Assembly: GCA_016873775.1 (NCBI GenBank)
Contig: VGWC01000013.1
Coordinates: 1-42,649 of the forward strand
Direction of reading: 5' to 3'
Length of the DNA: 42,649 nucleotides
Source of the DNA: Ignavibacteria bacterium
Lineage (GTDB): Bacteria; Bacteroidota; Ignavibacteria; UBA10030; F1-140-MAGs086
Shown here: piece after piece, positions 1 through 42,649 of the stretch
How positions within the stretch are numbered: position 1 is the first letter of the stretch
Layout of the letters: each line of letters begins with the position of its first letter
Notes under the pieces: generated by a model
The model's input: only the letters and a program-made list of their open reading frames with translations
The model's database searches: none
Told to the model about the DNA's origin: nothing
Translations under genes and position numbers: made by a program

Positions 1-92
1 TTTCCTATTCTACACTATTAAAAATGCGTTCACTTTATTGTTTTTCATTTTAGTATTTTATCGGCGAAAAAATTTAGCAAAGTCAAAACACT

Positions 93-320
93 ATGAATCA
101 TACACTCACCATACACATACCGGATAACATTTATCAAATAATTACACAAGAAGCACTCCAAACAGGGAAATCTCTTGAGGAAGTACTTCTCCAATCAGTA
201 AATTCTCTAAGAAAAACACCGCGCAATCCTTTTTTTGCAGACGAAAATTTTTACGAGGGAGACGTTCCTTCAGATTTATCGTTACATCACGATGAATATC
301 TGTATGGAGATAAACAATGA
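93..320 (+). CDS. small antitoxin-like protein (VapB/DUF2281-like half of a toxin-antitoxin pair)
   Basis: A 75-residue protein. Residues 1-40 (start [15 protein letters not shown], then a segment with [13 protein letters not shown]) look like the short strand plus helices of ribbon-helix-helix type antitoxins that accompany PIN-domain toxins. The acidic C-terminal tail ([19 protein letters not shown]) is what would wrap around a toxin. The stop overlaps the start of the next reading frame by four bases (ATGA, 317-320), the usual translational coupling of antitoxin and toxin. The partner is broken (see 317-412), so this is probably an orphan antitoxin. The family assignment is inferred from size, composition and coupling; no catalytic motif is expected. 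Confidence 0.6.
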
Positions 321-412
321 TTTTTATTGATAGCGGTGCGTGGATTTGTGGCATTGAACACGTACGCGAAACAATTCCCTTTGCGAGAATGATTTATCGG
401 ATTACGCCGTGA
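317..412 (+). pseudogene. truncated PIN-domain (VapC-like) toxin remnant
   Basis: This 31-codon frame overlaps the antitoxin-like gene by ATGA and begins [15 protein letters not shown]. That matches the first strand of PIN ribonucleases, where the aspartate after the hydrophobic stretch (here D5) is the first metal ligand. A full PIN toxin is about 130 residues. Here the frame stops after ITP and no later acidic PIN motifs follow, because an inverted-repeat element starts 11 bases downstream. It is read as a deleted, inactive toxin. The alternative, a genuine micro-protein, is less likely. Confidence 0.6.
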
Positions 413-422
413 ATAAATTGCA

Positions 423-506
423 GTCATGCTGTGCGAATCGAAGAATCTTCTTTGATTCAACATTGAAGTAAAATTTGAGTAGATGCATCACTTCGTTCAG
501 CATGAC
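423..506. repeat. 84-base imperfect inverted repeat (REP/MITE-like element)
   Basis: The left end GTCATGCTGTGCGAATCG is mirrored by the right end, whose reverse complement starts GTCATGCTGAACGAAGTG. The outer nine bases pair perfectly and roughly three quarters of the first 25 pair. A small inner hairpin (GAATC...GATTC) lies in the left half. The element sits between the truncated toxin and the ABC transporter gene and ends 11 bases before that gene's start codon. I recall closely similar GTCATGCTGAACGAAGTGA sequences as dispersed repeats in Bacteroidota genomes; only one copy is seen here. Confidence 0.65.
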
Positions 507-517
507 AAAATATATAG

Positions 518-1450
518 ATGATATCAGTATTAAATCTCCACAAAACGTTTTCCAATGTTGTTGCCGTGAATGACGTTTCATTCAATGCAGAGCGAGGAAA
601 AATATTTGGTTTGCTTGGTCCGAATGGCGCGGGAAAAACAACAATAATTCGTTTGCTGTTGAATATGATTTCGCTCGATGAAGGACAAATTACATTCGAT
701 GGGTTTGCATTTTCTTCTGCGCTGCAAAATAAAATCGGATATCTTCCCGAAGAGCGAGGTTTATACAAAAAAAGTAAATTACTCAACACGATAGTTTATT
801 TTGCATGTCTTAAAGGACTTTCTGAAAACGATGCAATGAAACGTGCGAAAGATTGGCTTGCACGTTTTGAGTTATTGAATTATGCCGAACGGCGAATCCA
901 AGAACTCTCCAAAGGCAATCAACAAAAAGTTCAATTCATTGTTTCGCTCATTCACGAACCGGAATATGTTATTCTCGATGAACCATTTTCTGGACTCGAC
1001 CCTGTGAATCAATTACTGATGAGAGAAATATTTCTTGAACAACGCAAGCAAAACAAAGTCGTAATTTTTTCGACGCACATAATGGAACACGCAGAAAAAT
1101 TGTGCGATGAACTTGTGCTTATCAACAAAGGAAAAATTGTTCTCGATGGAACAGTAAGCGAAGTAAAAAAACGCTTTGGAAAAAATGCAATTTATATCGA
1201 GTTTGATGGTGATGGAAGTTTTCTTTCTTCGATGAAGAGTGTTTCCAAATGTCAACTGTTTCAAAACTATGCAGAACTCGAATTGAACAGTAGGGAATCC
1301 CCTTCCGAATTTTTGCGAGAGATTGTTTCTAAACTCAACGTAACAAAATTTGAAACGAAAGAACCATCGCTGTATTCAATATTTCTTGAGTTGGTAGGAA
1401 GCGATTCTTCGGTAGAAATTATAGAAACGGAGAAAGGAGCGATGCAATGA
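518..1450 (+). CDS. ABC transporter ATP-binding protein (NatA-like)
   Basis: A 310-residue cytoplasmic ATPase subunit of an ABC-2 type exporter. Walker A is GPNGAGKTT (residues about 34-42), the signature is LSKGNQQKVQF, Walker B with catalytic glutamate is VILDEPFSGLDP, and the switch histidine is in IFSTHIMEHAE. About 90 extra residues after the nucleotide-binding fold match the C-terminal DUF4162-like domain of the NatA/YhaQ subfamily. It overlaps the permease gene by four bases (ATGA), so the two form one transporter. The substrate is not evident; sodium export is known for NatA but cannot be claimed here. The start is the first ATG of the frame giving the normal MISVLNLHKTF N-terminus. 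No good Shine-Dalgarno is visible and the upstream DNA is the repeat element. Confidence 0.93.
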   Translation: MISVLNLHKTFSNVVAVNDVSFNAERGKIFGLLGPNGAGKTTIIRLLLNMISLDEGQITFDGFAFSSALQNKIGYLPEERGLYKKSKLLNTIVYFACLKGLSENDAMKRAKDWLARFELLNYAERRIQELSKGNQQKVQFIVSLIHEPEYVILDEPFSGLDPVNQLLMREIFLEQRKQNKVVIFSTHIMEHAEKLCDELVLINKGKIVLDGTVSEVKKRFGKNAIYIEFDGDGSFLSSMKSVSKCQLFQNYAELELNSRESPSEFLREIVSKLNVTKFETKEPSLYSIFLELVGSDSSVEIIETEKGAMQ

Positions 1451-2691
1451 AATCAAAAATATTTGCCGTAGCGAAACGGGAATTTTTGGAAAACGTACGA
1501 AGCAAAGCGTTTTTGATTTCGCTTGTGCTCACACCAGCGATTATGATTGGTTTTGGATTGTTACCTTCATTCTTTGTTTCGAAAGCAGAAACGAATACGA
1601 TTATTCTCGGCATTGTAGATGAAACAAATTGGCTTACCGAAAAACTTTCGGAGCGATTAAATGAGAAATATAAACTTCCGAGTGAACAGCCGAATTATTT
1701 TTTACGAATATTTCGTAACGGCGATTTCCAAACACTTTTAAACAACGCTGATGCATTAGCATTGAAAGAAGAAATTGAAGGCGTTTTTATTTTTCCAAAC
1801 ACCATCGAGAGCGATTCGACAATAGAATATCGTTCAATTCATCCGGGAAACATTCATCTGGTCAATCGTTTTGAGAAAACGATTCAAGAAATACTACGAG
1901 AAGAGCGAATGCGAAGAGCGAATGTAAGCGATGAAGAGATAAAAAAGTTTTCGCAAACCTTAGAAATCAATCCGATAAAAATTTCAACTGAAGGAGAAGA
2001 AAAAAAAATAGATTTCAAAACACAATTTTTTTCTTCGTACATTTTTGTAATGCTTATGTTAATGCTGATTCTCACATCAGGACAAATGTTGGTGCGGAGC
2101 GTTGTTGAAGAAAAATCCAATCGTATTGTAGAAATTTTGCTTTCAAGTTGTTCTGCAAGCGATTTGATGAATGGAAAAATTCTTGGATTGAGTGGACTTG
2201 GTATAACGCAAATTTTCTTGTGGGTTCTTATTGGAATTTCTGCCGTTCCTTCGTTTGCGGTGTTACTTTTTTCAACAAATGGAATTTGGTTTCTCCCAAT
2301 GTATTTTATTCTTGGTTATTTGATGTATGCCGCAATTTTTGTAGGTATTGGTTCGCTTGTCAATACTGAACAAGAGGCGCAGCAGATTACCACGTACGTA
2401 AGTTTAATATTAGTTTTCCCCATTGTTCTATCAATAAATGCGTTTGAGAATCCGAACGACTCATTGTTTCAAATACTTTCCTTTTTTCCGTTGATGACAC
2501 CAACGATGATTGCGTTGCGAATTTCTGTGCAAATGCCTTCAACGTTTGAAATTATTGCAACACTACTTTTGCTTTTTGCAACAATGGTAACATTGATGTG
2601 GACAGCAGGAAAAATTTTTCGCATAGGAATACTTTCAACCGGAAAGAGAATGACAATGAAAGAACTTTGGGAGTACTTGAAAACGCATTAA
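1447..2691 (+). CDS. ABC-2 type transporter permease (NatB-like)
   Basis: A 414-residue membrane subunit partnered with the preceding ATPase, translated from an overlapping ATGA. The N-terminus (MKSKIFAVAKREFLENVRSK) followed by one membrane helix is typical of NatB/YhaP permeases. A soluble extracytoplasmic segment of roughly 150 residues follows, then five or so hydrophobic segments from about residue 195 (SYIFVMLMLMLILTSGQML) to the C-terminus. The motif VVEEKSNRIVEILLSS is characteristic of the family. No substrate can be read from the sequence. The pair has its own transcription direction and no obvious regulator next to it. Confidence 0.92.
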   Translation: MKSKIFAVAKREFLENVRSKAFLISLVLTPAIMIGFGLLPSFFVSKAETNTIILGIVDETNWLTEKLSERLNEKYKLPSEQPNYFLRIFRNGDFQTLLNNADALALKEEIEGVFIFPNTIESDSTIEYRSIHPGNIHLVNRFEKTIQEILREERMRRANVSDEEIKKFSQTLEINPIKISTEGEEKKIDFKTQFFSSYIFVMLMLMLILTSGQMLVRSVVEEKSNRIVEILLSSCSASDLMNGKILGLSGLGITQIFLWVLIGISAVPSFAVLLFSTNGIWFLPMYFILGYLMYAAIFVGIGSLVNTEQEAQQITTYVSLILVFPIVLSINAFENPNDSLFQILSFFPLMTPTMIALRISVQMPSTFEIIATLLLLFATMVTLMWTAGKIFRIGILSTGKRMTMKELWEYLKTH

Positions 2692-2764
2692 CACAGAAAG
2701 TTTTTCAAATTTTTGTGTTACTCAAATTTAATTGCTCATATTTGTGCCGATTTTTTTTCACTAA

Positions 2765-2992
2765 GAAATCGGAGCAGTATATATCGGTTCAGAGTCGCAT
2801 CCGTATGCAGTAAAACCAAGTGGAACAATTTTAATTGATGCGCTTGGTATTGGTCCTCATGTTCACGTTGCGAGTTATGAATTTGCCTGCAAATCAGGAG
2901 CGCGTCAAGCGCAAAGATGCGCGAATCGGAATGGCTCAAAATATGGTAAAGCGAGAATTTTGTGTTGCGGATATAAAGCAATAGTATTTTGA
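2765..2992 (+). pseudogene. relic of HMG-CoA synthase (archaeal-type, thiolase superfamily)
   Basis: Between the permease and the AtuA gene, a frame without a start codon reads IGAVYIGSESHPYAVKPSGT followed by a segment ending SYEFACKSGARQAQ. This closely resembles the segment around the catalytic cysteine of archaeal-type hydroxymethylglutaryl-CoA synthase (GSESHPYAVKP..., EFACKAGT). After about residue 50 the resemblance moves to another frame (ARIGMAQNMVKREFCVADI), which suggests a frameshift. A stop lies directly upstream (2762-2764), and the rest of the roughly 350-residue enzyme is absent. It is a decayed internal fragment, not a working gene. Confidence 0.68.
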
Positions 2993-3071
2993 AAACAGTT
3001 GCAGTATGGAGAATGTTAAAACTTTGTTTTTACGTCCTCCGTATTTTTATTCAGAAATAATTTAATCAACA

Positions 3072-4427
3072 TTGAAACAAAAAATTAGAATTGCATCGGG
3101 GCAAGGTTTTTGGGGCGATTTGCAAACTGCTCCATTTGAACAAGTAACAAAAGGTCCTGTGGATTACGTAATGATGGATTTTTTAGCGGAAGTTACGATG
3201 TCCATTATGCAGAAGCAAAAAACAAGAAATCCGGAATTGGGATACGCAAAGGATGTAGTTCATATCATTGAACAAATATTACCAATCTGCGTTGAAAAAA
3301 ATATTAAAGTAGTAACCAACGGAGGTGGTGTAAATCCGAAAGCATGTTGTGATGCGATTTTGAAAGTTGCAGAGAAACATCATTACAGAAATGTAAAAGT
3401 CGGTATCGTGCTTGGCGATGACATACTTGATAGAATGGAAGAACTTTCAAAGAACGGAATCAAGTTGAATAATATGGAAACGGGAGAATCTATTGACAAT
3501 ATCGGACAAAAAATTTTGAGCGCGAATGTGTATTTCGGCGCATTACCGATTGTTGAAGCGTTGAAACAAAATGCGCAATTTGTCATTACCGGAAGAACAA
3601 CCGATACAGGATTAACGCTTGCGCCAATGATGTATGAATTCGATTGGAAAGAAAATGATTGGAATAAACTTGCCGCAGGAACTGTTGCAGGACATATTCT
3701 TGAATGTGGTGCACAATCGAGTGGAGGAAATTTTTCTGCCGATTGGGAAAGCGTTCCCGATATGGCAAACATCGGATTTCCAATTGCCGAAGCATATCCC
3801 AACGGTGAAATCATAATTACGAAGCACGAATCGCTCGGCGGAAAAGTTTCGCGACAAACTGTATCGGAACAACTTCTCTATGAAATCGGAAACCCGAAAG
3901 AATATATCACTCCAGATTGCGTTGCTGATTTTACATCTATTCAGTTGGAAGAAGCCGGAGAAAATCGAGTGAAAATGTTTGGCGTAAAAGGAAAGCCGGC
4001 AACAGATTTTTTCAAAGTTTCGATGTCGTATCTGGATGGATATGTAGCGTTTGCAACATTAACATACGCTTGGCCCGATGCATTGAAGAAAGCGCAAGTT
4101 GCAGATGAAATATTACGGGTGCGATTAAAAAAATTAGGATTGGAATTTGAAGAGATACGAACAGAATTTCTCGGATATAATTCGTGTCACGGTCCGCTTT
4201 CAAATTCCGTCGGTGAAATAAATGAAGTTGTGCTGCGCATAGGTGTACGCGGACACGACCATAATTCTGTTGAACAATTTGGAAAGGAAATTGCTCCGCT
4301 TATATTAACTGGTCCTCCAAGCGTAACTGGTTTTGCAGGAGGAAGACCGAAACCAAGTGAAGTAATTGCGTATTGGCCCGCATTGATAAGGAAGAATGTC
4401 GTAAAATCCGAAGTGAAAGTGTATTAA
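3072..4427 (+). CDS. AtuA-family protein (DUF1446), acyclic terpene/acyl-CoA catabolism
   Basis: A 451-residue cytoplasmic protein of the AtuA/DUF1446 family. Recognisable segments are IASGQGFWGDLQTAPFEQV at the N-terminus, DYVMMDFLAEVTMSIM, VTNGGGVNPKAC, VGIVLGDDI, FVITGRTTDTGLTLAPM and GHILECGAQSSGGNFSAD. AtuA proteins are linked to acyclic isoprenoid (citronellol/geraniol) degradation, but most homologues lie in short or branched acyl-CoA pathways with undefined chemistry, so the substrate is uncertain. The start is a TTG; no better ATG preserves the conserved N-terminus. The next gene encodes the small domain that in many species is fused to the AtuA C-terminus. Confidence 0.87.
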   Translation: MKQKIRIASGQGFWGDLQTAPFEQVTKGPVDYVMMDFLAEVTMSIMQKQKTRNPELGYAKDVVHIIEQILPICVEKNIKVVTNGGGVNPKACCDAILKVAEKHHYRNVKVGIVLGDDILDRMEELSKNGIKLNNMETGESIDNIGQKILSANVYFGALPIVEALKQNAQFVITGRTTDTGLTLAPMMYEFDWKENDWNKLAAGTVAGHILECGAQSSGGNFSADWESVPDMANIGFPIAEAYPNGEIIITKHESLGGKVSRQTVSEQLLYEIGNPKEYITPDCVADFTSIQLEEAGENRVKMFGVKGKPATDFFKVSMSYLDGYVAFATLTYAWPDALKKAQVADEILRVRLKKLGLEFEEIRTEFLGYNSCHGPLSNSVGEINEVVLRIGVRGHDHNSVEQFGKEIAPLILTGPPSVTGFAGGRPKPSEVIAYWPALIRKNVVKSEVKVY

Positions 4428-4428
4428 A

Positions 4429-4758
4429 ATGAAAATTCAACTCTTACAAATTTGTCACGCACGTTCCGGAGATAAAGGAGATACAGCAAATGTTGGTCTT
4501 ATTGCGCGTGAACAACAATATTATTCTGTCATTGAAAAATATGTAACCGCCGATGTTGTAAAAAAACATTTTGAAGGAATTTGTTTCGGGAAGGTAGAGC
4601 GGTACGAACTTCCCAATCTTTGGGCGTTGAATTTTCTATTATATAATGCGCTCGGTGGAGGAGGAACGAAATCGTTGAAAAATGATGCGCAAGGAAAAAC
4701 GCTTTCTTCCGCATTGTTGCGATTGGAGATTGATGTAAAAGAAAAGTTGCATATCTGA
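4429..4758 (+). CDS. AtuA-associated small protein (AtuA C-terminal-like domain)
   Basis: A 109-residue protein starting one base after the AtuA stop codon. The motif ICHARSGDKGDTANVGLIA at residues 7-25 and the glycine run LYNALGGGGTKSLKNDAQGK are diagnostic of the domain that is either fused to the C-terminus of AtuA/DUF1446 proteins or encoded immediately after them. It presumably forms one functional unit with the larger protein. Its own catalytic role is not established. The tight spacing implies co-translation. Confidence 0.87.
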   Translation: MKIQLLQICHARSGDKGDTANVGLIAREQQYYSVIEKYVTADVVKKHFEGICFGKVERYELPNLWALNFLLYNALGGGGTKSLKNDAQGKTLSSALLRLEIDVKEKLHI

Positions 4759-4843
4759 ATTTCGTAAAAAAATTATGTACGGATTTTTGTCAAGGAAATC
4801 GAGAATAGTATATTTTTACAAAATTTTACAGCACATATACAAT

Positions 4844-4915
4844 GCTGGCGTAGCTCAGTGGTGGAGCAGCGGTTTCGTAAACCGCAGGTCGTCGGTTCAA
4901 GTCCGACCGCCAGCT
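4844..4915 (+). tRNA. tRNA-Thr (anticodon CGU)
   Basis: A full cloverleaf of 72 bases. The acceptor GCTGGCG pairs with CGCCAGC, the D stem is GCTC/GAGC, the anticodon stem is GCGGT/ACCGC around loop TTCGTAA (anticodon CGT), and the T arm is GTCGG-TTCAAGT-CCGAC. The discriminator is T and the CCA end is not encoded. It reads ACG threonine codons. Confidence 0.96.
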
Positions 4916-4994
4916 CATCTTCTTATTTTATTCTTTCTTTTTTATTCACAATATTTCTTTCCGAACATCGTATAGAAATTATCAGTATCCGAGA

Positions 4995-7196
4995 ATGAAT
5001 ATAAACTTATTCGGTAAGAATAAATATACTTTCCTTTTTTTTGTATTCTTTTTTATCTTCGAAAAAAATTTTTCACAAGAATATTTTCCACAATTAAAAG
5101 GGCGACTACTTCCAACGCCGCTTTTTGACCAAGACAGAAAATTTACAAATGTTGGGAATATCGGTTTAACGGTAACAAACTATGGAGTTACTGGTCATGG
5201 ATTTTTATATTGGACAGAACGACAACCATCGTGCGAATATCCAAAAGGTTCGAGAACAGAGCATTTGTTTCTCGGAGGTTTTTGGATTGGAGCGCAAAAT
5301 AGAAGAACAGCGCAGATTTCTGTTTCGACAGGAGCAGTTGATGTTGGCTCCTTAAATAGATTGAACGAAGGATTTGAATTTACCAATGAGGCGGAAGATA
5401 GTTTGTTCGAACGTTCATCATTATCGGGCGCATATTTTGACACCAACGCGATAAGTCATCAGGATTTTGTTTGCGATTACAGCGACGTGAGAACTCGTTA
5501 TTCCAACGGCGATACGATTTTCAATCATATTCCGTTGAATGTCCGAGTTCATCAAGAAACGTATGCATGGAATTATTCGTTTGCAGATTTTTTTGTGATT
5601 CTTAATTACAAAATTTACAATGTTGGAACAGATACACTTGATTCTGTGTATGTAGGAATGTGGACAAATCCCGCTGTGCGCAACACGAATCTTTCCGGAG
5701 TTCCATCGGGTTCGGAATTTTATCGTCATCAAGGAAACGGTTTTGTTGATTCATTGCGAATGCATTATACATTTGATTTTGACGGACAACCGTACGGACC
5801 TCCAGCAGATTCATATTTCGGTGTGAAACTTTTAGGAACTGTTCCGTTTCCACTTTCTGCACGACATACGATTGATTCAACATTTTATCAGCAAGTAACG
5901 AACTTACAAGAACTTGATTCATCCGTTCAGTATAATGCGTGGAAATTCCGCAATAGCAGTGGAGATGGAGCATATTTCTATCCCACGGATGATGATAATG
6001 CAGATAGATATTTAAGCCGCTACAAACGCTTAAAACTTTCTCTTTCGCAAGATAAAATTTCACCGTTGCGATTGAGCGGAGGAAATTATACGAATTTGCT
6101 TTCCGTCGGTCCTTATGCGCAATTACTGCCGAATGATTCTCTCAATATTGTTTTCGCATTTGTGTGCGCCAAAAAATACGGAACATATCACGCGCGATTT
6201 GATTCACTTGAAAGCCGCGCAACGTTATATTCGAATGCTAGTTGGGCGCAAAAAGCATACGACGGTGAAGATATAAACGGAAATAATATCTTAGACGCAA
6301 ATGAAGATTTAAACAATAATGGAATCATTGACCGATATGTTCTTCCGCAGCCGCCGCGACAACCGAAAGTTCGTGTTGAAGTATCAAATCAAAATGCTGT
6401 CATATATTGGGATAAAGAAACTTCTGAAAATTCTATTGACCCGATTTCCAAACAAAAAGATTTTGAAGGATACAGAATTTATCGTTCGAATGCCGGCGCG
6501 GATTTTTTAAATCCGGAAGATTTTATACTTACGCTTTCACTCGTTGGAGAATTTGATAGAAACGATGACACCATTGCCTACAACACAGGGTTCAAACGAA
6601 TACTTCTTTCTGAAGCAAAAACATTTGCAGGAGATACGATAAAATATTGGTATCGTTTTCCTCCGGAAGATGCGCAAGATTCTGGACTTTCGCTTTTGAA
6701 TGGATGGCAATATCTCTACGGAATTTCAGCGTTTGATAGGGGAGATGAAGTTAACAATCTTCCTTCGTTGGAAAGTGGAAAAATATTATCTCGAATTATT
6801 CCGGGAACTCCGCCGACAAAAGAAAAGACAAAAGCAATTGGAGTGTATCCGAATCCGTATTATGTGAACGCATATTGGGATGGAACGGGAGAACGGTTGC
6901 GCAAATTGATGTTTTATAACCTTCCGTCATTTTGCACCATCAAAATTTATACTCTTTCCGGTGATGTCGTTTCTGAATTTGAACATAATGCGGATAAGAA
7001 TTTTGGGCAAACAATTCCATGGTATGCACGATTTGAGGGATTGCAATCAGATACTACTGCATTCGCAGGCGGAGAACATGCGTGGGATTTAGTTACAAAG
7101 TTTAATCAAGCGCTTGCAACAGGGTTATATTTATTTTCCGTTGAAGATAAAACTAACGGAGAAATTAGAACAGGTAAGTTTTTAATCATCAAATAA
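4995..7196 (+). CDS. large secreted protein with C-terminal Por/T9SS-like domain and calcium-loop motifs
   Basis: A 733-residue exported protein. A hydrophobic signal segment (TFLFFVFFFIFEKNFSQ) spans about residues 12-28. The body is beta-rich with no enzyme motif that I recognise. Residues 426-447 contain two consecutive calcium-loop-like stretches (DINGNNILDANE, DLNNNGIID), followed by a fibronectin-like region. The C-terminus begins GVYPNPYYVNAYW, continues TIKIYTLSGDVVSEF, and ends GLYLFSVEDKTNGEIRTGKF, a divergent sorting-type domain often seen in Ignavibacteria. It is first in the tight run of envelope genes, with 17 bases to the next. The start is the first ATG giving a signal peptide. 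Function unknown; likely cell-surface or secreted. Confidence 0.82.
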   Translation: MNINLFGKNKYTFLFFVFFFIFEKNFSQEYFPQLKGRLLPTPLFDQDRKFTNVGNIGLTVTNYGVTGHGFLYWTERQPSCEYPKGSRTEHLFLGGFWIGAQNRRTAQISVSTGAVDVGSLNRLNEGFEFTNEAEDSLFERSSLSGAYFDTNAISHQDFVCDYSDVRTRYSNGDTIFNHIPLNVRVHQETYAWNYSFADFFVILNYKIYNVGTDTLDSVYVGMWTNPAVRNTNLSGVPSGSEFYRHQGNGFVDSLRMHYTFDFDGQPYGPPADSYFGVKLLGTVPFPLSARHTIDSTFYQQVTNLQELDSSVQYNAWKFRNSSGDGAYFYPTDDDNADRYLSRYKRLKLSLSQDKISPLRLSGGNYTNLLSVGPYAQLLPNDSLNIVFAFVCAKKYGTYHARFDSLESRATLYSNASWAQKAYDGEDINGNNILDANEDLNNNGIIDRYVLPQPPRQPKVRVEVSNQNAVIYWDKETSENSIDPISKQKDFEGYRIYRSNAGADFLNPEDFILTLSLVGEFDRNDDTIAYNTGFKRILLSEAKTFAGDTIKYWYRFPPEDAQDSGLSLLNGWQYLYGISAFDRGDEVNNLPSLESGKILSRIIPGTPPTKEKTKAIGVYPNPYYVNAYWDGTGERLRKLMFYNLPSFCTIKIYTLSGDVVSEFEHNADKNFGQTIPWYARFEGLQSDTTAFAGGEHAWDLVTKFNQALATGLYLFSVEDKTNGEIRTGKFLIIK

Positions 7197-7213
7197 TTTA
7201 AGGATTCAATCGT

Positions 7214-9469
7214 ATGAACAAACTCTTTTTATTCATCTCATTTCTTTTCGTCTCATATTGTTCTTTGGCTGAAAACAGAGTTCAGGTTTCACTAAAGAAA
7301 AAATTTAATTTTCCTGAAGTATCCATTCACGACATACAGTTTGTTCATCGTGATTCGTTACGTATTGCAGATTCATTGCAAAACAGTAACCCATCACGAT
7401 GGACTCTGCAAGTAAGTCCGTATTTAGGAGATACAATCACTGTAACTGCGTTGTGCGTAATTCCTTCCAAAGTTATTACATACACTGCGGCGGGCTTTAC
7501 TATGCTTCTTGGTGATACATCTGGTACGGGAATTTCAAAACCATGGCACGGTTTGTTAGTGCGTATAAGTACAGCTGATTCTTCGCAGGCAATTCTTGAC
7601 GGATTTCTCAATGTTCAACGCGGAGACATTGTAAAAATGACGGGATTGATATCAGAATTTCCAACAAACAGTATGAACAGTACAACACAATTTCAACCGA
7701 TTCCGGGAATTCCTGTTGAAATAGTTGGAAGTGGCGATGTGCCTGATGAACATTTGATAACTGTTGATTCTATTTATGTTGGATTATTTCCGAATGGAAA
7801 AGTAAAATACAGTTCTGCTGAACAATTTGAAGGAGTACAAGTAAAAATTGTAAATACCATCGTTAATGCCATCGTGAACGCATCTCGTGGAACATTTGCC
7901 GTTGTTGATGCTTCAAGCAACAATATTTCCGAATACGATATTTCACATTTCTTTACTCTTGGGCACGGAAATCCGGTAATTCCCGGTGATTCTGTCTACA
8001 TTCAACAACTATGGCCGAAAATACAAGTAGGAACTTTGATTGATACTATTCGTGGAACTATTTCATCCGCTTCCGGTCAAGAAAACCAACGAGGATATAG
8101 AATTTGTCCTCTTCTTCCAGGCGATGTTGTTATTGGCGTACGAAAAATTCAAGTGTACTCTCATCGTCGTTATCCGGTAATCGTTACTCCCGACAGTAGC
8201 GCACGTATTACTTGTATTGTGAAAGAAGGAGATAACGCAATAAATTCTGTTCAATTATTGTACAGAACAAATAATAACGCGTTTCAATCACTTTCAATGG
8301 TAGCAACGAGCGGCGATACAATCTACGAAGCAACGATTCCGCAACTTGCAAATAATTCATACGTTAATTATTTTATCAAAGCAACGGATGATGAAAATTA
8401 TGTTACGATTCTTTCAAGTTCTGCATCCGATGGTTCGCAAAACGATACATCTAAAGGATTTTTCTTTTATACCGTTTTGAATCGGGCGTTATCTATTTAT
8501 GATGTTCAATATACTCCATTTCTCAACGGAAGAAGCGCATATCTTGGGGCAATTACCAGTGTTTCGGGTTACGTAACAGCAGATACTGCGTATATGATGC
8601 TTTCCCCGCGAACTACGGGAGGAACAAGCGCATGGTATTTGCAAGATAGTTCTTCTGCGTGGAATGGAATCTGGATAGTTGGTCCCGAATCGCTTCTTGC
8701 GCCGATGAAAAATAACGACAACGTAACCGTAACCGGCTCCATTCAGGAAAGCAATAACGTAACGCGAATTGCAAGCGTATCTTCCGTGACAATCAATTCG
8801 AACGGAAATCCGAAACGTATTCCGATAAAATTGAAAACAGGAAGATTTGGTCCATCTGTTGGAAATGGAAATCAAAATGCAGAACCGTATGAAGGCGTAT
8901 TAGTGAAATTCGATTCTGTTACTGTTACCAGTGTGAATCCAACGTTTGCGGATGTAACCGAGTATGAAGTTGATGACGGCACAGGTCCGCTACTCATCCG
9001 TCGCGACGGAAGAAACACTTATTCGAACATTCCCGGAGATGATACGTTGTACGGATATACAGTTTTACACGTTGGAAGTAAAATCGGTACACTTTTGGGT
9101 CTTGTATATTTCGGAAATAATCGTTATAAGTTAGCTCCTCGAACCAATTCCGATTTTATGAATGTTCAAGTTGGCGTTATTGAACGACAAGGAGAAAATA
9201 TCCCAAAAGAATTTTCACTCAAGCAAAATTATCCGAATCCGTTTAACCCTTCAACAAATTTTGAATTTTCGCTTTCCACTTCACAATTTGTAAAGTTGAA
9301 AATTTTCGATGTGCTTGGAAGAGAAATGGCAACCGTTGTCAATGAAAATTTAAATGCAGGAACGTACAACGTTCACTATGATGCATCGCAACTTCCGAGC
9401 GGTGTATATTTCTATCGTTTGTCCGCAGGAACATTTTCGGATGTGAAGAAAATGATAGTGCTTAAATAA
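7214..9469 (+). CDS. secreted protein with repeated OB-like modules and a type IX (Por) sorting domain
   Basis: A 751-residue protein with a clear signal peptide (MNKLFLFISFLFVSYCSLAE). Two similar regions, about residues 60-310 and 420-650, each carry segments of the type 'YEGV.VK...V', 'VDDGTG.L' and 'GD.V...G', resembling the OB-fold-like domains of secreted nuclease-associated proteins (DUF5689-like). No nuclease catalytic domain is visible. An Ig-like stretch (RYPVIVTPDSSARITCIVKE) separates them. The last 85 residues are a textbook sorting domain: FSLKQNYPNPFNPSTNFEFS, KLKIFDVLGREM, LPSGVYFYRLSAG, KKMIVLK. Type IX export to the surface is the likely fate. It lies in the same operon as a PorV-like protein, which fits. 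Confidence 0.87.
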   Translation: MNKLFLFISFLFVSYCSLAENRVQVSLKKKFNFPEVSIHDIQFVHRDSLRIADSLQNSNPSRWTLQVSPYLGDTITVTALCVIPSKVITYTAAGFTMLLGDTSGTGISKPWHGLLVRISTADSSQAILDGFLNVQRGDIVKMTGLISEFPTNSMNSTTQFQPIPGIPVEIVGSGDVPDEHLITVDSIYVGLFPNGKVKYSSAEQFEGVQVKIVNTIVNAIVNASRGTFAVVDASSNNISEYDISHFFTLGHGNPVIPGDSVYIQQLWPKIQVGTLIDTIRGTISSASGQENQRGYRICPLLPGDVVIGVRKIQVYSHRRYPVIVTPDSSARITCIVKEGDNAINSVQLLYRTNNNAFQSLSMVATSGDTIYEATIPQLANNSYVNYFIKATDDENYVTILSSSASDGSQNDTSKGFFFYTVLNRALSIYDVQYTPFLNGRSAYLGAITSVSGYVTADTAYMMLSPRTTGGTSAWYLQDSSSAWNGIWIVGPESLLAPMKNNDNVTVTGSIQESNNVTRIASVSSVTINSNGNPKRIPIKLKTGRFGPSVGNGNQNAEPYEGVLVKFDSVTVTSVNPTFADVTEYEVDDGTGPLLIRRDGRNTYSNIPGDDTLYGYTVLHVGSKIGTLLGLVYFGNNRYKLAPRTNSDFMNVQVGVIERQGENIPKEFSLKQNYPNPFNPSTNFEFSLSTSQFVKLKIFDVLGREMATVVNENLNAGTYNVHYDASQLPSGVYFYRLSAGTFSDVKKMIVLK

Positions 9470-9480
9470 ATTATCGAGTG

Positions 9481-11127
9481 ATGAGATATTTTCAAATACT
9501 CTTAATCGTTGTTTTCGCGATTGCGGGATGTAAAAAATCTCCAACAGATAGCGAAATGAAAAACAGTAAACCACAAGCATTTCTTTGGATATTTCCGAAT
9601 AATCCGGATTCACTTGCATTGGGAATTTCCAAACAACATATACATTGGTGGGGAGAGGACAAAGATGGATACGTTGTTGGTTTTCTCGTAGGAATAGGTA
9701 AAAGCGAAACTTCCGTAGAATGGATATTTAAAATTAGAAACGATTCCGTTATTTCTTTTCCGTTATTAACCGTACAAGATACATTTCTTGTTTTTGTAAA
9801 AGCCATTGACAATCATTTCCGCGAAAAAATAAATGATGGAACAAATATTGCGCTTGCTGCATCTCATCCTTTTATTGATTACGAAAACGACGGTGTATTC
9901 AACAATAACGATAGAACACTTCCAACGCTGCAAAATGCGTTAGGAGCAACAGCAAAGCAAAAGTTTCCTATCAAAAACACTCCGCCAACGGTGAAGTTTG
10001 AAATAAATTCATCCAATGTTACCGTTCAACCGTCGGAGACTTCATTCACCGTAGTAACATTCGCTTGGAGAGGAAACGATAATGATGGCGATAACACCAT
10101 CACGAAGTACGAAATTGCATTGAATGATACTGCAACAAATAATTGGGTTTCGATTGACAGTACGGTGAATATGATTACGTTGTTTGTACCGCGCGCTGTT
10201 TCTGACATTGCAACGGGTTCAGTAACGGCTGATGTTATGAAAGGTACTTATGGCAACACAAGGAAAATCGGAGAGGCACACGGATTGCGATTGAACGATA
10301 CGAATCGGATTTTTCTTCGCGTGAAAGATATTGCAGAAGATTACAGTCCAATCGTTTCGCTTCCAGATTCAGGATTTCTTTGGTATGTCAAAAAACCTAA
10401 AAGCAAATTGTTAGTCATTGAAGATTACGTTGCTTCTTCAGGACCAAATTCACCGGATTCCGTTCTTTTGTTTTACAAAAATATTTTTTCCCAACTTGCA
10501 GATTCGATAGGCGATTCGGTGCGCGTGTTTGATTTCCTCAGTTTAAGAAGAAACGACGGCGCTTTCATTCCGTTTCATTTAGACCCTGCATTGATACTCA
10601 CGTTACAACAGTTCAATTTTGTTTTTTGGTATGCGGGACAAGAGCCGAGTTGGAGCGTTGCATCAAATCCGTTGTTTCAATATGCCGTTGATCCGGCTAC
10701 CAATGGAAAAGTCTTATTTTCTACAGCGTTTCAATTTTCAATTGCAGACCCTCGTGGTTCTATTGTAAGTTTTGCACCGATTGAAGCAGTAAGTTTATCT
10801 GATGACAGCACAGCAACACGCGCGTATGCAGATACAACTGTTTCCAACATCAGTACAATATTGAATTTTCCTCCGTTGCAGTTCAAGCAAAATCCATCAA
10901 TTCATTCATTATTCTTTTATCGAAATTTATATCCTCGCTCTACTGCTACGCCAATTTATAAAATTGATTCCATTGTTTCGAAAACGCATAGAAAATTTTC
11001 TCCTACCGTAGGAGTCATTGACGCAAACAATCGTTTTGTTTTTATGGGAGTTCCTTTGCATTTATTGAATGGCAATGGAAATCTTCCGTCGTTTTTCAAC
11101 ACAGTATTTGGGAATATTTTTAAGTAA
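9481..11127 (+). CDS. surface lipoprotein with calcium-loop motif
   Basis: A lipoprotein of about 548 residues. The N-terminus MRYFQILLIVVFAIAGCKKS has a lipobox (AIAGC) with an acylation cysteine near residue 17. The ATG at 9481 is chosen over the GTG immediately before it. Residues 133-144 (DYENDGVFNNND, 9877-9912) fit an EF-hand/dockerin calcium loop. A fibronectin-like region follows, then from about residue 310 (SKLLVIEDYVASSG) an alpha/beta region with the style of a ThuA/glutamine-amidotransferase-like fold, but I see no catalytic triad. It ends three bases before the TonB-dependent receptor gene, so it may be a surface partner of that receptor, but the SusD fold is not evident. Function unknown. 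Confidence 0.78.
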   Translation: MRYFQILLIVVFAIAGCKKSPTDSEMKNSKPQAFLWIFPNNPDSLALGISKQHIHWWGEDKDGYVVGFLVGIGKSETSVEWIFKIRNDSVISFPLLTVQDTFLVFVKAIDNHFREKINDGTNIALAASHPFIDYENDGVFNNNDRTLPTLQNALGATAKQKFPIKNTPPTVKFEINSSNVTVQPSETSFTVVTFAWRGNDNDGDNTITKYEIALNDTATNNWVSIDSTVNMITLFVPRAVSDIATGSVTADVMKGTYGNTRKIGEAHGLRLNDTNRIFLRVKDIAEDYSPIVSLPDSGFLWYVKKPKSKLLVIEDYVASSGPNSPDSVLLFYKNIFSQLADSIGDSVRVFDFLSLRRNDGAFIPFHLDPALILTLQQFNFVFWYAGQEPSWSVASNPLFQYAVDPATNGKVLFSTAFQFSIADPRGSIVSFAPIEAVSLSDDSTATRAYADTTVSNISTILNFPPLQFKQNPSIHSLFFYRNLYPRSTATPIYKIDSIVSKTHRKFSPTVGVIDANNRFVFMGVPLHLLNGNGNLPSFFNTVFGNIFK

Positions 11128-11130
11128 AAA

Positions 11131-13998
11131 ATGATACGAATATTTTTTGTCGTCTTCACCCATTTCTGTTTCCAGTATTTTGTCTTCTCGCAAACGAAAG
11201 GAAATATTTCCGGAAAGATAACGGATAAAAAAACGAATGAGCCGCTTCCCAGCGTTAATGTGTTGATAAAAGGAACATATTACGGCGCATCATCGGATTT
11301 TGATGGGAACTATAAAATTCAAAACATCAATCCGGGAACGTATGTCATTACGGCAACACTTCTCGGGTATGCACAGAAAACATTTTCCGCAGTAAAAGTT
11401 GAAGAAGGTAAAACGACTGCACTTGATATCAAACTCGAAGAAACTTCACTAACGATTGATCAAGAAGTTGTTATCGTAGGAGAGAAGCCGTTATTTAATA
11501 TCGAAGAAACATCGAGTAGAAGAGCAACGGCAAGCGAGGATTTGAAAGCCGCCGCTATTCAGCGAGTGGAAGATGCAGTTGCATTGCAAGTTGGAGTTAC
11601 ACAAAGCGATAATGAAATTCATATTCGCGGAGGAAGAACGTATGAAAATGCGTATCTCATCAACGGCGTTTCTGTTCAAGACCCGCTCGCTGGCTCTGGA
11701 TTTGGATTACAACTTGGTTCCGACGCAATGAAAGAAGTGGAAGTTCTAACGGGCGGATATAACGCAGAGTACGGTCAAACAACTTCCGGCGTTGTCATTG
11801 TAAAAACAAAAGAAGGAACGGAAAATTATTCCGGAAGTATCAGTTATCGCAGAGACCATTTTGGGTTCAATGATAATTCACGTTCAAATTTCAATCAAGA
11901 TGTTATGTCAGCAAATATCAGCGGTCCGTTTGGTCCCTTACTTTTTTTTGCAACGTTTGATGGAAATTTTTCAGATGATTACACACGTTGGATGCAACAA
12001 ACGGAATATGGAAGACCCAGTGGATATTTTGTAAGCGCACCGCAAGGATTACATTCAACAATATTTTATGGAAATACCTTTGCTCCACGACAAAATAATC
12101 GTGTTTCGTGGCTCACGAATTTTTCTTTCAAGCCATCATCTACTGCGAAACTTTTGCTTTCATTAACACAATCTGCTACGATAAACCAAAACACAAAAAC
12201 AATTCAAGCAACGTTAGAACGCGTAGAGCCAAATCCTGGTTTTCAATATGTTTTTCGAAATATTCCCGATAGTGCCGCAACGTTTACTTCTGTCAATAAT
12301 TTTTACTCATTGCAGTTCACGAATACAATTAGTCCGAAAACATTTTACGAATTGCAATTCAGTTTATACACCGCACACGTACGCGGCGATAATAACGGTC
12401 AAGACAAAAATGGAGACGGAATTGTTGATTGGAATGATTATGCAGAGCCACAAGATTTTGTAACGTTTCCGATTGACACATTTCGCACTTCACCTGAAAC
12501 GTTGCGAGTAATTCCCGGCGATGGATTTTATGATATTGGAAGTCCTTCGATGTGGCGCGACCATTTCTTCCGCGAATATACACTGAAAGGCGACGTAACG
12601 CATCACTTTTCAGAAAACAATAAATTGAAAACCGGAATTGAATCGAAGTTTCAGGAAATTCAATACATTGATATTTCGCAACCGTGGATAAAAAAACTTG
12701 GTATTGACAACGATAAATATATTGTGTACCCAGCAATGGGTGCGATATATGTACAAAATAGTCTTTCTATTTCTGGTATGATTCTCAACAGCGGATTACG
12801 ATTAGATTATTGGTTTCCCGGAAAATATGTTGACGATGCTGCAGCAAGTTCGCAAAAAACGCTTGTTGCTCCGTACGTGCGTCAGCAGTATTTTAATGAG
12901 ACGTTTTCAGGATTCGATTTTAGTTGGAACAATGGTTTTCGTTCTGCGAACAGAAAATGGAAAGCGCGATTAAGTCCCCGACTTGGTATTTCGCATCCGA
13001 TATCAGATAATCAATCATTGTTTTTTTCATACGGACATTCATCCAAACTTCCGCGTCCACAATTTGTTTATTCAAAATTAAAAGCAACTTCTGCAAAATC
13101 TTCTTCGCAAACAATTGGAAATCCGAATTTAAATCCGGAAACAACAGTTTCGTACGAACTCGGCATTCGTTATCAAATTACCGAAAATGACGTGCTATCG
13201 GTTACAACGTATTACAAAGATATTTTCGATTACGTTTCGTCCGTTTCGTTTCAATTCCGCGGACCAAGAGCGAAAGGAAACTACAACACATATATCAATC
13301 AGGATTACGCGCGAAACCGCGGAGTAGAAATTGAATATATAAAACGGATAGGGACTTGGTTTCGAGGAACATTCTCAGGTTCGTATGCATTAAGCACGGG
13401 AAAAAGTTCGAGCGCCACGGAACAAATTTTTGGCACAGAAGAAACGCGGAGAGAAACCGTTACTGAAAATTTTATGAATTGGGACCGTCCGTTGCAATTT
13501 TCGGCACACTTAAATTTCACCGTTCAAAAAAACAAACCTCTGTTTGAAATGAAAGGAATACTGGAAGATATCAATGTATTCACTAAAATATTTTTTCAAT
13601 CGGGAAAGCGTTATTCACCGTGGATTTTTGCAGGGATAGATTCTATCAATTATGAACCATCAAGAAATATTTATCGAGATGAACCGAAAAATTATTTAAG
13701 CGGCATTGGCGAATACTGGTTTTATATTGATATGAATATTGAAAAAGCAATAGAGATGGGTTTTGGTAAATTAGTACTTGCTTTGGAAATACAAAACGTA
13801 CTGAACAATTCTAATTCTCAAATAATCAATCCCGTTACAGGACGTGCATACGAATACGGCGATGATGTCCCACTTTCCAATTCGTGGAATGACCCTCGAT
13901 GGCCGGATTTGACAAAACCGATTTCACCGTTTCCATTCAATCCTGCGCGATATCTGAATCCACGAACATTTCGACTTGCTATCTCGTGGAGATTTTAA
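11131..13998 (+). CDS. TonB-dependent outer-membrane receptor with carboxypeptidase-regulatory-like domain
   Basis: A 955-residue outer-membrane receptor. It has a signal peptide (residues 1-21), a carboxypeptidase D regulatory-like domain (GNISGKITDKKTNEPLPSVN to about residue 110), a plug domain (IHIRGGRTYENAYLINGVSV; EVEVLTGGYNAEYGQTTSGVV), and a long beta-barrel whose last strand is FRLAISWRF, ending in aromatic phenylalanine. This is the SusC-type architecture common in Bacteroidota. A perfect EF-hand-like loop (DKNGDGIVDWND, 12403-12438) lies in a predicted extracellular loop. The substrate is unknown; no TonB box is obvious. Gaps of 3 bases before and 2 bases after show strong operon membership. 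Confidence 0.92.
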   Translation: MIRIFFVVFTHFCFQYFVFSQTKGNISGKITDKKTNEPLPSVNVLIKGTYYGASSDFDGNYKIQNINPGTYVITATLLGYAQKTFSAVKVEEGKTTALDIKLEETSLTIDQEVVIVGEKPLFNIEETSSRRATASEDLKAAAIQRVEDAVALQVGVTQSDNEIHIRGGRTYENAYLINGVSVQDPLAGSGFGLQLGSDAMKEVEVLTGGYNAEYGQTTSGVVIVKTKEGTENYSGSISYRRDHFGFNDNSRSNFNQDVMSANISGPFGPLLFFATFDGNFSDDYTRWMQQTEYGRPSGYFVSAPQGLHSTIFYGNTFAPRQNNRVSWLTNFSFKPSSTAKLLLSLTQSATINQNTKTIQATLERVEPNPGFQYVFRNIPDSAATFTSVNNFYSLQFTNTISPKTFYELQFSLYTAHVRGDNNGQDKNGDGIVDWNDYAEPQDFVTFPIDTFRTSPETLRVIPGDGFYDIGSPSMWRDHFFREYTLKGDVTHHFSENNKLKTGIESKFQEIQYIDISQPWIKKLGIDNDKYIVYPAMGAIYVQNSLSISGMILNSGLRLDYWFPGKYVDDAAASSQKTLVAPYVRQQYFNETFSGFDFSWNNGFRSANRKWKARLSPRLGISHPISDNQSLFFSYGHSSKLPRPQFVYSKLKATSAKSSSQTIGNPNLNPETTVSYELGIRYQITENDVLSVTTYYKDIFDYVSSVSFQFRGPRAKGNYNTYINQDYARNRGVEIEYIKRIGTWFRGTFSGSYALSTGKSSSATEQIFGTEETRRETVTENFMNWDRPLQFSAHLNFTVQKNKPLFEMKGILEDINVFTKIFFQSGKRYSPWIFAGIDSINYEPSRNIYRDEPKNYLSGIGEYWFYIDMNIEKAIEMGFGKLVLALEIQNVLNNSNSQIINPVTGRAYEYGDDVPLSNSWNDPRWPDLTKPISPFPFNPARYLNPRTFRLAISWRF

Positions 13999-14000
13999 AC

Positions 14001-15050
14001 GTGAAAACTATGGTGAATAAAATTCTGGTGCATCAATTTTTTACAAAAATATTTTTTTGCGTCGCTTTCTTTTTTTCAAGTGTTCAAACATTACATTCGC
14101 AACTCGTTCCGAATCTTGGTGGACAACGAGCAGGAATTTCTGTATATCAATTTTTGAAAATCGGTGCGGGAGGAAGAGGTACGGCAATGGGAGAATCGTT
14201 CACTGCAGTTGTCAATGACGCATCTGCACTTTATTGGAATCCAGCTGCAATTACAAATTTTGAGTATAATCAAATTATTGTTTCTCACACGCAATGGTTT
14301 GTTGATATTCAGCACGAATTTCTTGGAGGCGTGTATCATCTCTCTGCTGCTGATGCAATCGGAGTTTCCTTCACTTCGCTTCATTTGGACGATATGCTGC
14401 AAACAACAGAAACGCAACCATTCGGAACTGGAAGATATTTTACTTTCGGCGATATTGCAATAGCAGGAACGTATGCAAGGAAAATGACTGAGCAATTTTC
14501 CTTTGGTGTCTCTTTGAAATATGTTGAAGAAACGTTGGATATGCTTAAGATGCGAAGTATGCTTGTTGATGTCGGAACATATTATTATACCGGAATCGGA
14601 ACAAGCAGATTTGCAGTAGTGGTTACGAATTTTGGAAACAATGCAACTCCAACAGGAACAGTAGAACTTCTTGATGGAAAAAAAATACAATCATTTCAGT
14701 CATTTTCGCCGCCAACGCTTTTCAAGATGGGATTTGCATTTGAACCATATCAAAGCGAATTTCAACGCATAACAACATCGGCGCAAATCAATCATCCCAA
14801 TGATAATGCAGAAAATTTGCGCGTCGGTATTGAATACGAATGGAATAAAACATTATTTCTACGCGGAGGCATAAAACGTACGTTTGGTCAAGAACTCTTC
14901 GGCGAAGATGAAACGAGCGCAGAATATTTTTCCCTCGGAGCAGGTTTTTATATCCCTCTTTCGTTCACCGATATAAATGTTGACTATTCATTCGCGCATT
15001 TCCAACGATTAGGAGGAGCGCATCGCATTTCTTTAAGTATTGCACAGTAA
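14001..15050 (+). CDS. PorV/PorQ-like outer-membrane protein
   Basis: About 349 residues with a signal peptide ending near FFSSVQTLHSQ. The segment SVYQFLKIGAGGRGTAMGES followed by NDASALYWNPAAI is the hallmark of the PorV/PorQ (FadL-like barrel) family, whose PorV member shuttles type IX cargo at the outer membrane. The remainder is alternating beta strands ending in RISLSIAQ. A GTG at 14001 is preferred because GGAG (13988-13991) lies nine bases upstream; the ATG at 14010 is the alternative. The frame stays open further upstream, inside the receptor gene, but that N-terminus is not convincing. A PorV-like gene next to cargo-like genes suggests dedicated secretion or display of these products. 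A conserved family protein of unknown specific role is the fallback. Confidence 0.84.
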   Translation: MKTMVNKILVHQFFTKIFFCVAFFFSSVQTLHSQLVPNLGGQRAGISVYQFLKIGAGGRGTAMGESFTAVVNDASALYWNPAAITNFEYNQIIVSHTQWFVDIQHEFLGGVYHLSAADAIGVSFTSLHLDDMLQTTETQPFGTGRYFTFGDIAIAGTYARKMTEQFSFGVSLKYVEETLDMLKMRSMLVDVGTYYYTGIGTSRFAVVVTNFGNNATPTGTVELLDGKKIQSFQSFSPPTLFKMGFAFEPYQSEFQRITTSAQINHPNDNAENLRVGIEYEWNKTLFLRGGIKRTFGQELFGEDETSAEYFSLGAGFYIPLSFTDINVDYSFAHFQRLGGAHRISLSIAQ

Positions 15051-15059
15051 CTATTTCCA

Positions 15060-16166
15060 ATGAAGAATACGTTCATTAATCGTCATATAATTTTTGTCGT
15101 TTCAATTTTCGTTGCTTTGATAATACTTACGAGTTGCGAAAAAAAATTCGATTTTTCAACGCTTCCGCTTGACGAAAATATTTCTGTCAATGAAACATCG
15201 TATGTGGAATTAGCACCGCCATTTTCCGGTTTTCAAAAAATTTCTTCGATTGCAATTGGAGGCGACCAAATGTTATATGTCGCTGATTACAATTCAAATA
15301 AAATTTTTCAACTTAACGTTGCCGGAATTGTTTTAGGTGAACTCTATTTCAATGATTCTATTGCATTTCATCCATCGGCAATTGTACAGGATTCGCGTCT
15401 CGATTTGCTTTTCTGTGGAGAAACGAAAGTACAAAACGATACGATTGCGGCAATTTTCAGAATACAACTTTCTAAATTTGGTTTAAAACTTTCCGAAGTT
15501 ACTACATCGAACATAAAAACAGTTTGGAAAGAACGCGCTAAGCCTGCTCGACGATTTAAAGGAATTATTGTTGTATCCGATAATCAATACATTGTCGCAC
15601 GTGTTGGTCCCGATAACAGTAGTCCGATAGATCCTGATTCGCGCATTATTTGGTTTCAGAAAAATGATGCAAAAATAAAAGAGATTTCGGATTTGCAAAC
15701 CGGAGTTGGTTCGAGCATAACATTCATCAATAAACCAACGGGAATAATCGGATTTCCATTTTCAAAAAATTTTATTGTTACACAAACACTTGAAGGAGTA
15801 ATTTACGGAGCAGTACTTATGAAATATTCATCTCTTGAAGAACTTTGGATTCCCGGTTTTGACCCTTCGAATCCGTTACAGCGTGTTGATTTTATTCGAC
15901 CGAATCAATTTACAAACGCACGCGGAGGAGCGTACGACGCACATCGCGGTGATGTATTTATCGTAAATGCAACTTCGGATACAAATTCGTACGCAGTTTT
16001 TAAGTTTGATTCGAAAGCAAGGTTCAAAAATGAATCCATCCGACCGAATGATGTTGTTCCAATGCTTACTTCTCCTTCGGGAGCAGCGTTCTATGATAGA
16101 GTTTTGTACGTTGCTCAAGACTCGAGAATATTTCGATTCAAACTTTCCACTGATTTCATTCGATAA
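15060..16166 (+). CDS. lipoprotein with NHL-like beta-propeller
   Basis: A 368-residue lipoprotein. The signal peptide ends with lipobox LTSC (cysteine near residue 26). The mature part looks like a six-bladed NHL/SMP-30-type beta-propeller: FQKISSIAIGGDQMLYVADY, then SNKIFQLN, and later ARGGAYDAHRGDVFIVNATS and SGAAFYDRVLYVAQDSRIFR. Such propellers bind ligands or partners rather than having an obvious fixed activity. It is the last gene of the compact envelope run, nine bases after the PorV-like gene. A 120-base gap to the next gene suggests that gene is transcribed independently. Substrate and role unknown. Confidence 0.78.
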   Translation: MKNTFINRHIIFVVSIFVALIILTSCEKKFDFSTLPLDENISVNETSYVELAPPFSGFQKISSIAIGGDQMLYVADYNSNKIFQLNVAGIVLGELYFNDSIAFHPSAIVQDSRLDLLFCGETKVQNDTIAAIFRIQLSKFGLKLSEVTTSNIKTVWKERAKPARRFKGIIVVSDNQYIVARVGPDNSSPIDPDSRIIWFQKNDAKIKEISDLQTGVGSSITFINKPTGIIGFPFSKNFIVTQTLEGVIYGAVLMKYSSLEELWIPGFDPSNPLQRVDFIRPNQFTNARGGAYDAHRGDVFIVNATSDTNSYAVFKFDSKARFKNESIRPNDVVPMLTSPSGAAFYDRVLYVAQDSRIFRFKLSTDFIR

Positions 16167-16286
16167 AAAAATTTCATTTTTCAAACGATTAGATTTCTTG
16201 TTTTAATCATTCACTCTTATTACATTTATCCCAAGTTTTTTATAAACTATAATTATTCACAAATTCTTTGAAAGGAGTATTCTCGT

Positions 16287-18200
16287 ATGAGATACACGTT
16301 TATTTTATTCGTCGCAATTTTACTTTCGTCCACCGTTGTGTTTTCTAAAAAAGAACATAGAAACACGTCTCCATTTTCTCGCGCAATTCTTCCTGATGTC
16401 ATAAGTCCTGATACCAGTGCACCAGATACGTGGGGCTATACTTGGGTACGAAGCACAGAGCCCGGAGGTCCGGTTTATAACTGGCTTGATTCTACAGATG
16501 GATGGCAACGAGTAAATGGTTTATTGGATGATAATGCCGTTGGATTTTTCAACTTAGGTTTTACATTTCATTACTATTGGTATGATGTTACAAGATTGCA
16601 AATCGGTTCAAACGGATGGATTGGTTTTGAACAAACTATCGGAAATCTTGCTGCTGCTTTTACACAATTTCCTAACTCAACTCCTCCCAATGATGTCATA
16701 GCACCACTTGGCGCAGATTATGATTTTAGCCCTAATGTTATTGGTCCTTATAATTCAAGAGTATATTTTTGGACGAACAATGTTGATTCTGCAGTTATCA
16801 GTTGGGTAGATGCAATTGAATGGTTTCAAACACCTCCCAATCCCCGTCCTACATATTCTTTTCAGGTGATATTAACGAAAGCTGATAGTTCTCTCACATT
16901 TCAATATGGACAACATACAGGAAATGGAGCATTCGCATCCGAAAGCAATATAACAATGGGAATTGAAAATGTAACGGGAACTATTGGATTAAGTTACTAT
17001 TTTGCTAGCGGTTCAATTGACCCAACACGCTATGAAACTGGAACTGCAATTAGAATTAAAAAAACAATTGATACTGGTTTGCAAATTGTTGATGCTGGAG
17101 TTATTGGAGGATTTAATAATTTGAACGGTGCGGTTTTTCTTCAAGCGAATGTCAATAATACTATTTCTGCGTATGTAAAAAATTTTGGAACTGCAAATTT
17201 AACCAATGTACGCGTACGTCATACTATTTCCCGAGGCGTAACAACATTACTTCGCGATACGGTGTTTATAGATACGCTTTCTCCGGGAACAACAAAAGTC
17301 ATCACGTTTCCAAAGCCGTTTTTGCCAACACAAGTTGCAGTTCATTCCGGACAATTTCGTATTGAAGCAGCGGGAGATGTTCTTGCTTCTAATAACGTAA
17401 AGACAACAGAAATGGATGTTATCAATGCAATTCCTGGAACTCCAATCGTATTAGCATACGATGATAATGTTCTTGATGGAACTGGTCGTTCATGGGGAAG
17501 TTCTGGTGGTTTTGGAAATGAATTTGAGGTCCCCGTTCCCGTAAAAATTGAATCTGCGTATGTTAGAATTCAAACAGTAACATCCGGACAAACACTTACT
17601 ATTTATGTCGTAGATGATGACGGTTCTCAAGGTTCTCCTGGAACAGTACTTGATTCGGTAATTATTGCATCTCCAATTTCCGGAATCAACAAAGCGTATT
17701 TTGGTTCTAAAAATATTGTTGTCGAAAGTGGTAAATTTTACATTGGTGAAACCGGTCAGCATACTTATGCAATGGATCAAACGCAGCCACTTTCCAACCG
17801 TGGATGGGAAATCACATCGGGATGGGGAGTAAACCGTTTTGGAGCAACAGAAGATGTTATGGTGCGCGCAGTAGTATCAGTTGTCTCCAGCGATGTTCGC
17901 AATTATATGCAATATCTTCCCAAAGGTTATGAAGTTGAACAAAACTATCCTAATCCGTTTAATCCAAGTACTACAATTCGCGTAACACTTGCCAAGAAAT
18001 CGAATATCAAAGTAGTAGTGTACGATATACTTGGAAATGAAATCAAAACGCTTTTTAACGGTAATGCCCAAGTTGGCGAAACAAAAATTATTTGGGATGG
18101 AACAAATCGTTACGGTACATCTGTTCATTCAGGAGTATTTTTCTATCGAGTACAAGGAGATAATTTTTCCGAAACAAAAAAGATGTTATTATTGAAGTAA
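16287..18200 (+). CDS. secreted multi-domain protein with type IX (Por) sorting domain
   Basis: A 637-residue exported protein with a signal peptide (RYTFILFVAILLSSTVVFS). It has an N-terminal beta-sandwich (about 40-260), a CARDB/Ig-like domain (about 270-390, VDAGVIGGFNNLNGAV), a jelly-roll-like segment (about 390-550), and a C-terminal sorting domain: YEVEQNYPNPFNPSTTIRVT, IKVVVYDILGNEI, GVFFYRVQGDNFSETKKM. AAAGGAG at 16271-16277, nine bases before the ATG, is an excellent ribosome binding site, and TATAAT at 16248-16253 could be a -10 element. A hairpin terminator follows, so it is likely a single-gene unit. No enzymatic motif is seen; adhesion or matrix roles are guesses. Confidence 0.88.
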   Translation: MRYTFILFVAILLSSTVVFSKKEHRNTSPFSRAILPDVISPDTSAPDTWGYTWVRSTEPGGPVYNWLDSTDGWQRVNGLLDDNAVGFFNLGFTFHYYWYDVTRLQIGSNGWIGFEQTIGNLAAAFTQFPNSTPPNDVIAPLGADYDFSPNVIGPYNSRVYFWTNNVDSAVISWVDAIEWFQTPPNPRPTYSFQVILTKADSSLTFQYGQHTGNGAFASESNITMGIENVTGTIGLSYYFASGSIDPTRYETGTAIRIKKTIDTGLQIVDAGVIGGFNNLNGAVFLQANVNNTISAYVKNFGTANLTNVRVRHTISRGVTTLLRDTVFIDTLSPGTTKVITFPKPFLPTQVAVHSGQFRIEAAGDVLASNNVKTTEMDVINAIPGTPIVLAYDDNVLDGTGRSWGSSGGFGNEFEVPVPVKIESAYVRIQTVTSGQTLTIYVVDDDGSQGSPGTVLDSVIIASPISGINKAYFGSKNIVVESGKFYIGETGQHTYAMDQTQPLSNRGWEITSGWGVNRFGATEDVMVRAVVSVVSSDVRNYMQYLPKGYEVEQNYPNPFNPSTTIRVTLAKKSNIKVVVYDILGNEIKTLFNGNAQVGETKIIWDGTNRYGTSVHSGVFFYRVQGDNFSETKKMLLLK

Positions 18201-18228
18201 CACAAACTCTTTGTTTTGCAAAATACGT

Positions 18229-18262
18229 AAGCCGATTTCAATTTACGAAATCGGCTTTTTTT
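18229..18262 (+). terminator. Rho-independent terminator after the secreted-protein gene
   Basis: An 11-base perfect stem AAGCCGATTTC / GAAATCGGCTT with a seven-base loop is followed by a run of T. It sits 28 bases after the stop at 18200. Confidence 0.9.
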
Positions 18263-18338
18263 ATCAGAGAAATTGTTTGTGAAAAAAAGCATCATTATAT
18301 TTTCTCCGTTTCTTTTAATTAACCTAAAAAAAAACACC

Positions 18339-19028
18339 ATGCTCTCAAAATTACTCATTCTGCTTTCAATCATTATTTTCCAAAGCAAAATATTTTCGCA
18401 ACCTTCCATCAAAATCGTTGGCGGAACAAATGCTGATTTCGGCACACTCTATCGCGGTGATAGAATCGAGAAAAAATTGACAATAAAAAACGACGGAAGT
18501 GATACGTTGCGTATTGCAAATGTATCTGCTTCGTGTGGTTGCACAGCAGCAATGTTAAGCGAAAAAATTATTGCTCCCGGCGATTCCGGCTCATTGAATG
18601 TTGGATTTAATTCAGAAAATTTTTCGGGAAAAGTTCAAAAAAATGTTACCCTAACATCGAATGATCCCCAAAATCCAACATTGCAATTTCGTTTCGGTGT
18701 AAATATCATAGAAGAACTTTCTCTTGATCCGCGAACGCTTATTGTTCGTGAGGCAAAAAAAGGTGAAAATGTTTCAACATCTTTAAGAATCAAAAATACT
18801 TCAACATTTCCAATTTCTTTATTATCGTGGAACAGCGAAAATAAAAACGTAAGTATTGAATTGCCCAAAGAACCAATTCAACCTTCAGATGAAATTACAC
18901 TTATCGTAAATTATTTTTGTGAACAAGCAGGTTATGTGAATTCGACATTCGATATCGTTACCAATGCAAAAAAACAATCGAAACTAACGATAAATTTTTA
19001 CATCAACATTCTTTCTTCACAAGAGTAA
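18339..19028 (+). CDS. DUF1573 (HYDIN/ASH-like) exported protein
   Basis: About 229 residues from the ATG at 18339, which gives a clean signal peptide (MLSKLLILLSIIIFQSKIFS). The frame could start at a TTG at 18273, but that lies close to the terminator and adds a lysine-rich leader. Residues about 25-125 are a DUF1573 domain: FGTLYRGDRIEKKLTIKNDG, the conserved cysteine motif VSASCGCTAA, then IAPGDSGSLNVGFN and LTSNDPQNPTL. A second Ig-like ASH domain follows. These proteins are periplasmic or cell-surface with structural roles. The thiolase gene begins on the base after its stop codon. Confidence 0.85.
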   Translation: MLSKLLILLSIIIFQSKIFSQPSIKIVGGTNADFGTLYRGDRIEKKLTIKNDGSDTLRIANVSASCGCTAAMLSEKIIAPGDSGSLNVGFNSENFSGKVQKNVTLTSNDPQNPTLQFRFGVNIIEELSLDPRTLIVREAKKGENVSTSLRIKNTSTFPISLLSWNSENKNVSIELPKEPIQPSDEITLIVNYFCEQAGYVNSTFDIVTNAKKQSKLTINFYINILSSQE

Positions 19029-20225
19029 ATGCGAACCGAGGCATATATCGTTGAAGCAGTAAGAACACCTATTGGAAAATATGGAGGCGTTTTTCGTGAT
19101 GTTCGCGCCGATGATTTGGGTGCAATTCCACTTCGTGCTCTTTTGTCACGTACAAAAATATCTGCAGAGTGTATTGATGACGTAATCATTGGTTGTGCAA
19201 ATCAAGCGGGCGAAGATAACCGAAATATAGGTCGAATGTGCAGTCTGCTTGCCGGTTTTCCTTATTCAGTTCCAGGAGTTACTATTAACCGTCTCTGCGG
19301 TTCAAGTCTTGAAGCGATAAATATTGCGGCGCGTTCTATTTGGAGTAATGAAATGGATATTGTAATTGCAGGTGGAGTTGAAAGTATGAGCCGCGCACCG
19401 TATTCGATTGCGAAAAATCAAAAAGGAACGTTTGGAAATGTAACTGCGTACGATACTGCACTTGGATGGCGTTATCCGAATCCGCAGATGGAAAAATTAT
19501 TTCCATTGGAATCAATGGGAGAGACTGCGGAAAATATAGCAGAGAAATATAAAATTTCACGAGAAGCACAAGACGAATTTGCATTCAGAAGCCATAACAA
19601 TGCCGTAAAAGCACAGGAAGAAAATGTATTCTCTAACGAACTTATTTCTGTAGAAACATTTTTCAGAAATACATCAGCGACAATAATTTCAGATGAGTGT
19701 CCTCGCAAAGACACTACGTTAGAAAAATTATCTCAACTGAGTTCTGTGTTTAAGAAAAACGGAACGGTAACGGCAGGAAATTCTTCAACATTAAATGATG
19801 GTGCAGCAGCAGTTTTGATAATGAATGAAAAAAGTATTGTAGAACAAAACCTTTCTCCTATAGCAAGAATAGTTTCTACTGGAATTGCTGGAGTTGATCC
19901 CCGATATATGGGAATTGGACCTGTTCCAGCAACACAACAGGCAATGAAAAAAGGAAAAATTACGATTGCTGATTTAGATATAATTGAACTTAATGAAGCA
20001 TTTGCGGCACAATCGCTTGCAGTGATAAGGGAATTGAAACTCTCTATAGAAAACGTTAATGTAAACGGTGGAGCAATTGCACTTGGACATCCTCTCGGTT
20101 GCAGTGGTGCAAGAATTTTGACAACTTTAGTGTATGAATTAGTGAGAAGAAAAAGTACTTTGGGATTAGCAACAATGTGCATCGGTGTTGGACAAGGAAT
20201 TGCAACGATAGTAGAACGTGTATAA
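19029..20225 (+). CDS. acetyl-CoA C-acyltransferase (thiolase)
   Basis: A 398-residue cytoplasmic thiolase that exchanges an acyl group between CoA thioesters (3-ketoacyl-CoA cleavage or acetoacetyl-CoA formation). The three catalytic residues are in place: nucleophile Cys90 (INRLCGSS), His354 (GGAIALGHPLGCSGAR) and Cys384 (TMCIGVGQG). Length and the N-terminus (AYIVEAVRTPIGKYGG) are standard for the degradative/PcaF-like branch. The start directly abuts the DUF1573 stop (no gap), so co-transcription is likely although the products have unrelated roles. Along with AtuA and the biotin carboxylase elsewhere in the window it could serve acyl-CoA catabolism, but no pathway is proven. Confidence 0.95.
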   Translation: MRTEAYIVEAVRTPIGKYGGVFRDVRADDLGAIPLRALLSRTKISAECIDDVIIGCANQAGEDNRNIGRMCSLLAGFPYSVPGVTINRLCGSSLEAINIAARSIWSNEMDIVIAGGVESMSRAPYSIAKNQKGTFGNVTAYDTALGWRYPNPQMEKLFPLESMGETAENIAEKYKISREAQDEFAFRSHNNAVKAQEENVFSNELISVETFFRNTSATIISDECPRKDTTLEKLSQLSSVFKKNGTVTAGNSSTLNDGAAAVLIMNEKSIVEQNLSPIARIVSTGIAGVDPRYMGIGPVPATQQAMKKGKITIADLDIIELNEAFAAQSLAVIRELKLSIENVNVNGGAIALGHPLGCSGARILTTLVYELVRRKSTLGLATMCIGVGQGIATIVERV

Positions 20226-20227
20226 AG

Positions 20228-21298
20228 TTAATCACGTTTCCAAATTCCCGGAATGCGTATTGAACATTTTGGACAACAATTATCTAATAAATTATTTTTC
20301 TTTATTGTAAAACCTAAACGCTCCACTAATAATTCGCCGCAATTATAACAATAAGTGTTTTCGTACTTCTTCAACATTCCTGGGAGATTTCCGGCGTATA
20401 CAAAATGCAAGCCTTCTTCGTAGCCTATTTCTACGGCACGTTGCAACAAAGAGACAGGAGTTTTAACCGTTGTTTTCATTTTGTAATTGGGATGAAATGC
20501 AGTAATATGCCAAGGAATATCCGCAGATATACTTTGAATGAATCTTGCTATTTCGCGAATTTCTGTTTCGGAATCATTAAATTGAGGAACAAGAAGAGTT
20601 ACAATCTCAATCCAAAATTTCATCTTGTGTAAACATTGAATTGAATTTAGTATGTTGTTCAGCGGACATCCTAATTTTCTATAGTATTTGTCGTTAAATC
20701 CTTTTAAATCAACCTTGAATAAATCAACATACGGACGAAGCAATTCAAGTATTTCATGAGTTGTATTACCATTTGAAACATACGAAGTAAGCAAGTTGTT
20801 TTGTTTTGCGAGTTTGAAAATCTCAATCGCCCATTCGCTTGTAATAAGTGGTTCATTATATGTACTGGTTACAATTTTCGCGAGAGTAGCAATTGCAAAA
20901 TCATTGATTTCTTGCGCTGATATTTTTTGAACTTGTGCAATAGAATTTTTATCACGAAGTGTTTGCGATGTAACCCAATTTTGGCAATAGTTACAATGCA
21001 GGTCGCATCCCAGCATTCCAAAACTTAATGCTCGTTCTCCGGGAAGTATATGATAAAAAGGTTTTTTTTCTATCGGATCAAGTTGAATCGCTGATACATA
21101 ACCCCAAGGAACATATAATTTCCCATGTCTATTAAAACGTACTTTGCAAATTCCGTCTCTGCCTTCGTTTATAATACAACGATGTCCACATGCAAAACAC
21201 TCTATTGCATTATTTTCTAATGAAGTAAAAAAATTACTTACCGTTGTATATTTTGAAAGAATTTTTTTAACAGGATTTTCTAATTGTGATGCTATCAT
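20228..21298 (-). CDS. amrS: AmmeMemoRadiSam system radical SAM enzyme (AmrS)
   Basis: A radical SAM protein of about 356 residues from the ATG at 21298. The radical SAM cluster motif is CDLHCNYC (Cys98, 102, 105). It is framed by an N-terminal cysteine set (CFACGHRC, then C51) and a C-terminal CYNCG...CCPKC zinc-ribbon-like motif, both diagnostic of AmrS. AmrS belongs to the MEMO1/AMMECR1/radical SAM set; its exact reaction is not established. The longer upstream frame (to 21382) would overlap the divergent gene and lacks the family N-terminus, so it is rejected. No MEMO or AMMECR1 gene is in the window. It converges on the thiolase gene with two bases between the stops. Confidence 0.9.
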   Translation of the reverse strand: MIASQLENPVKKILSKYTTVSNFFTSLENNAIECFACGHRCIINEGRDGICKVRFNRHGKLYVPWGYVSAIQLDPIEKKPFYHILPGERALSFGMLGCDLHCNYCQNWVTSQTLRDKNSIAQVQKISAQEINDFAIATLAKIVTSTYNEPLITSEWAIEIFKLAKQNNLLTSYVSNGNTTHEILELLRPYVDLFKVDLKGFNDKYYRKLGCPLNNILNSIQCLHKMKFWIEIVTLLVPQFNDSETEIREIARFIQSISADIPWHITAFHPNYKMKTTVKTPVSLLQRAVEIGYEEGLHFVYAGNLPGMLKKYENTYCYNCGELLVERLGFTIKKNNLLDNCCPKCSIRIPGIWKRD

Positions 21299-21326
21299 AA
21301 CGACAAAGAAATTGTAAAACAATATA

Positions 21327-22085
21327 ATGCTCTTTTTTAAAGAAATAAATCTACACGCAAGAAAAATTATCGAGTTAGTCAAAAATAATTCTTCAACAAA
21401 AATTATTATATCTTACTTTGTGATGTACTTTTTGGGGAGTACTGATGTATGTTCAATGGAAAAAAATAAACATCAATTGTTTTTTAATACATTAACAATA
21501 CGAAAACAAGAACCTGAAATTCAAAAACAACAATCGCTTGCATTTGAAATTTTAATTTCAACAACTGGATTTGGGTTGGGTGGATTCTATAAAACGAAAC
21601 TATCGAATTCCACAAGTGGAACGCTTAATCTATTTGTTTCAGAAGTCGAAGACGAACAAGAAATCGAGTTTTACGACATTTACGGAAATTCCATTCATCC
21701 AGGAAAAATAAACCGTTTCTTCCTCATTCCACTGTATTTCGGAATTGAACAAAGAATTTTTACTGAATCTATAACATCATCATTTCGTCCGTTTGTGAAC
21801 TTCGGAATTGGACCAACAGTTATTTTTTCTACCTCTGCACAAGAAGATTTTTTTTCTTCTTTAGGAAATGGACGTTCACGATTGAATGTAAGCGGTTATA
21901 TTGGTGTGGGCTCGTATTGGGGAAATAAGTCGGAAACATTGTTTGGATTTAATGTACGATATGTTTACGCTCCTTATCCGAAAGGAATAGAAAGTTTAGA
22001 AAATATATTTACAGGAGAAAAAAAATATTTAAAAGAATTTGGCGGGATTTACATTACGCTTTCCATCGGTAACAATTTCGATTAA
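21327..22085 (+). CDS. putative outer-membrane beta-barrel protein
   Basis: A 252-residue protein of unknown function. A hydrophobic segment at residues 26-37 (KIIISYFVMYFLG) could be a signal peptide with an unusually long basic leader; an internal ATG at 21423 is possible. The rest alternates aromatic and glycine residues in strands (FEILISTTGFGLGGFYKT, LIPLYFGIEQRIF, FRPFVNFGIGPTVIFS, VSGYIGVGSYW, FGFNVRYVYAPYP) and ends GGIYITLSIGNNFD. That is the pattern of small outer-membrane barrels. It is divergent from amrS with only 28 bases between starts, so a shared promoter region is likely. Confidence 0.7.
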   Translation: MLFFKEINLHARKIIELVKNNSSTKIIISYFVMYFLGSTDVCSMEKNKHQLFFNTLTIRKQEPEIQKQQSLAFEILISTTGFGLGGFYKTKLSNSTSGTLNLFVSEVEDEQEIEFYDIYGNSIHPGKINRFFLIPLYFGIEQRIFTESITSSFRPFVNFGIGPTVIFSTSAQEDFFSSLGNGRSRLNVSGYIGVGSYWGNKSETLFGFNVRYVYAPYPKGIESLENIFTGEKKYLKEFGGIYITLSIGNNFD

Positions 22086-22140
22086 AATACACTGGCGTTC
22101 TCGTAAAATCTCCCCTCGTTCTACGGAACGCCTTTGTATT
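22086..22140. repeat. imperfect inverted repeat between convergent genes
   Basis: AATACACTGGCGTTC (22086-22100) and GAACGCCTTTGTATT (22126-22140) pair at 13 of 15 positions across a 25-base loop. There is no T run, so a classic terminator is not certain. It may act as a bidirectional terminator or be a small repeat relic. The rest of this 156-base gap shows nothing else. Confidence 0.5.
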
Positions 22141-22241
22141 TAGCCATGCGACAACTAAAAAAACCGAGAAAAAGTTAACCACATTATATTCCTACGTATG
22201 TGAGAAATATCACAAACATCGGTATTTTCAATTTTATTTTT

Positions 22242-25073
22242 TTAATTCTTTGATAGTACTCTCTTCAAGCAACTTCCAGTTATAGAATCTGTATTATTGA
22301 TTATTGTTTTGAGTGTACCTTCTGCAATTATAAATCCGCCTCTTTCTCCTCCCTCTGGTCCTAAATCAATAATCCAATCAGCGCATTTTATGACATCTAA
22401 GTTATGTTCTATGACAATGATTGAATGTTCACGTTTTAGCAACCGCTGAAAACACTGTAACAATATATTTATATCATTGAAATGCAAACCCGTTGTCGGT
22501 TCATCAAAAATAAATAGTGTGTTTGCATTTTTATCTGCATCAACTAAAAACGATGCTAACTTTATTCGTTGAGTTTCTCCACCTGAAAGTGTCGTTGAAG
22601 ATTGCCCTAAGCGCAAGTATCCTAATCCAACATCGTGAAGAATGCGTAAGCGTTTTGCAATTTTTATTCCTGTTGGATATTCACCAAAAAAAGCAAAAGC
22701 TTCTGAAACTGTGAAATTTAGTACGTCGATAATATTTTTTCCGTTGTATTGAATTTGCAGTATTTCTTTCTTAAATCTTGTTCCACCACATACTTCACAC
22801 TGCAGTTCAAGTTCAGCCAAAAATTGCATTTCTATCCTCTGTATTCCTTCACCATTACACGCCTCGCATCTACCGCCCGATACATTAAAAGAAAAATGTG
22901 ATGGCATATACCCACGCATTTTAGATTGCGGCGTACTTGCAAACACATCTCTAATCAAATCGTACGCTTTTATATACGTAACAGGATTTGAACGAGAAGT
23001 TTTACCAATGGGCGATTGGTCAACTAATGCGACATTCGCAATATTATTTATACCTTCTACTTTTTCCACTTGAACAACAGTACCATCTAATTCACCTCGA
23101 ATTTTTTTTATACTATTATAGATTACGTTGTGTACCAACGTGCTTTTTCCAGAACCTGAAACGCCAGTAACACAAACAAAATTTTGTAAAGGAATTTTTA
23201 CGTTGATATTTTTCAAATTATGTTCTCTCGCTCCAATAATTGCAATGTAATTTCCACTTCCATTATTTCTACACGTTGGAATTTTTATTTCTTCATATCC
23301 AGAAAGATACTTACTCGTCAAAGTATTTGATTGCAATAGTTGCTGATGTTTTCCTGAAAAAACAATTTCGCCGCCCAATTCTCCAGCATTTGGACCAATA
23401 TCAATAATATAATCAGCAGACTCAATTATTTCTCTATCATGTTCAACTACTATTACTGTATTTCCTAAATCTCGTAATGATTTTAAAATTCCTATTAAGC
23501 GGCGCGTATCTCTAGTGTGTAATCCGATACTTGGTTCGTCGAGAACATATAATGTTCCGACCAACGATAATCCAAGTGCAGTTGCGAGATGAATTCTTTG
23601 CGATTCGCCTCCGGAAAGAGTGTGAGTTGTTCTATCAAGCGTTAAGTAACCGATTCCGACATCGATCAAAAATTTAATGCGCTTTTTTATTTCATGTAAA
23701 ATGCGTTCAGAAATTTTTTTTTCAGATTCGCTGAGAAGTAATGAATCGAAAAAATCGTATGCTGCAGAAAGCGACATTTGCGCAACATCAGCGATGGTTT
23801 TGTTATTTAGTTTTACTAATAATGCTTCTTGCCGAAGACGGCTTCCTTTACATTCGCTGCAAATTGTATAGCCACGATAACGACTTAAAAACACGCGGTA
23901 ATGCAATTTGTAAGATTTCGATTGTAGAAATTGGAAAAAACCGTTAACTCCACAAAACGTTTCATATCCGTTGAAAATTACGTTACGTTCTTCCTCTTTA
24001 AGTTGATAATACGGAACATTCGTACGAATGTTTACGCGGGCTGCAATTTCTAACAATTCAATGTGGAATTTTTTCCAATTCGGAAAATTCCAACAATGGA
24101 TTGCCCCTTCTTCGAGATTTTTATTTTTGTCAGGAACGACTAAGCCCTCATCTATGCCGATTGATTTTCCGAAACCTTGACACACAGAACACGCGCCTAA
24201 AGGAGTATTGAATGAAAAGAGTTGTTGTTCTGGTTCCTGATATTGCACATCACAGAGCGAGCACATAAAGTGCTGGTTGAATCGTAATTCATTTCCGGAT
24301 TCAACAAAATGAATTACGAGTTTTCCATCTCCGAATCGAAACGCCGACTCAAGAGAATCAGAAAGACGATTATCGTGCTTTTCATTATTTAGTAATAGTC
24401 TATCAAGTACAACAAATATTTTTTTTTGGTATTGAAAGTTTTCAATATCAATTTCATTTACATCAATTACAATTCCGCTGTGAAAAATGCGCGTAAACCC
24501 TTGTGAACGTATGTATTCTATTTGCTCATTGATAGTAGTGGTTGAATGTATATGAACGGGAAACAGTACTAAAATTTTATCTCCATTGATTCCACTTGTT
24601 TCTTCATAAAGTTTGTTCACAACTGATTGCACAGAATCTTTTAAAACCACTGTTCCGCATTTTGCACAGTACGTTTTTCCGATGCGGGCAAACAACAGTC
24701 GAAGAAAATCATAAATCTCCGTAGAGGTTCCGACTGTCGAGCGAGGGTTTTTTGAAGGAATTTTTTGCTCTATGGCAACAGAAGGGGAAATGCCACTAAT
24801 AAAATCTACATCTGGTTTTTCAAATCGCTCTAAAAATTGACGCGCGTATGATGAAAGACTTTCGACAAATCTTCTTTGCCCTTCAGCATAAATTGTGTCA
24901 AACGCGAGACTTGATTTTCCTGAACCGCTTACTCCGGTTATTACAACAAGTTGATTGTGGGGAATTTCAACGTTAATATTTTTCAGATTATGAACACGTG
25001 CGCCACGAATGATAATTGAATTTTGTTTTTTAGAATTACTAAACGTATTGTTTTGATTAGTTTTCTTCTGCAT
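22242..25073 (-). CDS. uvrA: excinuclease ABC subunit A (UvrA)
   Basis: A 943-residue DNA damage-recognition ATPase of nucleotide excision repair. The first Walker A is GVSGSGKSS (about residues 47-55), with the family sequence FVESLSSYARQFLERFEKPD and SPSVAIEQK. The first zinc module is CAKCG...CSLCD...CSVCQGFG, and the first signature is THTLSGGESQRIHLA. The second Walker A is GVSGSGKST, the second zinc module CEACNGEG...CEVCGGTRF, the second signature STTLSGGETQRIKLA, and Walker B FIFDEPTTGLH. All catalytic elements appear intact and the length is normal. The N-terminal 18 residues are a hydrophilic extension rich in Asn/Lys. It is read away from the tmRNA gene. No SOS box was identified. 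Confidence 0.98.
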   Translation of the reverse strand: MQKKTNQNNTFSNSKKQNSIIIRGARVHNLKNINVEIPHNQLVVITGVSGSGKSSLAFDTIYAEGQRRFVESLSSYARQFLERFEKPDVDFISGISPSVAIEQKIPSKNPRSTVGTSTEIYDFLRLLFARIGKTYCAKCGTVVLKDSVQSVVNKLYEETSGINGDKILVLFPVHIHSTTTINEQIEYIRSQGFTRIFHSGIVIDVNEIDIENFQYQKKIFVVLDRLLLNNEKHDNRLSDSLESAFRFGDGKLVIHFVESGNELRFNQHFMCSLCDVQYQEPEQQLFSFNTPLGACSVCQGFGKSIGIDEGLVVPDKNKNLEEGAIHCWNFPNWKKFHIELLEIAARVNIRTNVPYYQLKEEERNVIFNGYETFCGVNGFFQFLQSKSYKLHYRVFLSRYRGYTICSECKGSRLRQEALLVKLNNKTIADVAQMSLSAAYDFFDSLLLSESEKKISERILHEIKKRIKFLIDVGIGYLTLDRTTHTLSGGESQRIHLATALGLSLVGTLYVLDEPSIGLHTRDTRRLIGILKSLRDLGNTVIVVEHDREIIESADYIIDIGPNAGELGGEIVFSGKHQQLLQSNTLTSKYLSGYEEIKIPTCRNNGSGNYIAIIGAREHNLKNINVKIPLQNFVCVTGVSGSGKSTLVHNVIYNSIKKIRGELDGTVVQVEKVEGINNIANVALVDQSPIGKTSRSNPVTYIKAYDLIRDVFASTPQSKMRGYMPSHFSFNVSGGRCEACNGEGIQRIEMQFLAELELQCEVCGGTRFKKEILQIQYNGKNIIDVLNFTVSEAFAFFGEYPTGIKIAKRLRILHDVGLGYLRLGQSSTTLSGGETQRIKLASFLVDADKNANTLFIFDEPTTGLHFNDINILLQCFQRLLKREHSIIVIEHNLDVIKCADWIIDLGPEGGERGGFIIAEGTLKTIINNTDSITGSCLKRVLSKN

Positions 25074-25225
25074 AAAAAGAACAACAGTTCGTTATGATTT
25101 TAATTTTTGAATTTTAATAAATGCAAAATTACATTCTGTAAAAAACAATCGCAAAGAAATCAATCAAAACAAAAAATTATAGGTCGCTTTAATAGAAAAA
25201 ATCCTAAATTTTCTTGAACAAAATT

Positions 25226-25254
25226 TTGACTTGAACCAAAAAAAAGACTAAATT
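25226..25254 (+). promoter_or_regulatory. sigma-70-like promoter of ssrA
   Basis: TTGACT (25226-25231), a 17-base spacer, then TAAATT (25249-25254). The mature tmRNA 5' end lies 17 bases after the -10 element. Hexamers and spacing fit the primary sigma factor consensus. It reads away from uvrA. Confidence 0.72.
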
Positions 25255-25270
25255 TATTCTGTTTTAATAT

Positions 25271-25621
25271 GGGGATGAATTGGTTTCGACGGATTGTCGA
25301 TGGTTACAATTGCATCTCGTGCTCTCCATATGCACGTAAATCTCGTGGAAAAACATTAAGTGCCAACTATAATTACGCACTTGCTGCATAATTAATTTTA
25401 TGCAGCCGTTTTCACTTCGTTTCTTCTGATGGACGAAATGAAAGCGTCGCAACATCAGAATAGTTTCAGTTTTGCTCAGTAATTGAAGCGAATTTTTATG
25501 AGATAGTTTTTTATTGAGCGTGTTGTTGCGCGTATAAAAAGCAAAAATAAAACAATAACTAAAGATGTAGTAGTTGTAATGGTCTGCACTTCGGACGCCG
25601 GTTCGATTCCGGCCATCTCCA
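25271..25621 (+). ncRNA. ssrA: transfer-messenger RNA (tmRNA), tag ANYNYALAA
   Basis: A one-piece tmRNA of about 351 nucleotides for trans-translation rescue of stalled ribosomes. The 5' end GGGGATGAATTGGTTTCGAC and the 3' T arm GCCGG-TTCGATT-CCGGC are conserved. The acceptor arm GGGGATG/CATCTCC pairs with one G-T wobble, and the CCA end is not encoded. The tag frame at 25362-25391 reads GCC AAC TAT AAT TAC GCA CTT GCT GCA TAA, giving ANYNYALAA. The conserved ALAA end is the protease degron, and the sequence just before the resume codon is TTAAGT. A hairpin GCTGCATAA...TATGCAGC follows the tag. Confidence 0.97.
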
Positions 25622-25654
25622 CAATTTTTATTATGCGTTGCTATGAATGAACTA

Positions 25655-25687
25655 CAAATCAAAAACCCTCTTGATTTGCAATTTTTC
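25655..25687 (+). terminator. probable terminator of ssrA
   Basis: The stem CAAATCAA / TTGATTTG (25655-25662 and 25671-25678) with an eight-base loop is followed by CAATTTTTC. The following gap to dapF (about 220 bases) shows no gene that I can support. Confidence 0.65.
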
Positions 25688-25908
25688 TTGTGCGTCAATA
25701 AAAATTTTGCAATGAACTATGAACGATAACAGCGAATTCGCGTCCAACAACAATATGTATTTGTTCGCGTATTCGATTCAAGGATATTACGATAAAGATT
25801 TACTTGATTATACGCTATGGCGCAAATGTCCTTTCATAAAATTTGCTTTCAAATTCGATGAAGAATTATTCGAATTGCAATTTACAGTAATTTATTTTTT
25901 ATTAGTTG

Positions 25909-26757
25909 ATGAAAAAGCAAATTTCGTTCACAAAACTTACAGGTGCAGGTAATGATTTTATACTAATTGACAATAGGGGAGAAGAGATTTCGTTACCTTG
26001 GGATATTCTTGCAAAAAAATTATGTGATAGAAATTTTGGAATTGGCGCTGATGGCTTACTGATCGTTGAACATTCAAACGATTCCGATTTTGAAATGAAA
26101 TATTTTAATAGCGACGGAAGTTACGGTGGAATGTGCGGCAATGGAGGACGATGTATTGCTCATTATTATTTTCTCACAAAGAAACGTAAGAAAAAAACAT
26201 ATTTCAGAGCGCTTGGTGAAACATACATTGCATTAAAGAAATCGCAAACAATTTCTATTAAAATGAAAGATGTATTTGTAATGCCAAGTACGCTTTCACT
26301 ACGTATCAACAGCCATATACTTCCTGCATATTTTCTAGATGTTGGTTCACCGCATGCAATAATATTCTACGAAGATTTTCAAAAATTCGTTTCAAAGAAA
26401 TTTTCGTTTCATAGTCTTCCAGTTGAAGAATTAGGAAAAAGCGTAAGAGAAAATAAAACAATATTTCCTTTAGGAACAAACGTAGATTTCGTCCAGAAAA
26501 AATCTAACAACACTATCAAAATACGTGTGTACGAGCGAGGAGTCGAAGCAGAAACGCTTGCTTGTGGAACCGGTGCTGTTGCAAGCGCGCTCGTTACTTC
26601 ATGGAAATTTAATATGAGTTCGACTGTTACTATAATACCGAAAAGCAACCAAAAACTCTATGTATCGTATTCTAAGAAAGTTAACACATTTAAGAATATT
26701 TGGCTTGAAGGAAATGCTCAAATGGTATTTCAGGGAAGCATTTTCGTAGAACTATGA
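25909..26757 (+). CDS. dapF: diaminopimelate epimerase (DapF)
   Basis: About 282 residues. It interconverts LL- and meso-diaminopimelate in lysine and peptidoglycan synthesis, in the cytoplasm. Both catalytic cysteines are present: MCGNGGRC (first base) and LACGTGA (second). Other family motifs are FTKLTGAGNDFILIDNR, RNFGIGADGLLIVE, YFNSDGS, VGSPHAII, GTNVDFVQ and RVYERGVEAETLACGTGA. The ATG at 25909 is preferred to the TTG codon just before it. It is transcribed alone and converges on the biotin carboxyl carrier gene with 83 bases between. Complete and normal in length. Confidence 0.97.
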   Translation: MKKQISFTKLTGAGNDFILIDNRGEEISLPWDILAKKLCDRNFGIGADGLLIVEHSNDSDFEMKYFNSDGSYGGMCGNGGRCIAHYYFLTKKRKKKTYFRALGETYIALKKSQTISIKMKDVFVMPSTLSLRINSHILPAYFLDVGSPHAIIFYEDFQKFVSKKFSFHSLPVEELGKSVRENKTIFPLGTNVDFVQKKSNNTIKIRVYERGVEAETLACGTGAVASALVTSWKFNMSSTVTIIPKSNQKLYVSYSKKVNTFKNIWLEGNAQMVFQGSIFVEL

Positions 26758-26840
26758 TAACATTCTTTCTCGGAGAAAAAATGCGAAGTTGTAAATACAT
26801 ATAATCAATATTATGTATAATTATAATGAATGTGTGTATT

Positions 26841-27347
26841 TTATCTAATCGCTATTATTTTCTCTCCTTTCTCTATTATGGACTTTTCATTAATGTAGAT
26901 TTGCGCTACTTCTCCACTTTCCATTGCATGTATATCATTTTCCATTTTCATTGCTTCCAAAATACAAATTCGTGTTCCAATGGTAATCCTATCACCGACG
27001 CGAACAAATATTTTCGTAATTAATCCAGGCATTGGCGCATACATTACTACGTTTTTTTTTTCGTCTGTATCTTTTTTGTATTTCCTGTAAGTGTTTTCTG
27101 TTTCCTTAATGATTTTCGTTTGATAATTCTTCTGAGAAATCATTACCGAATATGTTTCATCGGAAAGTTGGTGCAACACACCGTCATATATTTTTTCGTT
27201 GATAATCAATGAAAATATATTTTTGCTTTTTTCTAAGTAAGAAATTGTAAAACGCAATTCATCGGCCGCAACATTTTGTTCGTTGGAAAATTCCAGCGCT
27301 ATTGCTACGCCATCTACTTCAACGATTTCTCTTAATTTTTTTTTCAT
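26841..27347 (-). CDS. biotin carboxyl carrier protein of an acyl-CoA carboxylase
   Basis: A 168-residue biotin carrier. The C-terminal biotinyl domain (about 97-168) has the target lysine in EAMKMEN (Lys134), preceded by the conserved APMPGLITKIFVRVGD. The first 90 residues resemble the linker/BT-like region that follows the carboxylase in the alpha subunits of propionyl- or methylcrotonyl-type carboxylases. The gene overlaps the biotin carboxylase stop by four bases, so the alpha chain is split into two proteins. The carboxyltransferase beta subunit is not in the window, so the acyl-CoA substrate is unknown. An oxaloacetate decarboxylase gamma-type role cannot be excluded. Confidence 0.9.
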   Translation of the reverse strand: MKKKLREIVEVDGVAIALEFSNEQNVAADELRFTISYLEKSKNIFSLIINEKIYDGVLHQLSDETYSVMISQKNYQTKIIKETENTYRKYKKDTDEKKNVVMYAPMPGLITKIFVRVGDRITIGTRICILEAMKMENDIHAMESGEVAQIYINEKSIIEKGEKIIAIR

Positions 27348-28840
27348 CGATACTGTTCCAGTTTTTTATTTTTCCATTGTGAACCTATTGTTGAATTTTT
27401 CTTTGTTACAACTAATGTGCGATGCTTGTGCAATACGGTAGCAATTGCAGCAACTAACGCTTCTTCCTGAAGTTTCTTCTCTTGAAAACCTGATGGAAAA
27501 TTTCTTTGAAGAAAATTTGTATCAATCGTTCCTTCAAGAAAATCCTGATGTTCTAAAATTTGAAGACACGCCGGAATATTCGTTGCAACACCACTTATTA
27601 CATATTCGTTAAGTGCGCGTATCATTCGTTGTATGGCAAATATTCGTGACGATGAATAGGAAATTAATTTAGAAATCATCGGGTCGTAATACAGAGATAT
27701 TTCATTCCCTTCCTCAATTCCTCTTTCTTCTCGAATACCAATTCCACTCGGCGAACGCATATATGTTATTTTTCCCGTTGAAGGATAAAAATTATTAAAA
27801 GATTCTTCAGCGTATATTCTACATTCAATTGCATTTCCGCGTAGGATTATATCTTCTTGCGTAAAAGAAATTTCTTCTTCCGATGCGACACGAATTTGTT
27901 CTCGTACCAAATCGATCCCAGTAACTAATTCGGTTACAGGATGTTCTACTTGCAATCGTGTGTTGACTTCAAGAAAATAAAAATTCTCTTTATCATCCAT
28001 TAAAAATTCCACTGTTCCTGCATTAGAATAATTTGCAAGTTTTGCAACTTCTTTTGCTGCATTTCCCATCTTGTTTCGCAACGCATTTGTCATAATTGGT
28101 GATGGCGACTCTTCGATTATTTTTTGATGTCGTCGTTGTATGGAGCACTCGCGTTCTCCAAGATGAACGATATTTCCATAAACATCACCAAGAATTTGTA
28201 TTTCGATATGCCGAGGATTATGTAGATATTTTTCTATAAACACGCGCGAATCTTTGAATGCATTCATCGCTTCGTTTTGACATAAACGAACTGCATTTTC
28301 AAACTCCGCTTCCGATTCGACAATCCGCATTCCCTTTCCCCCGCCTCCTGCTGCTGCTTTGATAAGTACCGGATACGAAATTTTTTGTGCTATTCCTTTT
28401 GCTTGTTGTAAATCGGTAATCGGTTCATCTATTCCTGGAATTATGGGAACATTAGAATTTCGTAAAAGTTGTTTTGCTTTGGTTTTATCTCCAAGAGTCT
28501 CAATTGCATTCGCAGATGGACCGATAAATACAATTCCACTTTCCTCAGCGAATTTTGCAAACGAAGAATTCTCTGATAGAAATCCATATCCCGGATGAAT
28601 AGCATCTGCTTTTGACTTCCATGCAACATCAATAATTTTCACCGCGTCAAGGTAACTCTCTTTTGCAGGTGCCGCTCCTATGCAATATGCTTCATCTGCG
28701 TAAGAAACAAACGGCATCATTCTATCAATTTCTGAATACACAGATACTGTTGCAATATTCATCTCCTTGCATGTACGCATTATTCTCAATGCAATCTCTC
28801 CCCTATTTGCAATAAGTATTTTTTTTATTGTTCTTTTCAA
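27344..28840 (-). CDS. biotin carboxylase subunit of an acyl-CoA carboxylase
   Basis: A 498-residue cytoplasmic enzyme that carboxylates biotin on the partner carrier with ATP and bicarbonate. Family features are IKKILIANRGEIALRIMRTC at the N-terminus, the ATP-grasp glycine loop AAGGGGKGMRIV, the sequence QIQILGDVYGNIVHLGEREC, then RRHQKIIEE, the metal/active segment FYFLEVNTRLQVEHPVTE, and the biotin carboxylase C-terminal domain (GNAIECRIYAEE). The C-terminal 50 residues are longer than in AccC of fatty acid synthesis and fit acyl-CoA carboxylase alpha chains. The downstream overlap with the carrier gene shows co-translation. Confidence 0.95.
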   Translation of the reverse strand: MKRTIKKILIANRGEIALRIMRTCKEMNIATVSVYSEIDRMMPFVSYADEAYCIGAAPAKESYLDAVKIIDVAWKSKADAIHPGYGFLSENSSFAKFAEESGIVFIGPSANAIETLGDKTKAKQLLRNSNVPIIPGIDEPITDLQQAKGIAQKISYPVLIKAAAGGGGKGMRIVESEAEFENAVRLCQNEAMNAFKDSRVFIEKYLHNPRHIEIQILGDVYGNIVHLGERECSIQRRHQKIIEESPSPIMTNALRNKMGNAAKEVAKLANYSNAGTVEFLMDDKENFYFLEVNTRLQVEHPVTELVTGIDLVREQIRVASEEEISFTQEDIILRGNAIECRIYAEESFNNFYPSTGKITYMRSPSGIGIREERGIEEGNEISLYYDPMISKLISYSSSRIFAIQRMIRALNEYVISGVATNIPACLQILEHQDFLEGTIDTNFLQRNFPSGFQEKKLQEEALVAAIATVLHKHRTLVVTKKNSTIGSQWKNKKLEQYR

Positions 28841-28973
28841 ATAATATTCGTACTAGAAAAATTTTAGTGATAAGATACGACTATAATAATGAAGACGTGT
28901 TTCTATTTCTGAACAGAAATTGAAATGGAAATTTTGTCTTCTTGTTTTGTTTTCGAAAATATTTTTGAAAAAG

Positions 28974-29176
28974 TCAGGAATTGTTACTCTCCATCTTTTC
29001 ATATTTACGTACGCTGTAGGCACAACAACAAGCGTAAGAAAGTTGGTAAATAGTTTTTTTACTCATTCCATCTCTATTGCAAGTTCTTCCATTGTAACTT
29101 TGGTAATACAATATTTTAGATATGAATTTGCAACCGTATAAAATATTCGATGTTTTGCTTCGAGTTCACTTACCAT
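28974..29176 (-). pseudogene. frameshifted TetR/AcrR-family regulator remnant
   Basis: On the minus strand, ATG at 29176 starts a 37-residue frame with the helix-turn-helix first half (RIFYTVANSYLKYCITKVT, MEELAIEME) and stops at 29063. A frame offset by one base continues exactly where expected: MSKKTIYQL, the recognition helix of TetR regulators (usually GMSKKTIYQ). A single G missing from GAGATGGAATGAGT would restore EMGMSKKTIY. The ligand-binding domain is not recognisable further on; the second frame stops at 28974. Most likely a decayed regulator gene. The 617-base gap 28841-29457 holds only this and a weak hairpin. Confidence 0.72.
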
Positions 29177-29313
29177 AATTATTGAAAACAGTATAACGGT
29201 GAATTTAGTTTGAAAATTTGCTTAGTAACTGAGAATTTAATAACTCTACTTTTGTATTTTAAAAAAAATCGAGATGAAGAAATGAAAAAATATCGAAAGA
29301 ACAATTGGAAATT

Positions 29314-29354
29314 AATATCGTATTTTAGGTTTCCGATATTTTTTATTCTTTTTT
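29314..29354 (+). terminator. hairpin with T-rich tail in the non-coding gap
   Basis: AATATCG (29314-29320) pairs with CGATATT (29334-29340), followed by TTTTATTCTTTTTT. The stem is short and AT-rich, so this is only a candidate; no intact gene on this strand precedes it. Confidence 0.35.
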
Positions 29355-29457
29355 CTTAATTTCTTGTGTACTAAAATGTATTTACATATTTTTTGCCTCG
29401 CTTTTTAAGAAATTACGAGCAAATAACTGCTTTATATCTCACGCCTTCGTATTATCA

Positions 29458-30396
29458 ATGAGCAATTTAGAAATATTTTCCGGGCGTTCTAATCAAACGC
29501 TGGCTAATGCTATAGCCAAAAAGTTGGAAATGCGATTAGGAAAATGCGATATTGAAAATTTCGCAGATGGAGAAATTTGGGTAAAATATAACTCAAACAT
29601 TCGAGGTAAGGATGTGTTCATCATTCAATCTACAAATCCTCCTTCGGATAATTTAATGGAATTGCTCATATTGATAGACGCTGCTAAACGAGCATCTGCA
29701 CGAAGAGTAACAGCAGTAATTCCATATTTTGGATACGCTCGACAAGACAGAAAAGATCAGCCGCGAGTTTCTATTACAGCAAAACTTGTTGCAAATCTCA
29801 TTACGCACGCGGGAGCAGATAGAGTAATAACAATGGATTTACACGCTCCTCAAATTCAGGGATTTTTTGATATTCCAGTTGACCATTTGTATTCATCGGC
29901 GGTATTTATGCCGTTTTTACGAAAGAAAAAAATTCCCAATCTTGCAGTTGTTTCACCGGATGTTGGAGGAATAAAACTTGCGAGAGCGTACGCAAAGCGT
30001 TTACAAGTTGAACTTATTCTCATTGATAAACGACGCCCAAAGCCTAATGTTGTTGAAGTTATGAACATTATCGGCGACGTCAAAGGAAAAAACATCCTCA
30101 TCGTAGATGATTTAGTAGATACTGCAGGAACATTTACAAATGCAGTAAAAGCGCTTAATGCAGAAGGAGCAAAAGAAATTTATGGAGTTTGTACACACGC
30201 AGTACTTTCTCAAAATGCCATAGAAAAAATTACCAATTCCGCTGTTAAAAAATTATACGTAACAGATACATTTCCATCGAAAAACGTTGGAGAAAAAATA
30301 ACAACACTTACTGTTGCAAATATTTTCAGCGAAGCAATTCTTCGCTGTTACAATAATCAGTCAATCAGTTCGCTTTTTGACATAAGTAAAGATTAA
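29458..30396 (+). CDS. prs: ribose-phosphate pyrophosphokinase (PRPP synthase)
   Basis: A 312-residue cytoplasmic enzyme that transfers pyrophosphate from ATP to ribose 5-phosphate, feeding purine, pyrimidine, histidine and tryptophan synthesis. Motifs: LEIFSGRSNQTLANAIAKKL, FADGEIWVK, DVFIIQSTNPPSDNLMELL, VIPYFGYARQDRK (ATP flexible loop), DLHAPQIQGFFDIPVDHLY, VVSPDVGGIKLA and the PRPP loop ILIVDDLVDTAGT. Length is standard for class I. The ribosomal protein L25 gene follows after 23 bases, a common bacterial arrangement. The ATG is the first that gives the conserved N-terminus. Confidence 0.98.
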   Translation: MSNLEIFSGRSNQTLANAIAKKLEMRLGKCDIENFADGEIWVKYNSNIRGKDVFIIQSTNPPSDNLMELLILIDAAKRASARRVTAVIPYFGYARQDRKDQPRVSITAKLVANLITHAGADRVITMDLHAPQIQGFFDIPVDHLYSSAVFMPFLRKKKIPNLAVVSPDVGGIKLARAYAKRLQVELILIDKRRPKPNVVEVMNIIGDVKGKNILIVDDLVDTAGTFTNAVKALNAEGAKEIYGVCTHAVLSQNAIEKITNSAVKKLYVTDTFPSKNVGEKITTLTVANIFSEAILRCYNNQSISSLFDISKD

Positions 30397-30419
30397 AAAA
30401 AGTATAGTCAAACATTATT

Positions 30420-31094
30420 ATGAAAGAAGTTACATTACCCGTCGAAGTTCGGACTATTCGAAAGAAAAAAGTAGGAAAATTACGACGCGAAGGTTTTATC
30501 CCGGCAATTTATTACTTGAACGGTGAAGGCGAAATTCCTGTTTCTGTTCGTGAAAAAAATCTCCTCCCGATAATCAACAATCCCGATTTGCAACTCATTA
30601 ATCTGGAAATTACTCCCGGTGGGATTCGTCAGGGAATTGTAAAAGAAGTACAACGCGACCCTATTACTGAACGCCCTCTTCACGTGGATTTTCAAGGTGT
30701 ACGGGAAGACAGAATGTTAACCGTTGAAATTCCTATTGTACTCACAGGCGGAACTCCTGCTGGTGTGCGAATGGGAGGAATTCTCCAGCATATTCTCCAT
30801 ACTGTTGAAGTTTCTTGCCTTCCCAAAGATATTCCGGAACATATCGAAGTAAATATCAGCGAACTCGCAATTAACCATTCAGTTCACGTAGGACAACTTT
30901 CATTTCCGAATATACGTATCTTAACTCCGTCAGAAGAGCCGATTGTTGCAGTATTCCCGCCGAAAGTAGAAAAAGAACCTACTGCGGTAGAAACAACCGA
31001 GGAACAGAAAGAACCTGAAGTAATAGCAAAGGGAAAGAAAGAAGAAGAAGTTTCCGCTGAACCTGTAAAAGGAAAAGAACAAACAAAGAAGTAA
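30420..31094 (+). CDS. rplY: 50S ribosomal protein L25/Ctc family
   Basis: A 224-residue 5S rRNA-binding ribosomal protein of the long (TL5/Ctc) type. The N-terminal L25 domain (residues 1-90, with GKLRREGFIPAIYYLNGEGE and PLHVDFQGV) is followed by the C-terminal Ctc domain (EIPIVLTGGTPAGVRMGGIL; VSCLPKDIPEHIEVNISEL). The tail of about 40 residues is acidic and lysine-rich and probably disordered. It follows prs closely and is likely co-transcribed with it. Confidence 0.96.
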   Translation: MKEVTLPVEVRTIRKKKVGKLRREGFIPAIYYLNGEGEIPVSVREKNLLPIINNPDLQLINLEITPGGIRQGIVKEVQRDPITERPLHVDFQGVREDRMLTVEIPIVLTGGTPAGVRMGGILQHILHTVEVSCLPKDIPEHIEVNISELAINHSVHVGQLSFPNIRILTPSEEPIVAVFPPKVEKEPTAVETTEEQKEPEVIAKGKKEEEVSAEPVKGKEQTKK

Positions 31095-31193
31095 AACAAA
31101 TTTTAATTCACGCCTGTGTAAACAGGAATATTCTCTGTTTCAGTGCATTGCGCATCGAAACCAACACACTTAAGACCGAAGAGAACATTTCTT

Positions 31194-31679
31194 ATGAACG
31201 AAAACAAACGCTTATACGAAACTACTTATATCATAAACGGTTCGCTTGAAGATACTCAAACCGAATCTATCATTTCAAAAGTGAACGACGTCGTTGTAAA
31301 ACACGGCGGCGAAGTTCTTTCAATTGTCCGTTGGGGACGAAAACGATTTACGTATCCCATACGACATAAAACAAACGGCTACTACGTAATTCTGGAAATA
31401 AAAGCGAATGCGTCGTTCATCCGCGAGTTTGAACGTTTCTTTCATCTCGAAGAAAATATATTGCGCCATTTATGTATTGCATTAACTAAACAAATGCTTA
31501 AAGCAAAGGAATTAAAACCATTTGTCATTGAGCCATCTACGTTAATGCAGCAAGAAGTTATTCTTGAAGAAATACTCACAACCGAAATAGAAGCAGCAAA
31601 AGAAGAAATACCTTTGCCTATTCGTCAAGAATTACACACACACGAAAACGAACTACAAGGAGAAAAGAACAATGCCTAA
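31194..31679 (+). CDS. rpsF: 30S ribosomal protein S6
   Basis: About 161 residues from the ATG at 31194. An earlier in-frame start at 31143 would add 17 residues not found in S6. The S6 core is [49 protein letters not shown] and [17 protein letters not shown] tail of about 60 residues rich in Glu/Ala is longer than in E. coli S6. The gene overlaps rpsR by eight bases. The 99-base leader contains a possible hairpin (GTTTC...GAAAC, about 31137-31161) and a CCG near 31176. It might serve S6:S18 autoregulation, but I cannot confirm the known motif. Confidence 0.96.
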
Positions 31680-31956
31680 ACTCACTCCGCAGGAATATGC
31701 GCAATTAGCCGCAAAACGCCGAAAGCAATTAGAAGAATCATTAAAGAAACGCACATGCCGTTTTTGCCGCTCGCGCGATATCTACATTGACTACAAAGAA
31801 GAAAAGCGATTGATTCGTTGTCTTTCCGAACAAGGAAAAATAACACCGAAACGATTGACAGGAACGTGCGCAAAACATCAACGACAACTCGTTATTGCTA
31901 TCAAACGCGCTCGTTACTTAGCATTATTACCGTATGTTTCAACAATAATTCGTTAA
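31672..31956 (+). CDS. rpsR: 30S ribosomal protein S18, cysteine-rich form
   Basis: A 94-residue S18. The core is [20 protein letters not shown] followed by [15 protein letters not shown] and [12 protein letters not shown]. It retains four cysteines (Cys29, Cys32, Cys50, Cys66) in CRFC...C...C spacing, the metal-binding C+ form of S18 that many bacteria have lost. It overlaps rpsF by eight bases and is followed by rplI after 10 bases. No ssb gene lies between rpsF and rpsR, unlike E. coli-like and Bacillus-like operons. Confidence 0.97.
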
Positions 31957-31966
31957 AGGAAATTAT

Positions 31967-32413
31967 ATGAAAATCATTTTACGCAAAGATTACGAAGTAT
32001 TGGGAAAAAAAGGAGAAATCGTTTCTGTAAAAGATGGTTTTGCTCGCAATTACTTATTCCCTCAAAAAATTGCAGCGCTTGCTACCGAAAGCACCGTAAA
32101 AGCGATGGAACTTGCTCACCAACAAATGCAAGCAAAGGTAAAAAAAGAATTACTTGCCGTTCAAAAACGCGTATCCGATTTGCAAAAAATTTCACAAGTT
32201 ACTATTGCCGTAAAAGTTGGCGAAGAAAACCGATTATTCGGCTCCGTAACTTCGCTCGATATTGCAAATGCTCTAAAAGCGCATCACTTTGACCTCGATA
32301 AGCGCGCTATTGAACTCGACGAACCAATTAAATCGCTTGGCATTTATTCTGTTCACGTGAAACTTCATTCAGAAGTTAAAACTACTATTAAAGTCAAAGT
32401 GGTTAAAGAGTAA
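31967..32413 (+). CDS. rplI: 50S ribosomal protein L9
   Basis: A 148-residue L9. The N-terminal rRNA-binding domain is MKIILRKDYEVLGKKGEIVS, then VKDGFARNYLFPQKIA. It is followed by the long connecting helix and the C-terminal domain (GSVTSLDIANALKAHHFDLD; KSLGIYSVHVKLHSEVKT). GGA(A) with AAAGGAAAT before the ATG at 31967 serves as the ribosome binding site. It is last in the rpsF-rpsR-rplI operon; a hairpin follows. Confidence 0.98.
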   Translation: MKIILRKDYEVLGKKGEIVSVKDGFARNYLFPQKIAALATESTVKAMELAHQQMQAKVKKELLAVQKRVSDLQKISQVTIAVKVGEENRLFGSVTSLDIANALKAHHFDLDKRAIELDEPIKSLGIYSVHVKLHSEVKTTIKVKVVKE

Positions 32414-32430
32414 TTTATTGTCTTTTGAAA

Positions 32431-32484
32431 CAAAGGACACACTTGTGTATTCAACGATTCTCAAATGTGTCCTTTTGTTTTTTT
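32431..32484 (+). terminator. terminator after rplI
   Basis: CAAAGGACACA (32431-32441) pairs with TGTGTCCTTTTG (32466-32477), with one extra T and a long 24-base loop, followed by seven T. This is 17 bases after the rplI stop. Confidence 0.7.
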
Positions 32485-32530
32485 CAGAAAATCTTTACTT
32501 CAAAATATATTCACATAACAATCACTACGT

Positions 32531-34684
32531 ATGGAACTCACACTTATTTTTGTAATCAGTATTATCGGATTATTATTCGCAGTTTATCTTATTCGGAACG
32601 TAATGCAACGTGATACCGGAACCCCCGCTATGCAGGAAATCTCCAACGCCATTAAATCGGGCGCAGAAGCATTTCTCCGACGACAAAACAAAACAATTCT
32701 CTATTTAGCAGTCGCATTAACAGCACTCATATATATACTCTACGCATTTGTCAGAACATCGAACGAGCACGACCCCGCAACCGCATCTACGCTTGCACTA
32801 TGGACCTCGCTATCTTTCATTCTTGGAGCGTTATGCTCTGTTGCCGCTGGATATATGGGAATGTGGGTTTCCATTCGTTCCAATATTCGAACCGCCTCCG
32901 CAGCAACTCGAAACTTAAATGACGCTCTACAAACAGCATTACGCGGAGGCGCAGTTTCAGGATTTTTTGTGGTTGCATTATCACTACTCGGTGTTGCAGG
33001 ATTATTTGCTATTGTGAACGCAATGGGAGTTGCTAAAACTGTTGAACAAATTCCGCTTCTCATTGTCGGATACGGATTTGGTGCATCATTTGTTGCATTG
33101 TTCGCTCAATTGGGCGGTGGTATCTATACAAAAGCCGCCGACGTGGGCGCAGATTTAGTTGGTAAAGTTGAAGCAGGAATTCCTGAAGATGATCCTCGTA
33201 ATCCTGCTGTTATTGCCGATTTAGTTGGCGATAATGTCGGTGATTGTGCCGGTCGTGGAGCAGATTTATTCGAATCTACTGCGGCGGAAAACATCGGCGC
33301 TATGATTCTTGCCGCGGCATTATACAAAGCAAACTTTGTTGAACTTGGTACAAATGGCTTACTTTCCGTATTACTCTTCCCTCTTGTTGCTCGAGCATTC
33401 GGCATTCTTGCTTCTATCGTAGGAATTTTGATTGTCAAAACCAACGACAATGAAGACCCAATGAAAGCACTCAATCGCGGTTATTACGTTACTACGGTTC
33501 TGGCAATGATTGGTTTCTTTGTTGCTTCCAAATGGTTGTTGGGAAGCGAATATTATTTTAATTTCTTTTTATGCGGCGTTATCGGTGTACTTACTGCTCT
33601 TGCCTTTGTGTTTTTAACACAATATTACACAGAATACAAATATCGCCCCGTACAATCTATTTCCGAAGCATCCAAAACAGGCGCTGCTACAAATATCATA
33701 GCAGGAATTGCAGTGGGAATGGAATCCACCGGGTATCCTGTTCTCGTTATTTCCGCCGCACTTATTTCTTCTTATTTCCTTGGTGAAAGTTCGGGATTGA
33801 AAGAAGCAGGTTTGTTTGGAACTGCAGTAGCAACGATGGGAATGTTAGGAACTGCTGCATTTATTCTCGCTATGGACACATTTGGTCCGATTACTGATAA
33901 CGCAGGAGGTATTGTCGAAATGTCCAAACAACCCGATGACATTCGGAAACGAACGGATAGACTTGATGCCGTAGGAAATACCACCAAAGCATTAACCAAA
34001 GGATACGCAGTTGGTTCTGCTGCGCTTGCCGCATTTCTCTTATTTTCTGCATATTTTGACGAAGTGAGAAATTATGGTTTTGATTTACAGCATATAGATT
34101 TATCAAAGCCGCCTGTATTTGTCGGAGCGATGTTCGGAGCGATGCTCGTGTTTATTTTTTCTTCGCTTGCTATTAAAGCAGTCGGAAGAGCCGCATATTC
34201 TATTATTAATAATGTCCGCGAACAGTTTAAAAATAATCCCGGAATTATGAAAGGAACGTCTAAACCCGATTACAGACAATGTGTTGATATTGTTACTCGT
34301 GCGGCATTGAAAGAAATGGTGCTTCCTGGTCTTCTCGTAGTTATTATGCCCATCTTTGTCGGACTTGTTTTCAAATGGATATATAATGCAAGCGGAACTC
34401 CAGCGAACGGAGCAACCGGCGCAGAAGTTGTCGGTGGTTTGCTGATGGTTGGAACAATTACAGGAATTCTTGTTGCCCTCTTTCTTAACAATGGCGGCGG
34501 CGCGTGGGATAATGCAAAAAAGTTTGTCGAAGTTGGAAATAAAAAAGGAAGCGATTGGCACAAAGCAACCGTTGTCGGCGATACCGTTGGCGACCCATTC
34601 AAAGATACAGCTGGTCCCTCGCTTCATGTATTGATTAAATTACTCTCTACAATAACGTTGGTTTTAGCGCCGTTGTTTATTTAA
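32531..34684 (+). CDS. hppA: membrane-bound H+-translocating pyrophosphatase, K+-independent type
   Basis: A 717-residue integral membrane pump with about 16 hydrophobic segments. It hydrolyses pyrophosphate and moves ions across the membrane. The substrate-binding motif is DVGADLVGKVE (from Asp204), followed by DDPRNPAVIADLVGDNVGDC, then AGRGADLFES. The C-terminal acidic/Lys motif is NNGGGAWDNAKKFVE...GDTVGDPFKDTAGPS. In GNTTKALTKG the residue that decides potassium dependence is lysine (Lys486) with threonine at +3 (Thr489). This is the K+-independent signature; K+-dependent enzymes have alanine and glycine there. All known K+-independent enzymes pump H+. It is monocistronic, with a strong hairpin after it. 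Confidence 0.96.
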   Translation: MELTLIFVISIIGLLFAVYLIRNVMQRDTGTPAMQEISNAIKSGAEAFLRRQNKTILYLAVALTALIYILYAFVRTSNEHDPATASTLALWTSLSFILGALCSVAAGYMGMWVSIRSNIRTASAATRNLNDALQTALRGGAVSGFFVVALSLLGVAGLFAIVNAMGVAKTVEQIPLLIVGYGFGASFVALFAQLGGGIYTKAADVGADLVGKVEAGIPEDDPRNPAVIADLVGDNVGDCAGRGADLFESTAAENIGAMILAAALYKANFVELGTNGLLSVLLFPLVARAFGILASIVGILIVKTNDNEDPMKALNRGYYVTTVLAMIGFFVASKWLLGSEYYFNFFLCGVIGVLTALAFVFLTQYYTEYKYRPVQSISEASKTGAATNIIAGIAVGMESTGYPVLVISAALISSYFLGESSGLKEAGLFGTAVATMGMLGTAAFILAMDTFGPITDNAGGIVEMSKQPDDIRKRTDRLDAVGNTTKALTKGYAVGSAALAAFLLFSAYFDEVRNYGFDLQHIDLSKPPVFVGAMFGAMLVFIFSSLAIKAVGRAAYSIINNVREQFKNNPGIMKGTSKPDYRQCVDIVTRAALKEMVLPGLLVVIMPIFVGLVFKWIYNASGTPANGATGAEVVGGLLMVGTITGILVALFLNNGGGAWDNAKKFVEVGNKKGSDWHKATVVGDTVGDPFKDTAGPSLHVLIKLLSTITLVLAPLFI

Positions 34685-34710
34685 GTTTTTTTTCTTCTGA
34701 ATAATGTGTA

Positions 34711-34744
34711 AACCTTCAAGGTTTTTTAAACCTTGAAGGTTTTA
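34711..34744. terminator. strong hairpin between convergent genes (bidirectional terminator)
   Basis: The 14-base perfect stem AACCTTCAAGGTTT / AAACCTTGAAGGTT has a TTT loop. It lies between hppA (plus) and the DUF4139 gene (minus). A short T run follows on the plus strand. It probably ends both transcripts. Confidence 0.82.
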
Positions 34745-34762
34745 TATATAATTCAATCTTAT

Positions 34763-36127
34763 TTACCATTCATACCGAACTGTGTATGTTACTATTTTTT
34801 CTCCGTCTTTGTTTACATTTACGTGGAATTTAACAGTGTTTTGGTCAACTTTTTCCCACTTGTCGCTCCAATTTGTAATTTCCCATTCGCGCCAACCTCC
34901 TGGATGTTCATAAATCTGCACTTCTATTTCCTCCGCTTTATGATTGCGAATTTTTATTTCGTATGTTTCTTGCGCTGAACGCTCACCGAATGTTTTTCCG
35001 TCGGTTTTCTTACGCTCACCGACGATATCGAACGCATTACCCAAATTCAATTTTAGTTCTTCATCTTTCGGCGTGTGGTCAATTTCATCTTCGCCGATAA
35101 ATTGTTCTTTCCCATCTTCGTCTTTCTTATATACGCGGACTTTACCTTTGGGCAATGCAATTCCCAACCCAGATTTTTCTTCGTTCTTGAACTGCACGTA
35201 CACGCCAACTTTCGGTTTTGTTGCACCGTCATAAATAAAAACTTTTTTCGCAACAACTTTTTTTCCTGCAACGAGTTCAAGTTGTTTCGTTTCGTTATCG
35301 TTGATATCTGCTTTGCGTTTGAGTGAGTAAAGTTTGTATTCAAATAATTCTCTCTGCTCAAATTGCGGCTCCTTTGATGTCGACATCAATTCCATCATTT
35401 GATAACGCGGATATATTTCAACATCTTTTGCTACAATGTTGACATCGCCGGCAACAAGTTTCAATCCCGCATTTTTGAACGACGTTCCGCAATTATTAGT
35501 TATTGTAACCCATCCTGTCAAATCCAATTTGTTGTCGTCTTTATTTATCAATGCAACGTAATTGCAAATCCATGAAAGATTATTCGCAAGATAACTGATT
35601 TCTGTTTTGTGCTCGCCTTCCTTTTCGTTCTCTATCATCCATTGCAGTTGAGGTTTTGAAATTAAACCTTCGGGCAAACTCGGAAGCACAATTTTTCCCG
35701 ATGGATTCACTTCTATTTTCCCATTCACTTCTGCAACAATGCCATCAACGTTGGAAAGAAGTTTTCCGCTTACAGTAAATTCTTTTTTCGTTTCCTCATT
35801 CAATCGAACGAACTCAATCGTCTTCCCCAAATATTTAAAAAGAAGTTTTGATTGATTGACTAAATCGTATTGATAATTTTGTTCGAGAACGCGCACAGCA
35901 TTTGCATCGGTCAAGCTTGAAAAATGCAATGACGTACCGTCAATCGTCGAAGGAATGTCGGGAATAACGATTGTCGAAATTCCTTTCTTCAAATTGAGCG
36001 TTCGTTCTTCTCTGATGAGAGAAAGATTTTGATTGTATATAGTTAAATCTACTTGCGTCCGTTCATTTTTCGATTGTGAAAAAAGATTGGATGCTAATAA
36101 AATGGTGAGAAAAATTGCGTAAAACAT
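34763..36127 (-). CDS. DUF4139 domain-containing exported protein
   Basis: A 454-residue protein with an N-terminal signal peptide (MFYAIFLTILLASNLFSQSK). The region TQVDLTIYNQNLSLIREERT, then LNLKKGISTIVIPDIPSTID, and the C-terminal part (ISYLANNLSWICNYVALINK; TGWVTITNNCGTSFKNAGLK; LKLVAGDVN; ending VTYTVRYEW) match DUF4139 family proteins, which are periplasmic or surface, beta-rich and of unknown function. There are no catalytic motifs. It is the last gene of the minus-strand exporter unit, 33 bases after the ABC subunit gene, so it may be co-transcribed. A link to the exporter is inferred from position only. Confidence 0.85.
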   Translation of the reverse strand: MFYAIFLTILLASNLFSQSKNERTQVDLTIYNQNLSLIREERTLNLKKGISTIVIPDIPSTIDGTSLHFSSLTDANAVRVLEQNYQYDLVNQSKLLFKYLGKTIEFVRLNEETKKEFTVSGKLLSNVDGIVAEVNGKIEVNPSGKIVLPSLPEGLISKPQLQWMIENEKEGEHKTEISYLANNLSWICNYVALINKDDNKLDLTGWVTITNNCGTSFKNAGLKLVAGDVNIVAKDVEIYPRYQMMELMSTSKEPQFEQRELFEYKLYSLKRKADINDNETKQLELVAGKKVVAKKVFIYDGATKPKVGVYVQFKNEEKSGLGIALPKGKVRVYKKDEDGKEQFIGEDEIDHTPKDEELKLNLGNAFDIVGERKKTDGKTFGERSAQETYEIKIRNHKAEEIEVQIYEHPGGWREWEITNWSDKWEKVDQNTVKFHVNVNKDGEKIVTYTVRYEW

Positions 36128-36160
36128 AAATTACTCCTTGTTGATGTGTTTGTTGTTTTG

Positions 36161-38098
36161 TTAGTTGATTAATGAGTTATTTAATTGAAGTACACTTTTA
36201 GTAGTATTAGTTGATTCTTTAAATAATTCTTCTTGTCCTCGAAATTGCAATTGATACAACTTGAAATAAATTCCGCCTTGCACGAGTAATTCCTGATGTG
36301 TTCCCGATTCCCGCACTTCGCCTTTATGGAGAACAATGATATTATCCGCATGCTGAATTGTTGAAAGACGATGCGCAACAACAATGGCAGTTCGGTCTTT
36401 TAACAACTCTGTTATAGCGTTTTGAATGAGACGTTCTGTTTCTGTATCAACGCTCGATGTCGCTTCATCAAGAATCAAGATTTCAGGATTCGTTACCAAT
36501 GCGCGCGCAAATGCCAGTAATTGCTTTTGTCCCACGGAAAGCGTTGCTCCGCGTTCCTTTACTTCTTCGTCGTATTTCTTAGGTAACTGTTCAATGAATA
36601 TATGCGCGCCGACAATTTCGCACGTGCGTTTAACTTTCTCAAGAGAAATTGAATCGTTGCCAAGCGTGATATTATTTGTTATATCGTCGGAAAATAAAAA
36701 CACATCCTGAAGTACAACAGCAAACCGTTTTCTCAAAGCGTTTTGTGGAAAAAGGCGAATATCAATTCCATCAATCAAAATTGCGCCTTTTTGAATTTCA
36801 TAAAACCGCAGCAACAAATTAACAATGGTGGATTTTCCCGCACCTGTTGCGCCTACAAATGCAGTAGTCGTTCCACTTTCTATTATGAACGATACATTCT
36901 TCAATATCCAAGCATCGGATTGTTGATGCTCGATATTCGATGTTCGATTGAACTCACTGTTGCCATCGAAAGTATAATCGAAAGATGTATTTCTTCCTGA
37001 AGAATCGTCGTAACGAAACCAAACATTTCTAAATTCAATCGTTCCTTTTCTTCCATTATTTCCACCGTCAACTGCTCCATCATTCCGTTTCACAGCATTA
37101 TCGTGAATAATGGCATCATCATCGAGCAATGCAAAAATTCTTTCTGAAGAAGCCATCGCCGATTGCATAATATTATATTTTTCAGATAAATCGCGAATCG
37201 GGCGGAAAAACATTTCCGTGTATTGAATAAACGAAATCAAAACACCGAGCGAAATTGTTTGCTGCATTACTTCTCCCCCGCCATACCATAAAATAAGACC
37301 GATAGCAATAGCAGAAATAATTTCGACAGCAGGATAAAATATTGCATAGTAAAACACCGAACGAATATGCGCATCCGTATGTGCTTGATTAATGCGTTTG
37401 AATTTCTGAAATTCGTTTTCTTCGCGGCGAAATATTTGAACTACGTTAATTCCGGTTATATGTTCCTGAATAAACGTATTGATTCTTGCAAGTTGGGTAC
37501 GCACTTGGCGATAGGCATCACGCGCACCTTTACGAAACCACATCGTCACAAGCACAAGCAACGGCAAAACCGACATTGTAACGAGTGATAATTTAACATC
37601 CATCATAAACATAAAGATAAGAATCCAAACAATGATGAAAATATCGCTGAAGACCATAACAATGCCGGAAGAAAAAAGTTCATTCAGCGTTTCAACGTCG
37701 TTGGTAACGCGCGTAACCATTCGTCCAATCGGAGTTTTATCAAAAAACCGAAGCGAGAGTTTTTGCAAATGCGAAAATATAGTGATGCGCAAATCGTAAA
37801 TAGTTCGTTGACCAATCCACGATGTAAAATAATTGTTCAGATATTGAATGACCGCTTGCAATATCAACACACCAAACAGCGCAAGCGCAATTTGTTGTAA
37901 TCCGCTGCTGTCATTTTTTAAAATGAAATCATCAATAGCAATTTTCGTTAAATACGGACGCATAGGACCTAATCCTGCTATCACAATATTTAACAATATT
38001 GCAACAATTATCCACGTGCGATATGGTTTTAAGAATAACAGCAATCGTTTCATCAAACGACTGTCGTAGGCTTTTCCTAATATCTCTTCGTCTTGCAT
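36161..38098 (-). CDS. ABC exporter half-transporter with canonical catalytic site
   Basis: A 645-residue fusion of an N-terminal type IV ABC membrane domain (six helices, about residues 1-330) and a C-terminal nucleotide-binding domain. Walker A is GATGAGKST, the signature is LSVGQKQLLAFARA (a deviation from LSGGQ), and Walker B is ILILDEATSSVD with catalytic Glu545. The H-switch is IVVAHRLSTIQHAD. With the partner gene at 39374-41206 it fits a heterodimeric exporter of the BmrCD/TM287-288 kind, in which one subunit keeps the catalytic glutamate. An insertion of about 35 residues rich in Ser/Asn/Asp (about 360-395) interrupts the link between the membrane domain and the NBD. Confidence 0.94.
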   Translation of the reverse strand: MQDEEILGKAYDSRLMKRLLLFLKPYRTWIIVAILLNIVIAGLGPMRPYLTKIAIDDFILKNDSSGLQQIALALFGVLILQAVIQYLNNYFTSWIGQRTIYDLRITIFSHLQKLSLRFFDKTPIGRMVTRVTNDVETLNELFSSGIVMVFSDIFIIVWILIFMFMMDVKLSLVTMSVLPLLVLVTMWFRKGARDAYRQVRTQLARINTFIQEHITGINVVQIFRREENEFQKFKRINQAHTDAHIRSVFYYAIFYPAVEIISAIAIGLILWYGGGEVMQQTISLGVLISFIQYTEMFFRPIRDLSEKYNIMQSAMASSERIFALLDDDAIIHDNAVKRNDGAVDGGNNGRKGTIEFRNVWFRYDDSSGRNTSFDYTFDGNSEFNRTSNIEHQQSDAWILKNVSFIIESGTTTAFVGATGAGKSTIVNLLLRFYEIQKGAILIDGIDIRLFPQNALRKRFAVVLQDVFLFSDDITNNITLGNDSISLEKVKRTCEIVGAHIFIEQLPKKYDEEVKERGATLSVGQKQLLAFARALVTNPEILILDEATSSVDTETERLIQNAITELLKDRTAIVVAHRLSTIQHADNIIVLHKGEVRESGTHQELLVQGGIYFKLYQLQFRGQEELFKESTNTTKSVLQLNNSLIN

Positions 38099-38153
38099 AG
38101 AGTTTATCTTATACAGAATTTTTTAATGTGTTCAACCATTCTTCGAATAACTC

Positions 38154-39377
38154 TTATTTAAAAAGTTCATGCAAATTCTGAATTGTTTGCTCCACAACAT
38201 ACAATTCTAATTCATTGGACAAATTCAATCTTTCTCGGAGGATAAGTATTGTCCCGTCTTTTGACCACAATGGATAATCTGTTGTTCGTTCATCTGTTTC
38301 AGAAATTTTCCACTGTAGTGTTCCATCAGCATTGCATATCCATGTTTCGCTTTTCAAACATTGTGTATCGTTGTCATTCCAATACGATTTTATATATACA
38401 ATTTTCTTTCCATCGAACGACCAAACGGGATGATGCGTTTCTTCTTCTCGCTTCGATTCAAAGCCAAATCTTCCTACGGTTGATATGGAAATTCCTAAAG
38501 ACGTTTCCTTAAATTCAAGTAATTGATATTCGTATGCATTGTAACTGCGAACAATAATTCTATCAGATATCGGCGACCAGAGAACTAACAGAGGAGAATC
38601 AAAATCTTTTAACTCTAGTACTTCATCGCCCAATGAATTATACACCCAAATAGTCCACGTAAGACTAAATTCATTGGGCTTCATTCTTTGCAAAAAATCG
38701 TTCATAATATTTCGACGTTTCTGTGAACTTTGTCGTTCCCAATCTCCATAAAATTTCGGTTTTAATACGGTGAACCAATTTCCATTATATGACCAACTTC
38801 CAAGTAATCCGTCGCAAATGTTTCTTCCATTTCTTCCATTCGCCTCAGCCATCCAAATATTAGGAAAAGAATCGTAGTTTTCCGTTTGATACAAAATATA
38901 ATTGCTACGCGGCGAAACTGAATGCTGTACAATATCATTTTGCAAAGCGTCCACTATAATATTTTTTCTGAAACGTACATCGAAAATCCCTGCTCGTCGC
39001 TTTCCTTTTTCTTCATACGTGTACTCAATAAAATTTCCATCTGCGTTGAATCTCACTTGCGGTTTTTGCCTTTGATGAACCCGAAGCACTTGCGTTTTGT
39101 CAAATTGCGATTTGATACTCGAAATAAAAAAAATAATTTCATTGTTTATATATTCGCATACTATCATTTCCAGTTGAGGACTTATTGCGAAAATATTCTT
39201 CGTTCTCAAATCGAACGCTGAATAGCGTAGCAACTCTCTCTCGAAAATTATTGGCGACTTCAAAAGGGAATCTTGTGCATCAGTATCGTGAAAACAAAAA
39301 ACGAGTAACAGAATTCCAACGTTCCAAAGAACACGCCATCGAATATTTCCACGATTCTTGTTCTTCATCAAAATCAT
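38154..39377 (-). CDS. exported WD40/TolB-like beta-propeller protein
   Basis: A 407-residue protein with a signal segment (residues 15-34: VLWNVGILLLVFCFHDTDAQ) and no lipobox. Repeated strands of the TolB/PD40 propeller style are visible: PQLEMIVCEYINNEIIFFIS, FNADGNFIEYTYEE, LLGSWSYNGNWFTVLKP, HPVWSFDGKKIVYIKSYW and YPLWSKDGTILILRE. It begins with an ATGA overlap with the upstream ABC exporter gene, so translation is coupled, and it lies 55 bases before the second ABC gene. Its place between exporter halves suggests a periplasmic partner. Function and substrate are unknown. Confidence 0.8.
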   Translation of the reverse strand: MILMKNKNRGNIRWRVLWNVGILLLVFCFHDTDAQDSLLKSPIIFERELLRYSAFDLRTKNIFAISPQLEMIVCEYINNEIIFFISSIKSQFDKTQVLRVHQRQKPQVRFNADGNFIEYTYEEKGKRRAGIFDVRFRKNIIVDALQNDIVQHSVSPRSNYILYQTENYDSFPNIWMAEANGRNGRNICDGLLGSWSYNGNWFTVLKPKFYGDWERQSSQKRRNIMNDFLQRMKPNEFSLTWTIWVYNSLGDEVLELKDFDSPLLVLWSPISDRIIVRSYNAYEYQLLEFKETSLGISISTVGRFGFESKREEETHHPVWSFDGKKIVYIKSYWNDNDTQCLKSETWICNADGTLQWKISETDERTTDYPLWSKDGTILILRERLNLSNELELYVVEQTIQNLHELFK

Positions 39378-41206
39378 ATCGCTTCCAATTCCGACTCGAG
39401 CATTTGCTTTTCGTAAAGCTCAGTGTAAATTCCGTTGAATAACACAAGTTCGCTGTGTGTTCCTTGTTCCACAATTTCTCCGCCATCAAGAACAATAATC
39501 ACATCAGCATCTTTTACGGTTGAAATACGATGCGAAATAATAATACTCGTGCGCTCGCGCATAAATTTTTTCAATCCTTGCAGAATTTCTTCTTCTGTAT
39601 GTGTATCAACTGCCGAAAACGCATCATCAAGTATCAGAATTTTTGGATTAGTCATTATTGCGCGAGCAATTGATGTACGTTGTTTTTGACCGCCGGAAAG
39701 TGTAATACCGCGCTCTCCAACAATCGTATCATATTGATTCGGAAAATTTTCAACGTCGTTCGATATGCGAGCTATTTCTGCAGCACGTATTACAGTTTTC
39801 AGATTACGAATGCCAGAATTTTCATTGAAACTATCGGTATCACCGTTTTTAAATCCGTTATCTGTTCCAAAAGAAATATTTTCAATCACCGATGTTGAAA
39901 ACAAAAATGTTTCCTGCGGAACAATAGCAATATTGTTTCTCAAAATTTCCAGCGGAATATTTTTAACATTCACTCCGTCAATCAACACTTCTCCTTCGGC
40001 ACTATCATATAATCGCGGAATGAGATTGACAAATGTTGTTTTACCGCAACCTGTTTTACCAACAATAGCAAGCGTTGTACCTTGTTCAATTTTCAAATTG
40101 ATGTTTTTTAGTACCGGTTCAGTTTTGTTTTTATGAACGAAAGAAACATTGCGGAATTCTATTGCTCCGAAAATTTGAGATTCCGAATTACTGATTACTG
40201 ACTTCTCGTTATAGTACTCTCCAATCTGTATTCCGAAATCTTCATTTCTAATTTCCGGTACTGTATCCAATACTTTACAAAACCGATTCATTGAAGCCGC
40301 ACCGCGCTGAAAGATATTTACCACCCACCCAAATGCAATCATCGGCCAAATTAACATTCCAAGATACATAATGAATTGCGTCATTGTTCCAAGCGTCATT
40401 GTTCCTTCGATAATATTTTTCCCTCCGAAGAAAATAACTATCACAATAGAAACTCCCGTGAGCATAAACATCAGTGGCCACAATAAACTTTGAATACGCG
40501 CAAGTTTCATATTCTTTTCCAGATATTCCCAACTCATTATTTTAAAAATGCGAATTTCATGTTCTTCACGAAGAAAACTTTTTACTACGCGAATACCTGA
40601 AAGATTTTCTTGAGTTCGTGTTGTCAACTTCGAATATTGTTCCTGCACTTCGTCATAAAATTTATGCACACGTTTTCCAAGCAAGTACACGGCAAATGAT
40701 ATGAACGGTAACGGAAGCAACGAAACGAGCGTGAGAGTTGTATCGAGCGAAAACATCATTGCGAGTATCATAATAAATCCTGTTGCTGTATCGGATGTGT
40801 ACATAATTCCGGGACCGAGAACGCTGCGTATTGCATTCAAATCATTCGTTGCATACGACATTAAGTCGCCCGTAGGCGTATTCTGAAAATATTGTAACGG
40901 AAGTTTTTGTACGTGCGATAGAAAATCGTTACGCAAATCAAATTCAATTTTTCTTGATACGACGATAATTGTCTGTCGTGTAAGATAAGAAAAATAACCG
41001 CTGAAGAGCATTGTTCCGACTACAAGCGAAGCATATTGAATGAACGTTGTTGAATCAAACGATTGCTGTAATTCGTCAATAGTTTTTCCGATGATTATCG
41101 GAGTAAAAAGCCAAAACATATTGCTTCCGATAATCACGAAAAAACCAATAGCAATGCTTTTTTTGTAGCGATTAAGATACGGAAGAAGTCGAAGCAGAGA
41201 TTTCAT
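39374..41206 (-). CDS. ABC exporter half-transporter with degenerate catalytic site
   Basis: A 610-residue half-transporter with a membrane domain (about 1-320) and an NBD. Walker A is GKTGCGKTT and the signature is canonical (LSGGQKQRTSIARA). Walker B reads ILILDDAFSAVD, with Asp528 where the catalytic glutamate should be, and the H-switch is IIISHRISTVKDAD. This is the pattern of the degenerate subunit of heterodimeric exporters; its good signature would complete the catalytic site of the other subunit. Two extra stretches stand out: EYYNEKSVISNSESQIF before the NBD, and about 25 residues (NGFKNGDTDSFNENSGIRN) in the helical domain after IENISFGTD. It is first in the minus-strand unit. Confidence 0.94.
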   Translation of the reverse strand: MKSLLRLLPYLNRYKKSIAIGFFVIIGSNMFWLFTPIIIGKTIDELQQSFDSTTFIQYASLVVGTMLFSGYFSYLTRQTIIVVSRKIEFDLRNDFLSHVQKLPLQYFQNTPTGDLMSYATNDLNAIRSVLGPGIMYTSDTATGFIMILAMMFSLDTTLTLVSLLPLPFISFAVYLLGKRVHKFYDEVQEQYSKLTTRTQENLSGIRVVKSFLREEHEIRIFKIMSWEYLEKNMKLARIQSLLWPLMFMLTGVSIVIVIFFGGKNIIEGTMTLGTMTQFIMYLGMLIWPMIAFGWVVNIFQRGAASMNRFCKVLDTVPEIRNEDFGIQIGEYYNEKSVISNSESQIFGAIEFRNVSFVHKNKTEPVLKNINLKIEQGTTLAIVGKTGCGKTTFVNLIPRLYDSAEGEVLIDGVNVKNIPLEILRNNIAIVPQETFLFSTSVIENISFGTDNGFKNGDTDSFNENSGIRNLKTVIRAAEIARISNDVENFPNQYDTIVGERGITLSGGQKQRTSIARAIMTNPKILILDDAFSAVDTHTEEEILQGLKKFMRERTSIIISHRISTVKDADVIIVLDGGEIVEQGTHSELVLFNGIYTELYEKQMLESELEAI

Positions 41207-41312
41207 TTATTGTTCGAAAGAGATACAAAGATAAATCGAAATTCAACAACGAAAGTGAATCAAAAATTGTTCAGAAGAACAGTAATAAAAAATGAAAGAA
41301 AACAATTTAGAG

Positions 41313-42649
41313 TTACTCAACCTTTTCTTTTAGTTTACTTTTTCTAAATCCGTAGAAAAAATAAATCACTGTGCCGAGAAAAAGCCATATTCCAAACCTA
41401 AACCATGTTACCCAGGGAAGCCCAAGCATAAGATAAATACAACTCGCAATGCCAAGTAACGGTACGAGCGGAACAAATGGAGTTTTAAATGCACGCGTTC
41501 TATTCGGTTCTTTTTTTCGGAGAATTAAAACGCCTGCACAAACGAGAGTAAAAGCAAACAGTGTTCCGATATTCGTCAGTTCAACCATTTCATTGATATT
41601 AGCAACACCAGCAAATGCCGCAACAAGAACCCCTGTCCAAATTGTTGTGATGTGCGGTGTTTTATATTTTGGGTGAACTTCGGAAAACTTTTTTGGAAGT
41701 AACCCATCACGCGACATCGAAAAGAAAATACGCGGCTGTCCAAGTTGAAATACAAGCAACACAGCAGTCATTGCAATCACTGCACCGAAAGAAACAATCC
41801 CCGCCGCCCAATCCAATTGAAGATACGCAAGCGCAGCAGCAAGCGGGTCGGCAACTCCAAGTTGATTCCAGGGTATAATTCCCGTTAACACTCCTGCCGT
41901 AGCAACGTAAATAATCGTGCAAATAAATAACGAACCGAGAATTCCCCGCGGCATATCACGTGCGGGGTTTTTACATTCTTCTGCCGCTGTTGAGATTGCA
42001 TCAAACCCGATGAATGCAAAGAAAATTAAACTTGCCGCAGTCCAGACACCCTGTATTCCATTCGGGAAAAAAGGCGACCAGTGTTCGGGTTTAACATACA
42101 TTCCTCCAACGACTATAAAAAAAAGCAGGATAGCAACCTTGAGCAACACCATCCAATTATTCACTCGAGCAGATTCCTTTACGCCAATAACCAACAGCCA
42201 CGTTATGAGCAAAACGATTGATGAAGCAAGAAAATTAAAGATGATTGGTATTCCCATTATAGTTGGATGACGCTGCCATGCTTCATACGCAAACTGTAAA
42301 TCGGACGTAAGTTGTCCTCCGTTTCCTACAATGCTTGCTGCCTGATGTGCTGTTCTGTAATCAACTGCAATCCACGCTGGAATAGTTATTCCAAGCCCTT
42401 CCATTAGTTGATGAAAATACGCCGCCCATGAAATTGCTACTGCAACATTACCGATCGCATATTCAATCATCAAATCCCAGCCGATTATCCACGCAACTAA
42501 TTCTCCCAATGTTGCATACGAATACGTGTATGCGCTTCCAGCAATAGGAACCATCGAAGCAAACTCCGAATAACACAATGCGCAAAATGCACAAGCAAGC
42601 GCAGTAATCAGAAATGAAATCATAACCCCCGGTCCTGCACCAAGATGAC
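41313..42649 (-). CDS. APC-family amino acid permease (partial; start outside window)
   Basis: A cationic-amino-acid-transporter-type permease. 445 residues are seen; the frame stays open to the window edge (...HLGAGPGVMISF), so the start lies beyond 42649. The N-terminal half carries VMISFLITALACAFCALCYS, then EFASMVPIAGSAYTYSYATL and GELVAWIIGWDLMIEYAIGN, the hallmark of APC/CAT permeases. Further motifs are FFAFIGFDAISTAAEECKNP, ARDMPRGILGSL and QLGQPRIFFSMSRDGLLPKK. About 12 membrane segments are expected in the full protein. The substrate cannot be assigned from this sequence. The stop is at 41313-41315. Confidence 0.93.
   Translation of the reverse strand, partial: HLGAGPGVMISFLITALACAFCALCYSEFASMVPIAGSAYTYSYATLGELVAWIIGWDLMIEYAIGNVAVAISWAAYFHQLMEGLGITIPAWIAVDYRTAHQAASIVGNGGQLTSDLQFAYEAWQRHPTIMGIPIIFNFLASSIVLLITWLLVIGVKESARVNNWMVLLKVAILLFFIVVGGMYVKPEHWSPFFPNGIQGVWTAASLIFFAFIGFDAISTAAEECKNPARDMPRGILGSLFICTIIYVATAGVLTGIIPWNQLGVADPLAAALAYLQLDWAAGIVSFGAVIAMTAVLLVFQLGQPRIFFSMSRDGLLPKKFSEVHPKYKTPHITTIWTGVLVAAFAGVANINEMVELTNIGTLFAFTLVCAGVLILRKKEPNRTRAFKTPFVPLVPLLGIASCIYLMLGLPWVTWFRFGIWLFLGTVIYFFYGFRKSKLKEKVE

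Follow-up and report, generated by a model that had tools for sequence, protein, structure and literature searches.

The stretch of DNA analyzed here, 42,649 nucleotides from an Ignavibacteria bacterium (the window), encodes six putative surface proteins one directly after the other, and the question that it raises is whether these genes work as one unit and, if so, what such a unit would do at the cell envelope. A reading of the sequence alone had proposed a dedicated surface assembly or uptake machine, a proposal that remains plausible. An ORF check confirmed the arrangement as it had been described, with six co-directional genes (A to F; Table 1) spanning positions 4995 to 16166 of the forward strand (+) and intergenic gaps of 17, 11, 3, 2, and 9 bases. 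Alternative start codons are available for gene C (GTG at 9478) and for gene E (ATG at 14010), the latter of which would give a D–E gap of 11 bases instead of 2. Promoter and terminator scans found no more sites than in shuffled sequences. As had also been noted, no enzyme is visible, in that family searches detected no enzyme domain in any of the six products; unlike most uptake loci, moreover, the set is accompanied by neither a permease nor a degradative enzyme.

Table 1. The six genes of the cluster, with positions numbered from the first letter of the window.
Gene	Positions	Strand	Product
A	4995-7196	+	733 aa; secreted; beta-supersandwich-like N-domain, fibronectin-III-like domain, PorZ-type T9SS C-terminal domain (~residues 610-733)
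B	7214-9469	+	751 aa; secreted; OB-fold-like and Ig/CBM56-like regions; generic type A T9SS sorting domain
C	9481-11127	+	548 aa; lipoprotein; two Ig/FN3-like domains and Rossmann-like alpha/beta C-terminal domain
D	11131-13998	+	955 aa; TonB-dependent transporter; carboxypeptidase-regulatory domain at N-terminus
E	14001-15050	+	349 aa from GTG 14001; PorV/PorQ-family outer-membrane barrel, not canonical PorV/PorQ
F	15060-16166	+	368 aa; NHL-type beta-propeller lipoprotein

Cargo proteins, lipoproteins, and transporter

A and B had been described as two large secreted proteins with Por-type C-termini, and this holds directly for B, whose sorting domain scores above the cut-offs of both TIGR04183 (44.4 vs. 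23 bits) and PF18962 (42.8 vs. 27), as expected of type A cargo. A, in contrast, stays below the sorting cut-off (TIGR04183, 15.1 vs. 23 bits), and its tail is assigned to the PorZ type through its orthologs and its predicted fold. The PorZ model NF052228 matches 37 of 52 A orthologs (best E-value, 1.1e-6), and these matches, which are confined to the PorZ C-terminal domain (positions 665-757 of 757), are weak (E 1e-2 to 1e-6), the window's own A giving none at E 0.01. A Pfam search with A gave nothing, and its profile found no match among solved structures. When the AlphaFold model of A (pLDDT 87.2) was compared with known structures using Foldseek, the top matches were the N-terminal regions of GH94/GH15/GH116-type enzymes (~400 columns, E 1e-6 to 1e-4, with a TM of ~0.25 on the whole chain), together with PorZ and PorU. 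The region resembling these enzymes lacks the catalytic barrel and is followed by a domain of FN3-like fold and then by a tail that matches the PorZ and PorU structures; from the Foldseek matches, we read the N-terminal domain as a probable beta-supersandwich. B itself gives weak matches to CBM_56 and to the N-terminal region of NucH/ExeM, and its orthologs match OB-fold and DUF5689 models. We infer from these tails that A and B arrive at the surface via the type IX secretion system (T9SS).

The description of C as a lipoprotein and of F as a propeller lipoprotein was borne out. The two proteins carry the lipoboxes IAGC (with an invariant C17) and LTSC, respectively, and a lipobox-like motif is found in 83 of 84 C orthologs and 81 of 84 F orthologs, compared with at most 6 of 84 for each of the other proteins. 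The residues that follow the lipobox cysteine are often rich in K, E, or D, which we take to resemble the surface-lipoprotein signal of Bacteroidota. The AlphaFold model of C (pLDDT 89.6) matches FN3-pair folds, and a whole-chain fold search returned FN3-type matches only, none of them naming the fold of the C-terminal domain, which, from the secondary structure of the model only, reads as Rossmann-like. F has no family match above cut-off, and a profile search of solved structures retrieved the NHL propellers of Pizza, TRIM71, and PknD. In one family (f3), B is missing and C is longer, the insert in C being a Ycf48-like propeller; a check of this long C for B domains found none.

D has the plug and beta-barrel of a TonB-dependent transporter, with three domains above cut-off, namely CarboxypepD_reg_2 (PF13715, 72 bits), Plug (PF07715, 39.3 vs. 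23.9), and TonB_dep_Rec (PF00593, 65.2 vs. 27), and its mean column identity over the order is 60%. The earlier designation of D as a carboxypeptidase-regulatory TonB receptor is therefore upheld, whereas its designation as SusC-like is not, since D reaches only 89.1 bits with the SusC/RagA model (TIGR04056; cut-off, 368) and no SusD is encoded next to it. Membership in the SusCD family was rejected on the same two grounds. A dedicated SusCDE-like uptake system for polysaccharide-type substrates, in which C would be the SusE-like and F the SusF-like lipoprotein, is quite improbable. Such a system would share with the set a carboxypeptidase-regulatory TonB-dependent transporter accompanied by surface lipoproteins, and it would accommodate the weak SusE/FN3-type match on C (PF14292, E 4e-4, under the cut-off), the resemblance of the N-domain of A to regions of carbohydrate-active enzymes, and the weak CBM56 match on B. 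However, neither C nor F matches the SusD family, the set contains no glycoside hydrolase, and SusCD systems have no counterpart of the two T9SS cargos or of the PorV-family barrel.

Relation to the canonical type IX secretion system

E had been called PorV-like, which is correct at the family level (NF033709, 200.4 bits vs. a cut-off of 90); however, E is neither the PorV nor the PorQ of this genome. It falls under the cut-offs of the specific PorV (NF033710, 76 vs. 250) and PorQ (NF033711, 91 vs. 220) models, and the solved structure closest to it is that of Flavobacterium johnsoniae PorV (6h3i_F, E 1.2e-16). Outside the cluster, the genome encodes SprA, PorU (948 bits; cut-off, 420) followed by a near-canonical PorV (243 vs. 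250), and PorQ-like (215 vs. 220) and PorZ-like (255.6 vs. 260) proteins. Because the canonical PorU, PorV, PorQ, and PorZ are thus encoded elsewhere, E is, by its sequence, an extra PorV/PorQ paralog. Replacement of PorQ and PorZ by the set was ruled out, both being present in the genome, and no protein of the cluster reaches the cut-off for PorZ (260 bits) or for the PorU sortase (420 bits). SprA, the T9SS channel, was detected in 78 of the 80 genomes, among them every one of the 42 with the set, so that the set occurs within T9SS-positive genomes but is distinct from the T9SS.

The nearest known counterpart is the PorQ–PorZ pair of Porphyromonas gingivalis, in which PorQ anchors a PorZ that has not lost its tail, and PorV anchors PorU (PMC5562754, PMC10202324); why PorZ keeps its tail is a stated open question (PMC10202324). 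The likeness would lie in a tail-retaining T9SS cargo on a barrel of the PorV/PorQ family, since the tail of A matches that of PorZ; that A keeps its tail bound to the barrel is suggested by the tail type and by gene linkage. However, the body of A is not a propeller, PorQ and PorZ are encoded separately, and the set has lipoproteins and a TonB-dependent transporter in addition. E and A might instead form a second PorQ–PorZ pair that modifies or anchors cargo, as an accessory or alternative T9SS attachment complex, a reading suggested by the tail of A, by the family of E, and by F, which is a propeller like PorZ. We nevertheless regard it as improbable: the same genomes already have PorZ, PorQ, and PorU, the N-domain of A is a likely beta-supersandwich where PorZ has propellers, PorQUZ includes no TonB-dependent transporter, and a Rhodothermus marinus-like genome has PorZ and PorQ but not the set.

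Three paralogous cassettes on other contigs of the same genome (C15, C35, and C33) contain a TonB-dependent transporter, a T9SS cargo, and a PorV/PorQ-like gene in this order. The C15 cassette also encodes a C-like lipoprotein and lacks orthologs of B and F. The A-like cargos of C15 and C33 match the PorZ C-terminal domain (2.9e-6 and 2.9e-10, respectively), and in both cassettes the next gene downstream of the cargo is of the PorV/PorQ family. Transporter, cargo, and barrel are common to the cassettes and the set, but members and orders differ, and none of the three has the full set.

Conservation of order and joint occurrence

The exact order A-B-C-D-E-F was found at 83 non-redundant loci (near-duplicates removed). 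Neighborhood conservation limited to single genes, which had been named in advance as the outcome that would speak against one unit, was decisively not what was observed. Over these loci, D, E, and F follow their upstream neighbors at median gaps of -1, 8, and 1 base, and co-transcription of the six genes is likely because of this tight spacing and the overlaps. In the 80 genomes searched as relatives, C is near single-copy in 63, nearly all of them from the same order as the window, and both gene order and strand are kept in nearly all of these 63. The flanks of the cluster in the window (an AtuA pair, a cargo gene at 16287, and a DUF1573 gene) are not conserved in the neighborhoods of the relatives.

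The earlier mention of Ignavibacteria is right for the class, but the ordered set also reaches other classes: its carriers come from the window's own order, from elsewhere in Ignavibacteria, and from Kryptonia and further classes, one of them represented by Rhodothermus. Named contigs with the ordered set belong to Ignavibacterium sp., Candidatus Kryptoniota, and many Ignavibacteriales, and partial sets are seen at contig edges, for example, in Thermokryptus. The Rhodothermus carrier (G082) is so identified by the sequence of its ActC, which over 466 residues is almost the same as chain C of 6f0k, the alternative complex III of R. marinus. A profile search with A over 395 genomes of the phylum, in which scoring was confined to two candidates per genome, gave strong matches in 110 (E at most ~1e-57). 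FastTree trees of A, D, and E largely track taxonomy and share the same few exceptions, and therefore the set has been passed down mostly vertically, as a block. It is kept even in 1.7-Mb genomes. However, it is absent from parts of family f7, whose members are close relatives, and from one Rhodothermus (the R. marinus-like genome mentioned above), and because it is missing from such relatives it is dispensable and not essential everywhere.

Within genomes, occurrence is all or none. Over 132 genomes, A and F are both present in 71 and both absent in 60, with one exception at a contig break: in the first 80 genomes, F occurs in exactly the 42 with A, and in the further 52, F occurs in 30, of which 29 have A, the contig of the exception (G419) ending inside C. 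Likewise, C and D occur over 61 genomes in exactly the 24 with A. One genome (G150) has an extra weak C-like match beside a paralog of D. In two families (f8 and f21), the block has been split among several sites, and A, C, D, and F are still present, as is B in all four dispersed genomes whose A neighborhood was read. That the six neighboring genes work as one unit, as the sequence-only reading supposed, is thus strongly supported by the conserved order, the all-or-none occurrence, and the retention of the genes after the cluster has broken up. Independent surface proteins that merely lie side by side can be very nearly discounted: each protein type is indeed common in these genomes, and paralogs of D and E are numerous, but common types would account neither for six genes in one order at 83 loci, between flanks that are not conserved, nor for their joint presence when dispersed.

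A proposed complex at the cell surface

We propose, with a probability of roughly one half, that the six proteins form one outer-membrane and cell-surface complex, in which A and B are delivered by the T9SS, E anchors A, D imports a ligand, and C and F sit on the surface. For B, with its generic type A tail, PorV is the probable carrier and PorU the probable cleaving enzyme. A would keep its PorZ-type tail uncleaved and be held at the surface by E, which would place it beside the transporter D, where an extracellular cap would be completed by the lipoproteins C and F. TonB would drive D, which would most likely import a polymer or other large ligand after its capture by A, B, C, and F.

Anchoring of A by E is the most likely arrangement by analogy, because the tail of A is of PorZ type and the PorZ tail is held by PorQ, and because each PorP/SprF barrel anchors its cognate type B cargo (PMC12618676, PMC9143113). 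The latter systems (SprB–SprF and PG1035–PorP) similarly combine a cargo with a dedicated FadL-type barrel, often co-encoded, that serves as the anchor. However, the barrel of the set belongs to the PorV/PorQ family, and the tail of A has a type A (PorZ-like) fold and not a type B one. A further parallel is the Bacteroidota extension of the BAM machinery (BamG and BamH), in which a FadL-type barrel and surface lipoproteins form an extracellular canopy (PMC12611786, PMC12578637). The set likewise pairs a barrel of this type with surface lipoproteins, but E belongs to the PorV/PorQ family and gives no match to BamG, the set lacks BamA and BamD, and it is not universal in the phylum. A BamG/BamH-like role was rejected given the lack of a BamG match for E and the differing distribution.

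The direction of transport is where the main rival to this complex lies. By analogy with Oar of Myxococcus xanthus, a TonB-dependent transporter that is reported to be needed for PopC secretion (PMC6434023), D might aid the export of proteins or polymers or help to build a surface layer; A, B, C, and F would then serve as chaperones or structural parts. The carboxypeptidase-regulatory domain on a transporter that has no SusD partner, the lack of catabolic genes in the cluster, and the near single-copy, order-wide conservation would all fit such a role. However, A and B have the ordinary T9SS route and would not need a second exporter, and we consider the export reading unlikely.

The evenly conserved, single-copy genes and the missing enzymes favor a substrate that does not vary, or a structural task, over a changing nutrient. 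Strong single-copy conservation over taxa so different is in itself unusual for a nutrient receptor, and, like the missing permease and degradative enzyme, it counts against the import model. More tentatively, and at less than even odds, the set may be a TonB-energized machine that receives its extracellular half from the T9SS and fixes it there with a PorV/PorQ-family barrel of its own. It would then be an envelope complex of a new class, shared by Ignavibacteria, Kryptonia, Rhodothermus, and other early-branching Bacteroidota; within a wider group that combines a PorV/PorQ-like anchor with a PorZ-type cargo, it would be the member that is best preserved.

No published description of the set was found in the open-access literature. 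With the same order across early-branching classes of Bacteroidota and all-or-none occurrence per genome, this undescribed combination of T9SS parts with a TonB-powered transporter is almost certainly one machine. Gene A is found in about a quarter of the sampled Bacteroidota genomes (110/395), nearly all of them from classes that have scarcely been studied experimentally. If the proposal is true, the T9SS builds multi-protein transport complexes, beyond delivering enzymes and adhesins, and PorV/PorQ-like barrels have diversified into dedicated anchors in parallel to PorP/SprF. Further cargo–barrel pairs make the question of why PorZ retains its tail (PMC10202324) testable. In addition, the proposal would give a function to proteins that are named by no family library.

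Neighbours of the six-gene set and smaller cassettes

The six-gene set A to F is flanked on its 5' side by a tRNA gene and on its 3' side by a further cargo of the type IX secretion system (T9SS), whose sorting tail belongs to the generic type also found on B (see the table below). A T9SS cargo follows F at roughly one quarter of the six-gene loci, and comparison of the neighbourhoods in relatives revealed no conservation of the cargo present in the window.

The same genome also carries three paralogous cassettes, each smaller than the six-gene set and each comprising a TonB-dependent transporter, a T9SS cargo, and a PorV/PorQ-like gene. The cassette on contig C15 has, in addition, a C-like lipoprotein gene upstream, and two of the cargos in these cassettes end in PorZ-type tails, as A does.

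Features flanking the six-gene set in the window and paralogous cassettes in the same genome
Feature	Location	Remarks
tRNA-Thr (CGT)	window 4844-4916	directly 5' of A
Additional T9SS cargo	window 16287-18200	type A tail, 36 bits; 120 bases 3' of F
Paralogous cassette, C15	L040:3082-11397	smaller than the six-gene set
Paralogous cassette, C35	L039:6632-13640	smaller than the six-gene set
Paralogous cassette, C33	L041:3657-11098	smaller than the six-gene set

PorV/PorQ-family genes and a long SprA frame

On contig C5 of this genome (L045:9239-12720), a gene for a 523-aa T9SS cargo is immediately followed by two PorV-like genes in tandem, an arrangement like that of PorU-PorV in that the cargo lies 5' of its barrel. 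In a search of 28 genomes at E 1e-20, the PorV/PorQ family was found to be expanded in many early-branching genomes, with up to 13 matches. Zero to two matches were obtained in the four genomes of families f26, f31, and f35, and two in those of f9, f11, f12, and f15, which likewise do not carry the six-gene set.

As a separate observation, the match to the T9SS channel SprA in genome G154 (C7:260525-263974) lies within an open frame of 6523 aa, greatly exceeding the usual 2200-2800.

Altered, dispersed, and variably present forms

The loci of family f3 (L059, L063, L065, L068, and L080) lack B and encode a C of 870-930 aa, which in the two loci scanned (L063 and L068) contains a Ycf48/BNR-type beta-propeller insert close to the C-terminus. 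In families f8 and f21 (G240, G263, G274, G290, G382, and G428), the block is split among several places, yet every genome retains A, C, D, and F. In one further case (L062:6141-9562 and L172:7666-10503), a transposase-like gene stands 5' of C in place of A and B, and a 946-aa frame on another contig matches A plus the C-terminal part of C. This arrangement is possibly a rearrangement or an assembly artefact; L172 and L128, a contig equal in length to L062, bear one isolate name.

Two small genomes of 1.7 Mb (L084 in G045 and L085 in G025) retain all six genes despite the divergence of the sequences, which the A tree places outside the class clade. Within the single genus Rhodothermus, the set varies in presence or absence between G086 and G082, G127, G134, and G227, which provides a natural comparison pair for presence and absence of the set.
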